Source: Enterococcus mundtii (lineage in GTDB: Bacteria > Bacillota > Bacilli > Lactobacillales > Enterococcaceae). Taken from it: DNA of 64,000 bases. Below the pieces are notes generated by a model, which had not been told where the DNA came from, did not search any database, and was given only the letters and a program-made list of their open reading frames with translations. The stretch covers positions 1,478,001-1,542,000 of the forward strand of contig NZ_CP018061.1 of NCBI RefSeq assembly GCF_002813755.1, in the 5' to 3' direction. This document shows, piece after piece, positions 1-64,000 of the stretch. Every line of letters starts with the position of its first letter. Position 1 is the stretch's first letter. The translations under genes were made by a program, and so were the position numbers.

Positions 1-1973
1 GGATTCAACCGGTAGATCTCATAATAGCTTGCTTGACTCTTCGTCTCATCCCAAGCAAGTCGTATGCCAGCGTATCGCCCTTCTTCTTCATCAAATGCAA
101 CATCTTCAAGCGTCAGTCCCGAAACTTTTGCGGTTGGAAGTTCCTTTCCCTCTGTCAGTGCTAATTGACCCAAGTGTAGCGCGTAATCGGACTGAGTCTC
201 TGAAGAAGCAAGCTGATAAGAGAGTGTGTTGATTTTTTCTCCTGCCAACCGACTGACATCATAGCTGACAGTTGTCCAATCCCGACCGATTGGTTCACTT
301 GCCGAGATGATTTCTTTTCGCCCGTCAGCCATTTCTAAAACTAAATCAAGCTGGCTAATACTCGTTGCTTTTGCCGTTGTTGTGACAGAAGTCTTGTCGG
401 AAATGGTTTCATCCATTCGATATAGTTTGATTGTACTTGATGCCTCGTTCACCATACTCCCTTTAAGAAGCAAAGAATTCCCGCCACGAAACGCCTCATC
501 ATAATCCATCTCAACTGCTAATTGATTTTCTCCTTGATGTTCAAAGATCCAACGATACGTTGGCATCACGTCTTGCATACTGCGATTATTCCACTGTAGA
601 TTAGATACTTTTTTTCCATTAATGAAGTAACCATACCCATTCCCCACATTAAAATTCGTTACAAAAGGTATGCTGGTAATAGCGCTCTGCTCTACTGCAT
701 ACGTAGAGATCCCAGGCCATTCTTTTTCTACCGGTGCCTTCCCTTTCGTTGGATCACCTTGTTCATTGACCCAAAAACGCATTTCACGACGTTGAAAATC
801 AGCAGGATCACTTGCTGATGTGTAGGTCCAACTCGGGACATACAGTCCTAATGAAGTATAAGGAGTGCCAGTTTCATCTGTGAATAGCCGCCAGTTCACA
901 GGGGTATCATACCCATTTTGTTGGACATCGATTCCCGCATATAATTGATAAGGATCGATCCCTAATTCATTGGCTTTTTTCTTTGAAGCTTTCAATAATT
1001 CTTGACTCGCTAAACGATCGGTATTCCACCAAAAATTCAAAAACATGCTATCAGCTAAAGGATTCATTTCCGCATCGACTAAAAACGCTTGGTTTTTATC
1101 TGTCAGCGCATTTTGCCAATCCATCTTCCCTTCCGAAGTCATCGAATCGTACCACATGATTTCTAAAGCTGCTGCTTTTTGCTTGAATTGTTTGATGAAT
1201 TCTTGCATCAAATCCGCATGTTCTTTACTCAATCCTCCTGCTGTATTTGCCCCTTCTACCTTTTTTTGATTGTTTGCATCATCAAAACTTGTGACTAGTG
1301 TGTCCGTTTCCTGATTGATAAACCAGCCATCAAACCCATATCGAGTAGCTACTTCGATCAATTGATCAACTAAAGGAAAGGTACCATCCTCATCTTTTTG
1401 CAAGAATGTATCCAACCATTCGATTTTACCACCATGAGCGGACTGCGGAAAGAAAACTGTCCCTAATACTGGCACACCATTTTTATGGGCCGCATCAATG
1501 ACATCAGGACTTGGCGGTACAATGATCCCTTCACCAGACGAACCACCCCAATACACAAGTTGGTCGATATATTGCCAATTGGAAAATACATTGGCATCAA
1601 AAGTATTGATACCTCTAGGCGCATTCCCACTTGTACTTCTATTCATGATCGACAAAGCGACCACTTTCATTTCTGGTGTTTGCGTGTCATTTGAAGTTGT
1701 CAGTGCCTTTTTATCGATCCGTTTTGCTAAAGGCACTTTACTGACGTTATAAGGTGCATCCGGATCTTTAGAAAATTCCCATTCTAACAATTCTTCAGGA
1801 AACCAGTAAGACGATTCCGGCTGATTATCCAATCCTCGTTGATAAGTTGCTGCTTCTGTTTCTTTGTAATCAAACGTTTTAGTCTCTGCGTGATACGTTG
1901 TCCCACTACCAATTGCACTTGATATTACTACTGCACAAAAGAGTCCGACTGCTATTTTTTTCTTATTCTTCAT
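1..1973 (-). CDS. Secreted endo-beta-N-acetylglucosaminidase, GH85 family (3' end outside window)
   Basis: The reading frame starts at an ATG (1971-1973) behind an AGGGGGAGCGGAG ribosome site and stays open to base 1, giving at least 657 residues. Residues 1-30 form a signal peptide (lysine-rich start, hydrophobic core, then alanines). The motif DGWFINQET around residues 215-223 matches the GH85 active site, with Asn220 and Glu222 as the probable catalytic pair. GH85 enzymes cut the chitobiose core of N-linked glycans by a substrate-assisted mechanism and release the glycan from glycoproteins outside the cell. The last visible residues (LAWDETKSQASYYEIYRLN) resemble the linker and accessory domains that follow the barrel in streptococcal and enterococcal homologues. 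The C-terminus, which would show any LPxTG anchor, lies outside the window. The family call is firm; substrate preference is inferred. Confidence 0.88.
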   Translation of the reverse strand, partial: MKNKKKIAVGLFCAVVISSAIGSGTTYHAETKTFDYKETEAATYQRGLDNQPESSYWFPEELLEWEFSKDPDAPYNVSKVPLAKRIDKKALTTSNDTQTPEMKVVALSIMNRSTSGNAPRGINTFDANVFSNWQYIDQLVYWGGSSGEGIIVPPSPDVIDAAHKNGVPVLGTVFFPQSAHGGKIEWLDTFLQKDEDGTFPLVDQLIEVATRYGFDGWFINQETDTLVTSFDDANNQKKVEGANTAGGLSKEHADLMQEFIKQFKQKAAALEIMWYDSMTSEGKMDWQNALTDKNQAFLVDAEMNPLADSMFLNFWWNTDRLASQELLKASKKKANELGIDPYQLYAGIDVQQNGYDTPVNWRLFTDETGTPYTSLGLYVPSWTYTSASDPADFQRREMRFWVNEQGDPTKGKAPVEKEWPGISTYAVEQSAITSIPFVTNFNVGNGYGYFINGKKVSNLQWNNRSMQDVMPTYRWIFEHQGENQLAVEMDYDEAFRGGNSLLLKGSMVNEASSTIKLYRMDETISDKTSVTTTAKATSISQLDLVLEMADGRKEIISASEPIGRDWTTVSYDVSRLAGEKINTLSYQLASSETQSDYALHLGQLALTEGKELPTAKVSGLTLEDVAFDEEEGRYAGIRLAWDETKSQASYYEIYRLN

Positions 1974-2006
1974 CTCCGCTCCCCCTAAATTTAATTGATA
2001 CACAAA

Positions 2007-2024
2007 AATGATAACGCTTTCTTA
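2007..2024. promoter_or_regulatory. Candidate cre (CcpA) site upstream of the GH85 gene
   Basis: AATGATAACGCTTTCTTA matches the cre consensus WWTGNAARCGNWWWCAWW at all but two core positions. It lies 34 bp upstream of the start codon, where CcpA binding would interfere with transcription. Glucose repression of glycan-degrading enzymes is common in this group; binding is inferred from sequence only. Confidence 0.45.
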
Positions 2025-2082
2025 AGCATGGGTATATGAACAAAGCATAGAACTTTCACAACAAATTATAGGTAACATGAAT

Positions 2083-2120
2083 AAAAAACTGATTTTGATC
2101 GTCGATCGAAATCAGTTTTT
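2083..2120. terminator. Intrinsic terminator after the MerR-family gene
   Basis: AAACTGATTT and AAATCAGTTT form a perfect stem around a 13-nt, partly palindromic loop. A-tracts and T-tracts flank it on both sides, so it could stop transcription from either strand. On the minus strand it ends the MerR gene transcript before the GH85 promoter. Confidence 0.75.
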
Positions 2121-2310
2121 GTATTTTTGATTCGCTATTATGCCGTTTTACGATAGATTTTATTTGAAACCCTCATGAAACCAATCAACTATAATAAAAC
2201 TTGTATTGTAGGTCAGCATGATTAGTTACTTCAATGGTATTACCTTTATTCATGGAGATAGTTACTTCAACATTTGACTTTTCGTCGTTTGTTCAGTGAT
2301 GACGGATTTT

Positions 2311-3117
2311 TCACTCATTCATTCCATCACTGAAAACACGAATCTCATAAACGATTTCTTCTAATGTTCCAGTGGAAGCTTCTGCTTCAATCGCAAGAAC
2401 TGCCGCTTTTTTTTCAAAGATTTCTGGAAACAACTCTGGAAGGCGCTCACCGTAACTTTTAGGACTAAATCGGCATACGTATTCTCCACTAGGTAAAATC
2501 TTGATATTGTTACCGACATTTTTTGTAGGCTTGATCTCTATATACATATACTGCTGCACGTCTTTATCAATAAATTCATAGAGAATGCCAAAATCATATA
2601 AAGGCTCATACCCCGCTTCCATTGAGCGATCAAACAAATGGGCTGCTTCTGTATAAAGAGTCTTTTTGTTATCAGTCGGTTGGTAAGGAAAAACATATAA
2701 GTACTTTTCTGACAATTGGCGAATATGTTGCTTTTTAGAATGTCTGTATTTTTTTAATAATTTGATTTCCTCTTTGACCTCTTGCATCCCTTTTAAGTTT
2801 TGTTGAAGTAACTCGATTTTTTGCTTCATCAATTCTTCACTATACGATAAAAAAGATAGATAATCGATGGAATTATTTGGATCACTAAAGCGATGCAGTT
2901 CTTTTAATGGTAAACCAATCTCTACACATGCTTGAATCAGCTCGACCGCGCTCACTTGGGCTAAGGAATAATAGCGATAGCCAGAATCTGGATTGATGTA
3001 TACCGGCAACAACACTCCGACTTGTTCATAATATCTTAACGATTTAATATTGACACCGGTTATTTTCGCCATTTCCCCGATACTCAACAATTCACTTCTT
3101 TTGTCCTTTTCTCTCAT
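2311..3117 (-). CDS. MerR family transcriptional regulator with effector-binding C-terminal domain
   Basis: A 268-residue protein. The start is placed at the ATG 3115-3117 because TAGGAGA precedes it; an in-frame TTG further upstream has no good ribosome site. Residues 7-75 carry the MerR winged helix: SIGEMAKITGVNIKSLRYYE, then a wing ending in SGYRYYS. A coiled-coil stretch follows (about 95-130), and the C-terminal half resembles GyrI-like effector-binding domains of BmrR/BltR type regulators. Such proteins activate promoters with over-long spacers when they bind a ligand, often a drug or metabolite. A TATAAT with an extended TG element sits at 3171-3176. The gene stands alone, with the divergent lipoprotein gene across 400 bp. 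The target and ligand are unknown. Confidence 0.85.
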   Translation of the reverse strand: MREKDKRSELLSIGEMAKITGVNIKSLRYYEQVGVLLPVYINPDSGYRYYSLAQVSAVELIQACVEIGLPLKELHRFSDPNNSIDYLSFLSYSEELMKQKIELLQQNLKGMQEVKEEIKLLKKYRHSKKQHIRQLSEKYLYVFPYQPTDNKKTLYTEAAHLFDRSMEAGYEPLYDFGILYEFIDKDVQQYMYIEIKPTKNVGNNIKILPSGEYVCRFSPKSYGERLPELFPEIFEKKAAVLAIEAEASTGTLEEIVYEIRVFSDGMNE

Positions 3118-3536
3118 TGCAATTCTCCTACATACTAAATATTGCTCCAGTATCAAGTGCTTAGATATTGATTATACCATAGGCAATCTTTTAACTTTAC
3201 ATTTTATTGTTATTTTTTAATGTAAAATCATTTAACAAGCTTCTATTTTTCAAATATATTTAACTTCGAAAAATCCTAAACAACAATTATTTTACACTAA
3301 TTTACATATTCTCTATTTTTTAAAACTATAAAAAACCAACGTAATATTATCACGTCTTGTATTATTCATTAGATAAAGATATAATATTAGTGTGTTTTCG
3401 ATGAAGCGACAAAAAATTAGATACAAAAGCTCGTTCATCACAAATTGAATACGTTTTCTAACCGCACCTTGTGTTAACCATTTTTGGAAACTACTACATT
3501 TACATAGTAGTGAAAATAATTTTTTGGGGGAAAAAA
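3118..3536. promoter_or_regulatory. AT-rich divergent intergenic region between the MerR gene and the lipoprotein gene
   Basis: About 420 bp without a gene. It contains the minus-strand TATAAT of the MerR gene (3171-3176). An inverted pair TTTACATT / AATGTAAA with a 15-nt spacer (about 3196-3226) could be a regulator site. Facing the lipoprotein gene is TTGTAT-17-TATAAT at 3357-3385. No small ORF with a ribosome site was seen. Confidence 0.45.
3357..3385 (+). promoter_or_regulatory. Sigma-A type promoter of the lipoprotein gene
   Basis: TTGTAT (3357-3362), a 17-nt spacer and a perfect TATAAT (3380-3385), followed by a roughly 145-nt leader before the start codon at 3537. Confidence 0.6.
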
Positions 3537-4553
3537 ATGAAAAAAATCGTTAGTCGTTCCGTGTTATTGTTCGTTCTACTATTTCTAGCTGCCTGTGGAA
3601 AGCAAGTCAGTGTTGATGACCTGAAAGCCAATGATTGGCTGATTGAAGAATTGGAGGAAGTAGACATGATTGCCTCTTTCTCAAATCATGTGGTATCGTT
3701 TCGCATTGATCCTTCTTCTTACCAATCGACCGCTACCAATGAATGGGAAGCCTTGGGTGAAGAATTTGCGAAAAGCATGCTTGAAGAATTTCAACATAAG
3801 TTTGAATACACGTTAGAAGGAAATATCATGACCTGGGAAAACGACGGGGAAACAGGCAAGTATACAGTAACAAAAGAAGATAAAAATATTATTCTCACAC
3901 CTACCAAAGATAACGAGGAAGATAAAAAAATTGTTCTGAAGCCATATGATAAAAGTAAAACAGCAACATCTTCTACTTCTTCAGACAGCTCCACAACTGA
4001 TAAAGACGCAACAGATGATTCATCTCTCGTAGATATCACTGATAACTCAACTGAACTAAGCGGCTCGGATGACGCGTCAGGTGATTCTGCTTTTGGCAAA
4101 CGCTCAAACCCTGTGCCCCTCGACAACCCGATCACGTTCGACACTGTTTATTATGATGACGAATATGAAGAAATCGATACAAATATTTCCTTAACCATCA
4201 GTAACGTTGTCCGTGGTGAAGAAGCGTATAATTATATGATCAGCATGGATGAGTACAATGAACCAGCACCAGAAGGAAAAGAATGGGTAGTTTTTGATGC
4301 AGAGCTAACTGTCAATAAAGGGAGCCAAGATGAGCCATATCGCGCTTTTTCTAGATTCGTACCAGTTAGTTCAACTGGTGAAGAAGTCAATCAGGAAAGC
4401 TATAGCTACTTAGGCAACGAAGAATTTGGGAACAAAGATTTGTACGAAGGTGGTACGGACAAAGGCAAAGTTGCATTGCTCGTTCCGATTGGGGACGATA
4501 CGCTTATTGAATTTAATGATTTTACAAATAGGATTTTTTTCAAATTACAGTAA
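3537..4553 (+). CDS. Predicted surface lipoprotein with DUF4352-like C-terminal domain
   Basis: 338 residues from the ATG at 3537, chosen because GGGGG precedes it and the protein then begins with a proper lipoprotein signal (KK, hydrophobic core, lipobox LAAC with lipidated Cys20). Residues 25-140 form a small domain of the kind found in Gram-positive lipoproteins of unknown function (DUF5105/DUF5640-like). A Ser/Thr/Asp-rich linker follows (about 145-185). Residues 190-338 resemble the DUF4352 immunoglobulin-like fold (phrases such as PEGKEWVVFDAELTV). The protein is expected to be anchored to the outer face of the membrane. It has its own promoter and terminator and no obvious partner. The function is not known; the lipoprotein call is secure. 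Confidence 0.8.
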   Translation: MKKIVSRSVLLFVLLFLAACGKQVSVDDLKANDWLIEELEEVDMIASFSNHVVSFRIDPSSYQSTATNEWEALGEEFAKSMLEEFQHKFEYTLEGNIMTWENDGETGKYTVTKEDKNIILTPTKDNEEDKKIVLKPYDKSKTATSSTSSDSSTTDKDATDDSSLVDITDNSTELSGSDDASGDSAFGKRSNPVPLDNPITFDTVYYDDEYEEIDTNISLTISNVVRGEEAYNYMISMDEYNEPAPEGKEWVVFDAELTVNKGSQDEPYRAFSRFVPVSSTGEEVNQESYSYLGNEEFGNKDLYEGGTDKGKVALLVPIGDDTLIEFNDFTNRIFFKLQ

Positions 4554-4701
4554 CCTTTGAAAAGCAGCAAGAAAACGTACTAGCGAGCATTAAAAATCAT
4601 CGCCAGCTGACAGTAGCAGACCAGTCAAGATATGCTTATAAGGGCTACACTCCTAGAAATAACTATAGCCCGATCCAACTAGTTTTTACTTGACATCAGA
4701 G

Positions 4702-4743
4702 AAAAAGGACCCATCTAAATCAATACGTAGATGGGTCCTTTTG
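4702..4743 (+). terminator. Intrinsic terminator
   Basis: AAGGACCCATCT pairs with AGATGGGTCCTT around a short loop and runs into TTTT. It lies 150 bp past the lipoprotein stop codon and serves that gene. The A-tract on the other side would also let it work on the minus strand. Confidence 0.8.
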
Positions 4744-4818
4744 TCTCACTATTGGTTGTCATCTGCTGAAAACTTTTAATGGTCTTTTCCACTACTTGTA
4801 AAACAAATGTATCAGCTT

Positions 4819-4866
4819 TAAAACGCATTCTAAAAGCTTTTTAAAGTCTTTTAGAATGCGTTTTAC
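4819..4866. terminator. Intrinsic terminator at the end of the pdu operon
   Basis: AAAACGCATTCTAAAAG pairs with CTTTTAGAATGCGTTTT, a 17-bp perfect stem with A- and T-tracts on both sides. It sits 34 bp past the ackA stop and closes the long minus-strand transcript. Being symmetrical, it may also back up the plus-strand lipoprotein terminator. Confidence 0.85.
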
Positions 4867-4899
4867 ATCATGTATTCATAAGGAGGTTGATCGACTATT

Positions 4900-6090
4900 T
4901 TATTTCGAAATCAATTGATTCGTCTCACGGACAATCATACGTTCTTCATTCGTCGGTACAATCATGACAGCCACTCGACCATTTTCTTGACTGACAATTG
5001 CTTGTCTTGTATTGTTTCTTTCTTCGTCAACAGTTATGCCAAACAATGACAATCCTTCACAAGATAGTTGACGAATGATTGGCGAGTTCTCTCCGATGCC
5101 AGCCGTGAAAATCAACACATCAAGTCCGCCTAGTTCAGCAGCGTAAGCACCGATCATTTGTTTTACGCGACCACAAAACATGTTCATTGCTAAAACCGCT
5201 TTTGGATCGCCCTGCTCAAAAGCTTCTTCGATGTCACGAGCATCACTACTGATGCCAGAAACTCCTTTGAATCCTGAGTCTTGGTTCATCATCTGCTCGA
5301 TTTCTGCGAAGCTCATCTGTTTTTTTCTGCCTAGATAGGTCACGATGGAAGGATCGATATCGCCACAGCGAGTACCCATCATAATACCTGCTAAAGGAGT
5401 GAATCCCATACTAGTGATAACAGACTGGCCATTCTTGATCCCGCAAATACTCCCCCCATTTCCTAAATGACAGGAAATGATTTTTAAATCCTCAAGCTTT
5501 TTACCTAAAGACTTGGCAGCTTCCGTCGCCACAAATTGATGACTTGTCCCATGAAATCCGAAACGGCGAATTCCCTCTTCCTCATATAATTTATAAGGAA
5601 TTGGATAAAGATAGTTTTCTTCTGGCATTGTTTGGTGGAATGACGTATCGAAAACAGCCACTTGCGGACAAGCTGGCAAATTATTTTTGAACGCTTCGAT
5701 CCCCATGATGTTGATTGGGTTGTGCAACGGTGCTAAATGAGAAAGCGATTTGATTTTTTTCAATGATTCATCCTCAACGATACAGGACCCTTTGAAGAAT
5801 TCTCCACCATGAGCGACACGATGGCCGACACCAGTGATTTCTGACAAATCAGCAACGATTTTTTCTTCCAATAAAAAATCTAGTAAATACTTGACTGCAT
5901 CTTCATGTGTTTCACCTTTAACTGAGCGACTGCTTTTACCACCGTCTAAAGAATACGTCAAATCCATGGAGCTTGCTAACCCGATTCGTTCGAACAATCC
6001 CTTGGCGATCTTTTTTTCTTCAGGAAACTCATAGACTTGAAACTTTAACGAAGAACTTCCTGAATTGATTGCAATAATTAATTCTTTCAA
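4900..6090 (-). CDS. ackA: Acetate/propionate kinase of the pdu operon
   Basis: 396 residues, the normal length for acetate kinase. The start is a TTG (6088-6090) behind GAGGGG, giving the classic N-terminus KELIIAINSGSSSLKF. Other family signatures are GVGHRVAHGG, FDTSFHQTMP, RFGFHGTSH and FTAGIGENS. The enzyme moves phosphate from acyl phosphate to ADP. As the last gene of the pdu operon it most likely works on propionyl phosphate made by PduL, the role of PduW in Salmonella. Phylogenetically it may be a housekeeping-type AckA recruited here, as in Listeria. It is followed by a strong terminator. Whether it prefers propionyl over acetyl phosphate cannot be read from the sequence. Confidence 0.95.
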   Translation of the reverse strand: MKELIIAINSGSSSLKFQVYEFPEEKKIAKGLFERIGLASSMDLTYSLDGGKSSRSVKGETHEDAVKYLLDFLLEEKIVADLSEITGVGHRVAHGGEFFKGSCIVEDESLKKIKSLSHLAPLHNPINIMGIEAFKNNLPACPQVAVFDTSFHQTMPEENYLYPIPYKLYEEEGIRRFGFHGTSHQFVATEAAKSLGKKLEDLKIISCHLGNGGSICGIKNGQSVITSMGFTPLAGIMMGTRCGDIDPSIVTYLGRKKQMSFAEIEQMMNQDSGFKGVSGISSDARDIEEAFEQGDPKAVLAMNMFCGRVKQMIGAYAAELGGLDVLIFTAGIGENSPIIRQLSCEGLSLFGITVDEERNNTRQAIVSQENGRVAVMIVPTNEERMIVRETNQLISK

Positions 6091-6114
6091 TGCTTTACCC
6101 CTCAATCTAATCTT

Positions 6115-6834
6115 TTACAGAATGTTTACTAAAAGCACAGCAATCGTTGCACCAACGATCGGGCCTACTAATGGTACCCATGCGTATTTCCAGTTATAGT
6201 CAGTGTTTTTATTTGGTAATGGCATCAATGTATACATCAAACGCGGACCAAGGTCACGCGCTGGATTGATCGCGTAGCCTGTTGTCGAACCAAATGAAAA
6301 TGAAATTCCTACTAGCAAGAACAATGCAACAACTGGTTGGAATCCTCCTGGGAAGTCTCCCGCTGGAAGTAACAATAAGGTGAAGATAAATGCAAATGTT
6401 GCAATGATCTCACTGATGACATTCGCAATAGGTGCGTCGATTGCTGGACCTGTAGCAAAGATGCCTACGGAGTTTCCTTCATCTGGTCCGGTTTCTTTAA
6501 AGTGAGCCATAAATGAGATTGCAGCGATCAATGCACCTAAAAAAGCACCTGCAAATTGCGCTAAAACAAATGGTACAACCATATTCCATTCAAAAAGTCC
6601 GCCAATCGCAAAAGCAATCGAAACCGCAGGATTCAAATGACCTGGCGATCCAAAGTAGCCCGCAGAATAAATCCCTAACATTACGGCAACACCCCAGCCA
6701 AACGCAACTAATACCCAGTTGGCACCAACTGCTTTGGCCAAAGTCTTCTTCAAGTTGATGCTACAACCAACACCACAACCGAAAAGTGTTAAGACTAACG
6801 TTCCAATAAATTCACCTAATACTGTATTATCCAT
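6115..6834 (-). CDS. pduF: Propanediol/glycerol diffusion facilitator (aquaglyceroporin)
   Basis: 239 residues from the ATG at 6832-6834, behind AAAAGGGG. It has six predicted membrane spans and the two half-helix motifs of the MIP family: NPA in GHLNPAVS and NPA in YAINPARDLGPR. The second motif has Asp after Arg, as in glycerol-type rather than strict water channels. It lets 1,2-propanediol (and glycerol) cross the cell membrane. Its start lies just after the pduQ stop, so the two are translated from one message. The position next to ackA matches the Listeria gene order, whereas in Salmonella pduF sits apart from the main operon beside pocR. Confidence 0.92.
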   Translation of the reverse strand: MDNTVLGEFIGTLVLTLFGCGVGCSINLKKTLAKAVGANWVLVAFGWGVAVMLGIYSAGYFGSPGHLNPAVSIAFAIGGLFEWNMVVPFVLAQFAGAFLGALIAAISFMAHFKETGPDEGNSVGIFATGPAIDAPIANVISEIIATFAFIFTLLLLPAGDFPGGFQPVVALFLLVGISFSFGSTTGYAINPARDLGPRLMYTLMPLPNKNTDYNWKYAWVPLVGPIVGATIAVLLVNIL

Positions 6835-6848
6835 TTTTGTACCCCTTT

Positions 6849-7964
6849 TCAAACGATTTTATGATAGATTTCTTTTAGTTTTGTACGATCAAACGAGATT
6901 GGATTCGATTGGAAAGTAAAATCGTTTATCGCATTGTCAGCTACTTGTTCCGCTGCTCTGATCGCTGTTGATTCTTCGATGTTCCATTCGGCCAATGTTG
7001 CTGGCACCCCAGAATCTTTACTCAATCGCTTGATGGCATCTACTAATTTGATCACAGCCACTTCGTCTGAAAGACCGTTCGTACATAATTTAAGTTTTCT
7101 TGACACATCAGCGTATAAAGACTTTGCCGTCCAATCTTTGGCATTCGCTAAAACGACATGTGGTAACAACATCGCATTTGCTAAACCATGAGGAACTTTG
7201 AAAAGCGCGCCGACTTGATGTGCTAAAGCATGGCAAACACCTAAACCAGCATTGTCAAAAGCCACTCCAGCAAGTGTTGCTGCTTCGTGCATTTGGATGC
7301 GTGCATCTTCATTTTGGCCATTTTTGACACACTCAACTAAATTCGAAAAGACAAGCGTGATTGCTTTTTCTGCAAGCGCAGAAGAATAATTTGTTCGACC
7401 TTTTGCGACCAATGCTTCTAAGGCATGAGTCAAGACATCCAAACCACTGTATGCCGTGATCGAAGGTGGGCTTGTCATCACAAAATCAATGGACAAGATT
7501 GCTTCGTCAGGAATCAACTCTTCAGCAAATATCGGATATTTGATTTTGTTTGCCGTATCGGTGATCACAGCTGCACTGGTCACTTCAGATCCAGTGCCAC
7601 TCGTTGTTGGGATCGCAACAAAATAATTGATTGATTGCTTTGCTACCTTCTGATAGAAATAGATGATCCCTTTTGCCGTGTCTAACGCTGAACCACCGCC
7701 AATTGCGATCACAACGGTTGGTTCAGCTTGCAAAGCCATTTGCATGCCTGTTACCACTTTTTCAATCGGCGGATCTGGCACGATCTCCGTAAAAGTGATC
7801 ACGCGATTTTTTTGTTCTAGATATGCAATCATTTCACGTACTTTTTGATTGCTTTTCAAAAAAGGATCAAAAACGAACAAGACAGTTTCGTCTGAAAAAC
7901 GTTCGAACCTTTTAACGATGTCCGTTGTTACAGCTACTTTTGTTTTCATTGACCATTGATTCAA
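6849..7964 (-). CDS. pduQ: Iron-dependent propanol dehydrogenase
   Basis: 371 residues, equal to known PduQ proteins. The start is a TTG at 7962-7964, eight bases after AGGAGG; the first ATG five codons later lacks that spacing. It belongs to the iron-containing group III alcohol dehydrogenases: the nucleotide-binding GGGSALDTAKG near residue 97 and the metal-binding histidines in the GVCHALAHQVGALFKVPHG segment. It reduces propionaldehyde to 1-propanol with NADH and so regenerates NAD+ for PduP inside the microcompartment. It follows pduP by 12 bp. Confidence 0.93.
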   Translation of the reverse strand: MNQWSMKTKVAVTTDIVKRFERFSDETVLFVFDPFLKSNQKVREMIAYLEQKNRVITFTEIVPDPPIEKVVTGMQMALQAEPTVVIAIGGGSALDTAKGIIYFYQKVAKQSINYFVAIPTTSGTGSEVTSAAVITDTANKIKYPIFAEELIPDEAILSIDFVMTSPPSITAYSGLDVLTHALEALVAKGRTNYSSALAEKAITLVFSNLVECVKNGQNEDARIQMHEAATLAGVAFDNAGLGVCHALAHQVGALFKVPHGLANAMLLPHVVLANAKDWTAKSLYADVSRKLKLCTNGLSDEVAVIKLVDAIKRLSKDSGVPATLAEWNIEESTAIRAAEQVADNAINDFTFQSNPISFDRTKLKEIYHKIV

Positions 7965-7976
7965 AACTGTTTCCTC

Positions 7977-9380
7977 CTAACGAATCGAAAATCCGTCCGT
8001 TAATACACAACGACGTTTTCTAGCAAAATTTCTAGCAGTCGTCGTACACTCGCCGGTTGGTGTTGCAATCGTGAATGTGGTTGGACCTTCGCCACCAAAT
8101 CCTAATCCTGCAAATGAAGAGCCATTTTTTACAAAGATCGAGGTTTGGAATTTTTTCGCTGCAAGGTTCAATCGTTGAATATTTTGGGAGTGCATCGTTG
8201 CTGTATGGTGACATTTATTTTCGATTCCTAATGCTGTCGGTAATGCTTCATCAAAATCTTTTACAGTCACGATCGGTAAGATCGGCATCAACATTTCTTT
8301 GACAACAAATGGATGATCTTTCTCTGTTTTCATGATGATCACTCGAATGTCCGCTGATACATGGACACCTACGGCGGCTAAGATCTCGCTCGCGTTTTTA
8401 CCGACAAACTGTCGGTTAGGCGCACCATTTTCCGCAATCATCTGTTCGATCAATCGTTGAATGATTTGTTCATCACCTACATAATAAGCCCCTTGTTTTT
8501 CCATTTGTAAAATCAAGTAGTCAACGACTTGTTCGACAGCAACGACACTTTTCTCTGCCGTACATAAAATATTATTATCAAAAGATGCACCCAAGACAAT
8601 ATCTGCCGCTGCCTTATCAAGATCGGCGGTTTCATCAACAAGTGAAGGTGGATTGCCTTCTCCAGCAGCAATCGTTTTCTTACCACTCTTCATTGCTTGT
8701 CTCACCACACCAGGACCGCCTGTGATCACTAATAGTGAAATGTCTGGATGGGACATCATCTCTTGAGCAGCTTCAATCGAAGGTTTTTCGATCGTTACAA
8801 CCAAGTTATGGATGCCACAGCTTTGATAAATCAATTCATTCAATTTTGAAACGACCCAGCCAGAAATGCGCTTCGCGCCTGGATGAACACTGAAATAAAT
8901 AGCATTGCCTGCTGCAATCATTCCGATTGCGTTACAGATCAACGTTTCTGCCGGATTAGTACTTGGTGTCACCGCACCGATCACGCCATACGGAGATAAC
9001 TCATAAAGGGTCATTCCGTTGTCACCAGTGACCGCTTCAGTAATAAGATCTTCGACACCTGGTGTCTTGTTGATCGCAAGAGTCAATTTTTGGATCTTAT
9101 CTTCATATCTTCCCATTTTCGTTTCTTCCACTGTTTCACGAGCAATTGTTTCGATATGAGGTGTCATTCCAGTACGAATCGTAGCAATGATTGCTCTTCG
9201 TTGTTCCAATGACAAGTCATCTAAACGATCTTGTGCTACTTTTGCTGCGGCAACTGCTGCATCAACCGTTGGAAAAATCCCGACGGAAGAAGTTGCAACT
9301 GTTGCGGTAGTCGGTTCTTCTAAAAGGATTCCTTGAATCACTTTCATGATTTGTTCTTTTAATTGTTCTTCGCCCATCAT
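7977..9380 (-). CDS. pduP: CoA-acylating propionaldehyde dehydrogenase
   Basis: 467 residues. The start codon overlaps the pduO stop in ATGA, behind AAGGAG; a second ATG follows immediately, so the exact first residue is uncertain by one. Residues 2-20 form a short amphipathic helix (EEQLKEQIMKVIQGILLEE), set off by a flexible Thr/Ala-rich linker. This is the usual encapsulation peptide that brings PduP into the shell. The rest is an aldehyde dehydrogenase fold with catalytic Cys273 in FDNNILCTAEKS and the GGPGVVR nucleotide segment. It converts propionaldehyde, NAD+ and CoA into propionyl-CoA. Confidence 0.95.
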   Translation of the reverse strand: MMGEEQLKEQIMKVIQGILLEEPTTATVATSSVGIFPTVDAAVAAAKVAQDRLDDLSLEQRRAIIATIRTGMTPHIETIARETVEETKMGRYEDKIQKLTLAINKTPGVEDLITEAVTGDNGMTLYELSPYGVIGAVTPSTNPAETLICNAIGMIAAGNAIYFSVHPGAKRISGWVVSKLNELIYQSCGIHNLVVTIEKPSIEAAQEMMSHPDISLLVITGGPGVVRQAMKSGKKTIAAGEGNPPSLVDETADLDKAAADIVLGASFDNNILCTAEKSVVAVEQVVDYLILQMEKQGAYYVGDEQIIQRLIEQMIAENGAPNRQFVGKNASEILAAVGVHVSADIRVIIMKTEKDHPFVVKEMLMPILPIVTVKDFDEALPTALGIENKCHHTATMHSQNIQRLNLAAKKFQTSIFVKNGSSFAGLGFGGEGPTTFTIATPTGECTTTARNFARKRRCVLTDGFSIR

Positions 9381-10363
9381 GCTCGCTCCTTAAACTTTTC
9401 AATTCCTTTTGTTGCAATTGCCCTATCTTGATCTGGACTACCACCGCTCACACCAATACCACCAACAATGTTTCCTTGCCCATCTTTGAGAAGGAATCCA
9501 CCACCAAAGGTCACAAGCTTTCCATCACTTAATGTTTCTAATTGGAAAAGCGGCTGGTTTGGTTGTACCAACTCCGTTAGTTCGTGGGTGTCAGCTTTCA
9601 TTGAGACCGTTGTATAAGCCTTTTTGATTGCCATGCTTTCACTCACAATCAGTGCATCGTCCATTCGATAGAATTGTTTCAAAGCCCCGTTTTTATCAAC
9701 GATTGCAATAGAAACCGGTACGCTCAAACAATTCGCATGATCGATACACGCGTGAACGATCTCTTCAAAATCAAGTTTGATCTTTGGTTGTTGCACCCGT
9801 TTTTGATAACGACGGATGATTTGATTAAGCAGCACTTCTTGTTCCTGTTCATGATCTGCTTCACGGGCAAAAGAGTACAGACAATCAGATAAACGGTTGG
9901 CAAACTTGCTGAGTTCTGAACGGACTTCTTCGTTTTCCATAAAGCGATCAAGAACACGTTCCCCACGACGGCAAACCGTCCGAGCAACATGCAACTGCGC
10001 CCCTGCTAGACTTTTTCCAGGCAAAATAAATTCATGGATTTCTGGTAGTTTTGCTGTTTTTTCATCGATCCAGATTTCCAATTGATGAATATCTTCCGCA
10101 GAGATCAAGTCGCTTTTATGCGCTAATTTATCCTTTTTTGTTGCTGTCGCTAATTCTGCGTTCATCTGAAAAAGTTTATTTTGCACCCAGTTAAGCGCTT
10201 GTTGGCTTTCTGGATTTTTCAACATTTTTTGTGCCAAGCTGATTTGCGCACAGCACTCGTCAAACGTTCCATAGACTTCTACTCGTAAACTTGCTTTTTT
10301 TACTCGTGTCCCATCAAAAAGGCTCGTCATTCCTTGATCACCAGTTTTTGTATAGATCGGCAT
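9377..10363 (-). CDS. pduO: ATP:cob(I)alamin adenosyltransferase, PduO type, with C-terminal PduO/GlcG-like domain
   Basis: 328 residues from the ATG at 10361-10363 (AAGGAAG ahead of it). Upstream in-frame codons read through the end of pduN and lack a ribosome site. Residues 1-180 are the adenosyltransferase, with the ATP-binding TKTGDQGMTSLFDG and the conserved HVARTVCRRGERVLDR helix. Residues 195-328 are the second domain of the HbpS/GlcG family, seen in PduO and known to bind haem or cobalamin in some homologues. The enzyme makes adenosylcobalamin, the cofactor of PduCDE. No cobalamin reductase (PduS) is encoded nearby. Confidence 0.94.
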   Translation of the reverse strand: MPIYTKTGDQGMTSLFDGTRVKKASLRVEVYGTFDECCAQISLAQKMLKNPESQQALNWVQNKLFQMNAELATATKKDKLAHKSDLISAEDIHQLEIWIDEKTAKLPEIHEFILPGKSLAGAQLHVARTVCRRGERVLDRFMENEEVRSELSKFANRLSDCLYSFAREADHEQEQEVLLNQIIRRYQKRVQQPKIKLDFEEIVHACIDHANCLSVPVSIAIVDKNGALKQFYRMDDALIVSESMAIKKAYTTVSMKADTHELTELVQPNQPLFQLETLSDGKLVTFGGGFLLKDGQGNIVGGIGVSGGSPDQDRAIATKGIEKFKERA

Positions 10364-10376
10364 TCTTTTCACTTCC

Positions 10377-10640
10377 TTACATATCAAACGTATCGATGAT
10401 ACCAACAATCGCACAATCCACCGCTTCTGATGGCTCCGAGAATAAATGTCTCGCTGAACTACCGCTATTTAACAGAACATAATCACCAATTCCAGCACCT
10501 ACCGTATCAGCTGCCACTTGTTGAAAACGTACTGCCTCTTTTTGAGCATTTATCGGTTGCACGATCATTAATTTTTTGCCTACAAGAGAGGAATCTTTTT
10601 GAGTAGAAACAACGCTACCAATAATTTTTCCCATTAACAT
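10377..10640 (-). CDS. pduN: Microcompartment vertex protein (CcmL/EutN family pentamer)
   Basis: 87 residues with the hallmarks of bacterial microcompartment vertex proteins: GKIIGSVVSTQKDSSLVGKK at the start, the VGAGIGDYVLL turn and a C-terminal VDCAIVGIIDT strand. Five subunits cap each corner of the polyhedral shell. The start overlaps the end of pduM by 7 bp behind AAAGGAG; the ATG two codons later is an alternative. Confidence 0.93.
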   Translation of the reverse strand: MLMGKIIGSVVSTQKDSSLVGKKLMIVQPINAQKEAVRFQQVAADTVGAGIGDYVLLNSGSSARHLFSEPSEAVDCAIVGIIDTFDM

Positions 10641-11119
10641 TGCGATCCGCTCCTTTTACAGATAGTCATCTGTTTTTCCTGAATTTTTTCTTGCGCCAAT
10701 AATGTAAAGTTTTGATTCGTTGAAAGTATCAACGCTGCTTGATTCGGTAAAACAGCCACTTGCTTGTAAGTGATATACCGATTCGAAAAGGCATAACATG
10801 GTTTTTCAGCAACTGTAAAAACTTCGACGTTATAATGGAAGATTTCTACAGGTATCAAAGTCAGATCCGAAAAAGAGCATTGAAATCTAAGCTCACAACC
10901 GTAGTCCAAGCTACGAAATAGCCATCGTACGAATGGGTCGTTCTCATTTTTTGTTGCAAATTTCGTTAAAAAGAAGCAGTCGCAATTTTTGACATAGATA
11001 TATTTATTCGACAAAAAAGGGCTGATCGAATCCGTTTGAACGGAATCAGTTGATACGAACAATGTACTTTTTTCTCTTTTTATTAGCCAACCCACTACTT
11101 TTTGAACAATATCTTCCAT
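10634..11119 (-). CDS. pduM: Microcompartment assembly protein PduM
   Basis: 161 residues, close to Salmonella PduM (163), and in the same position between the pduL block and pduN. The sequence is poorly conserved, and the call leans on position and length more than on motifs. Visible features are a run of beta-strand-like segments, cysteines in the YVKNCDCFF phrase and an N-terminal helix (MEDIVQKVVGWLIKRE) that looks like an encapsulation helix. In Salmonella PduM is needed for normal shell structure; its biochemical activity is not known. The start follows the eutJ stop by 9 bp, behind AGGAG. Confidence 0.72.
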   Translation of the reverse strand: MEDIVQKVVGWLIKREKSTLFVSTDSVQTDSISPFLSNKYIYVKNCDCFFLTKFATKNENDPFVRWLFRSLDYGCELRFQCSFSDLTLIPVEIFHYNVEVFTVAEKPCYAFSNRYITYKQVAVLPNQAALILSTNQNFTLLAQEKIQEKQMTICKRSGSQC

Positions 11120-11128
11120 ACGAAACTC

Positions 11129-11968
11129 CTATTCCACAATGACTTTTGAGGCCATCGCTATGCCGATCGGTGTAACGAATTGCGGATGAACAGGTTTCAA
11201 TACTTTCTTACCAATGACGCTACTCATTTCTTCTTCAAACTGTGAAAAATAGGCAGCCCCGCCGACAACAAAAATCGGCTCGATTGGATGTTCATCTAGC
11301 ATTTTTTTGGCGATGGTCGCCATTTTTTGGATCACTGGACGACAAATCGTAAAATTTTCTGCTTCATTTTTGGGATTTCTCTTTATTTTTTCTGCGTCAT
11401 CTATATCTACGCTATGATAACCGACGATCACTAGAGTCATATGTGTACCACCAGTTGGTTCATCATCAACGAAGGCAACTTCTCCATTTTTAAGGACACT
11501 GATCCCCGTCGTACCGCCCCCGATATCAATGACGGCCCCATCTGCAATGCCAAGTGTCAAGGCAGCCGCTGATGGCTCATCCACTAACTGGTCGATTTCC
11601 ATGCCGGCACTTTCAATGACGTTTGCCACGACTTTTTTGTTGTTGCCGATCGTTCCTGGGGGGATAGCCCCGGAAGCGGCTTTAAGTGCAAACCCTAAAG
11701 CCGCTTCCGCTTCTTCCCTTAATACTTCAACGATCTTTACTGCTTTTTGATAATCAACGACCAAGCCATCACGTATCACTTTGGCTTCTTTGAACGCACC
11801 GAACAATGGTTGATTGTCAGCATCTAAGACAACTAAGACGATCGAAGCTGTGCCCAGATCCACACCAACCTTATAGCCATCGGCCGCTTTGTGACCAGTT
11901 GGCACAAAAGAATGGACGATTTTATTGAAAGATTCTAGTAACTCATTGCCTTTCTCAATTCCTTGCAT
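11129..11968 (-). CDS. eutJ: EutJ-family Hsp70-like chaperone of the pdu operon
   Basis: 279 residues from the ATG 11966-11968, behind AAGGAGC. The open frame extends 60 codons upstream into pduL, but that part has no ribosome site and is read in pduL in another frame. The protein has the actin/Hsp70 ATPase fold: phosphate loop VGVDLGTASIVLVVLDAD (residues 34-51), second phosphate loop DIGGGTTG (148-155) and adenosine motif VVGGAAYF near 240. EutJ proteins are thought to act as chaperones in microcompartment or enzyme assembly; a direct role is unproven. It is absent from the Salmonella pdu operon but present at the same point in the Listeria pdu operon. Confidence 0.88.
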   Translation of the reverse strand: MQGIEKGNELLESFNKIVHSFVPTGHKAADGYKVGVDLGTASIVLVVLDADNQPLFGAFKEAKVIRDGLVVDYQKAVKIVEVLREEAEAALGFALKAASGAIPPGTIGNNKKVVANVIESAGMEIDQLVDEPSAAALTLGIADGAVIDIGGGTTGISVLKNGEVAFVDDEPTGGTHMTLVIVGYHSVDIDDAEKIKRNPKNEAENFTICRPVIQKMATIAKKMLDEHPIEPIFVVGGAAYFSQFEEEMSSVIGKKVLKPVHPQFVTPIGIAMASKVIVE

Positions 11969-11984
11969 CTTTTGCTCCTTCTGA

Positions 11985-12611
11985 TCAACGAATGATCCTT
12001 GCTCTAGTTTCGGTAGTGACATTGGCCGCATTGGCTTCATCTGTATCGATGTGCATTTCCATGATAAATTTTTCGTGCGGGCGTAGCGCAACCTCATGAT
12101 AGACAGTTCCTCGTTCGCCAGATAAAATTTCGACTGAAACGCTCTCATCCTTATGCAGATCCAAACGTTTCATATCTTCATGATTCAAATGGATATGACG
12201 TTGTGCGATGATTGCAGCTGGGATCGTAATTGAAGCAGCTTCGGTCATCAAAGTGATTTCTACTGCTTCATCAAGATCACCAGAAAGTTTGATTGGTGGA
12301 TTGATCCCTAATAGACGTGCATCTGTTTTTGATACTTCTACTTGTGAGCGATTGCGGAACGGACCCAGAATCCGCACTCTTTCGATCTTTCCTTTTGGAC
12401 CGATCAACGTCACCGTTTGTTTTGCCGCAAATTCACCTGGTTGCTTTAAATCACGCAATTTTTCGATGGATTGTCCTGGGAAAAGTTGTTCAAAGTGAGC
12501 AGGTGTCAAATGGATATGACGATTAGAGATACCGATCGGAAAGGTTTGATCAAGATCTGCGATCACCTTCCGAACGATTTCTTTCAACTCAGCTTTTGAA
12601 AAATCAAGCAT
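11985..12611 (-). CDS. pduL: Phosphate propanoyltransferase (PduL phosphotransacylase)
   Basis: 208 residues. The start overlaps the pduJ end by 8 bp. Residues 1-20 form an amphipathic helix ([16 protein letters not shown]), fitting an encapsulation peptide. The zinc-binding motifs are SNRHIHL near residue 30 and [11 protein letters not shown] near 140, with [17 protein letters not shown] near the C-terminus. PduL is unrelated to Pta and swaps CoA for phosphate on propionyl-CoA, so recycling CoA inside the compartment. Its product, propionyl phosphate, goes to the kinase at the end of the operon. Confidence 0.94.
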
Positions 12612-12885
12612 TGTTTTGACCTACTAATAGTTTGTTCACATCATGATGAGGGCGAGGAATCACGTGTACAGAAACCACTTCACCTACACGCTCAGCTGCG
12701 GCAGAACCTGCATCTGTCGCTGCTTTGACCGCACCAACATCTCCACGAACCATGATCGTTACTAAACCAGAACCGATTTTCTCCGTTCCGATCAATTGTA
12801 CGTTAGCGGCTTTCACCATTGCATCAGCTGCCTCGACAGCCCCTACTAAACCTTTTGTTTCGATCATTCCTAATGCGTCATTCAT
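12604..12885 (-). CDS. pduJ: BMC shell hexamer protein PduJ
   Basis: 93 residues, a single BMC domain ([20 protein letters not shown], then the pore and VIPRPH turn). It is nearly identical to PduA encoded at the start of the operon, as in other pdu loci. It forms the flat hexagonal facets of the shell. The ribosome site is AGGAGG, nine bases ahead of the ATG. The assignment to J rather than A rests on position between pduK and pduL. Confidence 0.93.
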
Positions 12886-12898
12886 TTATGTGTTCCTC

Positions 12899-13417
12899 CT
12901 AGTTTTTCTTATTTTTTTTGGTTGCAGTTTTATTTCCTTTTTTTGAAGAATCTTTTGACTTTTTTTCTTTGCTTGCCACTTCATCAGTGCTAAGTGAAGT
13001 AGGTTCTTTCTTATCTTCCTTGATAACAGGTACATTTTCACTCTTCACTGGTGTGGTTTTGTCTAATGAGGATTCTTGCTTCGTTGCTGTTTCCTCAACA
13101 ATAGTGACAGGTGTCTCTTCTTGGATCGGCTCATGTTGCTCTTCTTTTGAAGAAAAGACATCAAGGATATTGTCTCCTGGTCTTGGTATAACTAGAGAAG
13201 AGACGTAAGCATCCAGACCAATGGCAGCTGACTTTGCTGCATCGATCGCTGCTTTGACCGCCCCGACATCCCCTTGGATCATCACGGTCATCCAGCCAAA
13301 ACCTTTTGTTTTTTCTATACTCAAAAGTTCAATATTTGCGGATTTCACCATGATATCAGAAAGGTTGATGGCACTGGCTAATCCTGTTGATTCGATCATT
13401 CCGATTGCTTGATTCAT
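12899..13417 (-). CDS. pduK: BMC shell protein PduK with a charged, disordered C-terminal tail
   Basis: 172 residues. Residues 1-85 are a BMC domain that differs from PduA/J at the pore (KTKGFGWM in place of KIGSGLV). From about residue 90 the sequence is low-complexity: first acidic and Glu/Pro/Thr-rich, then strongly lysine-rich to the end (SKKGNKTATKKNKKN). Salmonella PduK also has an extension after its BMC domain. The start overlaps the pduH stop in ATGA. The tail may reach the lumen or cytosol and bind cargo or other compartments; that is inference. Confidence 0.88.
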   Translation of the reverse strand: MNQAIGMIESTGLASAINLSDIMVKSANIELLSIEKTKGFGWMTVMIQGDVGAVKAAIDAAKSAAIGLDAYVSSLVIPRPGDNILDVFSSKEEQHEPIQEETPVTIVEETATKQESSLDKTTPVKSENVPVIKEDKKEPTSLSTDEVASKEKKSKDSSKKGNKTATKKNKKN

Positions 13418-13773
13418 TGTTTCACCTCCAATAATTCCAAGGATTTTAATGGAATACCTTTGACGATTCGAGCAGCATTACTTCCTAGATTTCTCAAGAT
13501 CGCAGAAGGGACAATTGAAACATGCTCCAACACTTGATAAGGTTTCTCTTTTTTCAAGCTTTTATGATGTATGCAAAGAGTGTCCCTGCTCCCACCAATA
13601 CCTACTTGTAAAGGAGAAGCTAAAGCCGCTTCATACGCCGCTTGTGCTGCATCCTCAAACACTTTTGCTTCTAGCTTATACGGAATGCTTTCTTCTTCTA
13701 TCCCATAGAGTAAGGAAGTCAAGATTTCTTCGTCTATTCCATCTACGTAGATGATGATCGACGGTCTATCCAT
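13414..13773 (-). CDS. pduH: Diol dehydratase reactivase, small subunit
   Basis: 119 residues. The ATG at 13771-13773 is chosen over one two codons upstream because it sits seven bases after GAGGAGG. It matches the small subunit of the diol/glycerol dehydratase reactivating factor (PduH/DdrB), which has a fold like the dehydratase beta subunit. With PduG it swaps damaged, adenosyl-less cobalamin out of PduCDE using ATP. The start overlaps the pduG stop by 8 bp, so the two subunits are translationally coupled. Confidence 0.92.
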   Translation of the reverse strand: MDRPSIIIYVDGIDEEILTSLLYGIEEESIPYKLEAKVFEDAAQAAYEAALASPLQVGIGGSRDTLCIHHKSLKKEKPYQVLEHVSIVPSAILRNLGSNAARIVKGIPLKSLELLEVKQ

Positions 13774-15595
13774 GTTCATTCCTCCTCAAATGTGAAAGGA
13801 TCAACCCAGTGGCAACCGCATTTCTAGGACCTTCACACGCACGGACATTTCCTTGTCCAGCAACTAACCCATAGTGAGATAACGCATCTGTCACGATTTG
13901 GGGAATCTCAAAATCAAGTGCTGATCCTCCAACGATCACAACAAAAGGAATATCACGGATGTTGCCAGTTGGACTTACTCGTTTCAATGCTCGAATCGTG
14001 TTTGTTACAAATACTCGTTTTTTCGCTGTCTGTCTAACCAATTTGATTTTTTCGATCGAAAGATCAAGTGGAATTGGAATGAGACCCTCTGGTTTGACAA
14101 CGACAACTTTCGCAAATAAATGAGGATCTAACGGTTCCTCAAAGAATTGCACACTACCGTCTTCATGTCGGATATAAAAGATGTTCTCTACTTTTGCCAA
14201 AGGATACTTTTTGATATCTTCTGCCAAGTAAATATCGTCGATCCCTAACTCCGACTTGATCAATAATGTCACCATATCTCCTGCACCAGCCAAATGTGTA
14301 GCAGAAATCGCTTGTTCCCCAATGATCGACGCATCAGTCGAACCAGCACCTAAGTCCAAAATAGCTAAAGGTGTGCTTGTACCAGGTGTCGTCAAGGCGC
14401 CTAAAATAGCCGCTTCTGCTTCTGCTCCGCCAATTTCAACAGGTGTTTTCAAATCTTCTTCAATGGATTGTGCGATTTTCGACATTTGCAAATGATCCGA
14501 TTTGACCATCGAAGCAATCCCTACTGCTTGCTCCATCGAGAACTCACCGGCAACACCACCTTTGACCTCTATAGGAACAAAAGTATCGACTGCCAGTAAG
14601 TCTTGGATGAAAATTTCTGCGAGGGGGCGTTCCGTTAAATTCGCCATCGTTAGTCGAACTTTTTCGAGCATCCCATCGACATTGGTTCCTGACTCACCAG
14701 TCACATTGTCGATTTCTGCAAACGAACTCACCGCAGTCATGATATCTTCTGCACCAGCAGAGATTTCAACGATCTTGCGACGATTGCCACCTGTAATCTC
14801 AATACTTCCTGCCGGGATCACTCGTGCTTGTACATCCCCTTGAGGTGTCTTGATCACAACGGCAGAACGATTACCAATCAACGCACGAGCCATAGGAACG
14901 ATACTTTTCGTTGCTTCTGAATCCAGTTCAAAAACTGTCGCAATACCATATGGATTCGATAATTGAGCAACCCCTTGACCGGCAGGCGCTACTTCTACCG
15001 CAGCTAACATGCCTAGTGGGATGTTTTCAATATAAGCAACTTCGTCTATGATCGGGATCTTATGGGTCAAACGATTATTGACTAAAACCCCATCATCACT
15101 TTGAAGAATCGCACCTGTGACCCGAATGTTACTTTCAACGATTTGGTTGATCCATTTTGCCGCCTGATCAAATTCGATTTCTTTTTCAACGACGACGACA
15201 TAGTCATCATCGCTGAATTTTTTTTGGACTAATTCTGATAATTTGATCGTTTTTCCTACGCCTAAGCCATGACCGCCAGGCGTTTTTGGGTTATGACCGA
15301 TCATCGTCGATTCGGTGATGATCGTTTCAGTGATCATCTCCATCGCCACGTCACCAATGACAGGCGTTGCCTCGTTGATACGGATCAAATCGATATCAGA
15401 GATCGTAAGGTCATTTTTAGTGCAAGCTTCATTGATTGCTTTATAGATCCCAAAGAGATTCTTCTTCGTTCCTTTGATCCCCGTTGTTTCAGTAATAGCC
15501 GATTGTAGAAAATGAACCTGATCATTCGTATCGATCTCTGCAAGTGCGATCTCCGTTGAGGAATTTCCAATATCAATACCTATAATACGTTTCAT
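13766..15595 (-). CDS. pduG: Diol dehydratase reactivase, large subunit
   Basis: 609 residues (Salmonella PduG has 610). The ATG at 15593-15595 sits seven bases after GGGAGG, better than the ATG two codons upstream. The protein has an Hsp70/actin-like ATPase core: phosphate loop RIIGIDIGNSSTEIALAEID at the start and a second loop LDLGAGSTDASIIG near residue 420, followed by AGAGDMV. It releases inactive cobalamin from the dehydratase at the cost of ATP. It lies between the dehydratase subunit genes and pduH, as in all known pdu operons. Confidence 0.95.
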   Translation of the reverse strand: MKRIIGIDIGNSSTEIALAEIDTNDQVHFLQSAITETTGIKGTKKNLFGIYKAINEACTKNDLTISDIDLIRINEATPVIGDVAMEMITETIITESTMIGHNPKTPGGHGLGVGKTIKLSELVQKKFSDDDYVVVVEKEIEFDQAAKWINQIVESNIRVTGAILQSDDGVLVNNRLTHKIPIIDEVAYIENIPLGMLAAVEVAPAGQGVAQLSNPYGIATVFELDSEATKSIVPMARALIGNRSAVVIKTPQGDVQARVIPAGSIEITGGNRRKIVEISAGAEDIMTAVSSFAEIDNVTGESGTNVDGMLEKVRLTMANLTERPLAEIFIQDLLAVDTFVPIEVKGGVAGEFSMEQAVGIASMVKSDHLQMSKIAQSIEEDLKTPVEIGGAEAEAAILGALTTPGTSTPLAILDLGAGSTDASIIGEQAISATHLAGAGDMVTLLIKSELGIDDIYLAEDIKKYPLAKVENIFYIRHEDGSVQFFEEPLDPHLFAKVVVVKPEGLIPIPLDLSIEKIKLVRQTAKKRVFVTNTIRALKRVSPTGNIRDIPFVVIVGGSALDFEIPQIVTDALSHYGLVAGQGNVRACEGPRNAVATGLILSHLRRNEHG

Positions 15596-15624
15596 GCACA
15601 TTCCTCCCGATAACTGGCGATCCT

Positions 15625-16131
15625 TTAATTATCCCCTTTGAGCTTCTTACGTGTTTCATAATGTTCACTTGCTTCACGGAAATAAGCAGCAGAGATTTTC
15701 GCATGGTATTTCGTTTCTAATTCGTCGGCAATATCTAACAATTCTTGTTTACTTGAGCGATACGGACGTAACGCATTGTACATTGCTAAGACACGCTCAT
15801 CAGGGACTGCTGTCAATTCTGCGGCACGATCGAAGTTAGAAGAAATCGTCTTGCGACCCGCGCTATGAGCAATTTCACCTTGCGCTTTTAAGATCGATGG
15901 TGTGATCTTCAAATCTTCTGGCGTTAAAGAACCGTTCAATACATTAGCTAAAGTGATATCTTCTAATGTTTTGCCCGTTTTTGTTTTCACCCAGTCTGGA
16001 TGTTTGACAGCAATTGGGTAGTCAGCAGTCGTCGCTTGGGCGCCATTCGCAACTTCAGTTGTCCCAGTCGGTTTATTATTCATATCTTGTAAGATATTTC
16101 TTACCAAGCTTTCTAATGTCTGTTCGTTCAT
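15625..16131 (-). CDS. pduE: Propanediol dehydratase, small subunit
   Basis: 168 residues from the ATG at 16129-16131 (AGG eight bases ahead); an in-frame GTG three codons upstream is less likely because it overlaps the ribosome site. The N-terminal helix (NEQTLESLVRNILQDM) followed by a Gly/Thr-rich linker looks like an encapsulation or solubility peptide. The body (YPIAVKHPDWVKTKTGK, ITLANVLNGSLTPEDL) is typical of the gamma subunit of coenzyme-B12 diol dehydratase. It forms the (alpha-beta-gamma)2 enzyme with PduC and PduD. Confidence 0.94.
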   Translation of the reverse strand: MNEQTLESLVRNILQDMNNKPTGTTEVANGAQATTADYPIAVKHPDWVKTKTGKTLEDITLANVLNGSLTPEDLKITPSILKAQGEIAHSAGRKTISSNFDRAAELTAVPDERVLAMYNALRPYRSSKQELLDIADELETKYHAKISAAYFREASEHYETRKKLKGDN

Positions 16132-16144
16132 CTGTTTCACCTCG

Positions 16145-16822
16145 TTATAATGTTACAGCAATTTCTTCTGCTGGTTTCCCAATGACAACATGCTTTGTTT
16201 CTTTGATGTGAAGTAAAGCAGATTGTGCTTGGTATTTCGGACGTGCCATTTGGTCATTCATCATCGGCACTGGATTTGGTGATTCGCCTTTTGCATATTT
16301 CGCAGCGTTCTTACCGATTGCACGATACGTTTCCAGCGTGATCAGTGGCGCTTGCGGGAATAATTCAAGATTTGACAATGGTTGTAGATCTTTTTGGTGA
16401 ATGATCGCCGTTCCTTTTGATTGGATCGACACGCAAATTCCTGAACCTGAAAGCTTATCTCCCTCAACTGCGACAAATGCCACATCAGATGAACGGAAAA
16501 CTTTAATTACACGGGCTTTCAACCCTTCTTCTTCGATTCCTGCAATCACTTGTTTCAAGATATCTTTATGGCTCACACCAATGATATTCGTTGTTTGAGA
16601 TGTTGCGAATGCAGGTCCAACTGCAATAACCACTTCGTCTTGTGCATTGCCAGGTTGTGCGACACCGATTGAACGGAACCAAGATTCAGAATTGTTGTCT
16701 GTCATTACAACCGTTGACGGTGTACTTTTGAATGCAACTGTTTGTTCACTTTTCGTTGTATCCATTTCAGTCAAGACTTCTTGAATGATCGATCTTAGTA
16801 AATTTTCGTTGATTTCTGCCAT
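16145..16822 (-). CDS. pduD: Propanediol dehydratase, medium subunit
   Basis: 225 residues (224 in Salmonella). The first 20 residues, [18 protein letters not shown], closely resemble the PduD targeting helix that carries the whole dehydratase into the microcompartment. The rest is the beta subunit, which binds the lower face of adenosylcobalamin (segments [11 protein letters not shown] and [13 protein letters not shown]). The ribosome site is GGAGG. It follows pduC by 12 bp. Confidence 0.95.
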
Positions 16823-16834
16823 TTCATACTCCTC

Positions 16835-18496
16835 CTATATATCCTGCGGGTTGATTGCGTTAGGAATTGCTTTCACTTTTTCCCACTCTGAGCCGTCTAA
16901 ACGGTGTCCAGTTCCTGGTCCAGCATAGTCATTTTTATCATTGACAGCAGAAATGACATTCCAATCTTTATCAAAGATAGAAGAAGTTTGTAAAAAGTCT
17001 CCGGCAACGCGTTGTTTCAATAGATTCAATACACTGACCGCCACATCTTCAAAGCCTGTTTTAGATAATGCTTTGACTAGATCTAAACCAGTTGCTCCAC
17101 TAGCCAACAACTCTTCTGCACCTTTGATATCTTGAACCATATCACGAGCAGGCATGTCATCAGAACCACGAGCATAAGTCGCCGCTTCTACTTCTTCGTC
17201 TGTGATCGTTGGTAACCCTAACTCTGCAAATAGTGCTTGCATCGCTTTCGCTGCTTTATTACGAACTTTGATCACTTCTGCTTCTTTGACTGGTCGTAAA
17301 CCACCATCAACACGAAGGTCACGTTGTAAAATGTTGTAATCGTCGAAATCATCTGCATCAAAGTTTGAACCCGCAAACATATTGTCGTAATTCGGAGTTG
17401 CAGAGTAGCCAGAAGAGATATAGTCAGTCCCTGGTAAGAATTGCATCAATAAACGAGCTGTTCGACGGATATCTGAGTGAGAGAATGTTTGGTCATTTCC
17501 AGAGGCCACTTCAAGGTCAAGCAACATAGCGATCAAGTTTTCCGCTAAGACCGCACGAATCCCTGATGGCACCGCACCTGGAATACCGATACAACTGATC
17601 GAACCATTTTGTAACCCTTGAACCCCCGCTGCTTTTGTCAGATAAATACATCTAGTTTCCAAGTACAACATCGATTTGCCTTCTGCATAACCCATTTGTA
17701 CTTCTGAACCAGTCCCTGAGGTGAAACGCATCTTCAAGCCGCGAGACGCATAACATGAGGCAAGGAATCCTTTCGACCAAGGCGTATCATCGCCATCGGT
17801 AAATACTTTCTCTGTTCCATAAACTGAGATCGTTTCAGCATAAGCTGTGAATCCTCTCATACCAAGGTCAAGTTCAGTTGCTTCTTCCAATGAGCACTGT
17901 GTCAACACCCCTGGACGTCCAACTTGTGAACCAATCATAATCGAGATGGCATTAAATGGTGCATAACGTGCAACCGCAACTGTTGTTTCTTGCTCATCAA
18001 AGCCACGTAAAGCGCCTTCAGCGGCATCCGCAGCAATCTGCACTGGGTTGTCGCGTAAGTTTGTTACGTGAGATTGGGTGGTAGGACGACGGCGAGCACG
18101 CATTTTTTGCACAGCCATCATCATTTCAACCACGTTCATGTAGCCAACCACTTCATTGATTTTTGCCGGTGTAGCAGAAGTCGTCAATTGGATGATTTCT
18201 TCACGACAAATGTTCGGATCAACGATTTTATTCGCTAATTCTTTCGATGACATTTGCATGACTTCTTCCGCACGAGTGATGTCGATGCCATACTGTGCGA
18301 TATAAGCATCGATCAAATCAAAGTCTTCTTTTGCTTTCCCATCTAATTCAACGACCTCACCCGCAACGATCTTGATGCTTGGTTTTGGATCATTAGGACT
18401 TTGCATGGCAATCAGACCTTCGTCTATCCACTCATCAACAAATCCATCCTGGTTCACTGGTCTTTTTGATAATTCTTCAAATCGTTTCGATTTCAT
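16835..18496 (-). CDS. pduC: Propanediol dehydratase, large (catalytic) subunit
   Basis: 553 residues (554 in Salmonella). It is a TIM-barrel subunit that holds the substrate and a metal ion and starts the radical reaction of adenosylcobalamin, turning 1,2-propanediol into propionaldehyde; the same family also dehydrates glycerol. Conserved segments include RRRPTTQSHVTNLRDNPVQ, SCYASRGLKMRFTSGTGSE and the C-terminal DYAGPGTGHRL. Whether the enzyme prefers propanediol or glycerol cannot be told from sequence alone, but the pdu-type surroundings favour propanediol. Confidence 0.96.
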   Translation of the reverse strand: MKSKRFEELSKRPVNQDGFVDEWIDEGLIAMQSPNDPKPSIKIVAGEVVELDGKAKEDFDLIDAYIAQYGIDITRAEEVMQMSSKELANKIVDPNICREEIIQLTTSATPAKINEVVGYMNVVEMMMAVQKMRARRRPTTQSHVTNLRDNPVQIAADAAEGALRGFDEQETTVAVARYAPFNAISIMIGSQVGRPGVLTQCSLEEATELDLGMRGFTAYAETISVYGTEKVFTDGDDTPWSKGFLASCYASRGLKMRFTSGTGSEVQMGYAEGKSMLYLETRCIYLTKAAGVQGLQNGSISCIGIPGAVPSGIRAVLAENLIAMLLDLEVASGNDQTFSHSDIRRTARLLMQFLPGTDYISSGYSATPNYDNMFAGSNFDADDFDDYNILQRDLRVDGGLRPVKEAEVIKVRNKAAKAMQALFAELGLPTITDEEVEAATYARGSDDMPARDMVQDIKGAEELLASGATGLDLVKALSKTGFEDVAVSVLNLLKQRVAGDFLQTSSIFDKDWNVISAVNDKNDYAGPGTGHRLDGSEWEKVKAIPNAINPQDI

Positions 18497-18516
18497 CTAT
18501 TTACTCACTCTCCAAT

Positions 18517-19326
18517 TTAAATATATGATGGCTGATCATTTGTTGGCTCACTACCTAATGTCGCTAATAGTTTGATACCGATTTCGCGAGCAGAAATAAC
18601 AGCCTGACGGACAGCCCCTGAATCACCACTAAATGTCATCGTGACTTCATTTGAGAAATTCTGTCCATTTTGTGGAGTCGCATAGCTGACCACTTCAATA
18701 TTCGCCGCCTTCATGGCTGTATCCGCCATCACTACACCAATTGCAGCTGGTGCACCAACGATCAAACCAAATGATTTGCCGATTGGAGTTCCAAATACTT
18801 TGTTACATGCATAACTCGCTCTGGCAGTGTATTGACATTCAATGTGGCCTGCTTCATTCGCATACACATCTCCGAACGTGCGAGTATCCACTTCTTTTAA
18901 CGTCACTTCTACCGCTCGTTTAACATCCGAAACATCATCCCCACCAAAAATGATAAGCGAGCCATGACCAGCGCCACCTTTAGTATCTCTTGGCATTTCG
19001 ATCGAGATGACTTCTGTGTTTGTTGCTTTGACTGCTTCATCTGCCGCTAAAATATGCGGACCAGCACCGGTACGAGCACCTACGATACCAATCGAGCGAT
19101 ATTTTTTCTCTAATTTCATCGTATCCAATAAGGCTGAATCAACATTTGCGATCACTAAACCAATAGTATCTCCAAATGCTGATGCACCGACAAATTCTGT
19201 TAATCCACAATGTTTTTCAATCATTTTGCTTGTTCCTCCCGATGTAGTTTCCTTTGTTTCATTCGATTCGATTTTATTCAAAACTTTTTTCAAGATTTCT
19301 TCTACTGCTGCATTGTTTTCAACCAT
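18517..19326 (-). CDS. pduB: BMC shell trimer protein PduB (with probable internal start, PduB')
   Basis: 269 residues: an N-terminal extension of about 35 residues with an amphipathic helix (AAVEEILKKVLNKIES), then two tandem BMC domains (about 40-150 and 155-265). PduB is a major shell protein forming trimers with a pore for substrate, and in Salmonella its N-terminal extension ties the enzyme core to the shell. A second start is likely: ATG 19222-19224 (residue 35) is preceded by GGGAGG at 10 bases, the same place where Salmonella makes the shorter PduB'. It follows pduA by 9 bp. Confidence 0.94.
   Translation of the reverse strand: MVENNAAVEEILKKVLNKIESNETKETTSGGTSKMIEKHCGLTEFVGASAFGDTIGLVIANVDSALLDTMKLEKKYRSIGIVGARTGAGPHILAADEAVKATNTEVISIEMPRDTKGGAGHGSLIIFGGDDVSDVKRAVEVTLKEVDTRTFGDVYANEAGHIECQYTARASYACNKVFGTPIGKSFGLIVGAPAAIGVVMADTAMKAANIEVVSYATPQNGQNFSNEVTMTFSGDSGAVRQAVISAREIGIKLLATLGSEPTNDQPSYI
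19222..19241 (-). promoter_or_regulatory. Internal ribosome-binding site and start for PduB'
   Basis: GGGAGG lies ten bases before an in-frame ATG inside pduB, encoding MIEKHCGLTEF. Initiation here would give a 235-residue PduB' without the N-terminal extension. Salmonella also makes overlapping PduB and PduB' products from one gene. Confidence 0.65.
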
Positions 19327-19335
19327 TTAATCACC

Positions 19336-19617
19336 TCAGTCAGTTAAATTTGGGAGTACTCTCTCAACCTCAGAGTGAGGGCGTGGAATCACGTAATTTG
19401 AAACAACTTCTCCCACAGAACTAGCTGCTGTCACGCCAGCGTCAACTGCGGCTTTTACTGCACCTACATCTCCTCTGACCATAACAGTGACTAAACCTGA
19501 ACCGATTTTTTCAGTGCCGATCAGCGTTACATTTGCCGCCTTCACCATCGCATCTGCTGCTTCGATCGATCCAATCAAACCGCGAGTTTCAATCATGCCT
19601 AAAGCTTCTTGACCCAT
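19336..19617 (-). CDS. pduA: BMC shell hexamer protein PduA
   Basis: 93 residues from the ATG at 19615-19617, seven bases after AGGAGG; an ATG two codons upstream is too close to the ribosome site. It is one BMC domain with the PduA pore region ([21 protein letters not shown]). It is the major facet protein and the pore that selects propanediol over propionaldehyde. It is the first gene of an 18-gene run that ends at ackA. A cre-like site and a hairpin precede it. Confidence 0.95.
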
Positions 19618-19632
19618 TGTCATACCTCCTAA

Positions 19633-19651
19633 TTTTAGTAGCGCTTACAAA
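19633..19651. promoter_or_regulatory. Candidate cre (CcpA) site in the pduA leader
   Basis: On the minus strand TTTGTAAGCGCTACTAAAA fits the cre consensus at all but two core positions. It lies a few bases before the pduA ribosome site, where bound CcpA could block elongation. This would give glucose repression of the whole pdu operon. Confidence 0.5.
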
Positions 19652-19663
19652 AACTATCATAAT

Positions 19664-19698
19664 AAAAAAAGATGGGAAATAATTGCCCCATCTTTTTT
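19664..19698. terminator. Symmetrical intrinsic terminator between pocR and pduA
   Basis: GATGGG (19671-19676) pairs with CCCATC (19687-19692), with seven A before and six T after, so it has T-tracts in both directions. On the minus strand it lies about 46 bases before the pduA start. It could be the end point of an antisense transcript coming through pocR, or an attenuator in the pdu leader. Confidence 0.7.
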
Positions 19699-19758
19699 GT
19701 ACCTATTGATATAATAATAATAATTTGCTGTGAATAAAAAAAGAAAACACGACAAATA

Positions 19759-19783
19759 GGCTTAAATTTAAATAATTCAAGCC
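19759..19783. promoter_or_regulatory. 25-bp inverted repeat I, candidate PocR operator
   Basis: Arms GGCTTAAATT and AATTCAAGCC, with one mismatch, flank a 5-bp centre. It lies in the divergent pocR-pduA region, about 140 bp from each start codon. Its centre is 32 bp, close to three helical turns, from that of the second repeat. PocR-family proteins bind DNA through AraC-type helices; that this is their site is inferred. Confidence 0.5.
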
Positions 19784-19790
19784 AAATAAT

Positions 19791-19815
19791 CTATCAAATT
19801 CTTGTCATTTGATAG
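19791..19815. promoter_or_regulatory. 25-bp inverted repeat II, candidate regulator operator
   Basis: Perfect 9-bp arms CTATCAAAT and ATTTGATAG with a 7-bp centre. It sits just upstream of the probable pocR promoter (TTGTGG-16-TACAAT, 19822-19849). A regulator bound here could repress pocR and help activate pduA. Confidence 0.5.
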
Positions 19816-19897
19816 TCAAAATTGTGGTATTTGTGATGTTTTATACAATAACCTTTGTTTTTCTGTTAAAATAAGTGCCATGAAAGGGGGCTGTTGC

Positions 19898-20806
19898 ATG
19901 ATTCAAGGTCATCCAAAAGGAATTCATTCAGATAGACTAACAAAGATATTGGAAGAATTTGCATTAGCAGTCGATTATGGCGCTGTTTTAGTTGATATTC
20001 ACGGCAAAGAAACGTCAAATCTATTTAATTTTTCTCCTTTTTGCCAAAATATGCGAGCAAATCCACAATTCAAACATCTCTGTCAAAAGTGTGATGCTTA
20101 CGGTGGTTTAGAAGCATCAAAGACTGGAAAACCACACATTTATCAATGCCATGCTGGATTGACGGATATTTCATTGCCTTTGATCCATGATCGACAACTG
20201 CACGGTTTTGCACTTTTTGGGCAAGTAAAAGTATCAGATATTGAAGATCATCAAATCGACCGCATTCATCCATCCATCACGAATTGGAAAGAGCATGCGG
20301 AGTTGAGGCATGCACGTAATAAGGTACGCGTAGTGAACAGAAAACAGGTCACGGCTGCCGCCTCACTTTTCGAAACGATTGCTCAACATTATGAGAAAGA
20401 AGAAAACCATCCCAGAGATCGAATCAAATTCAATATCAAAACAGCTGAACATAAACCGATTAAGTCTAAAAACAAACGAATCGACTCCGACCATGGAGAA
20501 ATCAATAAAGCAATCGAATATATCAATAAAAATCTCTCTCGCAATATTACCTTAGATGAAGTGGCAAATCATGTCTATTTAAGTCATTATTATTTCAGCA
20601 GACTCTTCAAAAAAGAATTAGACATCAGTTTTGTCAACTACCTTAATAAACAGAGAATCGAACAAGCAAAAGAATTATTACGCCAAACCAATTTAAGCGT
20701 TCAAAAAATTGCTTATCGCATCGGTTATACCCAACCGAGCTATTTCTGTAAGTTATTCAAAAAAGAGACCGGAACAACTCCTGCTTCCTTTCGAAGAACG
20801 AGCTGA
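19898..20806 (+). CDS. pocR: PocR-type transcriptional activator (AraC family)
   Basis: 302 residues (303 in Salmonella PocR). The ATG at 19898-19900 is chosen because AAAGGGGG lies seven bases before it; in-frame codons upstream have no such site. Residues 1-165 form the PocR sensory domain with conserved cysteines (FCQNMRANPQFKHLCQKC and YQCHAGLTDISLPL), thought to sense 1,2-propanediol. Residues 200-302 hold two AraC helix-turn-helix units (ITLDEVANHVYLSHYYFSRLFKKE and SVQKIAYRIGYTQPSYFCKLFKKETG). It is divergent from pduA and should activate the pdu operon. A B12 riboswitch transcript enters it from the 3' side on the opposite strand. Confidence 0.93.
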   Translation: MIQGHPKGIHSDRLTKILEEFALAVDYGAVLVDIHGKETSNLFNFSPFCQNMRANPQFKHLCQKCDAYGGLEASKTGKPHIYQCHAGLTDISLPLIHDRQLHGFALFGQVKVSDIEDHQIDRIHPSITNWKEHAELRHARNKVRVVNRKQVTAAASLFETIAQHYEKEENHPRDRIKFNIKTAEHKPIKSKNKRIDSDHGEINKAIEYINKNLSRNITLDEVANHVYLSHYYFSRLFKKELDISFVNYLNKQRIEQAKELLRQTNLSVQKIAYRIGYTQPSYFCKLFKKETGTTPASFRRTS

Positions 20807-20813
20807 TCCACTG

Positions 20814-20839
20814 AAAGACAGTTGTCCGACTGTCTTTTT
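20814..20839 (+). terminator. Intrinsic terminator of pocR
   Basis: AAAGACAG and CTGTCTTT form the stem around an 8-nt loop, followed by more T. It starts 8 bp after the pocR stop. Confidence 0.8.
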
Positions 20840-20846
20840 GTTTAAT

Positions 20847-20879
20847 AAAAAAATGAAGTGTCTTCGAAAAAACACTTCA
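20847..20879 (-). terminator. Riboswitch-linked intrinsic terminator
   Basis: Read on the minus strand, TGAAGTGT and ACACTTCA form a perfect 8-bp stem with a 10-nt loop, followed by seven T. It lies about 65 bases past the cobalamin aptamer. Two more hairpins (20919-20944 and 20886-20909) lie between and could form the switching part. Readthrough would enter pocR in antisense. Confidence 0.8.
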
Positions 20880-20944
20880 CTAAACAAACCGTTCAATAGG
20901 AATCGGTTTGGCTCGCAAAGTAATTTTCCCAATAAAATCACTTT

Positions 20945-21082
20945 CACATCATGTAAGGTATCCTGACTTTGCTTCATCCTACTACCTCGCCTTCCCGTAA
21001 GTGGCTAAATTGAGGGGTCGTCTGCATATACAGTAAAAAGGGTCTGTCAAGGATTCGCACCTTGTTCCCTTCACATCATGTG
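20945..21082 (-). ncRNA. Cobalamin (B12) riboswitch
   Basis: On the minus strand the conserved elements appear in order: GGGAACAAGGTGCGAATCC, a CAGACCC segment, ACTGTATATGC, GCCACTTACGGGAAGGCG and the B12 box AAGTCAGGATACCT. The ends (21068-21082 and 20945-20958) pair to close helix P1 with one bulge. It has its own promoter 20 bp upstream and a terminator downstream. No cobalamin or pdu coding gene lies directly downstream on its strand; the next sequence is the reverse complement of pocR. Confidence 0.92.
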
Positions 21083-21102
21083 CTCATATTTTATTATTTT
21101 CA

Positions 21103-21131
21103 ATTATACATTAATTCACAATCGCGGTCAA
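21103..21131 (-). promoter_or_regulatory. Strong sigma-A promoter of the B12 riboswitch RNA
   Basis: TTGACC (21126-21131), exactly 17 bp, TATAAT (21103-21108). It lies between the end of pduV and the aptamer, so the riboswitch RNA is an independent transcript starting near 21096. Confidence 0.8.
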
Positions 21132-21174
21132 TAGATAACGGAAACGATTTATTTTAAAAAAATGTTTTTGGCTT

Positions 21175-21609
21175 TTATCCATTCGTAGACAAGTGTTTCT
21201 TTAACTCATCTAAACCAAAACCTGTTATCGTAGAAACTTCAAATATCTTAGAAGCACCGGCTAACTCCAATAATTCACGGGCTTTTGCTAGCGTCTGCTG
21301 ATCTGCTAAATCGACTTTGGAGATCACACCAATCACTTCTTTGTTGAATCTCGATGAAAAATAAGGTGGAAAATAGTTTTGTGCGCTTGTAATATCTTGA
21401 ACGAATGCCACTACCTCCGCCTCGATTGAAGCACTGACCAACGCATTATAATAAAACTGATTTTCCATGAACTCACCCGGTGTATCAATTGACTCATCCA
21501 GATAATACACTTGTTGAGTCTTGTGATAAGAAATGTCTTTCTTTTGTAGCCACTGTGACAATGTAGTTTTACCGCTACCTGTTTGTCCGATAAAAATCAC
21601 TCGACGCAT
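21175..21609 (-). CDS. pduV: PduV/EutP-family GTPase-like protein
   Basis: 144 residues (about 150 in Salmonella PduV). It has a P-loop GQTGSGKTT at residues 8-16, a switch-like segment ESIDTPGEF and the guanine-specifying KVDL, all of the small Ras-like EutP/PduV family. PduV has been linked to the outer surface of microcompartments and to their movement in the cell. It follows pduU by 43 bp and should be cotranscribed with it. Its own terminator is unclear; the riboswitch promoter begins 45 bp beyond its stop. Confidence 0.9.
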   Translation of the reverse strand: MRRVIFIGQTGSGKTTLSQWLQKKDISYHKTQQVYYLDESIDTPGEFMENQFYYNALVSASIEAEVVAFVQDITSAQNYFPPYFSSRFNKEVIGVISKVDLADQQTLAKARELLELAGASKIFEVSTITGFGLDELKKHLSTNG

Positions 21610-21652
21610 CTCTTCACCTATCGTCTCTCATAAATAAATAACTACCAACCAT

Positions 21653-22006
21653 TTAGGTTTTTGTAATATTAGGCGTATCAAACCCCAAAACCGTACTCAT
21701 TGTTTGGATGACTTGTTGCAAAGCATATTCAACTGAAGATACCTCACCAGTAAAAACGACTGATCCACTAAAGCGATCCATGAAACCAATCGCCACATCT
21801 CCAGATTTTTTTGCGATATCTGCACCAATGATCGACGCCTCACTCGGTGTGATCGTCAAAATACCGATAGCATTACTTGCTTCACTTAATCCAAGTTTTG
21901 TAAAAACTTCACGATCTGCATTTGGGATAATATGCGCAAGTGTGACCTGTTTTCCAGGGACGTACTCTTGGATCGTTCGTTCGATTTGTCTTTCATTTGC
22001 TACCAT
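21653..22006 (-). CDS. pduU: BMC shell protein PduU (permuted BMC domain)
   Basis: 117 residues (116 in Salmonella). An N-terminal strand segment ([18 protein letters not shown]), which in PduU/EutS forms a small beta-barrel over the pore, is followed by a circularly permuted BMC domain ([21 protein letters not shown]). PduU is a minor shell hexamer that interacts with PduV, encoded next to it. The ribosome site AGGAGG is well spaced. A possible extended minus-10 TGCTAGAAT lies about 40 bp upstream. The pduU-pduV pair is separated from the main operon by pocR and the riboswitch. Confidence 0.92.
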
Positions 22007-22125
22007 TTGCCACCTCCTACAATCTGATAATAACTATATTCTAGCATAGATGAATAAAAGGATTTTGCTTTTGATCCAGTGGAGTAACAAATATTTGCGG
22101 CTTGGTATAATTTATTATGCGATCA

Positions 22126-22174
22126 AAAAACTGCTATTCTCAACTTTTTCAAAGCTGACAATAGCAGTTTTCTT
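22126..22174. terminator. Intrinsic terminator beyond hicB
   Basis: AAAACTGCTATT pairs with AATAGCAGTTTT across a 24-nt loop, with A- and T-tracts outside. It ends minus-strand transcription of hicAB before pduU and could also act on the plus strand. The right arm is part of the 112-bp direct repeat. Confidence 0.65.
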
Positions 22175-22265
22175 TTACTTAATAGATGTAATAATCAGAC
22201 TTTCCTTCTTGTTCAACGGTTATCACTAGTCGATGAGGCAAACAGATACTAGTCTGTCCAGGTTC
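22154..22265. repeat. 112-bp direct repeat, copy A (left of hicAB)
   Basis: Matches 23169-23280 at 110 of 112 positions by direct reading. Copy A stands alone, with no complete gene attached. Confidence 0.92.
22179..22265 (-). pseudogene. Detached 3' fragment of a NusG-II-domain gene
   Basis: This stretch equals the last 28 codons and stop codon of the intact gene at 23194-23601 (ending GKSDYxIY), with two substitutions. It lacks a start and the rest of the gene. It shows that the 3' end of the gene was duplicated when the hicAB segment entered or was copied. Confidence 0.8.
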
Positions 22266-22270
22266 TTTTC

Positions 22271-22705
22271 TTATCTATTATTTTTCTCTGAATGAAGAAT
22301 ATCATCCGCTTTATCTGCAATGGATTCTGTTAAAAGGACTGAAAAATTTATCCCCGCACGTTTGCCTAACGTATCGGCCCATCGTGGTATCGTTAAAGTC
22401 TTTTTGACAAGTTCTGTATCCTTTAGATATTTAGCAACATCTACACGAATCAATGTCGTAAAGGAATCTTTTTCAGCAAAGACTTCTTTGATCGGCGTTG
22501 GCTCTGGTATTTGCTCTTCGTGCTCAATATAGTCCGCTAGAACCATACCTAACACCTCTTGTGCCATAGCAATTCCATAAGAGATATCATCTTCATTGAT
22601 TCCTGTATAAGCACCCTGAATATCAGGAAATTCAATGAAGTAACCGCCACCTTCTTCGGGTTTAAAAATAGCAGGATATGTTTTTGCTAAAGGTTCGCTT
22701 AACAT
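22271..22705 (-). CDS. hicB: HicB-family antitoxin
   Basis: 144 residues from the ATG at 22703-22705; a TTG three codons upstream is possible but lies on the ribosome site AAGGGA. Residues 8-60 are the partial RNase-H-like HicB fold (YPAIFKPEEGGGYFIEFPDIQGAYT, typical of HicB). The C-terminal 50 residues (WADTLGKRAGINFSVLLTESI) look like the DNA-binding helix module of larger HicB proteins. It neutralises HicA and is likely to repress its own operon. It follows hicA by 34 bp. Confidence 0.9.
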   Translation of the reverse strand: MLSEPLAKTYPAIFKPEEGGGYFIEFPDIQGAYTGINEDDISYGIAMAQEVLGMVLADYIEHEEQIPEPTPIKEVFAEKDSFTTLIRVDVAKYLKDTELVKKTLTIPRWADTLGKRAGINFSVLLTESIADKADDILHSEKNNR

Positions 22706-22739
22706 TTCAGTCAATCCCTTCTTGTAATCAAATGCGAGA

Positions 22740-22931
22740 TTATTTCAATCCCGCATCCTTCAAAATTTTTTGCTCAAGTCCTCGGCCTAGATCTTGATTG
22801 GCATGAACAGGGACAGTAATTCTAACGCCATCTTTATAAAGGTGATGATGATGATGAGAGCCTTCCTGCCTTCGCTCAATCCAACCATTCTTCTTCAATA
22901 ACCGAAGCATTTCTTTTCCTGTAAGCGGCAT
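22740..22931 (-). CDS. hicA: HicA-family mRNA interferase toxin
   Basis: 63 residues, the usual HicA size. It has the double-stranded RNA-binding-like fold signature: N-terminal KEMLRLLKKNGW, GSH at residues 24-26 holding the catalytic histidine, VPVHANQDLGRG and the C-terminal LEQKILKDAG. The catalytic histidine is the first of five consecutive histidines, an unusual but natural run. HicA cleaves mRNA unless bound by HicB. It is first in the operon, with AGGAGG eleven bases ahead of the ATG. Confidence 0.92.
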   Translation of the reverse strand: MPLTGKEMLRLLKKNGWIERRQEGSHHHHHLYKDGVRITVPVHANQDLGRGLEQKILKDAGLK

Positions 22932-22958
22932 TCTGCACTATACCTCCTTACAAAAACA

Positions 22959-22987
22959 ACTATAGCACGTGCCAACACGTATGTAAA
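22959..22987 (-). promoter_or_regulatory. hicAB promoter with an inverted repeat in its spacer
   Basis: TTTACA (22982-22987), 17 bp, TATAGT (22959-22964). The spacer contains ACGTG-N4-CACGT (22967-22980). That position is ideal for an autorepressor, most likely the HicB-HicA complex. Confidence 0.65.
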
Positions 22988-23168
22988 GGTGAGGCTATAG
23001 TTTTAACGAGCGATTTTTCTTGGTTGATAAATTCTAAATTTTGAAATCATTTAAATAGCTCATGCCATCTTCTTTAATTTTTAAATACATATTTTTTAAT
23101 GTATGATCATATCCGATTGTACCCTGTTACTCTGGAGAAAAAAAACTACCACCATCAACTTTCTACAA

Positions 23169-23280
23169 GCTGACAATAGCAGTTTTCTTTTACTTAATAG
23201 ATGTGATAATCAGACTTTCCTTCTTGTTCAATGGTTATCACTAGTCGATGAGGCAAACAGATACTAGTCTGTCCAGGTTC
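23169..23280. repeat. 112-bp direct repeat, copy B (right of hicAB)
   Basis: The second copy of the repeat at 22154-22265. It is the 3' end and downstream flank of the intact NusG-II-domain gene. Confidence 0.92.
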
Positions 23281-23601
23281 CGAGATCCAACCTGTTCTTA
23301 CAGCGATTTGATCGGGGCTATTATCTTCTTTGACTCTGATCTTACCTTCTTGGATTTCGACAATATTGTATTGGGTATCAGATGGATGGTAAGTCACCAT
23401 CTTGCTACTGATTCCATCTAAATCAAAACGTTCGACTTCTTTTCCGTCGATTTTGACTATCGCATACTTCACGCTATTTTCAGTTTCTGCATTATCAAAT
23501 GACAAAGCAAAAACAATTGTCGGAGCGAAAGAAGCAACTACCAGAACAAAAATAATGATGATATCCCACGGTTTTATTCCTGTTTTACGAAAGTTGTGCA
23601 T
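23194..23601 (-). CDS. NusG domain II-containing membrane-anchored protein
   Basis: 135 residues. One N-terminal membrane span (about residues 13-33), then an extracellular beta-rich domain of the NusG-II type (AIVKIDGKEVERFDL, IRVKEDNSPDQIAVRTGWISEPGQ, CLPHRLVI). Such proteins are common in Firmicutes, often near RnfG/Gx-type or lipoprotein biogenesis genes, but their role is not known. AAAGGA precedes the ATG. Its 3' end is duplicated at 22154-22265. Confidence 0.8.
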   Translation of the reverse strand: MHNFRKTGIKPWDIIIIFVLVVASFAPTIVFALSFDNAETENSVKYAIVKIDGKEVERFDLDGISSKMVTYHPSDTQYNIVEIQEGKIRVKEDNSPDQIAVRTGWISEPGQTSICLPHRLVITIEQEGKSDYHIY

Positions 23602-23637
23602 ATAGATTGTCCTTTTGGCTTTTCTTATTCTATCCTT

Positions 23638-24015
23638 TTACCGATCTTCTAAATAGATGTTGATTTGTTGTTCGTCATCATAATCCAGTTGATCCGTTTC
23701 AAGCATTTCCATTAATTCTATTTTCAAGTCTACAGGAATCTCCCAGAAGCCGTCAATAGATTTGAACAAATCGGCATCATACTTTTGAAAAATAGGATAA
23801 ATGTTCAAAAATTCTTCAAAGGATAAGTTTTGTTTTTCGTAATAGTCTTTGACAAAGCCTTGCTCTATCGCATGTTCTGTAGGAAGGCCAGTTTCTGTAA
23901 TCAGTTTCTTATCGACCATCGCACGATAGAATTCTCCTTTGTCTACAGGTTCGTTTTCCGTTTCCGAATAATATTTGATTCCTTGTTCGACCAATGGCGG
24001 ATAAATAATTTCCAT
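23638..24015 (-). CDS. Hypothetical acidic protein downstream of rpmF
   Basis: 125 residues from the ATG at 24013-24015, ten bases after AAGGAGG; the frame continues upstream but without a ribosome site. It is acidic, mostly helical, with no signal peptide, membrane span or motif I recognise (starts EIIYPPLVEQGIKYYSE). The start is 31 bp after the rpmF stop, so it may share the Zur-controlled message. No function is proposed. Confidence 0.65.
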   Translation of the reverse strand: MEIIYPPLVEQGIKYYSETENEPVDKGEFYRAMVDKKLITETGLPTEHAIEQGFVKDYYEKQNLSFEEFLNIYPIFQKYDADLFKSIDGFWEIPVDLKIELMEMLETDQLDYDDEQQINIYLEDR

Positions 24016-24046
24016 TTCTTGCAGCCTCCTTGCATCGTCCAATCGA

Positions 24047-24214
24047 TTATTCTGTCACTTTCCGTCCTTTATAATAACCTTTTAAGGAGACGTGATGACT
24101 TCGACGATAATCACCAGTCACCTCGTCAAAAGAAATCTCTGGTTTCGTCAAACCTTGGTGTGTTCGTCGTAAACGTTTTTTTGCTTTCGATGTTTTTCTT
24201 GCTGGTACTGCCAT
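24047..24214 (-). CDS. rpmF: 50S ribosomal protein L32, zinc-free paralogue
   Basis: A 55-residue gene. It begins [19 protein letters not shown], the standard L32 start, and ends YYKGRKVTE. The CxxC zinc-ribbon cysteines of ordinary L32 are missing: there is no cysteine at all. Zinc-free paralogues replace the zinc form when zinc is scarce. GGAGG lies 8 bp before the ATG. It follows the zinc-free S14 gene by 17 bp, under a Zur-box-like sequence. Confidence 0.9.
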
Positions 24215-24231
24215 GACTTTTTCCTCCTATT

Positions 24232-24501
24232 TTACCAACTTGCTTTTTTAACTCCTGGGATCAATCCTTGATGCGCCAGTTCTCTAAATGTGATTCGAGA
24301 CATACCAAATTTTCTCATGTAGCCACGAGGACGTCCGTCTGTCTGATCTCTCAGTTTCAAACGATTAGGATTAGACTCTTTTGGTAGCTTAGCTAGTCCT
24401 TCATAATCTTTTGCTGCTTTTAACTCTTGACGTTGTTCACTATATTTATTGATCAAAGCTACTTGCTTATTCATTTTTGCAATTTTTGATTTTTTTGCCA
24501 C
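24232..24501 (-). CDS. rpsN: 30S ribosomal protein S14, zinc-free paralogue
   Basis: 89 residues, starting at a GTG (24499-24501) behind AAAGGAG. It is the long, cysteine-free S14 type ([31 protein letters not shown]), unlike the 61-residue zinc-binding S14 in the main ribosomal protein cluster. It is used when zinc is limiting. A Zur-box-like palindrome lies 37 bp upstream. It leads a small operon with the zinc-free L32 gene. Confidence 0.93.
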
Positions 24502-24537
24502 TAATAATCTGCTCCTTTATTCCACTTTATATTTATC

Positions 24538-24558
24538 AAATCGTAACAATTACGTTTT
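24538..24558. promoter_or_regulatory. Zur-box-like operator upstream of rpsN-rpmF
   Basis: AAATCGTAA-N3-TTACGTTTT, one base from a perfect palindrome and matching the Firmicute Zur consensus (AAATCGTAATnATTACGATTT). It sits just upstream of zinc-free ribosomal protein genes, the classical Zur targets. Confidence 0.8.
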
Positions 24559-24662
24559 GTGTAGAACTACAATACCACTTCTTTATTTGTTTGTCAAAAA
24601 AGAAATACGAATAAAGTCAATTTATTAACGACTTCAGACTGAGCTCATCTTTCGAGTACATT

Positions 24663-24710
24663 GAAAAAGCTCCAATGATATTTATCCTTAACATCACTGT
24701 GAGCTTTTTC
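24663..24710. terminator. Intrinsic terminator after the YxeA-like gene
   Basis: GAAAAAGCTC pairs with GAGCTTTTTC across a 28-nt loop that can form a smaller hairpin. It lies 43 bp past the stop codon at 24753 on the minus strand. Confidence 0.6.
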
Positions 24711-24752
24711 TACTATTAATAAATGGACACTAAGAATTCAACATCCTAGCCA

Positions 24753-25118
24753 TTACGAATTGATTTTTTCCAACGCCTTCGTAGGCACTTCGTTTTCTGG
24801 TACTTCACTCCATCCTTTTCCTTGCATTCCTTTTGCATAGATTTTTAAGTATTTACCTTGTTTTAACTCGTGATCCACTAATTTTTTTACTGTTTGTTGA
24901 TTGCCATCTTCATCGTATCCTTCAAACGTGTAGAGATAATCCTTCCCTTTTTTATCCCCACTACTTGTTTTGACATAGTATTCTTTCACTTCTTTATCAG
25001 ATAAAAAATTATCCGTTAATGCTTGAAAGCCTTCTGTCTTTGATTCAATAAAAAATGCACCAATTCCTAAAATAAGCGCAATTACTAATAATCCTTTTAC
25101 TAATTTTCCCATTATCAT
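24753..25118 (-). CDS. YxeA family protein (DUF1093)
   Basis: 121 residues from the ATG at 25116-25118; an ATG two codons later is an alternative, given AGGAAG upstream. A membrane span or uncleaved signal (about 7-25) is followed by a small beta-barrel-like domain typical of YxeA/DUF1093 (EYYVKTSSGDKKG, YTFEGYDEDGNQQTVKK, YLKIYAKGMQGKGWSEVP). These secreted or membrane-anchored proteins occur widely in Firmicutes, often near ABC transporters or stress genes. The function is not known. Confidence 0.75.
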   Translation of the reverse strand: MIMGKLVKGLLVIALILGIGAFFIESKTEGFQALTDNFLSDKEVKEYYVKTSSGDKKGKDYLYTFEGYDEDGNQQTVKKLVDHELKQGKYLKIYAKGMQGKGWSEVPENEVPTKALEKINS

Positions 25119-25271
25119 TCCCACTTCCTAATTCTTTTTCATTTCCTGTCTAAATCATACTAAATAAAACAATGATTCGAAATCTATTCTTCCTATGTTT
25201 AACTTACATTAACGTCATAAAAATTTATCTAGTGACTGATTTTGACCTAGGTAGAATAATATAATGAAAAT

Positions 25272-25310
25272 AAGCCGTAAAACCCAAAATATTCTCGGAT
25301 TTTACAGGCT
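25272..25310. terminator. Intrinsic terminator after the C39-like gene
   Basis: AGCCgTAAAAcCC pairs imperfectly with GGaTTTTAcaGGCT around an 11-nt loop. On the minus strand it is followed by a T-rich run. It lies 44 bp past the stop at 25354. Confidence 0.55.
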
Positions 25311-25353
25311 ATAGAAAAGCATTACTACTACAATTGGTTTGTTCAGCTTTAGT

Positions 25354-26715
25354 CTATCTTACAACTACCGCGTATTTACGTGCATTATAAATATTCTCAA
25401 ATGTTGTCCGATTCATCCAATAAGGACCACTGATCGGATCTGATACATGGACTTGATTACTTCCTTTATTATATCCATCAAGAGTGACCGCATGATTATT
25501 ATTCGCTGCGACACCAAAATTCCAATTCCCCCAACGGATTGGTTGGAAATTGATCGTCACCCAAGCAACAACCGGATGGCCATTTTTGACTTCGTTTAGC
25601 AACGTATTCATCGAGCTACCTGAAATATTTTGGACATTTCCGTACTTCTTGCCCCACGTCGTCAAAGGTGCAGGATAAATTGCAGAATAAGTCCATGAAT
25701 TTTCGACGAATGGGCTGCCGACAAAACCGCTGTTTGGATTACCATTCGGTGATTTAGGGATCGTATTCAAGAATTGAGTCAAACTCCAATTTGTGATCTT
25801 CCCTTTATATTGAAGTGCTTGCAATAAAGAAGCCCCTTCACATCCACTTGGCGCACCTAACGCATATTGGTTGTAATTTTTCACACCCAATAGTTTATAG
25901 TCCTCTTGATTTTGTTGACCACTACCAACTGCGTACCAACCAACACCTTCATAGACCCAGCCTTGTTTCGTGATTACTTTTTTCTCGTTTTCATCTAACG
26001 TGTAATGGTGCCAGTTCACTCGTTTACTATATAAACGACTGACAGGAATGGCATTCGCTCCTTTATAGGAATACCAACCGATTCCTTCATACTTCCAGCC
26101 TTGTTTCGTGATACTATCTCTTTCTTTTGCGTTCAACGTATAAAAATGTTCCCCATTATAGCGATTGTACAAACGATAGACAGGATCACCACTTGTCGGT
26201 GCCTGCCAACCAACACCTTCGTAATTCCAACCAATCCTTCTTAAATTATCTCGTTCACCAGTATCTCTCGTGTAAAAATGCTCACCACTATGTGGATTGA
26301 ATAAACGATACATTGGAATCGTTTGCACAGCTGCTCGAAATAATCTTGGGGAGCCTTCGATCAATTCCTCTTTTGGCGCTTGTGTGATATCCGCTTCGTT
26401 TTTACCAGCTTTTTCTGGCGCTTCCAAAGCGACTTCTACTCCATCGACGATTGCAGTTTGTGGTTGCTCTGGTTGAACTTCTGTTTCTTCACTCGCTTGT
26501 ACTGATGGTGTTTGTTGTGACTCTTGCGTTGGTACCTCTGTTTCTGTCGTTTCTGTACTATTTATCTGTGGAGCTGCTGACGTTTGAGTCGATTCAGTCG
26601 AGGTAGCCATTGTAGACGAATCCTCTGCAAAAACTTGACTCACACCAAACGAACTCGCTAAAATCGCAAGTATCGTGAACCCACAAATCCCCTTAGTAAT
26701 AAATCCCCTTTTCAT
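25354..26715 (-). CDS. Secreted C39-like peptidase-family protein with three DUF5648-type surface repeats
   Basis: 453 residues from the ATG at 26713-26715 (GAGGAGG seven bases ahead). A signal peptide ends near residue 30 (SQVFAED). A Thr/Ser/Glu/Pro-rich stalk follows (about 31-125). Three tandem repeats of about 42 residues then appear (YRLFNPHSGEHFYT, YRLYNRYNGEHFYT, SRLYSKRVNWHHYT, each ending in GWxYEGVGW), of the DUF5648 cell-wall or carbohydrate-binding type. The C-terminal 185 residues resemble the C39-like papain fold: Cys in GAPSGCEGASLLQAL, His in NNHAVTLDGY and Asp in VSDPISGPYW. No sortase signal is visible. It could be a wall-bound protease or hydrolase; its substrate is unknown. 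Confidence 0.85.
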   Translation of the reverse strand: MKRGFITKGICGFTILAILASSFGVSQVFAEDSSTMATSTESTQTSAAPQINSTETTETEVPTQESQQTPSVQASEETEVQPEQPQTAIVDGVEVALEAPEKAGKNEADITQAPKEELIEGSPRLFRAAVQTIPMYRLFNPHSGEHFYTRDTGERDNLRRIGWNYEGVGWQAPTSGDPVYRLYNRYNGEHFYTLNAKERDSITKQGWKYEGIGWYSYKGANAIPVSRLYSKRVNWHHYTLDENEKKVITKQGWVYEGVGWYAVGSGQQNQEDYKLLGVKNYNQYALGAPSGCEGASLLQALQYKGKITNWSLTQFLNTIPKSPNGNPNSGFVGSPFVENSWTYSAIYPAPLTTWGKKYGNVQNISGSSMNTLLNEVKNGHPVVAWVTINFQPIRWGNWNFGVAANNNHAVTLDGYNKGSNQVHVSDPISGPYWMNRTTFENIYNARKYAVVVR

Positions 26716-26941
26716 CTTTTTCCTCCTCATAAATGAACAAAAAATAGCAATAGATTTTACATAAGATGTTTCCTAAAAATATTATAACGATAGTAATATA
26801 TACTATTGTTTAAATTATACATGAATCTATTTTTTTGTCCGAATGATTTGTTTAATTTATTTGAGAACCAAAGAAAGCATACGCTAATTTCATTGAGTAA
26901 AACTAGATGGAGCTAAGGTAGGAATGAATGAATCTTATCTT

Positions 26942-27649
26942 TTAGAATATGAGGTTTTCCAATGCTGGCGAACATATATTATTATGAATGCGCCCATCCT
27001 TTAAAACAATTGCTCTGGAAGATTGACTGGCAAGCTCTAGGTCATGAGTCACCATAACGATTGTCTTTCCTTTGCTTACTAATTCTTTCAGTACTTCCAT
27101 AATAAGGACACGTGAGTGAGTATCTAATGCGCTAGTAGGTTCATCTAAAAATAATATTTCTGGATCTGCTAATATTGTGCGACCAATTGCCACTTTTTGT
27201 TGTTCACCACCCGAAAGAGCATCAATGGGTTGGTGTAAATCCGCTTTTAATTCCAATCGTTCTGCCAGAGAATAAACATTTTCCCTTTTTATTTTGTGAC
27301 CATTCAATGTTCCTGGGAGTACCATATTATCGTAGGCTGACAATGAAGGTATGAGTTGGAAATCTTGAAAAATAAAGCCGATTTTTTTACGGCGAAACTT
27401 TGCTAATTTCGCTGCACTCCATCCATAAGGAGATTTGCCATAGATCATCACCTCTCCCTCTGTAGGAGGTAATAAGCTAGAGATACAATGAAGCAACGTT
27501 GTTTTCCCTGAACCAGAAGGTCCTACGATTGATACAAACTCTTGTTGTTTTACATCAAAAGAAATATCAGTAAGCACTTGTAAAAGATTTCCTTTCGCAA
27601 GCTCTATTTCTTTTTTTAATTCAGTTATTGAAATCACTATCTCTCTCAT
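26942..27649 (-). CDS. ABC transporter ATP-binding protein (MacB/BceA type)
   Basis: 235 residues with Walker A GPSGSGKTT, Q-loop FQDFQLIPS, signature LSGGEQQKVAIGR, Walker B ILFLDEPTSALD and the H-loop VTHD. The sequence is of the MacB/LolD/BceA family, which powers FtsX-like permeases involved in peptide antibiotic defence or lipoprotein and peptide export. The start follows GGAGG. It lies 229 bp after the permease gene, an unusually wide gap for such a pair. Confidence 0.9.
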   Translation of the reverse strand: MREIVISITELKKEIELAKGNLLQVLTDISFDVKQQEFVSIVGPSGSGKTTLLHCISSLLPPTEGEVMIYGKSPYGWSAAKLAKFRRKKIGFIFQDFQLIPSLSAYDNMVLPGTLNGHKIKRENVYSLAERLELKADLHQPIDALSGGEQQKVAIGRTILADPEILFLDEPTSALDTHSRVLIMEVLKELVSKGKTIVMVTHDLELASQSSRAIVLKDGRIHNNICSPALENLIF

Positions 27650-27878
27650 CGGTCTTAACCTCCAAAAATTTAATAATACTTATAGTACTATCCTTACCAC
27701 AAAATCATTCTAGTTTATAAATCGAATTCTCATATAGAACTGTAGGGCGCAAACTACTCACTGATAGTAGAAGGATCTCCCCTTTCAGCTATTACCTTAC
27801 ATCTTTCAATCTAAACTAATTATTCTCTTATGCTCAAATCAATGAAAACAGATGGATTCTTTTAGTATACTAATAAAT

Positions 27879-29255
27879 CTACTCCACATACTTCTTTGAT
27901 GTATGACGTTCAAAACAATAAATGGAAATAAAACACAAACCGAAGACAACAAAAGTTCCTAACGATAATAGAATATTAATCGACCAGTTCGCCTTAAAAA
28001 TATTGCCCCCACCCAGATAGGTCACTCTTAATAATGGAATCGCAAACATTATCATTCCAATGAAAGTAACTATTATTGAGATGAGTGAAACTATACTGAT
28101 TTCAATGATTCTCATTTTAAAAATCCAATTTGGTGTACATCCAGTATAAAAGTATTCTTTAGATTCAACTTTTGTTTTAATTCTAAAAAGAAAAATTGAC
28201 ACAAATACATTGGCCAAGCTGATGAGTATTGGAGCGCCAAATACAAAAATAAGGTTGATGACCAAATCTGAAATATAAGAGTTATCATTTGTACCATCAA
28301 TCAGTAGTTTAGTGTTGAGAAACAAAGCTATAAAATTCCCAACTAGCAAAGTAATGATGCTGACAGGACGAATTAATTTTATTAATTCTTCTATATTGTA
28401 TTGCATATTGTAAAATGCAGTGCGGATCATCGGATTCTTTGTCATTTTTGGTAATCCAACAATTATATGTACGATCCCTCGAAATATGAGACGAATCAAA
28501 AAATTCATAGTCATAAGTATAGAAAGCCACAGAAGGAGCAATAAATTCATTGAGTTACTCATACTTTGAGTATATTCTTTTATTAAAGTTGGATCAGGAA
28601 TATTTTTGAAATATAAATATACTGTCGCACCTACGCTTATGAGTAACGCAATTATTCCCAAAAATCTACCACTGTTCTTCGTTTTATTAGATGCTCTATG
28701 AGAGGAAAGGCTTCCCTTTCTTTTCTTGTAATTTTTAAGACAATAGCGCATACATGTATATAGAATAATTGCTAGTTGAATCATTATCACAGCAAAAATG
28801 ATATTCCATGAGAACTGAAGAGGGATATGTACAAGAGATTCTTTAGCAGCACTCGAAGGTAATGTGGATAAAAAAAGCTGTGAAGATTTTAAGGAAAAGC
28901 AGCTTCCAAAAAACGCTCCAATCATACCGATTAATGACATTTGACCGGTCATTACCAAACTAATTTGAGCTGGAGAAGCTCCTAAAAGAAGCAATATGTC
29001 ATTTGTTTCATCAAAAAAATCTATACACTGTTTCATTGCATTGGTAGTCAATAAAAACAACACTACTATCCCTATAACTATTGGTAACTGCATAAAAACA
29101 CCATAATCAACCGAACTGTTAAGATCAGCCCTACTTAAAGCATTTAATATCACAAAAGCAGTGCTAAATATTAATCCAGAAACAATAAAAATAGGTAGTA
29201 TTGATAGCCAAATTTTCCAATGCTGTAAAAATTGCTTAATAATTAACTTACACAT
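27879..29255 (-). CDS. FtsX-like ABC transporter permease
   Basis: 458 residues with about eight to ten hydrophobic segments: one near residues 15-40, a pair near 55-80 and 105-125, and more through the C-terminal third. An FtsX-type extracytoplasmic part lies between them. AAGGAGG precedes the ATG. Together with the ATPase gene it forms one transporter. The surroundings give no peptide or two-component system, so substrate and role (export, immunity or sensing) cannot be assigned. The region is more AT-rich than its neighbours, which hints at recent arrival. Confidence 0.75.
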   Translation of the reverse strand: MCKLIIKQFLQHWKIWLSILPIFIVSGLIFSTAFVILNALSRADLNSSVDYGVFMQLPIVIGIVVLFLLTTNAMKQCIDFFDETNDILLLLGASPAQISLVMTGQMSLIGMIGAFFGSCFSLKSSQLFLSTLPSSAAKESLVHIPLQFSWNIIFAVIMIQLAIILYTCMRYCLKNYKKRKGSLSSHRASNKTKNSGRFLGIIALLISVGATVYLYFKNIPDPTLIKEYTQSMSNSMNLLLLLWLSILMTMNFLIRLIFRGIVHIIVGLPKMTKNPMIRTAFYNMQYNIEELIKLIRPVSIITLLVGNFIALFLNTKLLIDGTNDNSYISDLVINLIFVFGAPILISLANVFVSIFLFRIKTKVESKEYFYTGCTPNWIFKMRIIEISIVSLISIIVTFIGMIMFAIPLLRVTYLGGGNIFKANWSINILLSLGTFVVFGLCFISIYCFERHTSKKYVE

Positions 29256-29643
29256 TTACCAGCAGCCTCCTTATTTAGTATTTCTAAATTTAAGGTAGCA
29301 TAAGAAAATTGTAGAAACAATTAGACTTTAGCCTTATTATGTCTAAAGATTAAGTAATCAATCTAAAAAATACGCATCAAGAACCTACTATGTTTTAGCT
29401 ATTCTATATAGAATGCTTGGATAGCTAACAATTATCTTAAGATATTAAAGCGAAACCTTTAAAGTGATAGAAGTCATTGCATTTTCAAATGAAGGATCTT
29501 GTTTCAACATGGAAAAACATTGTTTTCCAGAAAAAAAGACAGAAAGAAATTCTCCACTTCTTTCTGTCATAATTATTCTAATATTCCTCTTCACCAACAT
29601 CATTTGACAAAGAGCTAAGTTTTTTTTGCAATAGCCTATTAGG
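29256..29643. other. Intergenic region between lepA and the ABC permease gene
   Basis: About 390 bp without a supported gene. It holds the lepA terminator (29538-29570). A CTTTAG / CTAAAG inverted pair near 29324-29348 might be an operator for the ABC genes. No convincing promoter hexamers were picked out. An ORF across 29445-29666 runs over the terminator and into lepA and is not credible. Confidence 0.5.
29538..29570 (-). terminator. Intrinsic terminator of lepA
   Basis: On the minus strand GACAGAAAGAAG and TTCTTTCTGTC form a long stem with a short loop, followed by seven T. It lies about 75 bp past the lepA stop. Confidence 0.85.
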
Positions 29644-31479
29644 CTATTTCTTCGGTTCATCCTCATCCATTTTCAGAACAGCCATGAAGGCTTCTTGAGG
29701 GACTTCGACGTTACCGATTTGTTTCATTCGTTTCTTACCTTCTTTTTGTTTTTCAAGAAGTTTACGTTTACGGGAAACGTCACCACCGTAACATTTAGCC
29801 AGCACATTTTTACGTAAGGCTTTGATGTCTGAACGGGCAACGATTTTTTGACCGATCGCTGCTTGGATCGGAACCTCGAATTGTTGACGAGGGATCAGTT
29901 TTTTCAGTTTTTCAACGATGGCTTTTCCGCGTTCATAGGCAAAATCACGATGAACGATGAAGCTTAATGCGTCAACTTTTTCAGCATTCAGCAAGATATC
30001 CATTTTCACTAGCTTGCTCTTTTGATAACCTGACATTTCGTAGTCAAGTGAAGCGTAGCCTTTCGTGCTTGATTTTAGTTTGTCAAAGAAATCAAAGACG
30101 ATCTCTGACAAAGGCAAGTTATAAACGACATTGACACGATAATCATCTAAATAATCCATTGTAATAAAATCGCCACGTTTACGTTGCGAAAGTTCCATGA
30201 CTGCACCAACGTACTCATTAGGTACCATGATCTGTGCTTTCACAAAAGGTTCTTCGACATCTTGGATCGTGACTGGTTCAGGAAAATCAGCAGGATTATC
30301 AACAACGACCATCGAACCGTCTGTCTTGTTGACATGATAGATTACAGAAGGCGCTGTCGTGATCAATTCAAGATTGAACTCACGCTCTAAACGTTCTTGG
30401 ACGACATCCATGTGAAGCAATCCTAAGAAGCCACAACGGAAACCAAAGCCGAGTGCTTGTGATGTTTCTGGTTCAAACTGCAAAGCAGCATCATTTAGTT
30501 GAAGTTTTTCCAATGCTTCACGTAGATCATTGTAACGTGATGTGTCGATCGGGTATAAACCACAATAGACCATTGGGTTCATTTTACGATAACCTGGTAA
30601 TGCTTCTGTAGCTGGATTATCCGCAAGTGTCACTGTATCCCCGACACTTGTATCTTGGACTGTTTTGATGCTTGCAGTGATATAACCGACATCACCGACC
30701 ATCAAAAAGTCACGCGCAATGGTTTTTGGTGAGAATACACCAACTTCGGTCACATCAAAGGTCTTGCCATTACTCATCAATTTGATTTTATCTCCTGCTT
30801 TGACAACACCATCTGTGATACGCACATTTAAAATAACTCCGCGGTAGCTGTCATAGATCGAATCAAAAATCAATGCTTTCAAAGGAGCTTCGATATCGCC
30901 AGAAGGTGCTGGGACATATTCCACTACTTGTTCTAGTATTTCTTCGATACCGATCCCAGACTTCGCACTTGCTAACACCGCTTCACTGGCATCGATGCCG
31001 ATCACTTCTTCGATTTCATTACGCACACGCTCTGGATCTGCGGCTGGTAGATCGATCTTATTGATGACTGGTAAAATCTCTAGGTCATTATCTAATGCCA
31101 AATAAACATTGGCTAATGTCTGTGCTTCAATCCCTTGAGCGGCATCCACGACTAAGACTGCTCCTTCACAGGCAGCTAAACTTCGGGATACTTCATAGGT
31201 AAAATCGACGTGCCCTGGGGTATCGATCAAATGGAAGATATATGTCTCTCCATTTTTAGCTGTATAGTTCAATTCTACGGCATTTAGTTTGATCGTGATC
31301 CCACGTTCACGTTCTAGATCCATGGAGTCTAATAACTGATCTTGCATTTCGCGAGACGTCACAGTGTTCGTCTTTTCCAAAATCCGATCGGCCAAAGTTG
31401 ATTTCCCATGGTCGATATGAGCAATGATCGAAAAATTTCGAATTTGCTCTTGGCGTTGTTTCATTTTCTTTATATCCAT
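29644..31479 (-). CDS. lepA: Elongation factor 4 (ribosome back-translocase LepA)
   Basis: 611 residues. The ATG at 31477-31479 follows AAGAGGAG by five bases; upstream in-frame codons are not used in the family. GTPase motifs are [17 protein letters not shown] and [10 protein letters not shown]. The C-terminal LepA-specific domain is present ([48 protein letters not shown]). It is a ribosome-associated translation factor. A promoter TTTAAA-17-TATAAT lies at 31514-31542. The gene is divergent from the acetyltransferase gene. Confidence 0.97.
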
Positions 31480-31551
31480 AGCGTCTCCTCTTTTCATATA
31501 ATCAGCACTTTTCATTATACCAACGAAAAGGAGGAATTTAAAGACTTTTTC

Positions 31552-31578
31552 CTTCTAAGGACTTTAGAAGTTTTTTTT
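31552..31578 (+). terminator. Orphan hairpin with T-tract upstream of the Eis-like gene
   Basis: CTTCTAA and TTAGAAG with a 5-nt loop, followed by eight T on the plus strand. No plus-strand gene precedes it. It could stop antisense transcription from the lepA region, or be chance. Confidence 0.35.
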
Positions 31579-31627
31579 AGAAACTTTTGTTATACTGTGA
31601 ACAAGTAACTAAATTGGAGTTGAAAAA

Positions 31628-32845
31628 ATGGACCAAACAGATTTTAGAGAAAATTTTGAGTTGAAGCCTGTCACGGAGGAACATGTTGACCAGTTCAATG
31701 AGTTACTTTCCTACGTTTTTCAAGTCACTGACTCTGATATTGAAGAAAGTGGATTCGAAAACAAACGGGAATTTGTACGTTCCAAGCGACCGATTCTAGA
31801 ATTATCCAATGTATTCGGCTGGTTTCATAAAGAAAAATTGATATCTCAAATCGCGATCTATCCTTGCGAGGTCAATATCCACGGTACACGGTACCAAATG
31901 GGTGGTGTGACTGGCGTTGGAACCTATCCCGAATATGCCAACCATGGATTGATGCAAGACTTGATCATCGTCGCATTAGACAACATGCGCAAAAACAAAC
32001 AGTGGATCTCATATCTTTATCCTTACAATATCCCTTATTACAGGCGTAAAGGTTGGGAAATCATGTCAGATAAGTTATCCTTTAAAATACGTGATACGCA
32101 ACTACCTAAACAAGTACCTGTTTCTGGTATCGTGGAACGACTGCCTGTCGATCACGAAGATGTTTTCCGTGTCTATCAACAGTTTGCGGGAAAGAATCAT
32201 GGTGCACTGTTTCGTAGTGCCTTTCACTGGGAAGAATACTGGCGTTTCGAAAATGAAGAAGAACGGACTGCGGCGATTTATTACAATAGCGACAATGAAC
32301 CAACAGGTGTACTTTTTTATTGGGTCGCTGAAGAAGTCTTCCATGTCAAAGAGATGTTTTATTTGAACCAAGAGGCGCGTAATGGGTTGTGGAACTTCAT
32401 CTCTGCACATTTCTCAATGGTTTACTGGGTACATGGCGATATCTACAAAAATGAACCCCTCGCTTTCTTATTAGAAGATAGTCAAATCAAAGAACAGATC
32501 GAACCTTATTTTATGGCAAGAATCGTTGACGTCAAAGAATTTATCCAGCGCTTCCCTTTTTCTGGTACAGCAGAGGATTTCCATTTCATCGTGGAAGATT
32601 CCGTGGCACCTTGGAACAATGGCGTATTTGGCTTGACATGGCGAGATGGTCGTTTGTCGATTGTTAACGAACCCCTAGGAAAAATGGTTCGCTTAGATAT
32701 CCAAACCTTGACATGCCTAATGATGAATTATCGTCGTGCTTCTTACCTTGCTCGAATCGAGCGCATAACCACGGATGAGGACATGATCAAGACATTAGAG
32801 CGGATCATCCCAAACATGGAAGCTTATTTTAGTGACTATTTCTAA
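31628..32845 (+). CDS. Eis-like GNAT N-acetyltransferase
   Basis: 405 residues. The ATG follows TTGGAG by seven bases. It has the three-part architecture of the Eis family: an N-terminal GNAT domain with the acetyl-CoA loop (MGGVTGVGTYPEYANHGLMQDL, residues 80-101), a second GNAT-like domain, and a C-terminal SCP2-like part. Eis proteins acetylate amines on aminoglycosides or proteins; the natural substrate here is unknown. An extended TGTTATACT minus-10 lies at 31588-31596. The gene is followed closely by the deoxyribosyltransferase gene. Confidence 0.85.
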   Translation: MDQTDFRENFELKPVTEEHVDQFNELLSYVFQVTDSDIEESGFENKREFVRSKRPILELSNVFGWFHKEKLISQIAIYPCEVNIHGTRYQMGGVTGVGTYPEYANHGLMQDLIIVALDNMRKNKQWISYLYPYNIPYYRRKGWEIMSDKLSFKIRDTQLPKQVPVSGIVERLPVDHEDVFRVYQQFAGKNHGALFRSAFHWEEYWRFENEEERTAAIYYNSDNEPTGVLFYWVAEEVFHVKEMFYLNQEARNGLWNFISAHFSMVYWVHGDIYKNEPLAFLLEDSQIKEQIEPYFMARIVDVKEFIQRFPFSGTAEDFHFIVEDSVAPWNNGVFGLTWRDGRLSIVNEPLGKMVRLDIQTLTCLMMNYRRASYLARIERITTDEDMIKTLERIIPNMEAYFSDYF

Positions 32846-32865
32846 TACAAAGGATGTTGAAACGA

Positions 32866-33360
32866 ATGAATATTTATTTTGCAGCACCACTATTTGCAAA
32901 AGGAGATTTGCTTTATAACGAATCTCTTGTAAAAAAAATCAGAGAGATTTCTTCTGATTTATCGATCTATCTACCACAAGAAAACGAAGCAATCAATGAT
33001 AAGACTGCCTATGCAGACAGCAAAATGATCGCCTTGGCTGATACAGAAAAAGTACTAGAAAGTGACCTGATGATCGCTCTTTTAGATGGATTAACAATCG
33101 ATGCCGGAGTTGCTTCTGAAATCGGTGTCGCCTATGCAAAAGGCATTCCGATCATTGGTTTATATACAGATAGCCGCCAACAAGGAGCGACTCATCCAAA
33201 AAAAGTCGCTGCCTTGCAACAGGCCGGTGAAAATCAGTTTCATTATTTAAATCTTTATACGGTCGGCTTGATCAAGTTGAACGGAACGATCGTGTCTTCT
33301 GAAGAAGCTTTGTTCGAAGCATTGAAATCATATCTAGCTGGGGGAAATATTAGTGAGTAA
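32866..33360 (+). CDS. Nucleoside 2-deoxyribosyltransferase family protein
   Basis: 164 residues from the ATG at 32866, with AAGGA some eleven bases before. The family pattern is seen in NIYFAAPLF at the start and the catalytic glutamate segment DAGVASEIGVAYAKGIPIIGLYTD near residue 85. Such enzymes swap bases between deoxyribonucleosides or hydrolyse deoxynucleotides, in nucleotide salvage. It follows the acetyltransferase gene by 20 bp and overlaps the next gene by 8 bp. Confidence 0.85.
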   Translation: MNIYFAAPLFAKGDLLYNESLVKKIREISSDLSIYLPQENEAINDKTAYADSKMIALADTEKVLESDLMIALLDGLTIDAGVASEIGVAYAKGIPIIGLYTDSRQQGATHPKKVAALQQAGENQFHYLNLYTVGLIKLNGTIVSSEEALFEALKSYLAGGNISE

Positions 33361-34021
33361 GACAGTAAAAAAAGTTCAGATTGCATTAACGATTTTCGGT
33401 CTATTTGTTGTGGGTTATAACATTTTCGAATTTGTAACAAATAAATATTCGACCACACAAGGAATCACCTTTATCGTCGAATCTTTGGCAGGTATCTTAT
33501 TGATTTATTTGCCACAGATCATTCGCCGATTGTTCAAGATCCATGTTCCTGATGCAATTGTTTTATTTTATTGGTTTTTCTTGTTTATCTCTGTCTTTTT
33601 AGGAACAGGTATGCACTTGATCAGTATTATTTCATTTTGGGATAAAATCTTACACGCCGTTAGCCCGATGGTTCTGACTGCCTTAGGTTACGGTTTGATT
33701 GGCTTCTTGCTGAAAGACGCGCCAATCGAGAAAACAAGTCCTTGGCTATTTCTTTTATTTGGATTTGCTTTTGCCGGATTATGCGGTGTTTTCTGGGAGT
33801 TCTGGGAATTTCTATGCGATCAATTCTTAGGGATGAACCTGCAACGATTTGCTGCTTCTGATGGTACACTCTTCGTCGGACGCGAAGCATTGATGGATAC
33901 AATGGGAGATTTACTAACAAATACAGTCGGCGCCTTTATCATGGGTGTTTATGCGTGGGTCCAAGTGAAAAAAGACCCAGCACATTTTGAGAGCTACCGA
34001 TTAAAAAAATTGGAAGATTGA
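33353..34021 (+). CDS. Multi-pass membrane protein (DUF2238/YjdF-like)
   Basis: 222 residues starting at a GTG (33353-33355) behind GGGGG. About six transmembrane segments, with a conserved acidic and aromatic core (GVFWEFWEFLCD, DTMGDLLTNTVGAFIMGVYAW) as in the YjdF/DUF2238 membrane family. Its start overlaps the deoxyribosyltransferase gene by 8 bp, so it is cotranslated. The function is not known. Confidence 0.8.
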   Translation: MSKTVKKVQIALTIFGLFVVGYNIFEFVTNKYSTTQGITFIVESLAGILLIYLPQIIRRLFKIHVPDAIVLFYWFFLFISVFLGTGMHLISIISFWDKILHAVSPMVLTALGYGLIGFLLKDAPIEKTSPWLFLLFGFAFAGLCGVFWEFWEFLCDQFLGMNLQRFAASDGTLFVGREALMDTMGDLLTNTVGAFIMGVYAWVQVKKDPAHFESYRLKKLED

Positions 34022-34047
34022 TTGCTAGTATCAACAGTAACCTTACT

Positions 34048-34094
34048 AAAAAAAGTGAGTTTGGGATCCTAAAGATTCCTGACTCACTTTTTTT
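34048..34094. terminator. Bidirectional intrinsic terminator
   Basis: AAAAAAAGTGAGT pairs with ACTCACTTTTTTT around a 20-nt loop. It separates the convergent membrane protein gene (plus) and sugar transporter gene (minus). Confidence 0.85.
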
Positions 34095-34105
34095 TCTGCA
34101 AATTT

Positions 34106-34960
34106 TTACTTCAACAAGCTCATGCCAATTACACCGATGACATACACCAGTGTACCCAAATACACAGAACGTTTCTCTAATACCGTTTTCTTCTCTCTCA
34201 AAAGAATGATACTTCCATAGGTCGCGACAAGCAAACTCATTTGCGAAAACGAGTAAGTAATACCCACACCTAAAGACGCAGATACAACAAATAACGTCGT
34301 ATTAGCGATCACCCAAGAACAACCGGTGATGATATTTCGAGCAATGGCATTGACTTTCAATTGTCTGATCCTCTTCATTGAGATGACCATCCCTCCAACA
34401 AACATGCCGATGGATTGAGGTAGAAAAACTTGTGGTCCATGAATATCAAAATAACTAGTGATTGTTACATATAGCATCAAAAACGCAGATGAAATGCACA
34501 AAAAGACAATGACTTGTTTGGCAATCTTGCCATTATTATTACTTGTTTTCGTTACCAACAATATGCCAACTAAGATGACAGATAAAGCTATGATCGACAT
34601 AATAGCTACAAAGATACTCGTCCATTCTAACAAAAAAATGCCTGAGACTAGCGTAACAAAGGCTAATTGTGTCCCAACAGATATGGGCATGGCTTTTGAT
34701 ACTTCGGCCTTTTCTAATGCGCGGAACTGAAAGTATTGCCCCACCGCCCAAAATGCTCCGGACAAAAAACAAATAATAAATGAAACCGTTTGGTACGTCA
34801 CTTGTTGAGACAAACTAAATATCAAACCAAATAGTAAGGCAGCAATGGTGGTGCCGATCAATTGTTCTTCTGACTTGCCCCCCATGATCTTAGATAATAT
34901 TGGCATCATGCCCCACCCTAATGCTGGGATCAATGCTAAAAATAAATGGTGTATCGCCAT
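34106..34960 (-). CDS. GRP-family sugar transporter (RhaT/GlcU-like)
   Basis: 284 residues from the ATG at 34958-34960 (AGAGGAG six bases ahead). About ten membrane spans in two halves of EamA-like type. The start (ALIPALGWGMMPILSKIMGG) and the middle (SGAFWAVGQYFQFRALE) match the glucose/ribose porter family, which includes Staphylococcus GlcU and Lactobacillus RbsU. It probably moves a hexose or pentose with protons. It lies just downstream of the GH38 gene on the same strand but across a 126-bp gap with a repeat. Confidence 0.85.
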   Translation of the reverse strand: MAIHHLFLALIPALGWGMMPILSKIMGGKSEEQLIGTTIAALLFGLIFSLSQQVTYQTVSFIICFLSGAFWAVGQYFQFRALEKAEVSKAMPISVGTQLAFVTLVSGIFLLEWTSIFVAIMSIIALSVILVGILLVTKTSNNNGKIAKQVIVFLCISSAFLMLYVTITSYFDIHGPQVFLPQSIGMFVGGMVISMKRIRQLKVNAIARNIITGCSWVIANTTLFVVSASLGVGITYSFSQMSLLVATYGSIILLREKKTVLEKRSVYLGTLVYVIGVIGMSLLK

Positions 34961-35030
34961 AATTTCTCCTCTTTCAATTTCACAACTAAAGAAAGACACA
35001 AGTAGTCAACTTGCTGTTCCTAAAACCCGC

Positions 35031-35049
35031 TAAACGGTGTTCCAGAAGC
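35031..35049. repeat. Dispersed intergenic repeat, copy 1
   Basis: TAAACGGTGTTCCAGAAGC. Exactly the same 19 bases occur at 62251-62269, and a close variant at 62370-62388. The flanks also resemble each other. Confidence 0.75.
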
Positions 35050-35086
35050 AACGCCTTGAGAACCAACTTGTGCCTCAATGTATTTT

Positions 35087-37669
35087 TTATTTTGTTAATA
35101 AATAAGTGGCTAAACCATAGCCGTTGATCGATTTTGTCTCTGTCACTTCTTCTTCCAAGGCATTGATACGTGTGTACTTAAATCCTGCAAAAAGCTTCTC
35201 TGGCTCAAGGTAACGTTTTTCTGAAGTGCCATTGAATAATCGAATCACTACACCATCTGAATAATAAGCGTTATGGATCGCACTGACAGCTAATCCTTCT
35301 GCTAAATCTAACGAAATTTGCGTATACGTACGTTCACTCAAAGAAAGTGGTTGGATTCTACTTTGGATCTTATTGTCGATTCGATAAACGAAATAATTCA
35401 AATCTTGCAATTGATACGAAATCGACGGTTGTTCTTTTTCTGCTTTCCATGTCACTAACGTGTTTTCTGAAATATCAGTTGGTGCCATGCGCATAGAAAA
35501 GTCAAAATCGATCCGTTGATTTTCCATTTGAGCAAGCGGTGTGTCCATCATGATATGCCCTTTTTTCGTCGTATCTCCTGAAGCTCGTCCTGGACGATAC
35601 ATCAAATCTGGTTTCCCTAACGAATCCGTTGTGGCTAATACGGTGACATATAAGGAGTCATTGATATATTCGTATTCCTTACTTTGTTCGGTATAAAACA
35701 CTAATGCCTCTTCGGAACTATACGCGATCACTTGTTTTTCAAAAGGTTCGATATTTACTGGCATTTCAGAATATTTTTGTTCCCAATCGTTCATCGACTG
35801 GTTTGTTTTTTCCAAGTAACCAAATTGGATCGCAGAAACGACCTTTTCAATCGATTGATTCAACTTTGTTTTGATGCGAATACGGTGATTTAACACAGAA
35901 TTTCTAAAAGAAAGACTGCCTTGGACCTCTCCCTGTTCCGTTAACTTCAATGTCAGCTGGTAAGCGAAGATTTTCGTTGTTTGACCGGCGATACGTTCTG
36001 CCAATGTATAAGGAAGCGCCAGTTTCCCTTCCAAGATCAAGGTTTCTTCGTCGCCTTTACATGAATCAAACGGCAAAGAGAATGGGTGATCATTAGGTAT
36101 CGGAGAATAATCGTAAGTGTCTCCGGCATTACTATCATCCACGATCGTCAAGAAGTCTTTGATCGTATGATGACCATCTGAAAAGGCAAGTTGTCCCTCT
36201 TCAAAAGTCAAAGAATAGTTACCTTTTGAGATCATCATGCGTGGGGTCATGTCAGGTAGACCAGCCGTAGTCTGTTTGACGAAATCGAAGACTTGATAGC
36301 CTAACCCAGCAAATGAACAATCAACAGCTACTAGTAAAATATAGTATCCTGGCTCTTCGATAAAACGATTGCCGGCTGGGGTTTCTTCCATGATATTTTG
36401 ACGACTAGGTACATAATCCATCGAGATGACAACAGAATCATGGCCCAATACTTCGATTTGATTGACTTTTGAGATGAGTTTTACCACTTTTTTTCCTTTG
36501 AAAGGTGTAACTGAAGTATTCAAAATCAAGAATTGTTGATCCGTCAGCTGTAGTCCTTCAGAAATTCTTTTCAATACTAAGTTTTCGATACTATCACAGA
36601 TTTCTGATACTTCTTTCAAACGATGAGCGATGTCTTGCGAGACACTATCTGACACACAGCCGGCTAGACTGTCATGTGCTTGGCACTCAAATAATTTTTT
36701 CCATGCCTTCATGACTAACCGATTGCTCAAAACGATGCCTAGCTCCTTCGCAATCACGACCATTGGTTCGATTTCTAATGTCAGTTTATTTTCTAATCTG
36801 AAAATCTCACGTTTCAAATCCATCCGGACAGAACCAATCGTTTTGTGTACGCGAGCAAAAACAGGTGCACGAAATTCTCCTTGGTACTCTTCCAGATCTT
36901 TTTGACGAACCAAGTCCATGAACGCTTGATACGTGCTTGTTTGATAGTTATATTTACCGATTTGATTGATTTTATTGATTTTCTCTTCTAAAGATGAGAT
37001 GATGCCTAATTGATCGTTTCCTGTTGGAATCAAGATGTCTGTTTCATCTGCGTAGCTCTTGATAAAATCGATGCCTTTATCTAATCGGCCTTCCACATAA
37101 CTCTTCGTTGGTTCTAGTTGTTGTTGCGCACCATAACCTTGAGGAAAGTTCACCGCATACAATTCATTCTCTCCACTTAGACTTTTCCATTTGAAATATG
37201 GCGATTGGACATGTTCACCTAAGTCGATCCCACGCCAAAAAATAATATTGTCAAACCCCGCCTCGTTTAAAATCGTCGGCATTTGTGCATTGAATCCAAA
37301 TGTATCTGGAAGATAACCAATAGGTAGATACTTCCCATATTTTTTACTTTCAAAAACTCCTACCATTGCATTTCTTAAAATAGATTCCCCTGAGGCAAAA
37401 AACGCATCCGTTTGTGTGAACCAAGGGCCAATAAATAATTGACCCTTCGCAACTAATTCTTTGATCTCTGGTAATTTTTCTGGATATAGTTCCAAGTAAT
37501 CATCTAAGATCGAAAGCTGTCCATCTAATACAAAAGTAGCATTAGGCTGTCTTTTCAGCTCTTCCAAAACATCTGTAAATAACTGATCACTTAAAACGAT
37601 GCAATCCATGGAAGTAAAGTACCATTCTCTATCCCAATGTGTATGATTTACAATGTGTATATTTGTCAT
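35087..37669 (-). CDS. Alpha-mannosidase, GH38 family
   Basis: 860 residues from the ATG at 37667-37669. It starts right after the stop codon of the PTS EIIC gene, with a weak GGGAAG ahead. The GH38 zinc site is seen in HTHWDREW (residues 9-16) and in PDTFGFNAQMP near 122, with a second histidine segment ECQAHDSLAGC near 345. GH38 enzymes of this bacterial group, such as MngB, release mannose from phosphorylated mannosides, for example mannosyl-glycerate phosphate. It is the last gene of the PTS operon, so its substrate is most likely a mannoside imported and phosphorylated by that PTS. The exact sugar is unknown. Confidence 0.93.
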   Translation of the reverse strand: MTNIHIVNHTHWDREWYFTSMDCIVLSDQLFTDVLEELKRQPNATFVLDGQLSILDDYLELYPEKLPEIKELVAKGQLFIGPWFTQTDAFFASGESILRNAMVGVFESKKYGKYLPIGYLPDTFGFNAQMPTILNEAGFDNIIFWRGIDLGEHVQSPYFKWKSLSGENELYAVNFPQGYGAQQQLEPTKSYVEGRLDKGIDFIKSYADETDILIPTGNDQLGIISSLEEKINKINQIGKYNYQTSTYQAFMDLVRQKDLEEYQGEFRAPVFARVHKTIGSVRMDLKREIFRLENKLTLEIEPMVVIAKELGIVLSNRLVMKAWKKLFECQAHDSLAGCVSDSVSQDIAHRLKEVSEICDSIENLVLKRISEGLQLTDQQFLILNTSVTPFKGKKVVKLISKVNQIEVLGHDSVVISMDYVPSRQNIMEETPAGNRFIEEPGYYILLVAVDCSFAGLGYQVFDFVKQTTAGLPDMTPRMMISKGNYSLTFEEGQLAFSDGHHTIKDFLTIVDDSNAGDTYDYSPIPNDHPFSLPFDSCKGDEETLILEGKLALPYTLAERIAGQTTKIFAYQLTLKLTEQGEVQGSLSFRNSVLNHRIRIKTKLNQSIEKVVSAIQFGYLEKTNQSMNDWEQKYSEMPVNIEPFEKQVIAYSSEEALVFYTEQSKEYEYINDSLYVTVLATTDSLGKPDLMYRPGRASGDTTKKGHIMMDTPLAQMENQRIDFDFSMRMAPTDISENTLVTWKAEKEQPSISYQLQDLNYFVYRIDNKIQSRIQPLSLSERTYTQISLDLAEGLAVSAIHNAYYSDGVVIRLFNGTSEKRYLEPEKLFAGFKYTRINALEEEVTETKSINGYGLATYLLTK

Positions 37670-37671
37670 AG

Positions 37672-38781
37672 TTACGCTTCCCATTGCTCTTCCCAAGCAG
37701 CTTCGTCAAATTCTTCTACTGCTGATTCTACTTCTTGTCCAGCATCTTTTGAACGTAGCACGCTAGTTAAGATCGCGATGAACAATGCACCTGTAGCGAT
37801 CGAAAGTACATAGATCGGCCATTTTTCCACTGTGAACCAGCCATAAAACCCTGAGATTGGTGCTGTGTTCACTGCCCCTAAACCAACTGCCATCGCAGAA
37901 CCTAAGGCAGAACCAATCATATTGATTGGGATAACTTTTAATGGATTTTCAACGGCAAATGGGATCGCTCCTTCAGAAATACCGACAAGTCCCATGATCA
38001 CAGCTGATTTTCCAGCTTCTTTTAATTCATTGTTGTATTTATTTTTCGCAAAGATCGTGGCTAATCCTAACCCGATTGGTGGAATGATGATGGCCACTTG
38101 TGCTGCAGTATTTGGTGCATAAACATTACTAGTCAATAGTGCCATTGCTGTTGTCACCGCCGCTTTATTGACTGGTCCACCTAAGTCAAAACCAACCATT
38201 GCGCCAACGACTGCTGCCATAACGATGGCATTTCCACCACTTAAACCGTTCAACCATGATTCTAACCCAACGTTCAATGCTGCAAATGGCGTACCGATCA
38301 CATAATTGACTAATAGAACGGTGATCAATGTACCTAAAACTGGTACTAGAAATACTGGTACAACTGATGCCATTGATTTTGGCAATTTGATTTTGTTTTT
38401 GATCAACAAGCAAGCATAACCAGCGATCAAACCAGAAACGATTGCGCCTAAAAAGCCTGCATTGATATCTTTCACTAACATCCCGCCAACTAAACCAGGA
38501 GCAATCCCTAGTTTATCTGAGATCGAATAGGCAATAAATGCGGAAATCACTGGGAACATCAAACCAAGTGCTGTGCCACCGAAACCATCTAAACTATGCA
38601 ATAAACGAATGATCGCATTCCCACTCTCGCCATGAGAACCGTCCCAAATATCCACAATTCCGTAAAATGAACCACCCACACGAGAAATGGCCATGATTAC
38701 TGCTCCGGCGATCACTAACGGTATCATATAAGATATTCCTGTTAAAACATGATTTTTGATTTCACTTGCTATTTTTTTCAT
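37672..38781 (-). CDS. PTS fructose/mannosyl-glycerate family EIIC permease
   Basis: 369 residues with about ten membrane spans. Family signatures are TGISYMIPLVIAGAVIMAIS near the start and NPLKVIP with the GGPVNKAA segment typical of the fructose-family EIIC. It has no fused IIA or IIB domain, unlike MngA and FruA. It ends in an acidic tail (EVESAVEEFDEAAWEEQWEA). With the separate IIB and IIA genes upstream it forms a complete phosphotransferase permease. Confidence 0.92.
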   Translation of the reverse strand: MKKIASEIKNHVLTGISYMIPLVIAGAVIMAISRVGGSFYGIVDIWDGSHGESGNAIIRLLHSLDGFGGTALGLMFPVISAFIAYSISDKLGIAPGLVGGMLVKDINAGFLGAIVSGLIAGYACLLIKNKIKLPKSMASVVPVFLVPVLGTLITVLLVNYVIGTPFAALNVGLESWLNGLSGGNAIVMAAVVGAMVGFDLGGPVNKAAVTTAMALLTSNVYAPNTAAQVAIIIPPIGLGLATIFAKNKYNNELKEAGKSAVIMGLVGISEGAIPFAVENPLKVIPINMIGSALGSAMAVGLGAVNTAPISGFYGWFTVEKWPIYVLSIATGALFIAILTSVLRSKDAGQEVESAVEEFDEAAWEEQWEA

Positions 38782-38808
38782 TTACTTTCTCCCCCACTGA
38801 TTAATTGA

Positions 38809-39123
38809 TTAGTCGATCATTCCTAAAGCTTCTTCGATGACTTTTTCGGCATTCTTGATTGGTGCGGCAACTGGCACTTTTAAGATCGTTTTGCCTTTGA
38901 AACGCTCTTCATTTCTCACTTTTGTATCTACTGCAAAAATAACGACTTCGCCAATCTTGCAATCTTTTTCAGTCAACTCATTTTCGATACCTGTTGCTCC
39001 TTGTGTTTCAACTTTGATCAAATCTCCACGTTTTGCTGCTGCTTTCTTTAGTGCTTGAGCTGCCATATACGTATGAGCGACCCCTGTAGCACAAGCTGTA
39101 ACTGCGATAATTTTTCTTTTCAT
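38809..39123 (-). CDS. PTS fructose-family EIIB
   Basis: 104 residues. The phosphorylated cysteine is Cys11 in TACATGVAHTYMAA, the diagnostic fructose-type IIB motif. It accepts phosphate from EIIA and hands it to the sugar bound by EIIC. It lies 27 bp before the EIIC gene and 23 bp after the EIIA gene on the same strand. Confidence 0.94.
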   Translation of the reverse strand: MKRKIIAVTACATGVAHTYMAAQALKKAAAKRGDLIKVETQGATGIENELTEKDCKIGEVVIFAVDTKVRNEERFKGKTILKVPVAAPIKNAEKVIEEALGMID

Positions 39124-39146
39124 CTCTTTTTCCTCTTTTCATTTGT

Positions 39147-39596
39147 TTATTCGCTTAATAGTTTCGCGATTTGTTGTTTATCTGTCTCAGTTTTTAACTG
39201 TGCCGTAATGTCATCATCCATTAATTTCATCGCAATTTCAGATAAGATTCTTAGATGGGTATCCCCTTTTTGTGACTCTGGGATCGCCAATAAAATGACC
39301 ACAAAAACTGGTTCTTCATCTAACGATTGCCAATCGATTGGTTGTTTCAATCGTGCAAAAACAATTGCTGGCTCACTGACTGCTTCACTTTTCCCATGAG
39401 GAATGGCAATATTGTTCCCAATGCCTGTCGTCGAATGTTCTTCTCTTTCTAATACAGACTGGATATAAGCTTCTTTATTGTTGACTAAGCCGTTATTCGT
39501 TAAAACTTCCCCTAATTGACGAATCGTTTCTTCTTTGGTTGTACTCTCCATATCTAAAAAAATATGATTAGAAGGTAGTAAAGTTGCAATGCTCAT
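39147..39596 (-). CDS. PTS fructose/mannitol-family EIIA
   Basis: 149 residues. The active-site histidine is His67 in GIGNNIAIPHGKSEAV. It receives phosphate from HPr. It starts two bases after the stop of the regulator gene, so the whole set is one operon: regulator, IIA, IIB, IIC, GH38. Confidence 0.94.
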   Translation of the reverse strand: MSIATLLPSNHIFLDMESTTKEETIRQLGEVLTNNGLVNNKEAYIQSVLEREEHSTTGIGNNIAIPHGKSEAVSEPAIVFARLKQPIDWQSLDEEPVFVVILLAIPESQKGDTHLRILSEIAMKLMDDDITAQLKTETDKQQIAKLLSE

Positions 39597-39597
39597 A

Positions 39598-41505
39598 TTA
39601 AAATTCCTCTTTCAAATAGTTTTTGATCTCATTTTTTGTTCCTTTTAGCAAATGTTTTTTTTCACCAGATTCGATGATCTCTAGCATGACATCATAGACT
39701 TCTTCCAGCTCTTGTGCTGTTTCATCTTTGATACAGATGAAAAATAAATATTTGACTTTCGTTTCTCCCCACATCAATTCATTAGCTAAGCGTAAAAAGA
39801 CGATCGCCGATTTTTTAACGTATTTAGGGGCCCCGTGTGGTGTTGCAAATTTTCCAAAAGAGGTAAAAGAAAGCTGTTCTCTTTCTAAAGAAGAAGAGAT
39901 GATTTTTTCTTCTGCGTATCCTTTTTCAATCAATTGTTGTCCAACGAATTGAATCACTTCCTGATAGTCTGAGAATGAATGATCCAAAAAGATCAATTCC
40001 TCTTTGATCAAGTCCGCAAAGTGATTCGTTGGCTTGATGGTATTATTTTGAGCATCCTTTAAAAAACGCTCAATTTTTTGACGTTCTGATTTGTTGAGAA
40101 CCGGTGAAACATTGATCGTTGGTATCGTCTCTAGGTTCAAGTTGACAGTCGATATCACCAGATCTTCATTGATCGATGTCTGCATCAACTCTTGGATTGA
40201 AAGTATCCTAGAAATTTCGATCTTCTCATAATTTCTACGAAGTCGGGCAGCCAAGAGTTGTGATGTGCCTTTGCCACTGCTACAAACAAGTAATACACTG
40301 ACTTTCTTCTGATATTTTTCTTCTTTTTGCTCTTTCATTGCTTGGATATGGACAGCAAGAAAAGCGACTTCATCTTCTGGGACGTTGATCACAAAATCTT
40401 GGCTCAAGGCATTAGCTAATTGGATCGCTTCTGTAAACGCCACAGGAAAGTTTTTCTTCACATCTTGTAAAAAAGGATTATGGATCAACAGTCCTTTTTT
40501 GATACGCAAGACTGCTTCTTTGATGTGTGTAACTAATCCTAAAATGATACTTTCATTGTAAAGGGTTACATTTTCGTGAATCAATTGTCGAATGCGTTCA
40601 TCTGTTACTTCTTGCATTTGCTTCGTTTGTTCAAGCAACGTATCACCTTCTAAGTGTAAGAGAATATAACGGACTTCAGAAGAAGGTAATGTCAATGAGA
40701 AAGTTTTTTCTAGTTTTAGAATGAATAAATCAAATGGTTTATTTTCTCTGACTTTTCCAAATACTCCTTCACTTTCTAAATAGTTATCCTCTCTTACGCG
40801 ATCAATCATGATCAACAGATGGAGCAATAATGAATGATAGGTCGTATCATTCAACCTTATTTGTGCATCTTTTAGATATTCCTGCAACATTGTATCAACT
40901 AATGTGATATTCTTCATGTCGATGAAATCATTGACAAAAGGAGGAATACCTTGGATCGAGTGTAGATATAGTTGGTTCTTTTTGGTGATTTTCCAATTAC
41001 TACCCCAAAAATAGTAAATCAGATCAAAGGCTAAGCGTCTTTTTTCTTGCTCTGATAAGTTTAGAAATGAACCTTTACCAGGCAGTCGATCGATGCTAAC
41101 GTTGAAATGGCGGAAAATCTCATGGACTTGGATCATATCACCTTCTAATGTCGATTTGCTTATAAATAGTGTATCTTGTAGTTCTTGGCGAGTGAAATAG
41201 GTCTTTTTTTTCAAGAGTTCAAAACAGAGGAATTGAATACGTTCTTTTTTAGAAGCTGGAACTGTTACCATGTTCGTTGTATCGATCTGATTTAATATTT
41301 CGTTTGGATCACCGTTGATCGAGACACCGACTCGTGGTTTTCTAATTAGTTCGATGGTTGTTCCGCTAAATAGCTCATCGATCAATTTTAGTGATTGTGA
41401 AACTGTTTTATTCGATAAATTCATGTGTTTTGCTATTTTTGTGACCGTCGTATGTTCGTTCATCAAAATATATTGAATGATTGCTTTTTCCCGTTCCTTG
41501 ATCAT
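39598..41505 (-). CDS. PRD-containing transcriptional activator (BglG/MtlR family) with PTS domains
   Basis: 635 residues from the ATG at 41503-41505. In order: N-terminal helix-turn-helix domains (TVTKIAKHMNLSNKTVSQSLKLID, then a second at 85-150), two PTS regulation domains (about 180-385, with His in HLLIMIDRVREDN and HIKEAV), a IIB-like domain with cysteine in VSVLLVCSSGKGTSQ near 405, and a C-terminal IIA-like domain with His in FATPHGAPKYV near 555. Its activity is set by phosphorylation from HPr and from the cognate EII. It heads the operon that encodes its own PTS. Confidence 0.93.
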   Translation of the reverse strand: MIKEREKAIIQYILMNEHTTVTKIAKHMNLSNKTVSQSLKLIDELFSGTTIELIRKPRVGVSINGDPNEILNQIDTTNMVTVPASKKERIQFLCFELLKKKTYFTRQELQDTLFISKSTLEGDMIQVHEIFRHFNVSIDRLPGKGSFLNLSEQEKRRLAFDLIYYFWGSNWKITKKNQLYLHSIQGIPPFVNDFIDMKNITLVDTMLQEYLKDAQIRLNDTTYHSLLLHLLIMIDRVREDNYLESEGVFGKVRENKPFDLFILKLEKTFSLTLPSSEVRYILLHLEGDTLLEQTKQMQEVTDERIRQLIHENVTLYNESIILGLVTHIKEAVLRIKKGLLIHNPFLQDVKKNFPVAFTEAIQLANALSQDFVINVPEDEVAFLAVHIQAMKEQKEEKYQKKVSVLLVCSSGKGTSQLLAARLRRNYEKIEISRILSIQELMQTSINEDLVISTVNLNLETIPTINVSPVLNKSERQKIERFLKDAQNNTIKPTNHFADLIKEELIFLDHSFSDYQEVIQFVGQQLIEKGYAEEKIISSSLEREQLSFTSFGKFATPHGAPKYVKKSAIVFLRLANELMWGETKVKYLFFICIKDETAQELEEVYDVMLEIIESGEKKHLLKGTKNEIKNYLKEEF

Positions 41506-41532
41506 CACACTATCACCTCATCTACATTTTCT

Positions 41533-41561
41533 ATCTTAGCTTGTCTGCCGTTTTATGAAAA
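41533..41561 (-). promoter_or_regulatory. Possible promoter of the mannoside PTS operon
   Basis: TTTTCA, 17 bp, TAAGAT, 28 bp upstream of the regulator start. The hexamers are weak matches, as expected for an activated promoter. The rest of 41562-41693 shows nothing clear. Confidence 0.35.
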
Positions 41562-41693
41562 CACTTACTTTTACCGTTTTGAATACAGTAAATCATAGGT
41601 TTAGTCGCTAACTTGACTACGCCATTCATTTTTTAGTTTCTGTTTCTTCAATGAACCAACTAATTGTTTATTAAAGTATAGACGAAAAAAAAT

Positions 41694-41741
41694 ACCTGTC
41701 AAAGTGCAGACTATCAGTAATAGTCCACTACTTTGACAGGT
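41694..41741 (-). terminator. Intrinsic terminator of clpB
   Basis: ACCTGTCAAAGT and ACTTTGACAGGT form a 12-bp stem, extended by an inner GACTAT / ATAGTC stem. Eight T follow on the minus strand. It lies 49 bp beyond the clpB stop. Confidence 0.88.
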
Positions 41742-41789
41742 AATGATTTCCGCTTCTGTCATGTATAATGGTGATACAAGCGCTTCTTA

Positions 41790-44399
41790 TTATTCGTCTT
41801 CGGGTAAGTTTTCAGTTGCGAATGCCAAGTGGTGATCAAACAAAGTGATCGTTACTTTCGATTTTGGCATGATCTTGCCAGCTACGATTTCTTTAGCCAA
41901 CGGCGTTTCAACTTCTTTTGTAATGAATCGTTTCAATGGGCGTGCCCCATATGCAGGCTCATACGCATTTTCTGCAATCCATGTTTTTGCTTCGTCACTG
42001 ATTTCCAAGATGATTTCTTGATTTTCTAAACGATGTGCCAAATGAGAAACCATCTTGTCAACGATCCCTTTGACATTGTTTAGGCTTAATGGTGTAAATA
42101 GAATCGTGTCATCAATACGATTCAAAAATTCTGGTTTGAAATGACCACGAAGGATCGTTCTCACTTGTTCTTCGACTTCTTCTGGAATTGTACCTTCCGC
42201 GGTGACACCTTCTAACAATAATTGAGAACCGATATTGCTTGTCATGATCATCACCGTGTTTTTAAAGTCAACAAGACGACCTTTGGAATCCGTCAAACGA
42301 CCATCGTCTAATACTTGTAATAAAATATTGAAGACATCTGGATGTGCCTTTTCAATTTCATCGAGCAAAACGATCGTATATGGATTTCGTCGCACAGCCT
42401 CTGTTAGCTGTCCACCTTCTTCGTAGCCAATGTAACCAGGAGGTGCACCAACTAAACGAGAAACCGCATGTTTTTCCATATATTCACTCATGTCGATCCG
42501 CACCATATGCTCTTCAGAATCAAACAAGTTTTCTGCTAAAGCTTTTGCCAGTTCTGTTTTACCGACACCAGTTGGTCCTAAGAATAAGAATGAACCTAAT
42601 GGTCGGTTTGGATCTTGTAATCCTGCACGAGAACGAATGACCGCATCACTCACTGCGTCTACCGCTTCATCTTGCCCAATGACACGTTTATGAAGTGTTT
42701 CATTCAACTTGATTAGTTTTTCTCGTTCACCTTCCACGAGTTTCGTTACTGGAATCCCTGTTAAACGACCTACAACTTGAGCAATCTCATTTTCAGTGAC
42801 AGATTCTTGTACCATCTTGATGTCACTGTCTTTTGTTTTGGCTTCTAGTTCTGCTAATTCTTTCTCTAATTGTGGAATCGTACCATGACGTAAAACAGCG
42901 GCACGCTCAAGATCATAATTGTTTTCTGCGTCTTCTAATTCATGTTTTGCCTTATCGATTTCTGCACGTTTAGAAGATACGGTATTTACTTCTTCTTTTT
43001 CAGTTTCCCACTGCATCTTCATCGCATTGGCTTCTTCTCGAAGATCGGCTAGTTCTTCTTGTAAGTTCTTCAAACGTTTTTTACTTGCATCATCAGATTC
43101 TTTCTTCAAGGCTGCTTCTTCGATTTCCAACTGCATCAAACGACGAGTCACTTGATCTAATTCCGTTGGCATGGAATTCATTTCTACTCGAATCGTCGCA
43201 CTTGCTTCATCGATCAAATCAATGGCTTTATCAGGTAAAAAGCGATCTGTGATATAGCGATCGGATAATGTAGCTGCCGCAACCAGAGCATTATCGTGAA
43301 TATTGACGCTATGGTGAATCTCAAAACGTTCTTTCAACCCCCGCAGAATACTGATCGTATCTTCAACAGTTGGTTCCTTCACTAATACTTTTTGGAAACG
43401 TCGCTCTAACGCCTTGTCTTTTTCCATGTATTGGCGGTATTCATCTAAAGTAGTCGCACCGATCAAATGTAGTTCACCACGAGCTAACATCGGTTTAAGC
43501 AAGTTACCGGCATCCATACTACCTTCCGTTTTTCCTGCACCGACGATGTTGTGGATCTCATCGATGAACAAGATGATCCGCCCATCGCTTTTCTTCACTT
43601 CTTTCAAGACTGCTTTTAAGCGTTCTTCAAACTCTCCACGGAATTTTGCTCCGGCAATCAAGGCACCCATATCTAAAGAAAAAATGGTTTTATCTTTTAA
43701 GTTTTCTGGTACATCTTTACGGACGATTCGTTGCGCTAATCCTTCAACGATCGCTGTTTTACCCACACCAGGTTCCCCGATCAACACAGGGTTGTTTTTA
43801 GTTTTACGTGACAAGATCCGAATCACATCACGAATTTCTTCATCTCGGCCAATGATCGGGTCCATTTTGCCACTACGGACTTGTTGGACGAGATCGACAC
43901 CATATTTTTCTAACGCTTTATATTGTTCTTCTTGATTTTTAGAGGTCACACGCTCTCCTCCCCTCATGTCTTCGATATTTTTACGCAATTCTTTTTCATT
44001 CAGTCCCTGTTTGGTCAAATAAACCGTCAGTGGATAATTTTTTAATTTCATTAAAGCTAATAGCACGATCTCAGTGGATAAGAATTCATCGCCAAAACTT
44101 TCTCTCAATTGATCCGCTTCGTTCAATAAATGAAAAAGATTTTGACTAAGATTTTGTCCATATTGGACATTGCTGCCTGAGACTGTTGGATATTCATCTA
44201 ACACTCGATCAATCTCTTGTTCAAAGGCATCTGCATCAATGCCTGCATCTGTATATAGATTACGGCCAAAATGATTTGGCTGTAAAAAGATCTTCCATAA
44301 ATGAACGATGTCTATTTCTTGATGTTTTCTTGTCATCGCTACTTGTTGTGCTTCTGCAATCGCTTCTTGGAGCGTAGTTGTCATTTTTTCACTATTCAT
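41790..44399 (-). CDS. clpB: ATP-dependent chaperone ClpB
   Basis: 869 residues, full length. N-terminal Clp-N repeats (1-150), first AAA+ module with Walker [10 protein letters not shown] and Walker [10 protein letters not shown], the long coiled-coil middle domain (about 400-525) that marks ClpB, and a second AAA+ module with GPTGVGKTE and [13 protein letters not shown]. It pulls proteins out of aggregates together with DnaK. GGAGGG lies six bases before the ATG. It is under a promoter overlapped by a CtsR-like operator. Confidence 0.97.
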
Positions 44400-44506
44400 A
44401 TATTTCCCTCCTGTAGTAGAAGTTGTTTGGTCAAAGTCAACTATATCTTTCTCTAGCGTCTATAACATCCGTCTAAAGTCTCGTTTTCTTTAACCTTTAC
44501 ATGATT

Positions 44507-44536
44507 ATTATACTCATTTGGTCAGCTTTGGTCAAA
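44507..44536 (-). promoter_or_regulatory. clpB promoter overlapped by a CtsR operator
   Basis: On the minus strand TTGACC (44530-44535), 17 bp, TATAAT (44507-44512). On the plus strand GGTCAGC-TTT-GGTCAAA (44520-44536) is the tandem heptad of the CtsR box and covers the minus-35. A lone GGTCAAA lies at 44429-44435 in the leader. Confidence 0.8.
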
Positions 44537-44641
44537 GATTATACTCAGGATTATCAAAAAAATTTGAGACAAAAGTGACAGTAAATGTTGTCTGTCACTC
44601 TATACCAAATAAACGGCAAAAAAAAGAAACCTCTATAAAAT

Positions 44642-44693
44642 TAGGGCAACAACCACAGTCATTTACAGAACGATTCCGTGGTTGTTACCCTTC
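44642..44693 (-). terminator. Intrinsic terminator of the GrdB-like/PTS operon
   Basis: GGGTAACAACCAC and GTGGTTGTTGCCC (minus strand) form a 13-bp stem with a 20-odd-nt loop, followed by TAATTTT. It lies 87 bp past the stop at 44780. Confidence 0.6.
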
Positions 44694-44779
44694 ATTCTAG
44701 AGGCTGGTTATATTCCGACCTAGAGGTATTTATTTCTGATGATTGCTTAGCACAAACTAGTTGATTCATCAAAATCAAG

Positions 44780-45274
44780 TCATGAGGATTGATTTTGATG
44801 AGTGAGCGCTGAAATAAAGTAGCTGATATTTTTATATGAATCATTTAAACCAATTCCGCCTTTTTTAGGCATTTTTATTATATTGATCTTTTTAGCATAG
44901 CGTACAAAGGCAGGATTTTCTTCAGACATCGCAGCTACACTTGGGATTCCTTGTTCACTGAAAACCAAGGCTAATTGGGCCGCCATCATGCCAAAATTAG
45001 CATAATGCATCGCGGGACCACAAAGAACAGCATCTGCACCCATTTTTTTAGCAAAACCTATAAATTTTTTGTTTACCTCTTCTTGGTGATCAAGATAATA
45101 CTGATCACCACAATACAATGTAGCAATGATTTCTGTATCGTGTTCTTGAAAAAGTGGATTTAAGGTACGCCCTGGTCCAAGAGATGTTTTTTTGCCCCCA
45201 GGAGGTAGCTGGGCATTTTCATCACTGCCCAAGCCTGCAGTCAAATGATTGAGAATCAAGACTATTTTTTTCAT
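44780..45274 (-). CDS. Short GrdB-like protein (glycine/sarcosine/betaine reductase B family, N-terminal part only)
   Basis: 164 residues. The sequence follows the N-terminal part of GrdB-type selenoproteins: GLGSDENA, LGPGRTLNPLF, EIIATLYCGDQYY, DAVLCGPAMHYANFGMMAAQLAL and GIPSVAAMSEENP. Full GrdB proteins have about 430 residues and a selenocysteine in the C-terminal half. This protein stops before that region, has no in-frame UGA, and no other grd gene is nearby, so glycine reductase activity is unlikely. It is the last gene of a PTS/aspartylglucosaminidase operon (18 bp after EIIC). It may be an amine- or amino-acid-related enzyme. The family resemblance is by eye. Confidence 0.65.
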   Translation of the reverse strand: MKKIVLILNHLTAGLGSDENAQLPPGGKKTSLGPGRTLNPLFQEHDTEIIATLYCGDQYYLDHQEEVNKKFIGFAKKMGADAVLCGPAMHYANFGMMAAQLALVFSEQGIPSVAAMSEENPAFVRYAKKINIIKMPKKGGIGLNDSYKNISYFISALTHQNQSS

Positions 45275-45291
45275 TCCTATGGCCTCTTTTC

Positions 45292-46644
45292 CTATAAATC
45301 ATCAAAATCGAATTCATCAAAATCGATTTCTTCTTCTTCCTGTACCGCCTCTGCTTCTTCTTTTAAATACTGATTATCTAGCACTTTAATAAAAGGATAA
45401 TAAATAGCCATTCCTAATAGGATCAGTAATGCTTGCAAAACAGATGCCTGCCAACCACTAACTAAAAAACCAGAAATGATCGGTGGCGTTGTCCATGGTA
45501 GTTGAATACCATTCGTATAATTAACTAAACCTACCTCCATACAAAAATAGGAAATGATAATATTGATCGTGGGTACAAGTGCAAATGGAATAAGTAAGAC
45601 TGGATTTAAGACAATCGGTAATCCAAAAATAATCGGTTCATTGATTCCAAAAATCCCTGGTACTAGTGACAATTGCGACAGTTTTTTTACTCGTTGGCTT
45701 TTGCATACTAGTATCATGACTAAAATCAATGAAAGCGTAGATCCTCCACCACCAAAAGTAGCAAACATATCTTGAAATTGACCTGTGATGATATTTGGTA
45801 TATCTGCGCCATTTTTGAAGGCATCTAAATTTTCAACGGATAGTGCTCGTAAAATCGGATTGAATACTGCCCCAACTACACTCGAACCGTTGATACCGAA
45901 AAACCAAAAAAAATGCAAGAATAAGTAGGCTATGATCATCGCGCCTAGAGTATTTCCTAAGCTAAGTAAAGGAGTTTGTAGGAACTTAAATAGTATTTCT
46001 TGTAAATTACCATATGAGGTTAGATTTGCTAACCAATTGACAATCATAAAAAGAGTAACAATCACAAAACTTGGGATCAACGCTTCAAAGGATTGTACGA
46101 CGGTTGGTGGCACACCTTCAGGCATTTTGATCGTCCAACCTTTACGTAATAAAGCGACAAACAATCGGGTAGCAACCAAAGCCACGACCATCCCTAAGAA
46201 CAGGCCGCTAGAACCCATCCAACGTAATGGCAAGCTTCCTACTTCATAGACTTCAGTGGAGCCTTCTGGTGTAAATAGGGTTGTAAAAGGGGTCACTATA
46301 AAAAAAGCGACCAATGAAATAATTGCCGCTTGCATGGCATCTACTTTAAATTGTTTTGCCAGACTATATCCAATACCCCCAACCGCTAAAATCGTCATAA
46401 TATCAAAACTTGCCGTGGCAGGCATATTCAACATCGTTGCCCAGTTATCTCCGAGAAAATGGCTCATCGTTTCATTCCAATTTGGAATTGGAAAATTAGT
46501 CAAAACTAAAAAGAGCGATCCTACAATCAGTAAGGGTGTTGATAGCAAAAAACCATCACGAATCGCAATCAAATACTTATTTTCACCGATTGTTTTCGCC
46601 ATTGGTGTTAACACACGTTCTAACCAATCCAAAAATTTTTGCAT
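45292..46644 (-). CDS. PTS cellobiose/lactose-family EIIC permease
   Basis: 450 residues from the ATG at 46642-46644 (GGGAGG seven bases ahead). About ten membrane spans. The N-terminus (FLDWLERVLTPMAKTIGENKYLIAIRDGFLLSTPLLIVGSLF in part) and the motif GINEPIIFGLPIVLNP are typical of CelB-type permeases. It ends in an acidic tail. It pairs with the IIB gene upstream. No IIA gene is present in the operon, so it must borrow one. Confidence 0.93.
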   Translation of the reverse strand: MQKFLDWLERVLTPMAKTIGENKYLIAIRDGFLLSTPLLIVGSLFLVLTNFPIPNWNETMSHFLGDNWATMLNMPATASFDIMTILAVGGIGYSLAKQFKVDAMQAAIISLVAFFIVTPFTTLFTPEGSTEVYEVGSLPLRWMGSSGLFLGMVVALVATRLFVALLRKGWTIKMPEGVPPTVVQSFEALIPSFVIVTLFMIVNWLANLTSYGNLQEILFKFLQTPLLSLGNTLGAMIIAYLFLHFFWFFGINGSSVVGAVFNPILRALSVENLDAFKNGADIPNIITGQFQDMFATFGGGGSTLSLILVMILVCKSQRVKKLSQLSLVPGIFGINEPIIFGLPIVLNPVLLIPFALVPTINIIISYFCMEVGLVNYTNGIQLPWTTPPIISGFLVSGWQASVLQALLILLGMAIYYPFIKVLDNQYLKEEAEAVQEEEEIDFDEFDFDDL

Positions 46645-46719
46645 GTTTCTTCCTCCCATCCAGCTGCTTTATTTTTGTTTGAGGACACAATTTTTCGATT
46701 GAAATCCCATTTTATTAAG

Positions 46720-47055
46720 CTACTTTGGCGCTTTTGATTTTTTGATCAAGCCCAAGACATCTTTCAACGCTTTTTCCCCGTCCATCATGCCATATGTTTC
46801 TGGAGCAATCGTGCCAACAGGTATCCCCATTGGGTCAAACGTTTCTTTCATTTTACTCGCTAAATGACGGACTTGAGGCCCTAATAAAATAGCCACAGGT
46901 TTTTCTTGTGCGACTTTTTCTTCCGCATGGATCGCAGGAAAAGCGGCAATTTCTAATGGCATTTTGTGTTTTTTGACGACCTCCATCATTTTATTGACCA
47001 TAATACTTGTTGACATTCCTGCTTCACAAAACAAATAAATTTTTTTAGTTGTCAT
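46720..47055 (-). CDS. PTS cellobiose/lactose-family EIIB
   Basis: 111 residues. The phosphorylated residue is Cys10 in LFCEAGMSTS, the lactose/cellobiose IIB motif. It lies between the aspartylglucosaminidase-like gene (47 bp) and the EIIC gene (75 bp). Confidence 0.93.
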   Translation of the reverse strand: MTTKKIYLFCEAGMSTSIMVNKMMEVVKKHKMPLEIAAFPAIHAEEKVAQEKPVAILLGPQVRHLASKMKETFDPMGIPVGTIAPETYGMMDGEKALKDVLGLIKKSKAPK

Positions 47056-47102
47056 ATTTATTCCTCCATTTTATTCTTGTTAACCGTTTATCCGATTCGC
47101 TG

Positions 47103-48050
47103 TTAAATTGGTGCTTTGATACGTGCTTCATAGGCATCAAGCCATGCTTGTGTGATTGGTGTGATCACTGTCGTCTGATCTGGACCAGGATTGGCCATAA
47201 AAATTGCTGGTTCTTGAGCCATCGTTGCGACACTAAATGTAAATTCAACGTTCGTAGCTACCCCCCATTCGCCATATTTATCTAATGCTACTAACGAGAA
47301 CGCCCCCGCTTTGCCATAACGTTTGCGCAATCGCTCATCAAATCCATAAACGGCTCGATCACAAGCCGCTTGTGGCGTAAATCCATTCCCCATCAATCGA
47401 ACGATTTCATAAGAGAGGCAGCCCTTCATAAGATCCTCCCCTAAGCCTGTAGCTGTCGCACCGCCAATCGTACTATCCACATAAAATCCCGAACCAGATA
47501 ATGGCGAATCTCCTACACGTCCATGTTTTTTCATAAACAAACCGGAACTGGATGTTCCTACTGCCATCTGTTGTTGCGTATCGAGCGCGACAACCCCGAC
47601 CGTATCATGGCCATCGTAAGGATCTAAATTCAACGTAGCGATTTCTTTTACTCGTTGTTCCCAGATTTTTTTTGCACGTGCTGTTAACATATTTTTTCGT
47701 TCAAAACCAGATAGCATTGCATATTCTGTTGCTCCCTGTCCTACTCGAAAACTATTGAATTTTTCATCACTTAATTGCCGAGCAACAGAAATCGGATTGG
47801 CTACATCAGTAATCCCTGCAACTGCACCAATCTTAAATGTTTCTCCATCCATAAAAGCAGCATCCATTTCTACGATTCCTTTTTCATTTGGTAACCCACC
47901 ATAACCAACGGATTTATAAAATGGATAATCTTCTACCACTTTGATCGCCGTTTCCACAGCATCTTTACATGAAAACTGTGCTTCTAATTGTTGTTTAGCC
48001 GCCAAGACACCTTCATGTGCCATGCGCCAAGTTGCAATCATTCCCCACAT
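47103..48050 (-). CDS. N4-(beta-N-acetylglucosaminyl)-L-asparaginase family Ntn-hydrolase
   Basis: 315 residues from the ATG at 48048-48050, six bases after GGAGGG. It belongs to the aspartylglucosaminidase/isoaspartyl peptidase family of autocleaving N-terminal nucleophile enzymes. The likely cleavage site and nucleophile is Thr150 in YDGHDTVGVV, followed by the RVGDSPLSGSGFYVD segment and GGATATGLGED. Self-cleavage would give two chains of about 149 and 166 residues. It has no signal peptide, so it acts in the cytoplasm, splitting GlcNAc-Asn or a related N-glycosyl asparagine. In an operon with a PTS, the substrate may enter phosphorylated on the sugar. Confidence 0.9.
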   Translation of the reverse strand: MWGMIATWRMAHEGVLAAKQQLEAQFSCKDAVETAIKVVEDYPFYKSVGYGGLPNEKGIVEMDAAFMDGETFKIGAVAGITDVANPISVARQLSDEKFNSFRVGQGATEYAMLSGFERKNMLTARAKKIWEQRVKEIATLNLDPYDGHDTVGVVALDTQQQMAVGTSSSGLFMKKHGRVGDSPLSGSGFYVDSTIGGATATGLGEDLMKGCLSYEIVRLMGNGFTPQAACDRAVYGFDERLRKRYGKAGAFSLVALDKYGEWGVATNVEFTFSVATMAQEPAIFMANPGPDQTTVITPITQAWLDAYEARIKAPI

Positions 48051-48074
48051 TTCTTTCCCTCCATCACCTAACAT

Positions 48075-48130
48075 TTGTAGCGCTTTCAAGTATATTCTAT
48101 ATGGTATATACTATTATGTCTATACTAAAA
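48075..48130. promoter_or_regulatory. Regulatory region of the glycosyl-asparaginase operon: cre-like site and GntR-type operator
   Basis: On the minus strand TTTGAAAGCGCTACAAA (48074-48090) fits cre at all but two positions. Next to it ATGGTATATACTAT (48101-48114, plus strand) and GTCTATACT (48119-48127) resemble HutC-type GntR operators. The same pair of words, inverted, lies upstream of the GntR gene at 50450-50476. Confidence 0.55.
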
Positions 48131-48218
48131 AACGAGTTTCTTTTTAAAACTCATCGTTTTATTAGAAACTCGTTTTACGTGAAATTTATTTTTCAATTGT
48201 TCGTTCTATCTGAATGTT

Positions 48219-49520
48219 TTATTCTGTTAATGCTTGGAGGCTGCGCATGTAGATTTCTAAATTTGTTCGCAAATCTGCGGAATCCATGTATTCGTTCGCC
48301 GTATGCGCAATCCCTTTTTGCCCTGGAAATGAAGGACCAAATGCTAAGATATTCGGCATTTTACGCGCATACGTGGCGCCTGTTGTTGTCACTGGTTTAG
48401 GATCATTACCGGTGACTTGATGATAGATCATTGACAGTGTATCGATTTTTTTTTGCTCTTCTGTCCGACAAAATCCAGGAATACTACGAACCACTTCTAA
48501 ATCAACACCTAGAGGCAATTGGTTTTTCAAACGTGACACGACTTGTTTTTCTGATACGGTCACCGGGTAACGTAAGGCAATTTCTAATAGCAAGCCTTCT
48601 GGAGACTTTTGTAGCACAACAGGTGTCAAAATCAACTTGCCTGAATCTTCGTCTTCAAACGCTAAATCGATCCCTTCTCCAAAATGTTTTTGATGAAAGC
48701 TTTGACAAATCCAGCGAAAATAACCCTGTGCAATTGGCGTGATCATTCGTTCTTCAGCTAGTTTTGACACCAAGATCGTGATAGCATTTTCTCCTAACTC
48801 AGGCGCGTTACTTGGTGCTCGTTTACCACTGGCACTTATTTCTTTTTTGGCAATTCTCACGTGCAGTTGGTCTGGAACATGATCACGGAACTGGCCCCCT
48901 TCGAATCGACTGATTTGTTGATGTTCCTCTTCGGGTAAAGTAAAGTGGAGTACCACATTTACGATCCCACGTTCGCCATAGACCACAGGATATTTACAAT
49001 CGGGCGTGAACCCGAATAACGGAGGGCTTTCCTCGGCTAAGTAATGAGAAATATCTGACATGCCACTTTCTTCATCCGTTCCAAAGATGATCCGAAGATT
49101 CTTTTTTGGCTGGTGTCCTAGGTCTTTTAATAGTTTCATGCCATACAGACAACACATGATAGGCCCTTTGTTGTCTAATATTCCTCGACCATAAAAACGA
49201 CCCTTTTTCTCACTGAGATCAAACGGCGGAAACTCCCATCCTTGACCAGCAGGAACCACGTCAAGATGTCCCAGGACCCAGATATAATCACTTCCATCAT
49301 TCCCCCACTGGGCATAGCCGATCGCATCATCGATTACTTTTGTTTGGAACCCATACCCGGCACTTTTGTCCATGACCAAAGAAAGAACCGAGCGTGCTTC
49401 TTTACCAAAGGGAGCTCCTGGTCCAGGTACTGACTTAACACTAGGAACTTGCATGACTTGTTTGAGTAAATCCAGAAAATCTAGCCAATTCTCTTCGATT
49501 GCTGTGTTGATTTGATCCAT
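48219..49520 (-). CDS. M20 family metallopeptidase (PepV/Sapep-like dipeptidase)
   Basis: 433 residues. Zinc-binding motifs are HLDVVPAGQGW, RGILDNKGP and GTDEESGMSD, all typical of the M20A dipeptidases PepV and Sapep, with a large lid domain in the middle (about 180-340). These cut dipeptides or related amide bonds in the cytoplasm. It lies 10 bp after the GntR gene and shares its message. In this operon it may trim peptide or amino acid conjugates linked to the glycosyl-asparagine. Confidence 0.88.
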   Translation of the reverse strand: MDQINTAIEENWLDFLDLLKQVMQVPSVKSVPGPGAPFGKEARSVLSLVMDKSAGYGFQTKVIDDAIGYAQWGNDGSDYIWVLGHLDVVPAGQGWEFPPFDLSEKKGRFYGRGILDNKGPIMCCLYGMKLLKDLGHQPKKNLRIIFGTDEESGMSDISHYLAEESPPLFGFTPDCKYPVVYGERGIVNVVLHFTLPEEEHQQISRFEGGQFRDHVPDQLHVRIAKKEISASGKRAPSNAPELGENAITILVSKLAEERMITPIAQGYFRWICQSFHQKHFGEGIDLAFEDEDSGKLILTPVVLQKSPEGLLLEIALRYPVTVSEKQVVSRLKNQLPLGVDLEVVRSIPGFCRTEEQKKIDTLSMIYHQVTGNDPKPVTTTGATYARKMPNILAFGPSFPGQKGIAHTANEYMDSADLRTNLEIYMRSLQALTE

Positions 49521-49530
49521 TTTTCACCTC

Positions 49531-50259
49531 TTATTTTTGACGTATCAATGTATTTTTAAACGTATATTGATCTGCACGATAAAAAGACGTGTCGAACAAT
49601 ATCGGTTTAGCAGAAGGGGAATAAGTCATCGAATGGACGAGAAGCATTGGATCATCTTCTGATACATGCAATAACTTGGCAATATCTGGGGGACTTATGA
49701 CTGCTTCGACTTCTTGATGCGCGTAGCCAATCTCAATGTTCTCTTCAATTATTTCATATAATGAAGATGCCAGCTGAGCTTGAGGAAGTTCACCACTTTC
49801 ATTTTGCAAATAACGTTTTAGTATATAGAGGTTTTCTACTGTCATTGGTTCATCATCAAAGTAACGTAAACGAGACAGATATACCATTGCTTCATTTCCA
49901 TAGTCAGCGAACATCTGGCGAATCTTCAACGGTACTTCTTTTACGATCTCAACTTGCAATACTTCTGTCCGTGTCTTTTTTCCTTGAGCCTTGGCAGTTT
50001 CAGTAAAACTTTGTAAGCCACCGGAACCGCTTTGGATCTTCGGTTGCTTCATGACATAAGTTCCTTTTCCTCTTTCTTTCACTAAAATATTTTGACTGAT
50101 CAAAAGATCAATTGCTTTGCGTACTGTCAGTCGACTGCATTGAAATTCTTCCGCTAAATCATAATCTGAAGGCAACTTTTGACTGGTCACGTAAGTTCCA
50201 TCATTGACTCGTTGTGCAATTTTTTCAGCTATATCTTGGAAAACCGCTTGTTTTTTCAC
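49531..50259 (-). CDS. GntR/HutC-family transcriptional regulator
   Basis: 242 residues. Residues 5-75 form the GntR winged helix (LPSDYDLAEEFQCSRLTVRKAIDLLISQNILVKERGKGTYV). Residues 90-240 form the UTRA ligand-binding domain. HutC-family regulators often sense phosphorylated sugars such as GlcNAc-6-phosphate and repress PTS operons. Operator-like words lie upstream of this gene and upstream of the asparaginase gene, so it probably controls both transcripts, itself included. Confidence 0.92.
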   Translation of the reverse strand: MKKQAVFQDIAEKIAQRVNDGTYVTSQKLPSDYDLAEEFQCSRLTVRKAIDLLISQNILVKERGKGTYVMKQPKIQSGSGGLQSFTETAKAQGKKTRTEVLQVEIVKEVPLKIRQMFADYGNEAMVYLSRLRYFDDEPMTVENLYILKRYLQNESGELPQAQLASSLYEIIEENIEIGYAHQEVEAVISPPDIAKLLHVSEDDPMLLVHSMTYSPSAKPILFDTSFYRADQYTFKNTLIRQK

Positions 50260-50449
50260 TTTATTACCTACTTTCTAACTACATATCATTCATCAAACAG
50301 TCGATTCATTCTGACATCAAAAGTCAAACGTCTAAAAGTTGAACTGTCCAAAATGAAAGAGCAACTTCTATCGTTTTTTATCCTGCTTGTAGGATGAGTA
50401 AAATCAAGAAAATCTTTCTTGTCGAAAGCTAAGTTTTCGATTGATTTTA

Positions 50450-50476
50450 TATATAGTATATACCATTAAGTATAGA
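50450..50476. promoter_or_regulatory. Candidate GntR operator upstream of the GntR gene
   Basis: ATAGTATATACCAT followed by AAGTATAGAC. The words AGTATATACCAT and AGTATAGAC both occur in the asparaginase operon upstream region on the opposite strand. The core GGTATATAC is near-palindromic, as for HutC-family sites. Confidence 0.5.
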
Positions 50477-50628
50477 CTTTCAGCAACTAATCGTGGGATT
50501 TTAATTTTACCCTACCGGTGTTGATTGTTTCTTCCATACATTTCGAGGGACTGTTTTGTTTGAGAGATAGCAACGTCTAGCCTATTCTGCGTGAAAACAA
50601 TTGTTGAACAGATATTTTTTAACAAACG

Positions 50629-50670
50629 AAAAAAGAATCAATCTAAGCATTTTCAGCTCAGACTGATTCT
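50629..50670 (-). terminator. Intrinsic terminator of the UPF0104 gene
   Basis: On the minus strand AGAATCAGTCT and AGATTGATTCT form an 11-bp stem with one G-T pair around a 15-nt loop, followed by six T. Confidence 0.75.
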
Positions 50671-50705
50671 CCATTTAAATTTTACTTGAAAGTTGTTCAA
50701 ATTAT

Positions 50706-51758
50706 TTAAATTTTCCCCTTTGTACGCTTTTTTTCTGCCTTTACTTCATGGATCTCTTGACGTAAGATATTCCGTCTTTCTGCAATCACATAGAAAAAAC
50801 CATAAATGAATGGCAAGATGAACGAGCCAAATCGGTAAAGTAATAAGGAAGAAACAGCATCCAACGTTCCAACTACAGGTCGAAAGAGCAATAGATAGAC
50901 AAATTCAAACGAGCCAATGCCTGCAGGAGTTGGTAAGACTCCTGATAAAACCACTGCAAAGCTAATAAATGAAAATGTCAAAAGAAAATCAAGATGTGGA
51001 TGGTTTTCTACTAAAAACAGATAAGGCATCACATACCAACAGAGTAGTTTTAGCAGGTTCCAACAATAGATCCTGATCAATGCGGTGCGGTCTTGGATGA
51101 TCGTTTGTACCGTTTCTCTCAGTGAATAGATCTGGCTGTTGCACGTATCGACCCAGTGACGTAAACGTTCAGTTTTGAATAAACGATTGGACACTTTGAC
51201 GAAAAAAACTTGAAGATTCAAACTGACGGAGACGGTCACAAGAAATAAAATGATCAAAGCCGTCAAAATGATCCCAGCAATGATAAACCAAATCATATTG
51301 GGTGCCTTTTCGTAGAACAAAGAAAATTGAACGATCAAGCCAATGACTGCATAAGTGATCACCGCTAATTTATACATAATCATATGCAAGGCAGTGACTC
51401 CTGCTCCTTGAGAAAACTTCAGCCCTTTTTTATTGTAAAAATAAATTTCTGAGATCAGTGTACCCGTTCCAAATGAGACGATCCGATAAAAGGCAATATA
51501 ACAAGACGTCCAGAACCCATCACTTGTACTGAAAGATTTGGAAAACGGCTTGGCGATCTCTTTGATTGAGCGACCTTCTACAATTTGATAAAGTGTACCG
51601 AAAAAAAACATCGCCAGAAGCACTTGGACACTTGTTGAAAGCAACTCTTTGAAAATATCCGCAAAAGATTGGTTGATCAAATAATAAATAATAGCGAGAA
51701 TAATAGTCAATAATAATAAATTAATGATGATTTTGATTTTTGTTCCTTTAGTAGACAT
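50706..51758 (-). CDS. UPF0104/YbhN-family membrane protein (lysylphosphatidylglycerol synthase TM-like)
   Basis: 350 residues with about eight membrane spans. It resembles the membrane domain of MprF/YbhN (UPF0104), with the marker LPTPAGIGSFEFVYLLLFRP near residue 285. There is no aminoacyl transferase domain, so on its own it may act as a lipid flippase-like protein. It ends in a lysine-rich tail. The neighbour on the same strand is a DUF1294 protein, 10 bp upstream, then a lipid kinase gene. Confidence 0.85.
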   Translation of the reverse strand: MSTKGTKIKIIINLLLLTIILAIIYYLINQSFADIFKELLSTSVQVLLAMFFFGTLYQIVEGRSIKEIAKPFSKSFSTSDGFWTSCYIAFYRIVSFGTGTLISEIYFYNKKGLKFSQGAGVTALHMIMYKLAVITYAVIGLIVQFSLFYEKAPNMIWFIIAGIILTALIILFLVTVSVSLNLQVFFVKVSNRLFKTERLRHWVDTCNSQIYSLRETVQTIIQDRTALIRIYCWNLLKLLCWYVMPYLFLVENHPHLDFLLTFSFISFAVVLSGVLPTPAGIGSFEFVYLLLFRPVVGTLDAVSSLLLYRFGSFILPFIYGFFYVIAERRNILRQEIHEVKAEKKRTKGKI

Positions 51759-51768
51759 GTACGACTCC

Positions 51769-52041
51769 TTAATGGAAAAAATAGATCAAGACGAGATCAA
51801 TCATGATTCCTAACATGAAAACGATCGTGAACTTCTTTTTTTTAGTTTTGTGACGGAATATGCGTTGTGCGAACAAACCGCCCAAACCACCGCCTAACAA
51901 GCTAACAAACAACAAATTACTTTCTGGTACACGCCAAGCGCCTTTTTTTGCCTGACGTTTATCATAACCCATCAAGCCAAATAGATAAACATTCACAATG
52001 AATAAGTAAAACCATAAGGGATTATGCATCAATACTTCCAT
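51769..52041 (-). CDS. DUF1294 small membrane protein
   Basis: 90 residues from the ATG at 52039-52041 (GGAGG six bases ahead). Two to three membrane spans with the conserved DUF1294 core YDKRQAKKGAWRVPE, then LLGGGLGGLFAQRIFRHKTKK. The function of the family is not known. It lies between the lipid kinase and UPF0104 genes, 10-14 bp from each, so the three form an operon. Confidence 0.88.
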   Translation of the reverse strand: MEVLMHNPLWFYLFIVNVYLFGLMGYDKRQAKKGAWRVPESNLLFVSLLGGGLGGLFAQRIFRHKTKKKKFTIVFMLGIMIDLVLIYFFH

Positions 52042-52054
52042 CAACTTCCTCCAA

Positions 52055-52957
52055 TTATTGCTCTTCTTTTGGTACGTAGATCGTTATACCTTCTGGGATG
52101 ACTTTTAATTCGATCGGTAAGTCATCTGTAGTGTCACCATCCGTCCGAGTTGTCACTTTCTTTTCTCGTGCCTGGATATTGACTTGACTAGCTGTCAGAT
52201 ATTTGATGCCAGGAACAGAATAGATCTTACCTTTGATCATACGTGGGAGATAAAATGCAAACCGGAAAAAATCTAATGAAGGAACGATGGTGATGTGGAA
52301 CTTGCCATCATCTGGCGCAGCGGAATCATCAAAACCAGTAAAACCGCCTACTGAGTTGGACATCGTGATCGTCAACAACTGTGCTTTTCCCTTCCAATGC
52401 GCTTCTTCCGTCTTGATATCTAAATGATATTTTTTCTTTTTTAGCAATAATTTCACGAAACGTTTGATAAAGATCCATGAACCGTATTTTTGCTTCTCTT
52501 TTTGGCTGATCCAGACCGCTGTATCGGCTAATATGCCAATAGTCAAAGTAGAAATGACTACTTTATCATTCACTTTCCCATAATCGATTTTGCGGATCGA
52601 TTCCTCTAACATCATCGCTGCAGCTTCTTCTTTCTCAAAAGGAATGCCTAACACTTTCGCTAAGTTATTGATCGTTCCACCAGGTAATAAGCCAACACGA
52701 TAATGGTCTAATTCATCTTGGAATGCTTGGATGATATGGTGGATCGTGCCATCACCACCAATGATGACTAGTGTATCTACCTCATGTTCTTTTGCTTTTT
52801 CTCTCAATGTTTCATCTTTGATCGACGGTCCAGTTTCCGTTAGATAAACCTCTAGTTCTGGTCGATGTTTTGCGACATACTCTTTGAACCATTCTGCTAA
52901 TTGTTCCCCTTCATCCTTTCCTGAACTTTTGTTATAAAATACCAGTAACTTCTTCAT
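52055..52957 (-). CDS. Diacylglycerol/lipid kinase family protein
   Basis: 300 residues from the ATG at 52955-52957; upstream in-frame codons lack a ribosome site, while AGGAGG lies ten bases before this ATG. The nucleotide-binding motif GGDGTIHHIIQAF is near residue 60, with LPGGTINNLAKVLGIP near 95. It is of the DagK/YegS group, which phosphorylates diacylglycerol or related lipids, feeding phosphatidic acid back into membrane lipid synthesis. Confidence 0.92.
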   Translation of the reverse strand: MKKLLVFYNKSSGKDEGEQLAEWFKEYVAKHRPELEVYLTETGPSIKDETLREKAKEHEVDTLVIIGGDGTIHHIIQAFQDELDHYRVGLLPGGTINNLAKVLGIPFEKEEAAAMMLEESIRKIDYGKVNDKVVISTLTIGILADTAVWISQKEKQKYGSWIFIKRFVKLLLKKKKYHLDIKTEEAHWKGKAQLLTITMSNSVGGFTGFDDSAAPDDGKFHITIVPSLDFFRFAFYLPRMIKGKIYSVPGIKYLTASQVNIQAREKKVTTRTDGDTTDDLPIELKVIPEGITIYVPKEEQ

Positions 52958-53157
52958 AAACCATATTCCTCCTACTTTCCTGCAAAAAACAAAGGGAGTG
53001 GATGCGAAATAAACGCTCACCCTCCCCCATGAACAGTGATTCGAGCACTGACTAAAATAGCCTCGAATCAATCATATGTCAATGCAGTGTAGCAATCAAC
53101 CAATAATGTGAGATTATTGGTTGAAATTTAATCTTTTTTATCAATGAAACGGATCGA

Positions 53158-54390
53158 TTACACCTGCGTATTCAACTCCGCGATTTTAACAATGACATCT
53201 GTCGCTTTTTCCATGACTTGTAGGGACACAAATTCAAAACGTCCGTGCATGTTTTCGCCACCCGCAAATAGATTTGGTGTTGGTATCCCCAGATAAGAGA
53301 TTTTTGAGCCATCTGTCCCACCACGTACTGGTTCGATCACTGGCTTAATGTCTAAATCGATCATTGCTTTTTCAGCTAGATCAACGATACTCATATCCTT
53401 TTCGATGATTTCACGCATATTGTAGTATTGATCATACATTTCTACTTGAATACGCTCTTGGTCAAACCGTTGATTCATTTTTTCTTGAATGCTTGTAATC
53501 ATTGCTTTTCTTGCTTCAAATGACTCACGTTTATGGTCACGGATGATATAGCTCATTTTCGCCTCTTCTGGACTTCCATTCAAAGCCATCAAATGGAAGA
53601 ATCCTTCATAACCATCTGTTTTTTCAGGAACTTCATCAGCTGGTAATTCATTGTGGAAGTCGATCGCTACTTGTAAAGCATTGATCATTGTATTCTTCGC
53701 TGTACCAGGATGGACATTTTTCCCTTGGATCGTGATGTTTGCTTGCGCTGCACTAAACGTTTCGTATTGTAGCTCTCCTAAAGGTCCACCATCGATCGTG
53801 TAAGCAAAATCCACGTTGAACTGTTCTACGTCAAATTTGTCCGCACCAACTCCGATTTCTTCATCTGGACCAAAAGCGACTTTGATCTCCCCATGAGGAA
53901 TGGAAGGATTTTTCAACAAAATCTCCATAGCTGTCATGATTTCTGCAATACCCGCTTTGTCATCTGCGCCTAATAATGTCGTACCATCAGTTGTGATCAA
54001 TGTATGGCCATCATAATTTTTTAAATTAGGGAAATCTTTGACATTCAATGTAAAGCGCCCTTCTTTATCTAAAACGATCGTTGATTCTCCATCATAATTT
54101 TCAATGATCTGAGGATTTACGCCTACTGCATTGAAATCAGCTGTATCCATGTGAGCAATAAAACCAATCGAACGTACGTCATGATCGATATTACTAGGTA
54201 GTGTAGCAATCACAAAACCGTTTTCTGTATTATATGTTACATCAGACAAGCCTAGATCTTCTAATTCTTTTTTCAAGACTTGCGCAAACTCTACTTGCGT
54301 TTGCGTAGATGGCGTAGTACGACTTGTTGGATCGGATTGTGTTTCCGTTTTGACATATCTTAAAAATCGGGGTAATAAGTTCTCGTACAT
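53158..54390 (-). CDS. pepT: Peptidase T (tripeptidase)
   Basis: 410 residues, the normal PepT length. Zinc-binding motifs are [11 protein letters not shown] near residue 80, [15 protein letters not shown] near 145 and [15 protein letters not shown] near 180. It removes the N-terminal residue from tripeptides in the cytoplasm. AAAAGGAG precedes the ATG. Between pepT and the lipid kinase gene are two imperfect hairpins (53038-53070 and 53097-53123) without strong T-tracts. Confidence 0.95.
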
Positions 54391-54405
54391 AAATGACTCT
54401 CCTTT

Positions 54406-55530
54406 TTATTTAAATTCAAATGGATTGGTCGATGTTTCTGAAACAAAAAAGTCAACCGTCCAATTCTCTTCGTTTTTCCACTTTTCAAATTTCTCTACAA
54501 ATTTTTCCTTACACAATGATTCGATATAATGGCCAGGATCAATTGCAGCTAATCCCGCACTTTGCATATCTTGCGCTGTATGGAAATAAATATCGCCAGT
54601 AATATAGACATCCGCTCCTTGAGCCAAGGCTGCGGGATAAAACTTCTCACCACTCCCACCACAAATAGCGACTCGTTTGATCATTTTTTGTGGGCTTGTC
54701 GTTGGGCGAACCACACGTAAACCTTCCAATTGAAAAACTTCTTTTACATGGGCTGCGAAATCATCCAAGCTCTGTTCTTTTGCTAGTTCCCCAATGCGAC
54801 CTAATCCCCAGGTTTTAACTGGTGCATCGATCGAGAACAAATCAAATGCCGGCTCTTCGTATGGATGTGCTGCAAACATCGCTTGTAAGACTTTCTCTTC
54901 TATATTTTCTGGGAAGATCACTTCGACTTTGGCTTCTTGGACTTGTTCCCCACGGCCGACTTCACCAATTGTTGGATTCGCTCCAGCTTTTGGACGGAAT
55001 CGACCTTGGCCAATCGAGGTAAAACTTGTACTATCATACTCTCCTTGTTCTCCGGCACCCGCTTTTGCCAAGGCAGCTCTTAAACGCGGAGCATCCTCCA
55101 CTGGAAGATAACTGATCAATTTTTTGTAGCCACGTTCATGCGTTTGAACAAGATGACCTGTGACCTCAATTCCTAATTGCTCACAAAACCAATCGTTCAA
55201 CCCATCTTCAATGATATCCATGTTTGTGTGGGCTGCATAGACTGCAATATCATGTTTCAACAAATCAGCGTACATTTTTTCTTGTGGAGAATCAGTGATC
55301 AAACGTTTGACTGGTCTAAAAATCGGGGGATGTTTTGCAATCAAAAGATCGATCTTTTTCTCAATGGCTTCTGCCACCACTTCTGGTCGGACATCTAAAG
55401 TCATCATCACACGTTGGATCGGTTTGTCCAAAGTGCCAATATGCAACCCAACTGGATCGCCTTCTTCCGCTAACCATTGCGGGCAATAGCTTTCAAATTT
55501 TTTGATGAAATCTTGTGCTTTAATGGACAT
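54406..55530 (-). CDS. Nif3-like dinuclear metal centre hexameric protein
   Basis: 374 residues from the ATG at 55528-55530, with AAGGAGG ahead and starting two bases after the trmK stop. Metal-binding segments are AKHPPIFRPVK near residue 65, AAHTNMDIIEDG near 100 and the C-terminal DPGHYIES near 325. The middle (about 130-240) is the PII-like insertion of the longer Nif3/YqfO proteins. The family forms hexameric toroids with two metals per active site; its substrate is debated. It is cotranscribed with trmK, as in most Firmicutes. Confidence 0.9.
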   Translation of the reverse strand: MSIKAQDFIKKFESYCPQWLAEEGDPVGLHIGTLDKPIQRVMMTLDVRPEVVAEAIEKKIDLLIAKHPPIFRPVKRLITDSPQEKMYADLLKHDIAVYAAHTNMDIIEDGLNDWFCEQLGIEVTGHLVQTHERGYKKLISYLPVEDAPRLRAALAKAGAGEQGEYDSTSFTSIGQGRFRPKAGANPTIGEVGRGEQVQEAKVEVIFPENIEEKVLQAMFAAHPYEEPAFDLFSIDAPVKTWGLGRIGELAKEQSLDDFAAHVKEVFQLEGLRVVRPTTSPQKMIKRVAICGGSGEKFYPAALAQGADVYITGDIYFHTAQDMQSAGLAAIDPGHYIESLCKEKFVEKFEKWKNEENWTVDFFVSETSTNPFEFK

Positions 55531-55531
55531 G

Positions 55532-56224
55532 TCATAAAACCTCCTTGATCCATTCCACCTCTTGTTGGATTGTCTCATATCTGTTTTGTTCACTCGCATT
55601 TTTTAATTGCTCTAAGATCACTTCACGTTGTTTGAGCTCCCGTTGCCATTTTGCCGAAAAAGTAGCGTTTTTATCTTCGAGTAAGAATGGCCCGAACATC
55701 AGCTCTTTTTCAGAATAGTCAATGGGCTGTTCTTTCTTTTCAGCTACGATGATCTCATAGATCTTTTTGTTTTCTTCGATGATTTCTTCTGCAATGATCT
55801 GATAGTTATTTTCTTTCAGCCACGTTCGTAACGTTTTTTCGCCAATATTGGGCTGTAGAATCAAACGTTCTTCTCCCGATAAGCGCTGGTTTTGCCGACC
55901 AGCTTCTAAGATGTCACGAATCAAAGAGCCTCCCATGCCAGCAATCGTGATCGCGCTGATTTGATCATGCTTTTCGATGGCATCTAATCCATTGGCCAAG
56001 CGTACCTCAATTCGCTCAGACAGTCCATTTTTCATCACCTGTCGTTTTGCCGATTCAAAAGGTCCTTTAACGACTTCTCCGGCTACAGCAAAGTCGATTT
56101 TTCCTTTGAGCATCAATGCGACGGGTAAGTACGCATGATCTGAACCGATATCTGCTAAACGAGCAGCTTCTGGTACAAAACGTCCGACAGTTTCAAGACG
56201 TTTCGATAACTCTGTGTGATTCAT
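55532..56224 (-). CDS. trmK: tRNA (adenine(22)-N(1))-methyltransferase TrmK
   Basis: 230 residues. The SAM-binding motif I is ADIGSDHAYLPVAL near residue 24, followed by GEVVKGPFESAKR, and the catalytic ITIAGMGGSLIRDIL near 95. A C-terminal coiled coil follows. It methylates adenine 22 of tRNA. The neighbouring Nif3-type gene is its usual partner in Firmicutes. Confidence 0.94.
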   Translation of the reverse strand: MNHTELSKRLETVGRFVPEAARLADIGSDHAYLPVALMLKGKIDFAVAGEVVKGPFESAKRQVMKNGLSERIEVRLANGLDAIEKHDQISAITIAGMGGSLIRDILEAGRQNQRLSGEERLILQPNIGEKTLRTWLKENNYQIIAEEIIEENKKIYEIIVAEKKEQPIDYSEKELMFGPFLLEDKNATFSAKWQRELKQREVILEQLKNASEQNRYETIQQEVEWIKEVL

Positions 56225-56376
56225 TTTTCCACTCCTTAACTACTGAATGTTTGGATAGCATCCAATTTGTCATGACTTTGGACAAACACTTACTTATTAA
56301 AGTTATCCTACTTATTTACGCTTTTTGGATAACTATTGTTCTTGTCCCTATCATAACATTAGTTTATGTTCACTAG

Positions 56377-56413
56377 AAAAAAGAACTGGGAAAATATCCC
56401 AGTCTTTTTTTAA
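56377..56413. terminator. Bidirectional intrinsic terminator
   Basis: AAAAAAGAACTGGGA pairs with TCCCAGTCTTTTTTT around a 6-nt loop, with A- and T-tracts on both sides. On the minus strand it ends the lipoprotein gene (stop at 56446). Confidence 0.85.
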
Positions 56414-56445
56414 CAAGTAATCAAAAGATTTCAATTGATTCTTTT

Positions 56446-56877
56446 TTATTGGACAGTGATCTCAATGATCGAATTTCCAGGAACTTGTGGAGGGATCGAC
56501 ATCGTCATGACCGCCATTTCTACCAATTTAAATTCGATCTTTTCTCCTTCTTTTAAGGAATCGACACCACCAGTGATTTGATCCACTGAAGCATTCAAGA
56601 TCACTCCATCATTGCTGAAGGACGTACCGATATTTGCTGGATCTTCTATTTCTTCTACATCTTTGACGGTGATTTGGTACACATCACCTTCCGCTTCGCC
56701 GAAGCTTTCGATCGTACCTGTAAACACACTTTGTTTTTGTTCGGTAGAACTATCTGTTTCCACTGTCGATTCTGCATTGATCGAATCGATTGAACCTGTA
56801 CTTCCTTCTTCGTTGCCGCAGCCTGCCAATGCAAACACGAGACCGGCAGCAACTAGACCAGTTAAAATAGCTTTCAT
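56446..56877 (-). CDS. Small predicted lipoprotein
   Basis: 143 residues from the ATG at 56875-56877, seven bases after GGAGG; the ATG just before it is too close. The signal ends in lipobox LAGC with lipidated Cys around residue 20, then a Ser/Glu/Thr-rich stretch (25-50) and a small beta-rich domain (VFTGTIESFGEAEGDVYQITV, SIIEITVQ). It is predicted to be anchored outside the membrane. No characterised homologue is recognised. It is monocistronic. Confidence 0.78.
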   Translation of the reverse strand: MKAILTGLVAAGLVFALAGCGNEEGSTGSIDSINAESTVETDSSTEQKQSVFTGTIESFGEAEGDVYQITVKDVEEIEDPANIGTSFSNDGVILNASVDQITGGVDSLKEGEKIEFKLVEMAVMTMSIPPQVPGNSIIEITVQ

Positions 56878-57060
56878 CATACATCCTCCGTGTAATTTCT
56901 TGCGTTACTGCTTTGATGATTCCATCCGGTTATTTCTTCAAGTCCATGGATTCGTTTCATCTTAACTTTGTTCATTTTATGAATTTTTATTGAAAAGGTG
57001 AAAAACAGTGACAGTTGAGTAGATACTCCAACCTGTTTCTGTAAAAATCAATTGCTGGCA

Positions 57061-57987
57061 TTAGCCATTTCGACGATTTCGGCCTGTCATTTCGATTTCT
57101 TTTGTCAAATAGCGGATTCGTTCCATGATCCGTTTGGCTTTCAACGGTTCCTCATCGCCTCGTTGTGTCACCGTCAAATGTTGTTCTAATTCGTTCATCG
57201 TGAAGTTTGAAGAAAAGAATGTTGGCAATTGTTCTTGCATCCGATACTGTAGGATGACACCAAATACTTCGTCACGGATCCAACTACTCATCGCATCCGC
57301 TCCAATATCATCGATCATCAAGATCGGCGATTTCTTCACCGCATCTAACTTCTCAGCCACTTGATCTTTGCCGATGGCTTGCTTCATTTCAACAGCAAAT
57401 GTTGGGAAATGAACCAACGTTGTGGTGAATCCTTTGATTGCCAGTTCTTTCGCTGTTGCACCTAAAAGATAGGTTTTCCCGATACCAAAACTTCCGACCA
57501 AGTACAACCCTTTGTGGAAGTTTTTAGGATCAGCTGAATATTGTTCAACGAAGTCTAATGCTTCTAAGCTTGCATAGCCACGTCCATCTGTTCGTTCGAA
57601 ATTTTCAAAGGAAGCAGATTGGATGTCTTTGGGCATATCCATTGCTTTCACACGACTCTTGATCTCTTCTTGTTTTTGACGAGCTAAGAGTGCTTCTGTC
57701 GGCACATAGGTGACATCGACATAGTGGAAATTCAATGTCAATTTTGGTTCATATCCGGGAGCGATCATCGTTGGATCGTTCGTTTGATATTTTCTTTTTT
57801 CTTGGACATACTCATAGAGTTTGGCATAGCTTTTTTCGATATCCGCTTGCGTCAATCGGTCTTGATGGGCTGATAGAAAGGCTTGAACATCCGCATCATT
57901 CAAAACTTCAGCAATCATCTCGGAATACTTTTCTTGGTAGTTGCGTTTACTGATGATTTTCTTCAGTTCTTTTCCTACATCTTCCAT
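57061..57987 (-). CDS. dnaI: Primosomal protein DnaI (helicase loader)
   Basis: 308 residues. The AAA+ core has Walker A GSFGIGKTY near residue 165 and Walker B ILMIDDIGAD near 225, with the sensor SSNFTMNELE. An N-terminal helical domain precedes it. DnaI loads the replicative helicase together with DnaB and DnaD. Its ATG overlaps the dnaB stop by one base (TAATG). Confidence 0.95.
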   Translation of the reverse strand: MEDVGKELKKIISKRNYQEKYSEMIAEVLNDADVQAFLSAHQDRLTQADIEKSYAKLYEYVQEKRKYQTNDPTMIAPGYEPKLTLNFHYVDVTYVPTEALLARQKQEEIKSRVKAMDMPKDIQSASFENFERTDGRGYASLEALDFVEQYSADPKNFHKGLYLVGSFGIGKTYLLGATAKELAIKGFTTTLVHFPTFAVEMKQAIGKDQVAEKLDAVKKSPILMIDDIGADAMSSWIRDEVFGVILQYRMQEQLPTFFSSNFTMNELEQHLTVTQRGDEEPLKAKRIMERIRYLTKEIEMTGRNRRNG

Positions 57988-59369
57988 TAGCTCTCACCTT
58001 CCTTTTTAGCCAGATACTCTTTGAAGCGACGATCGATCTCGGCTTTTTTCTCTGTACTGATTTGCGTTTCGTCTTTTGGTTGATTGACCCAATCAGGCAA
58101 TTTTTCTCGCCTTACGTTTCGTCGATAATTTGACGTGTTGTTTTGTTTTGTCGCTTTTGGTTGCTTTGCTTTCGTACTCAATGTATGGAGATGCTCAATC
58201 GCATCTTCTGGCGTACTGATTTTTTTTTGCGCCCACTCATTGGCGATCGTATTCACGAAGCTCGCATTCAAGCTCGCATGGTTTTTTATGACTAACACAT
58301 AGTTGATCAAAATGTTGATGACACTGCTAGACAGACCGGATTGGGTGACCAAATCTTGCAACAACCAATTTTCCTGTTTGGAAACATACCCGCCTTTTTC
58401 TTTTTTTATCGCTTCGAGATAACGCATCGGTGGGGTTTGTCGTGCGACTTGGATCAATTGTTGTGCAGCACTAGGCAACGCCTGATTGACAGGGACACCA
58501 GTTTCAGCAGGCTGATCGGTATCCAGAGTGTTGCTCGATTGTCGCAACGCATTCTGCTGTTGCTGCCGTAGCAAGACGATCCGTTGAAGTTCTTTTAAAG
58601 ATACTTCTTCTGTCGTAAAATCAAACGACTGTAGAATCAACTCTCCTAATGTCAGTTCATCAAAGCCATAGAGTTGTTGGTATGTTTTCACTTGTTGAAG
58701 GACTGGTTCTGTCAACTGATTGATGTGTTGTTTCTTCAACCAATCGGTCAGAAACGTCCAGTCAAACGAGTCTGAATCTGCTATCAATGATTTGGGTTCA
58801 ACAGGTGTGAATTTTTGCTGGATCGATTCCACTTGTTCTTGGTTTGCTGCATAGACTGTTTCATTGAACCGATAGACTTCCAAAAACTTCTTAGTAATTT
58901 TTTGATAGCCTTCATGCGAAAGATTTTTTGGCTTAAATAACTCTGTCAATTGGTTGAATCGACGTTCACCAACTTTTTCTAGAAGTAAAAAAGAAAGTAA
59001 CGTATCATTGAAAAACGCAGGAACGTCCATCGGTTCTAACAACTCATAAAGAAAACAATTGCCCAAATTTTCATCTTTTTTGAAATAGACTTCTAAAAGA
59101 CCGATTCCTTCTAGTTTTTTTCGCGCCTCATAAAATTGTGGTAATCCACAACTTAGACTACTCAATAAATCGGCGTGTAATCCTTCAGGACCTACGCCAG
59201 TTTCTAACGAGATCTCCGAGTACAACGTCAAGTAAAGACTCAACGCTTCTCCCCCGATCAATGGTTGGTAAAGGGATAACAAGGCTGACTTTCCTTCTTC
59301 TTTTAAAGGACTGCTCTTTCTTCCTTGGTAAATATTTTTCGGTTGTAATTCTTTCCACGCATTTTCCAA
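57987..59369 (-). CDS. dnaB: Replication initiation and membrane attachment protein DnaB
   Basis: 460 residues. The N-terminal winged-helix region (about 1-150, ALLSLYQPLIGGEALSLYLTLYSE) and the DnaD-like C-terminal helical repeat (about 300-400, MRYLEAIKKEKGGYVSKQENWLLQDLVTQ in part) identify the Firmicute DnaB, the helicase co-loader and not the helicase itself. Its basic tail may bind DNA. It lies 22 bp after nrdR and overlaps dnaI, the usual nrdR-dnaB-dnaI order. Confidence 0.93.
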   Translation of the reverse strand: MENAWKELQPKNIYQGRKSSPLKEEGKSALLSLYQPLIGGEALSLYLTLYSEISLETGVGPEGLHADLLSSLSCGLPQFYEARKKLEGIGLLEVYFKKDENLGNCFLYELLEPMDVPAFFNDTLLSFLLLEKVGERRFNQLTELFKPKNLSHEGYQKITKKFLEVYRFNETVYAANQEQVESIQQKFTPVEPKSLIADSDSFDWTFLTDWLKKQHINQLTEPVLQQVKTYQQLYGFDELTLGELILQSFDFTTEEVSLKELQRIVLLRQQQQNALRQSSNTLDTDQPAETGVPVNQALPSAAQQLIQVARQTPPMRYLEAIKKEKGGYVSKQENWLLQDLVTQSGLSSSVINILINYVLVIKNHASLNASFVNTIANEWAQKKISTPEDAIEHLHTLSTKAKQPKATKQNNTSNYRRNVRREKLPDWVNQPKDETQISTEKKAEIDRRFKEYLAKKEGES

Positions 59370-59391
59370 GGAATGCTCCCTCCTTTATTAA

Positions 59392-59889
59392 TTACGCATC
59401 ATTTTCACTATTACCCGAATCTTTGGCTTTATCAACAATGTCTTGTAATTCTTTCAAAAAGACAGACATATCTTTGAATTGACGATAAACACTCGCAAAA
59501 CGAATATAGGCGATTTCATCTAAGTTCACTAAATCTTCCATGACGTATTCGCCGATCAGATTAGTTGAAACCTCATTTTCGCCAAGACTTCTTACACGAT
59601 TTTCAACATGATTGACGATCTGTTCCATTTGTTCCATCGCTACTGGACGTTTTTCGGCAGAACGGATCAATCCACGTAAAATCTTGTCACGATTGAATTC
59701 TTCCCGTTCACCATTTTTCTTGATAACTAATAAAGGTGCCGCTTCAATTCGTTCAAAGGTCGTAAAACGGAAGGAACATTTTTCGCACTCCCGGCGTCTT
59801 CTTATCGCTCGACCATCGTCAGCTTGACGACTATCGATCACTCTTGAGTTGTTATGTTGACATCTAGGACATCTCATCGTAATTTTCAC
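59392..59889 (-). CDS. nrdR: Transcriptional repressor NrdR
   Basis: 165 residues. A zinc ribbon at the start ([15 protein letters not shown] then CEKC) and an ATP-cone ([20 protein letters not shown] near residue 55) show NrdR, which represses ribonucleotide reductase genes when dATP is plentiful. The protein has the extra acidic tail of the enterococcal type. It heads the dnaB-dnaI operon. Confidence 0.96.
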
Positions 59890-60335
59890 CTCTCTTGGTG
59901 TAGTTTGATCGCTTATTTGAATGTACCAAATGAAGTTGTTCCATCAGTTAACTCTTCCACCTACTATGAATCATTGGTGTTAAAAAGGCTGATTTTCACA
60001 CTAAGCTTAAAAATTATAAAATATGAAAAGGACTTTTTCAATTTATATCTTATTGCTCAGGTCAAAATAATTTTTACAACTTCACTGCTTAATTGTGTTA
60101 GATTTTTTCCCACTGATTTTTTATTGAACTAATTCAAGTGGATCGTAATAAACGTTTTCTTATTACTAACTTTAGTATAACATGAAACAATTAAGCAATG
60201 CGACTGTCCCAGTTAAAAAATCGCTTGAACTGAAAGATTTGTTGTGTTTTCATCTCAACGAACGAAAACAGACTGGCGTTAAGCACCAGCCTGTTTCTTT
60301 TGGATTTTCTGTTTTACTAAATGATTGGGTAATCT
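59890..60335. other. Intergenic region between nrdR and the CsbD-like gene
   Basis: About 445 bp. It contains a copy of the dispersed repeat word GCTCAGGTCAAAAT (60055-60068, also at 62337-62350) within a longer similar stretch (about 60005-60068), and the terminator of the CsbD-like gene (60265-60300). A plus-strand ORF here runs through the next gene in antisense and is not credible. Confidence 0.55.
60265..60300 (-). terminator. Intrinsic terminator of the CsbD-like gene
   Basis: AAACAGACTGG and CCAGCCTGTTT form a stem with one mismatch around a 9-nt loop, followed on the minus strand by TTTTCG. It lies 36 bp past the stop codon. Confidence 0.7.
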
Positions 60336-60668
60336 CTATAGTTTATCTTCGATTCCCGTATAATGTTTCATTCGTTCTTCTTCGATTTTTTGTTCTGTTG
60401 AACGATGATCGAATTGGGGGGCTTGTTTTTCTTCAGGACTTGTCTCTGGATCTTTGCGTTCTGTTGTTAAGTCTTGGCGTTTGGCTTCTTTTTCGACATG
60501 TTGGTCTTCTAACTCAGCAATTCTCGCCCGGTATTCATCTTCACGGATTTTACCTTCTTCTGCTTGGATCTGGCCCTTTTCCTGTAAGTCTTCTTTGTGG
60601 AGAATCTCACCAATCTTTTCTTTCGCAGAACCTACTACTTTGTCTTTTTGGTTTTTGAATGTACCCAT
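60336..60668 (-). CDS. CsbD-like stress protein with charged tail
   Basis: 110 residues from the ATG at 60666-60668 (AGGGGGAG ahead). The first 45 residues match the CsbD/YjbJ family (FKNQKDKVVGSAKEKIGEIL). CsbD genes are induced by general stress in Bacillus and other bacteria. The rest is a highly charged, probably disordered helix, rich in Glu, Lys, Asp and Gln, longer than usual. The function of the family is not known. Confidence 0.75.
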   Translation of the reverse strand: MGTFKNQKDKVVGSAKEKIGEILHKEDLQEKGQIQAEEGKIREDEYRARIAELEDQHVEKEAKRQDLTTERKDPETSPEEKQAPQFDHRSTEQKIEEERMKHYTGIEDKL

Positions 60669-60725
60669 CGTATCATCTCCCCCTCTTTCTTTATATAAAT
60701 AGCATAGCAAAATGTTGCGATTTAC

Positions 60726-61346
60726 TCAAAGAAAGCGATTAAGTAACAACCATTTTTTGATTTCAGCGGATAAATCTTCCTTGGTTTGACGATTATCGAA
60801 CACGATATCCGCACGTCGTTTTTTTTCCTCGATCGACAATTGACTTTTCACCCGTTGTTCTGCGTCTTTTTTTGATAATTGATTGCGTACCATCAAACGT
60901 TCGATCTGCTGGGATTCTGGAATATAGACCACTGCGACGGCATCCATTTGTGTATCATACTGTCCCTCAAATAATAATGGAATATCGACGACGATCAGCG
61001 GATATTTTACTTTCTTCTCTATGATTTCTTCAGTGATTTTCCCACGGATAAATGGATCTAATACTTGATTCAATTGCTCACGAGCGGTGACAGAGCCGAA
61101 AATCAATTGTCCAAGTTTTGCCCGGTCTAAGCGACCATCCTGTTGGAGGATCTCCTTGCCGAACGCTTGAACCAACGCTTGAAGTCCTGGCGTATCCGGT
61201 TCAACGACCGCTCTTGCCACTTGATCGGCATCAATTACTGGAAAGCCATATTGTTGGAAAATAGCAGCGGCAGTACTCTTGCCTGTCGCAATTCCTCCTG
61301 TCAAACCTAAAACAAATCCTACTTGGGTATTCTTAATTTCTGACAT
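60726..61346 (-). CDS. coaE: Dephospho-CoA kinase
   Basis: 206 residues from the ATG at 61344-61346. The P-loop is GLTGGIATGKST near residue 15, followed by DADQVARAVVEP and, further on, VVDIPLLFEG. It adds the last phosphate in coenzyme A synthesis. The start is uncertain: a TTG three codons upstream has a better-spaced AAAGGGGG. The gene overlaps the 3' end of mutM by 28 bp, so both are translated from one message. Confidence 0.92.
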   Translation of the reverse strand: MSEIKNTQVGFVLGLTGGIATGKSTAAAIFQQYGFPVIDADQVARAVVEPDTPGLQALVQAFGKEILQQDGRLDRAKLGQLIFGSVTAREQLNQVLDPFIRGKITEEIIEKKVKYPLIVVDIPLLFEGQYDTQMDAVAVVYIPESQQIERLMVRNQLSKKDAEQRVKSQLSIEEKKRRADIVFDNRQTKEDLSAEIKKWLLLNRFL

Positions 61347-62155
61347 GTTGGACAATAGTGCGTCCCCCTTTGCGCAACTTTCGTTTTCACGATTGGTGTT
61401 TGACAACGAACACATGCTTCTCCTGTCTGTCCATAGACATGTAAAGCCACTTGGAAACTCCCTGACTCACCTAACGCATTGAGATAACTTCGGATCGTTG
61501 TCCCCCCTGCTTCAACTGCTCGTGACAACACATCAATGATTGCTTGACGGAGTAATTTGATTTCTTTTGGGCGTAAAGAATCAGCTGGTTGCTCTGGATG
61601 GATCTTCGCTTCCCATAATGCTTCATCTACGTAGATATTTCCTAGTCCTGTGACCAACTTTTGATCAAGTAACAAAGGTTTGATAGCTTTGTGTGACTTT
61701 TGTAGTCCTAAGGTAAAGTCTTTCAACAAGAACAAATCTGGTAAAGGTTCTGGACCTAATTTCAAGATCCCTTTATAGGTATTGCTCGCCCCTTTTTCAA
61801 CAATCGTCATCCGACCGAATTTTCGTACATCGTGGTATCGTAATTGGCTGCCATCTTCAAAAGAGAAAATCACATGTGTGTGCTTATCGATTGGTTCTTC
61901 TTTTTCAAAATATTGATATTTTCCCTCCATCCGTAAATGGGAAATCATTTCATAATGACTCAAGTGAAAAATCAAAAATTTCCCTCTACGACCGATCGAT
62001 TCGATGGTTTCACCAATTAACGTTGCTTCAAAAATTGGTACCTCCGGTTGTTCAATGATTCTCGGCCACAGCACTTGAACGTTTTTGATTTTTTTGTTTT
62101 TCACTAATTTTTCTAATCCTTTTCGGACAGTTTCAACTTCTGGTAATTCGGGCAT
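61319..62155 (-). CDS. mutM: Formamidopyrimidine-DNA glycosylase
   Basis: 278 residues from the ATG at 62153-62155, which leaves the catalytic proline as residue 2 in PELPEVETVR. The ribosome site is AGGTGAG. The C-terminal zinc finger is complete (CVRCQTPIVKTKVAQRG then CPTCQ). It removes oxidised purines such as 8-oxoguanine from DNA and cuts the strand. It lies between polA and coaE, a standard arrangement. Confidence 0.96.
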   Translation of the reverse strand: MPELPEVETVRKGLEKLVKNKKIKNVQVLWPRIIEQPEVPIFEATLIGETIESIGRRGKFLIFHLSHYEMISHLRMEGKYQYFEKEEPIDKHTHVIFSFEDGSQLRYHDVRKFGRMTIVEKGASNTYKGILKLGPEPLPDLFLLKDFTLGLQKSHKAIKPLLLDQKLVTGLGNIYVDEALWEAKIHPEQPADSLRPKEIKLLRQAIIDVLSRAVEAGGTTIRSYLNALGESGSFQVALHVYGQTGEACVRCQTPIVKTKVAQRGTHYCPTCQKLRIPK

Positions 62156-62555
62156 GCTTTTTCTCACCTACATTTTTCACTTATTTGATTTAAATTGAAC
62201 TTATTTGGGACAGAAATAAAATCTTTTTTGTTCCTGAGCTTAAAACCGAATAAACGGTGTTCCAGAAGCTGACCTTCAACATTACGCAATAAAATTGTAA
62301 AATATAAAAAACTATTTTTTTATTTTCTATCTTACGGCTCAGGTCAAAATGCGTTTATCACAACCTTGATAAACGGTACTCCAGAAACAACTCCTTCAGG
62401 AATAAGCTAAGAAACCCAAAAATTTAAAAAACAATTTTCGGGTTTCTCGCCTTATTCTCGGAGCTGGATATTTCAGTCACAATCTACTCCCGCATCGAAC
62501 GAACCCGATCCAAGTGCTTCCCTCAAAGTTTGTCTGTCAGTATAAAAGTAAAGAA
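62156..62555. repeat. Intergenic region with several dispersed repeat modules
   Basis: 400 bp without a gene. It holds TAAACGGTGTTCCAGAAGC (62251-62269), a variant (62370-62388) and GCTCAGGTCAAAAT (62337-62350), all related to copies elsewhere in the window. A strong AT-rich hairpin GAAACCC / GGGTTTC (about 62410-62446) may stop polA transcription on the minus strand. It lies between polA and mutM. Confidence 0.7.
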
Positions 62556-64000
62556 TTATTTTGCTTCATACCATGTTTTGCCCCAACTGCTATCTGTGAT
62601 CAATGGAACATGTAAAGCAACCGCCTGTTCCATTACTTCGCTGACTAATTTATCTAACCTCTCTAATTCACTTTCTGGCACTTCAAAGACTAATTCATCG
62701 TGCACTTGAAGCAACATCGTCGCTTGCAAGTCCGATTCTTTCAAGCGTTTGTCTAATTCGATCATGGCGATTTTCAGGATATCCGCCGCACTTCCTTGGA
62801 TTGGTGTATTGATCGCTGTTCGTTCAGCAAATGAACGAATGTTGTAGTTTCTTGAATTGATGTCGGGTAAATAACGACGACGATGGTATAACGTTTCAAC
62901 AAAACCTTGATCTTTCGCTTCACGAACGATACGCTCCATGTATTCTTTGACACCTGGATATTTTTCAAAGTACGTATCGATATATTGTTGAGCCGCTTTA
63001 CGAGTAATGCCTAAGTTTTGTGATAACCCATAATCAGAAATTCCATAAACGATTCCGAAATTGACTGCTTTCGCTTGACGACGCATATTTGGTGTCACGT
63101 CTTCGGCTTTTTCAATGCCGAACACACGCATTGCTGTACTTGAATGGATATCTTGTCCTTCTAAAAAGGCAGCTTTTAAATGCTCGTCATCTGAGATATG
63201 CGCCAATACACGTAATTCGATCTGAGAATAGTCAGAAGAATAGATCAACCAATCTTCATTTCTAGGAACGAATGCTTGACGGATCTTGCGACCTTCATCT
63301 AAACGGATCGGAATATTTTGTAAGTTGGGATCAACTGAACTCAAACGGCCTGTCTGCGTCAATGTTTGAACATAGCGAGTATGGACTTTCCCGTCCGATT
63401 GGATCACTTTCAGTAAACCTTCGACATAGGTCGATTGGATTTTAGCGATTTGTCGATAAATCAAAATATCATCAACGATCGGTGCTTGCTCACGCAATTG
63501 TTCTAAGACATCAACCGCAGTCGAATACCCTGTCTTGGTTTTTTTGATCACTGGAAGACCCATCTTTTCAAAAAGGATGACACCTAATTGTTTGGGTGAG
63601 TTTAGATTGAATTCTTCTCCAGCCTCTTCATAGATTTTTCGTTCGATCTCTCTCAATCGATCCGAAAATTCGATTTTCATTTCTTGAAGACGAGTCGCAT
63701 CCACTTTGATCCCACTGATTTCCATTTCAGCCAAGATGATCGACAAAGGTAATTCCATTTTTCGGAAAAGATCTTCTTGATTTTTTTCTGCTAATTCTTG
63801 ACTTAGTTTAGGTGTCAAGCCATTGATTGCTGAAACTTTACGTGCTAGGTGGGCAAAGAAAACTTCTTCATCTTCTGGTAGACCTTTCTTCGCGCCTTTT
63901 CCATAGATTGCTTCATCCGATTGAATATCGTGGTACCCATAATGTGACGCTATCCCTTCGATGTCCTCACTTTTCTCGTTCGTATCCAATAAATATGCAC
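62556..64000 (-). CDS. polA: DNA polymerase I, C-terminal part (5' end outside window)
   Basis: The frame is open to the last base; 481 C-terminal residues are visible. Polymerase motifs A (DYSQIELRVLAHIS), B (RRQAKAVNFGIVYGISDYG) and C (LLQVHDELVFEVP) are all intact. The start of the visible part belongs to the proofreading-like domain. It fills gaps in repair and Okazaki fragment processing. The first residue of the protein is outside the window, as is the 5'-3' exonuclease domain. Confidence 0.96.
   Translation of the reverse strand, partial: AYLLDTNEKSEDIEGIASHYGYHDIQSDEAIYGKGAKKGLPEDEEVFFAHLARKVSAINGLTPKLSQELAEKNQEDLFRKMELPLSIILAEMEISGIKVDATRLQEMKIEFSDRLREIERKIYEEAGEEFNLNSPKQLGVILFEKMGLPVIKKTKTGYSTAVDVLEQLREQAPIVDDILIYRQIAKIQSTYVEGLLKVIQSDGKVHTRYVQTLTQTGRLSSVDPNLQNIPIRLDEGRKIRQAFVPRNEDWLIYSSDYSQIELRVLAHISDDEHLKAAFLEGQDIHSSTAMRVFGIEKAEDVTPNMRRQAKAVNFGIVYGISDYGLSQNLGITRKAAQQYIDTYFEKYPGVKEYMERIVREAKDQGFVETLYHRRRYLPDINSRNYNIRSFAERTAINTPIQGSAADILKIAMIELDKRLKESDLQATMLLQVHDELVFEVPESELERLDKLVSEVMEQAVALHVPLITDSSWGKTWYEAK

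Follow-up and report, generated by a model that had tools for sequence, protein, structure and literature searches.

Gene Layout and Components of the Riboswitch Locus

The window, i.e., the whole 64,000-nucleotide stretch of Enterococcus mundtii DNA analyzed here, contains a pdu cluster in which the regulatory gene pocR (19898–20806, plus strand) is divergent from a pduA-like shell gene (19336–19623, minus strand; BMC 2.7e-30), the first gene of the pdu operon, which is followed by the gene for the diol dehydratase large subunit (16835–18496; 1043.5 bits). On the other side of pocR lie a pduV-like GTPase gene (21175–21609, minus strand; PF10662, 1.6e-54) and, upstream of it, a pduU-like shell protein gene (21653–22006, minus strand; BMC 3.7e-11; EutS family 2e-31, below that model's cut-off); a HicB-like antitoxin gene (22271–22714) adjoins the cluster. 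By domain search, the 302-aa pocR product is an AraC-type regulator with a PocR sensory domain (PF10114, 1.1e-37, 129.8 bits vs. a cut-off of 23.9; HTH_18, 5e-23), and the NCBIfam PocR equivalog model was matched over its length with 288 bits, below its cut-off of 500.

A cobalamin riboswitch lies 3' of pocR, its putative target, and points into it, so that the two are convergent. The initial annotation had placed this riboswitch at 20945–21082 on the minus strand and proposed an Rfam covariance search, which we ran: RF00174 matched at 20936–21103 (minus strand; 55.9 bits vs. a gathering score of 31.5, E 3.4e-11) over model positions 1–189 of 189, with the annotated interval as the core of the match. 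This is the sole Rfam match at gathering within the window; weak matches in the riboswitch region, with E from 0.01 to 0.9, were attributed to chance.

The near-consensus promoter noted before (TTGACC-17-TATAAT; 21103–21131, minus strand) agrees with the consensus at 11 of 12 positions, and the riboswitch RNA is predicted to start near 21096. Sites with this pattern (17-nt spacing, at most one mismatch) number three in the window, against an expectation of 0.79, and three or more arise in 7 of 100 shuffles, so position and conservation carry as much weight as the score in the promoter call. On visual inspection, avium-type loci have a similar promoter in the corresponding position (TTGACA followed by TATTAT or a near match). 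For the short riboswitch RNA, the intrinsic terminator previously given as 20847–20879 was recovered at 20847–20881 (minus strand) as a 13-pair stem (20881–20852) followed by a U-run. Terminator-like sites number four in the 3.5 kb scanned vs. 1.9 expected, although the riboswitch terminator is set apart by its conservation. A terminator-like hairpin of pocR itself (20813–20838, plus strand) stands back to back with it, and the short riboswitch RNA and the pocR mRNA would therefore barely overlap.

The earlier statement that no gene precedes pduA on the riboswitch strand also held: of the minus-strand start sites that open at least 20 codons, a Shine-Dalgarno match of 4 bases accompanies three (74, 28, and 28 aa), and none makes a credible gene ahead of pduA. 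A small protein encoded on this strand was rejected, as the sole longer frame (74 aa) starts inside the aptamer.

Alternative Folds of the Expression Platform

Downstream of the aptamer core, the platform can form a P13 hairpin with the loop AUUGGG (20917–20944, minus strand) and the terminator, or an antiterminator (20866–20929, minus strand) in which 20929–20915 pairs with 20880–20866. As the antiterminator joins the 3' arm of P13 to the 5' arm of the terminator, it excludes both. For the stretch from P13 to the U-run the two states are nearly equal in energy (–31.7 kcal/mol for P13 plus terminator, –30.2 kcal/mol for the forced antiterminator). These features support an OFF-switch fold of the platform, in which the terminator would be favored with ligand.

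Partial transcripts gave a more varied picture, the outcome depending on where the folded stretch starts and is cut. When the stretch began eight bases ahead of the first base of the alignment, the antiterminator was the best fold at all three cut points tried before the 3' arm of the terminator. For stretches beginning at that first base and ending 22 bases short, P13 persists in the window and E. mundtii sequences, five avium-type loci (L023, L025, L027, L030, and L038) form the antiterminator, E. hulanensis shows parts of both, and E. pingfangensis, which is without P13 in the full fold too, shows neither.

Kissing between loops L5 and L13 is known for the cobalamin riboswitch family, and we presume that the GGG of the L13 loop AUUGGG has the CCC of aptamer loop L5 as its partner; this GGG is invariant in all nine rows of the alignment described below. 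An alternative pairing of AUUGGG with the aptamer segment CUCAAU was dropped, CUC being a helix strand in the Rfam model.

Conservation of the Two Folds

The alignment comprises nine enterococcal loci with the same platform, including the window (eight distinct rows); Enterococcus sp. 669A and E. florum, with other aptamer and platform sequences, stand outside the covariation counts. Across these relatives, P13 and the terminator taken together are paired in 98.4% of 184 cells vs. 45.7–57.5% in slid controls (97.7% for P13, 99.0% for the terminator alone). Three pairs are changed on both sides, a number reached by 8 of 500 shuffles, and 3 of 500 match or exceed the covariation score; the number of additional pair types is no better than in shuffles (321/500). 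All three double changes split the E. mundtii type from the rest and thus amount in effect to few evolutionary events.

The main helix of the antiterminator is likewise paired in 98.6% of 72 cells (eight distinct sequences) vs. 33.3–56.9% in slid controls, with four pairs changed on one side only and no compensatory pair. The shuffle control does not discriminate here, as 71 of 500 shuffles reach the percentage paired and 500 of 500 the other measures. Compared with dinucleotide shuffles of one arm, the complementarity is modestly above expectation in eight of nine sequences (7–17 of 1000 shuffles as good); the ninth, E. pingfangensis, for which the script chose a shortened arm, was equaled by 327 of 1000. 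With the other side shuffled, the corresponding figures are 24–96 of 1000 for eight sequences and 210 for the ninth. The aptamer, the promoter, the mutually exclusive folds with their conservation, and the gene geometry can thus all be read from the sequences themselves.

Occurrence Among Relatives

A survey of 105 genomes of the family found PocR in 12 genomes (E <= 1e-40) and a cobalamin riboswitch in 30 (E <= 0.001, under filtering that misses some weaker matches). Taking the best PocR locus of each genome, 11 of the 12 Enterococcaceae loci have a convergent riboswitch 125–463 nt past pocR, a count that includes one genome (G017) with a disrupted pocR. The record of the twelfth locus (L032) ends 166 nt past pocR, and the riboswitch is absent from these bases. 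Weaker PocR paralogues (35–45% identity) in three of the same Enterococcus genomes lack a convergent riboswitch in all five cases. PocR proteins of the avium-type loci share 58–60% identity with that of the window.

At the level of the order (395 genomes; PocR at E <= 1e-50), 23 PocR loci in 22 genomes comprise two of the E. mundtii type, 15 from a genus that by our own reading is Listeria (the coordinates of one locus, in G300, agree with L. marthii), five from a third family, and one other. A convergent riboswitch lies within 173 nt of pocR in 20 of the 23: in the genomes taken to be Listeria it stands 166–173 nt past pocR in 15 of 15, and in the third family it is found at three of five loci; the range over all groups is 122–463 nt. 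These counts indicate that pdu-bearing enterococci, like Listeria, usually have pocR under B12-gated antisense control.

Exceptions take several forms. In the first PocR locus of genome G277 (L070), which belongs to the third family, the riboswitch is 1,081 nt away, ahead of pduU-pduV, with none between pduV and pocR; this riboswitch with its terminator-like hairpin lies within L070:3223–4464, and the mRNA would run tail-to-tail into pocR. No plus-strand terminator was detected there between pduV and pocR by a scan that also missed the riboswitch's own terminator. Given the position of the switch ahead of pduU-pduV, the antisense tail would here be part of the sense mRNA. The second PocR locus of this genome has the usual convergent riboswitch. 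In a Lactobacillales MAG of the third family (G292; L050:1–336, identical to L029:4862–5197), pduV and pocR stand tail-to-tail, and between them is a terminator-like hairpin but no riboswitch; the contig ends inside pduV, placing the stretch further upstream outside our view, and the contig end was dropped as a cause of the missing riboswitch, since pduV directly follows pocR and the locus is a true exception. No riboswitch was found near pocR in G400.

Among 25 named loci, 14 of the first 17 scanned had an RF00174 match above gathering next to pocR, the three others being the same Lactobacillales MAG (L029), the locus at a contig end (L032), and Bacillus piscicola; the remaining eight, more distant, gave no cobalamin match. 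At the level of the class, 299 sampled genomes yielded the PocR of the window's genome and no other at E <= 1e-50, and none of 84 pattern-matching stretches of viral contigs encodes a PocR relative.

In Enterococcus sp. 669A (L028:5304–5437) and E. florum (L031:4987–5106), a shorter, different-looking cobalamin aptamer and platform occupy the same place, so that the aptamer seems to have been exchanged and the position kept. Separately, pocR is disrupted next to an intact riboswitch in E. raffinosus DSM 5633 (L038) and in G017 (C125:52606–53456).

Expected Transcription Entry From pduU-pduV

In all 11 enterococcal loci examined, pduV ends 10–71 nt before the start of the riboswitch model on the same strand, and in seven of the 11 the pduV stop codon and the –35 box share bases. 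No terminator was seen in the gaps between pduV and the riboswitch (by eye in the enterococcal loci, by terminator scan in the window). With pduV directly upstream on the same strand and no terminator in sight, the pduU-pduV mRNA should therefore also enter the switch. This suggests a further, tentative reading, which we hold to be possible if on balance doubtful: the riboswitch doubles as the 3' UTR of the pduU-pduV mRNA and, if PocR activates pduU-pduV, forms a B12-gated, excludon-like negative feedback loop on PocR. Were this loop real, PocR-induced messages would run on into antisense pocR except when B12 is bound, and its user in the window's species would be a bacterium that probably depends on scavenged B12.

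A comparison of words shared by the upstream regions of pduU and pduA yielded no clear PocR box. Just before the likely pduU –10 box, a strongly conserved inverted repeat with a T-run (GCATAATTTTGTT...AACAAAACTATGC) is present in loci L023–L027, L030, and L038; reminiscent of one before pduA, it could be a candidate PocR site.

Far End of the Predicted Antisense RNA

Directly before pduA, a terminator-like hairpin with a U-run (19660–19695, minus strand) is evident from sequence and fold. Of 11 other Enterococcus loci, 10 have such a hairpin in the pocR-pduA interval, and Enterococcus sp. PF1-24 has only a weak one; the stem sequence varies between groups, and the pairing stays. The hairpin is the probable 3' end of the antisense RNA; lying directly before the likely pduA –10 box, it may serve as an operator, either in place of this role or in addition to it. 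In Listeria, the match to the RliH family ends at locus position 3750 in three of four loci and at 3751 in the fourth, just after a hairpin that begins 207 nt upstream of the pocR match.

From the promoter, a loss of termination, and this hairpin, we infer a full-length antisense RNA of ~1,430 nt (19664–21096, minus strand), similar to AspocR of Listeria; such a read-through RNA would span the entire pocR.

Just ahead of pduA, at 19630–19655, the window has TGTAAGCGCTA, and several avium-type loci have TGTAAGTGCTATCA; we take both to resemble a catabolite (cre) site.

B12 Supply and Other Cobalamin Riboswitches of the Genome

Two markers of B12 synthesis were sought. CbiD was present in 16 of 19 genomes searched and was not found in the window's genome, in G028, and in a genome that is 78% complete; CbiB was present in six of eight and was not found in the window's genome and G028. 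E. mundtii, like the window's genome, gave no match to either of the two markers. The switch would, on this evidence, report scavenged or imported B12, and imported B12 is probably what the window's riboswitch senses.

The window's genome has three RF00174 matches, two of them above the cut-off. One outside the pdu cluster (L076:7050–7226; 62.5 bits) stands ahead of a BtuCD/FecCD-type ABC transporter, which matches NCBIfam B12 models below cut-off. The other, in the eut operon (L075:8490–8550; 30.6 bits vs. a cut-off of 31.5), is flanked by the genes for a PduO-type adenosyltransferase and an iron-type (eutG-like) alcohol dehydrogenase and is followed by the hairpin GAAGC-AAAGGG-GCTTC, an arrangement that, we assume, resembles the EutX region of E. 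faecalis.

Proposed Mechanism and Alternative Explanations

We consider it very likely that this locus is an enterococcal AspocR, i.e., that the B12 riboswitch acts on an antisense RNA rather than on a gene downstream and keeps PocR low without B12. RNA polymerase would start near 21096 on the minus strand or arrive from pduU-pduV. With B12 bound, the L5-L13 kissing loop would keep P13 closed and the antiterminator blocked, and transcription would stop near 20847, just short of the pocR mRNA, giving an RNA of ~250 nt. Without B12, the 3' arm of P13 would pair with the 5' arm of the terminator, and polymerase would read through pocR and stop before pduA, giving an RNA of ~1,430 nt. This long antisense RNA, or the act of transcribing it, would keep PocR, the expected activator of pdu, low, so that the operon for the B12-dependent diol dehydratase would not be made. 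The B12 response, the two transcripts, and the silencing of pocR are proposed here by analogy with Listeria.

As pduA comes next on the riboswitch strand, the switch might instead be an ordinary sense riboswitch that targets the pdu operon by read-through past pocR in the absence of B12. We regard this as very improbable: it would raise a B12-dependent enzyme precisely when B12 is absent, ~1.2 kb of antisense pocR and spacer intervenes, and the hairpin with its U-run before pduA is conserved in most enterococcal loci. Nor is it at all likely that the riboswitch is a relic, left behind when a B12-related gene formerly downstream was lost. The failure to find CbiD and CbiB in the window's genome would fit B12 genes that were lost or never present; against a relic speak the promoter, the aptamer, both folds, and the position, all kept in avium-type loci at 58–60% PocR identity, and, according to reviews, the same geometry is functional in Listeria. 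Still less credible is an action of the short ~250 nt RNA in trans, as an sRNA similar to EutX or Rli55 and not via antisense to pocR. The separate cobalamin-riboswitch match in the eut operon shows that the principle may be at home in this genome, but PocR is an AraC-type DNA-binding protein with no ANTAR domain in a Pfam scan, and the conserved feature is the convergent position.

A fourth possibility is a variant of the antisense explanation and shares in its probability: silencing may come about through interference of transcription in cis rather than through RNA pairing. Such a reading has been given for the S-box antisense RNA of Clostridium acetobutylicum ubiG (PMC7154746), whereas AspocR of Listeria is described as acting in trans (PMC8079631); we hold interference in cis to be unlikely here.

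Returning to antisense control of pocR, the analysis adds to the initial annotation the expected feeding from pduU-pduV, the probable end of the antisense RNA before pduA, and the two B12-synthesis markers that were not found in the window's genome.

Relation to Known Systems

In E. faecalis, the non-coding RNA EutX is controlled by a B12 riboswitch and withholds a B12-dependent pathway. Rli55 of Listeria is described in the same terms (PMC8079631). Both differ from the present case in that they sequester the antiterminator protein EutV and involve no antisense. Another related system is the S-box riboswitch antisense to ubiG-mccBA in C. acetobutylicum, likewise a riboswitch-controlled antisense RNA whose target is expressed at abundant ligand; it differs by sensing SAM, by a model of interference in cis, and by a target that is not a regulator gene (all as presented in PMC7154746).

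The nearest counterpart is Rli39/AspocR of Listeria monocytogenes, established by experiment (Mellin et al., 2013, PNAS; as related in PMC8079631, PMC7154746, PMC7968456, and PMC7677406). The likeness drawn by the initial annotation is borne out by the structural parts, which are present, conserved, and arranged as in Listeria, with an OFF-switch platform: a B12 riboswitch 3' of and convergent with pocR, a terminator, a pocR divergent from pduA, and a hairpin before pduA. The RNAs predicted here (~250 and 1,430 nt) also match the 230 and 1,400 nt given for Listeria AspocR, which is described as acting in trans by a silencing mechanism that is unsettled (PMC8079631). Directly upstream, however, the enterococcal loci examined have pduU-pduV, and the four Listeria loci examined have another gene. 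Moreover, PocR of Listeria also drives B12 synthesis genes (PMC8079631), whereas two markers of such synthesis were not found in the window's genome. The E. mundtii lineage would therefore separate cofactor gating from the role in B12 synthesis that complicates Listeria, and the enterococci, as a laboratory-friendly genus with a resolved platform (P13, antiterminator, and terminator), are suited to settling how the antisense silences pocR.

Outside L. monocytogenes, a 2023 survey (Serrano-Gutierrez and Merino, PMC9943018) reports cobalamin riboswitches antisense to pocR from other Listerias as well as Vagococcus carniphilus, for which the same arrangement is predicted and which, as the survey classes Vagococcus, is a member of the Enterococcaceae. 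Its main text has a single match to "enterococc", in the Vagococcus sentence. Our literature search, with most subscription papers and supplementary tables outside its scope, returned no title or abstract opening describing an antisense pocR riboswitch of Enterococcus. The phrase "enterococcal version" used previously thus stands for the genus but not as a first case outside Listeria, given the Vagococcus prediction. The kind is already known from Listeria (experiment, 2013) and V. carniphilus (prediction, 2023), and the enterococcal case joins it.

The sequence and platform of Listeria AspocR are unlike those of the window. RliH (RF01460) is the Listeria sequence family that represents part of AspocR. 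When scanned with its model (threshold 100 bits), four named Listeria loci scored 380.5–525.9 bits and the window 14.7 bits; the window's RNA is analogous in place to RliH and lies outside the RliH sequence family. Weak matches of 24.5–27.7 bits occur in Enterococcus sp. PF1-24 and in a Lactobacillales MAG.
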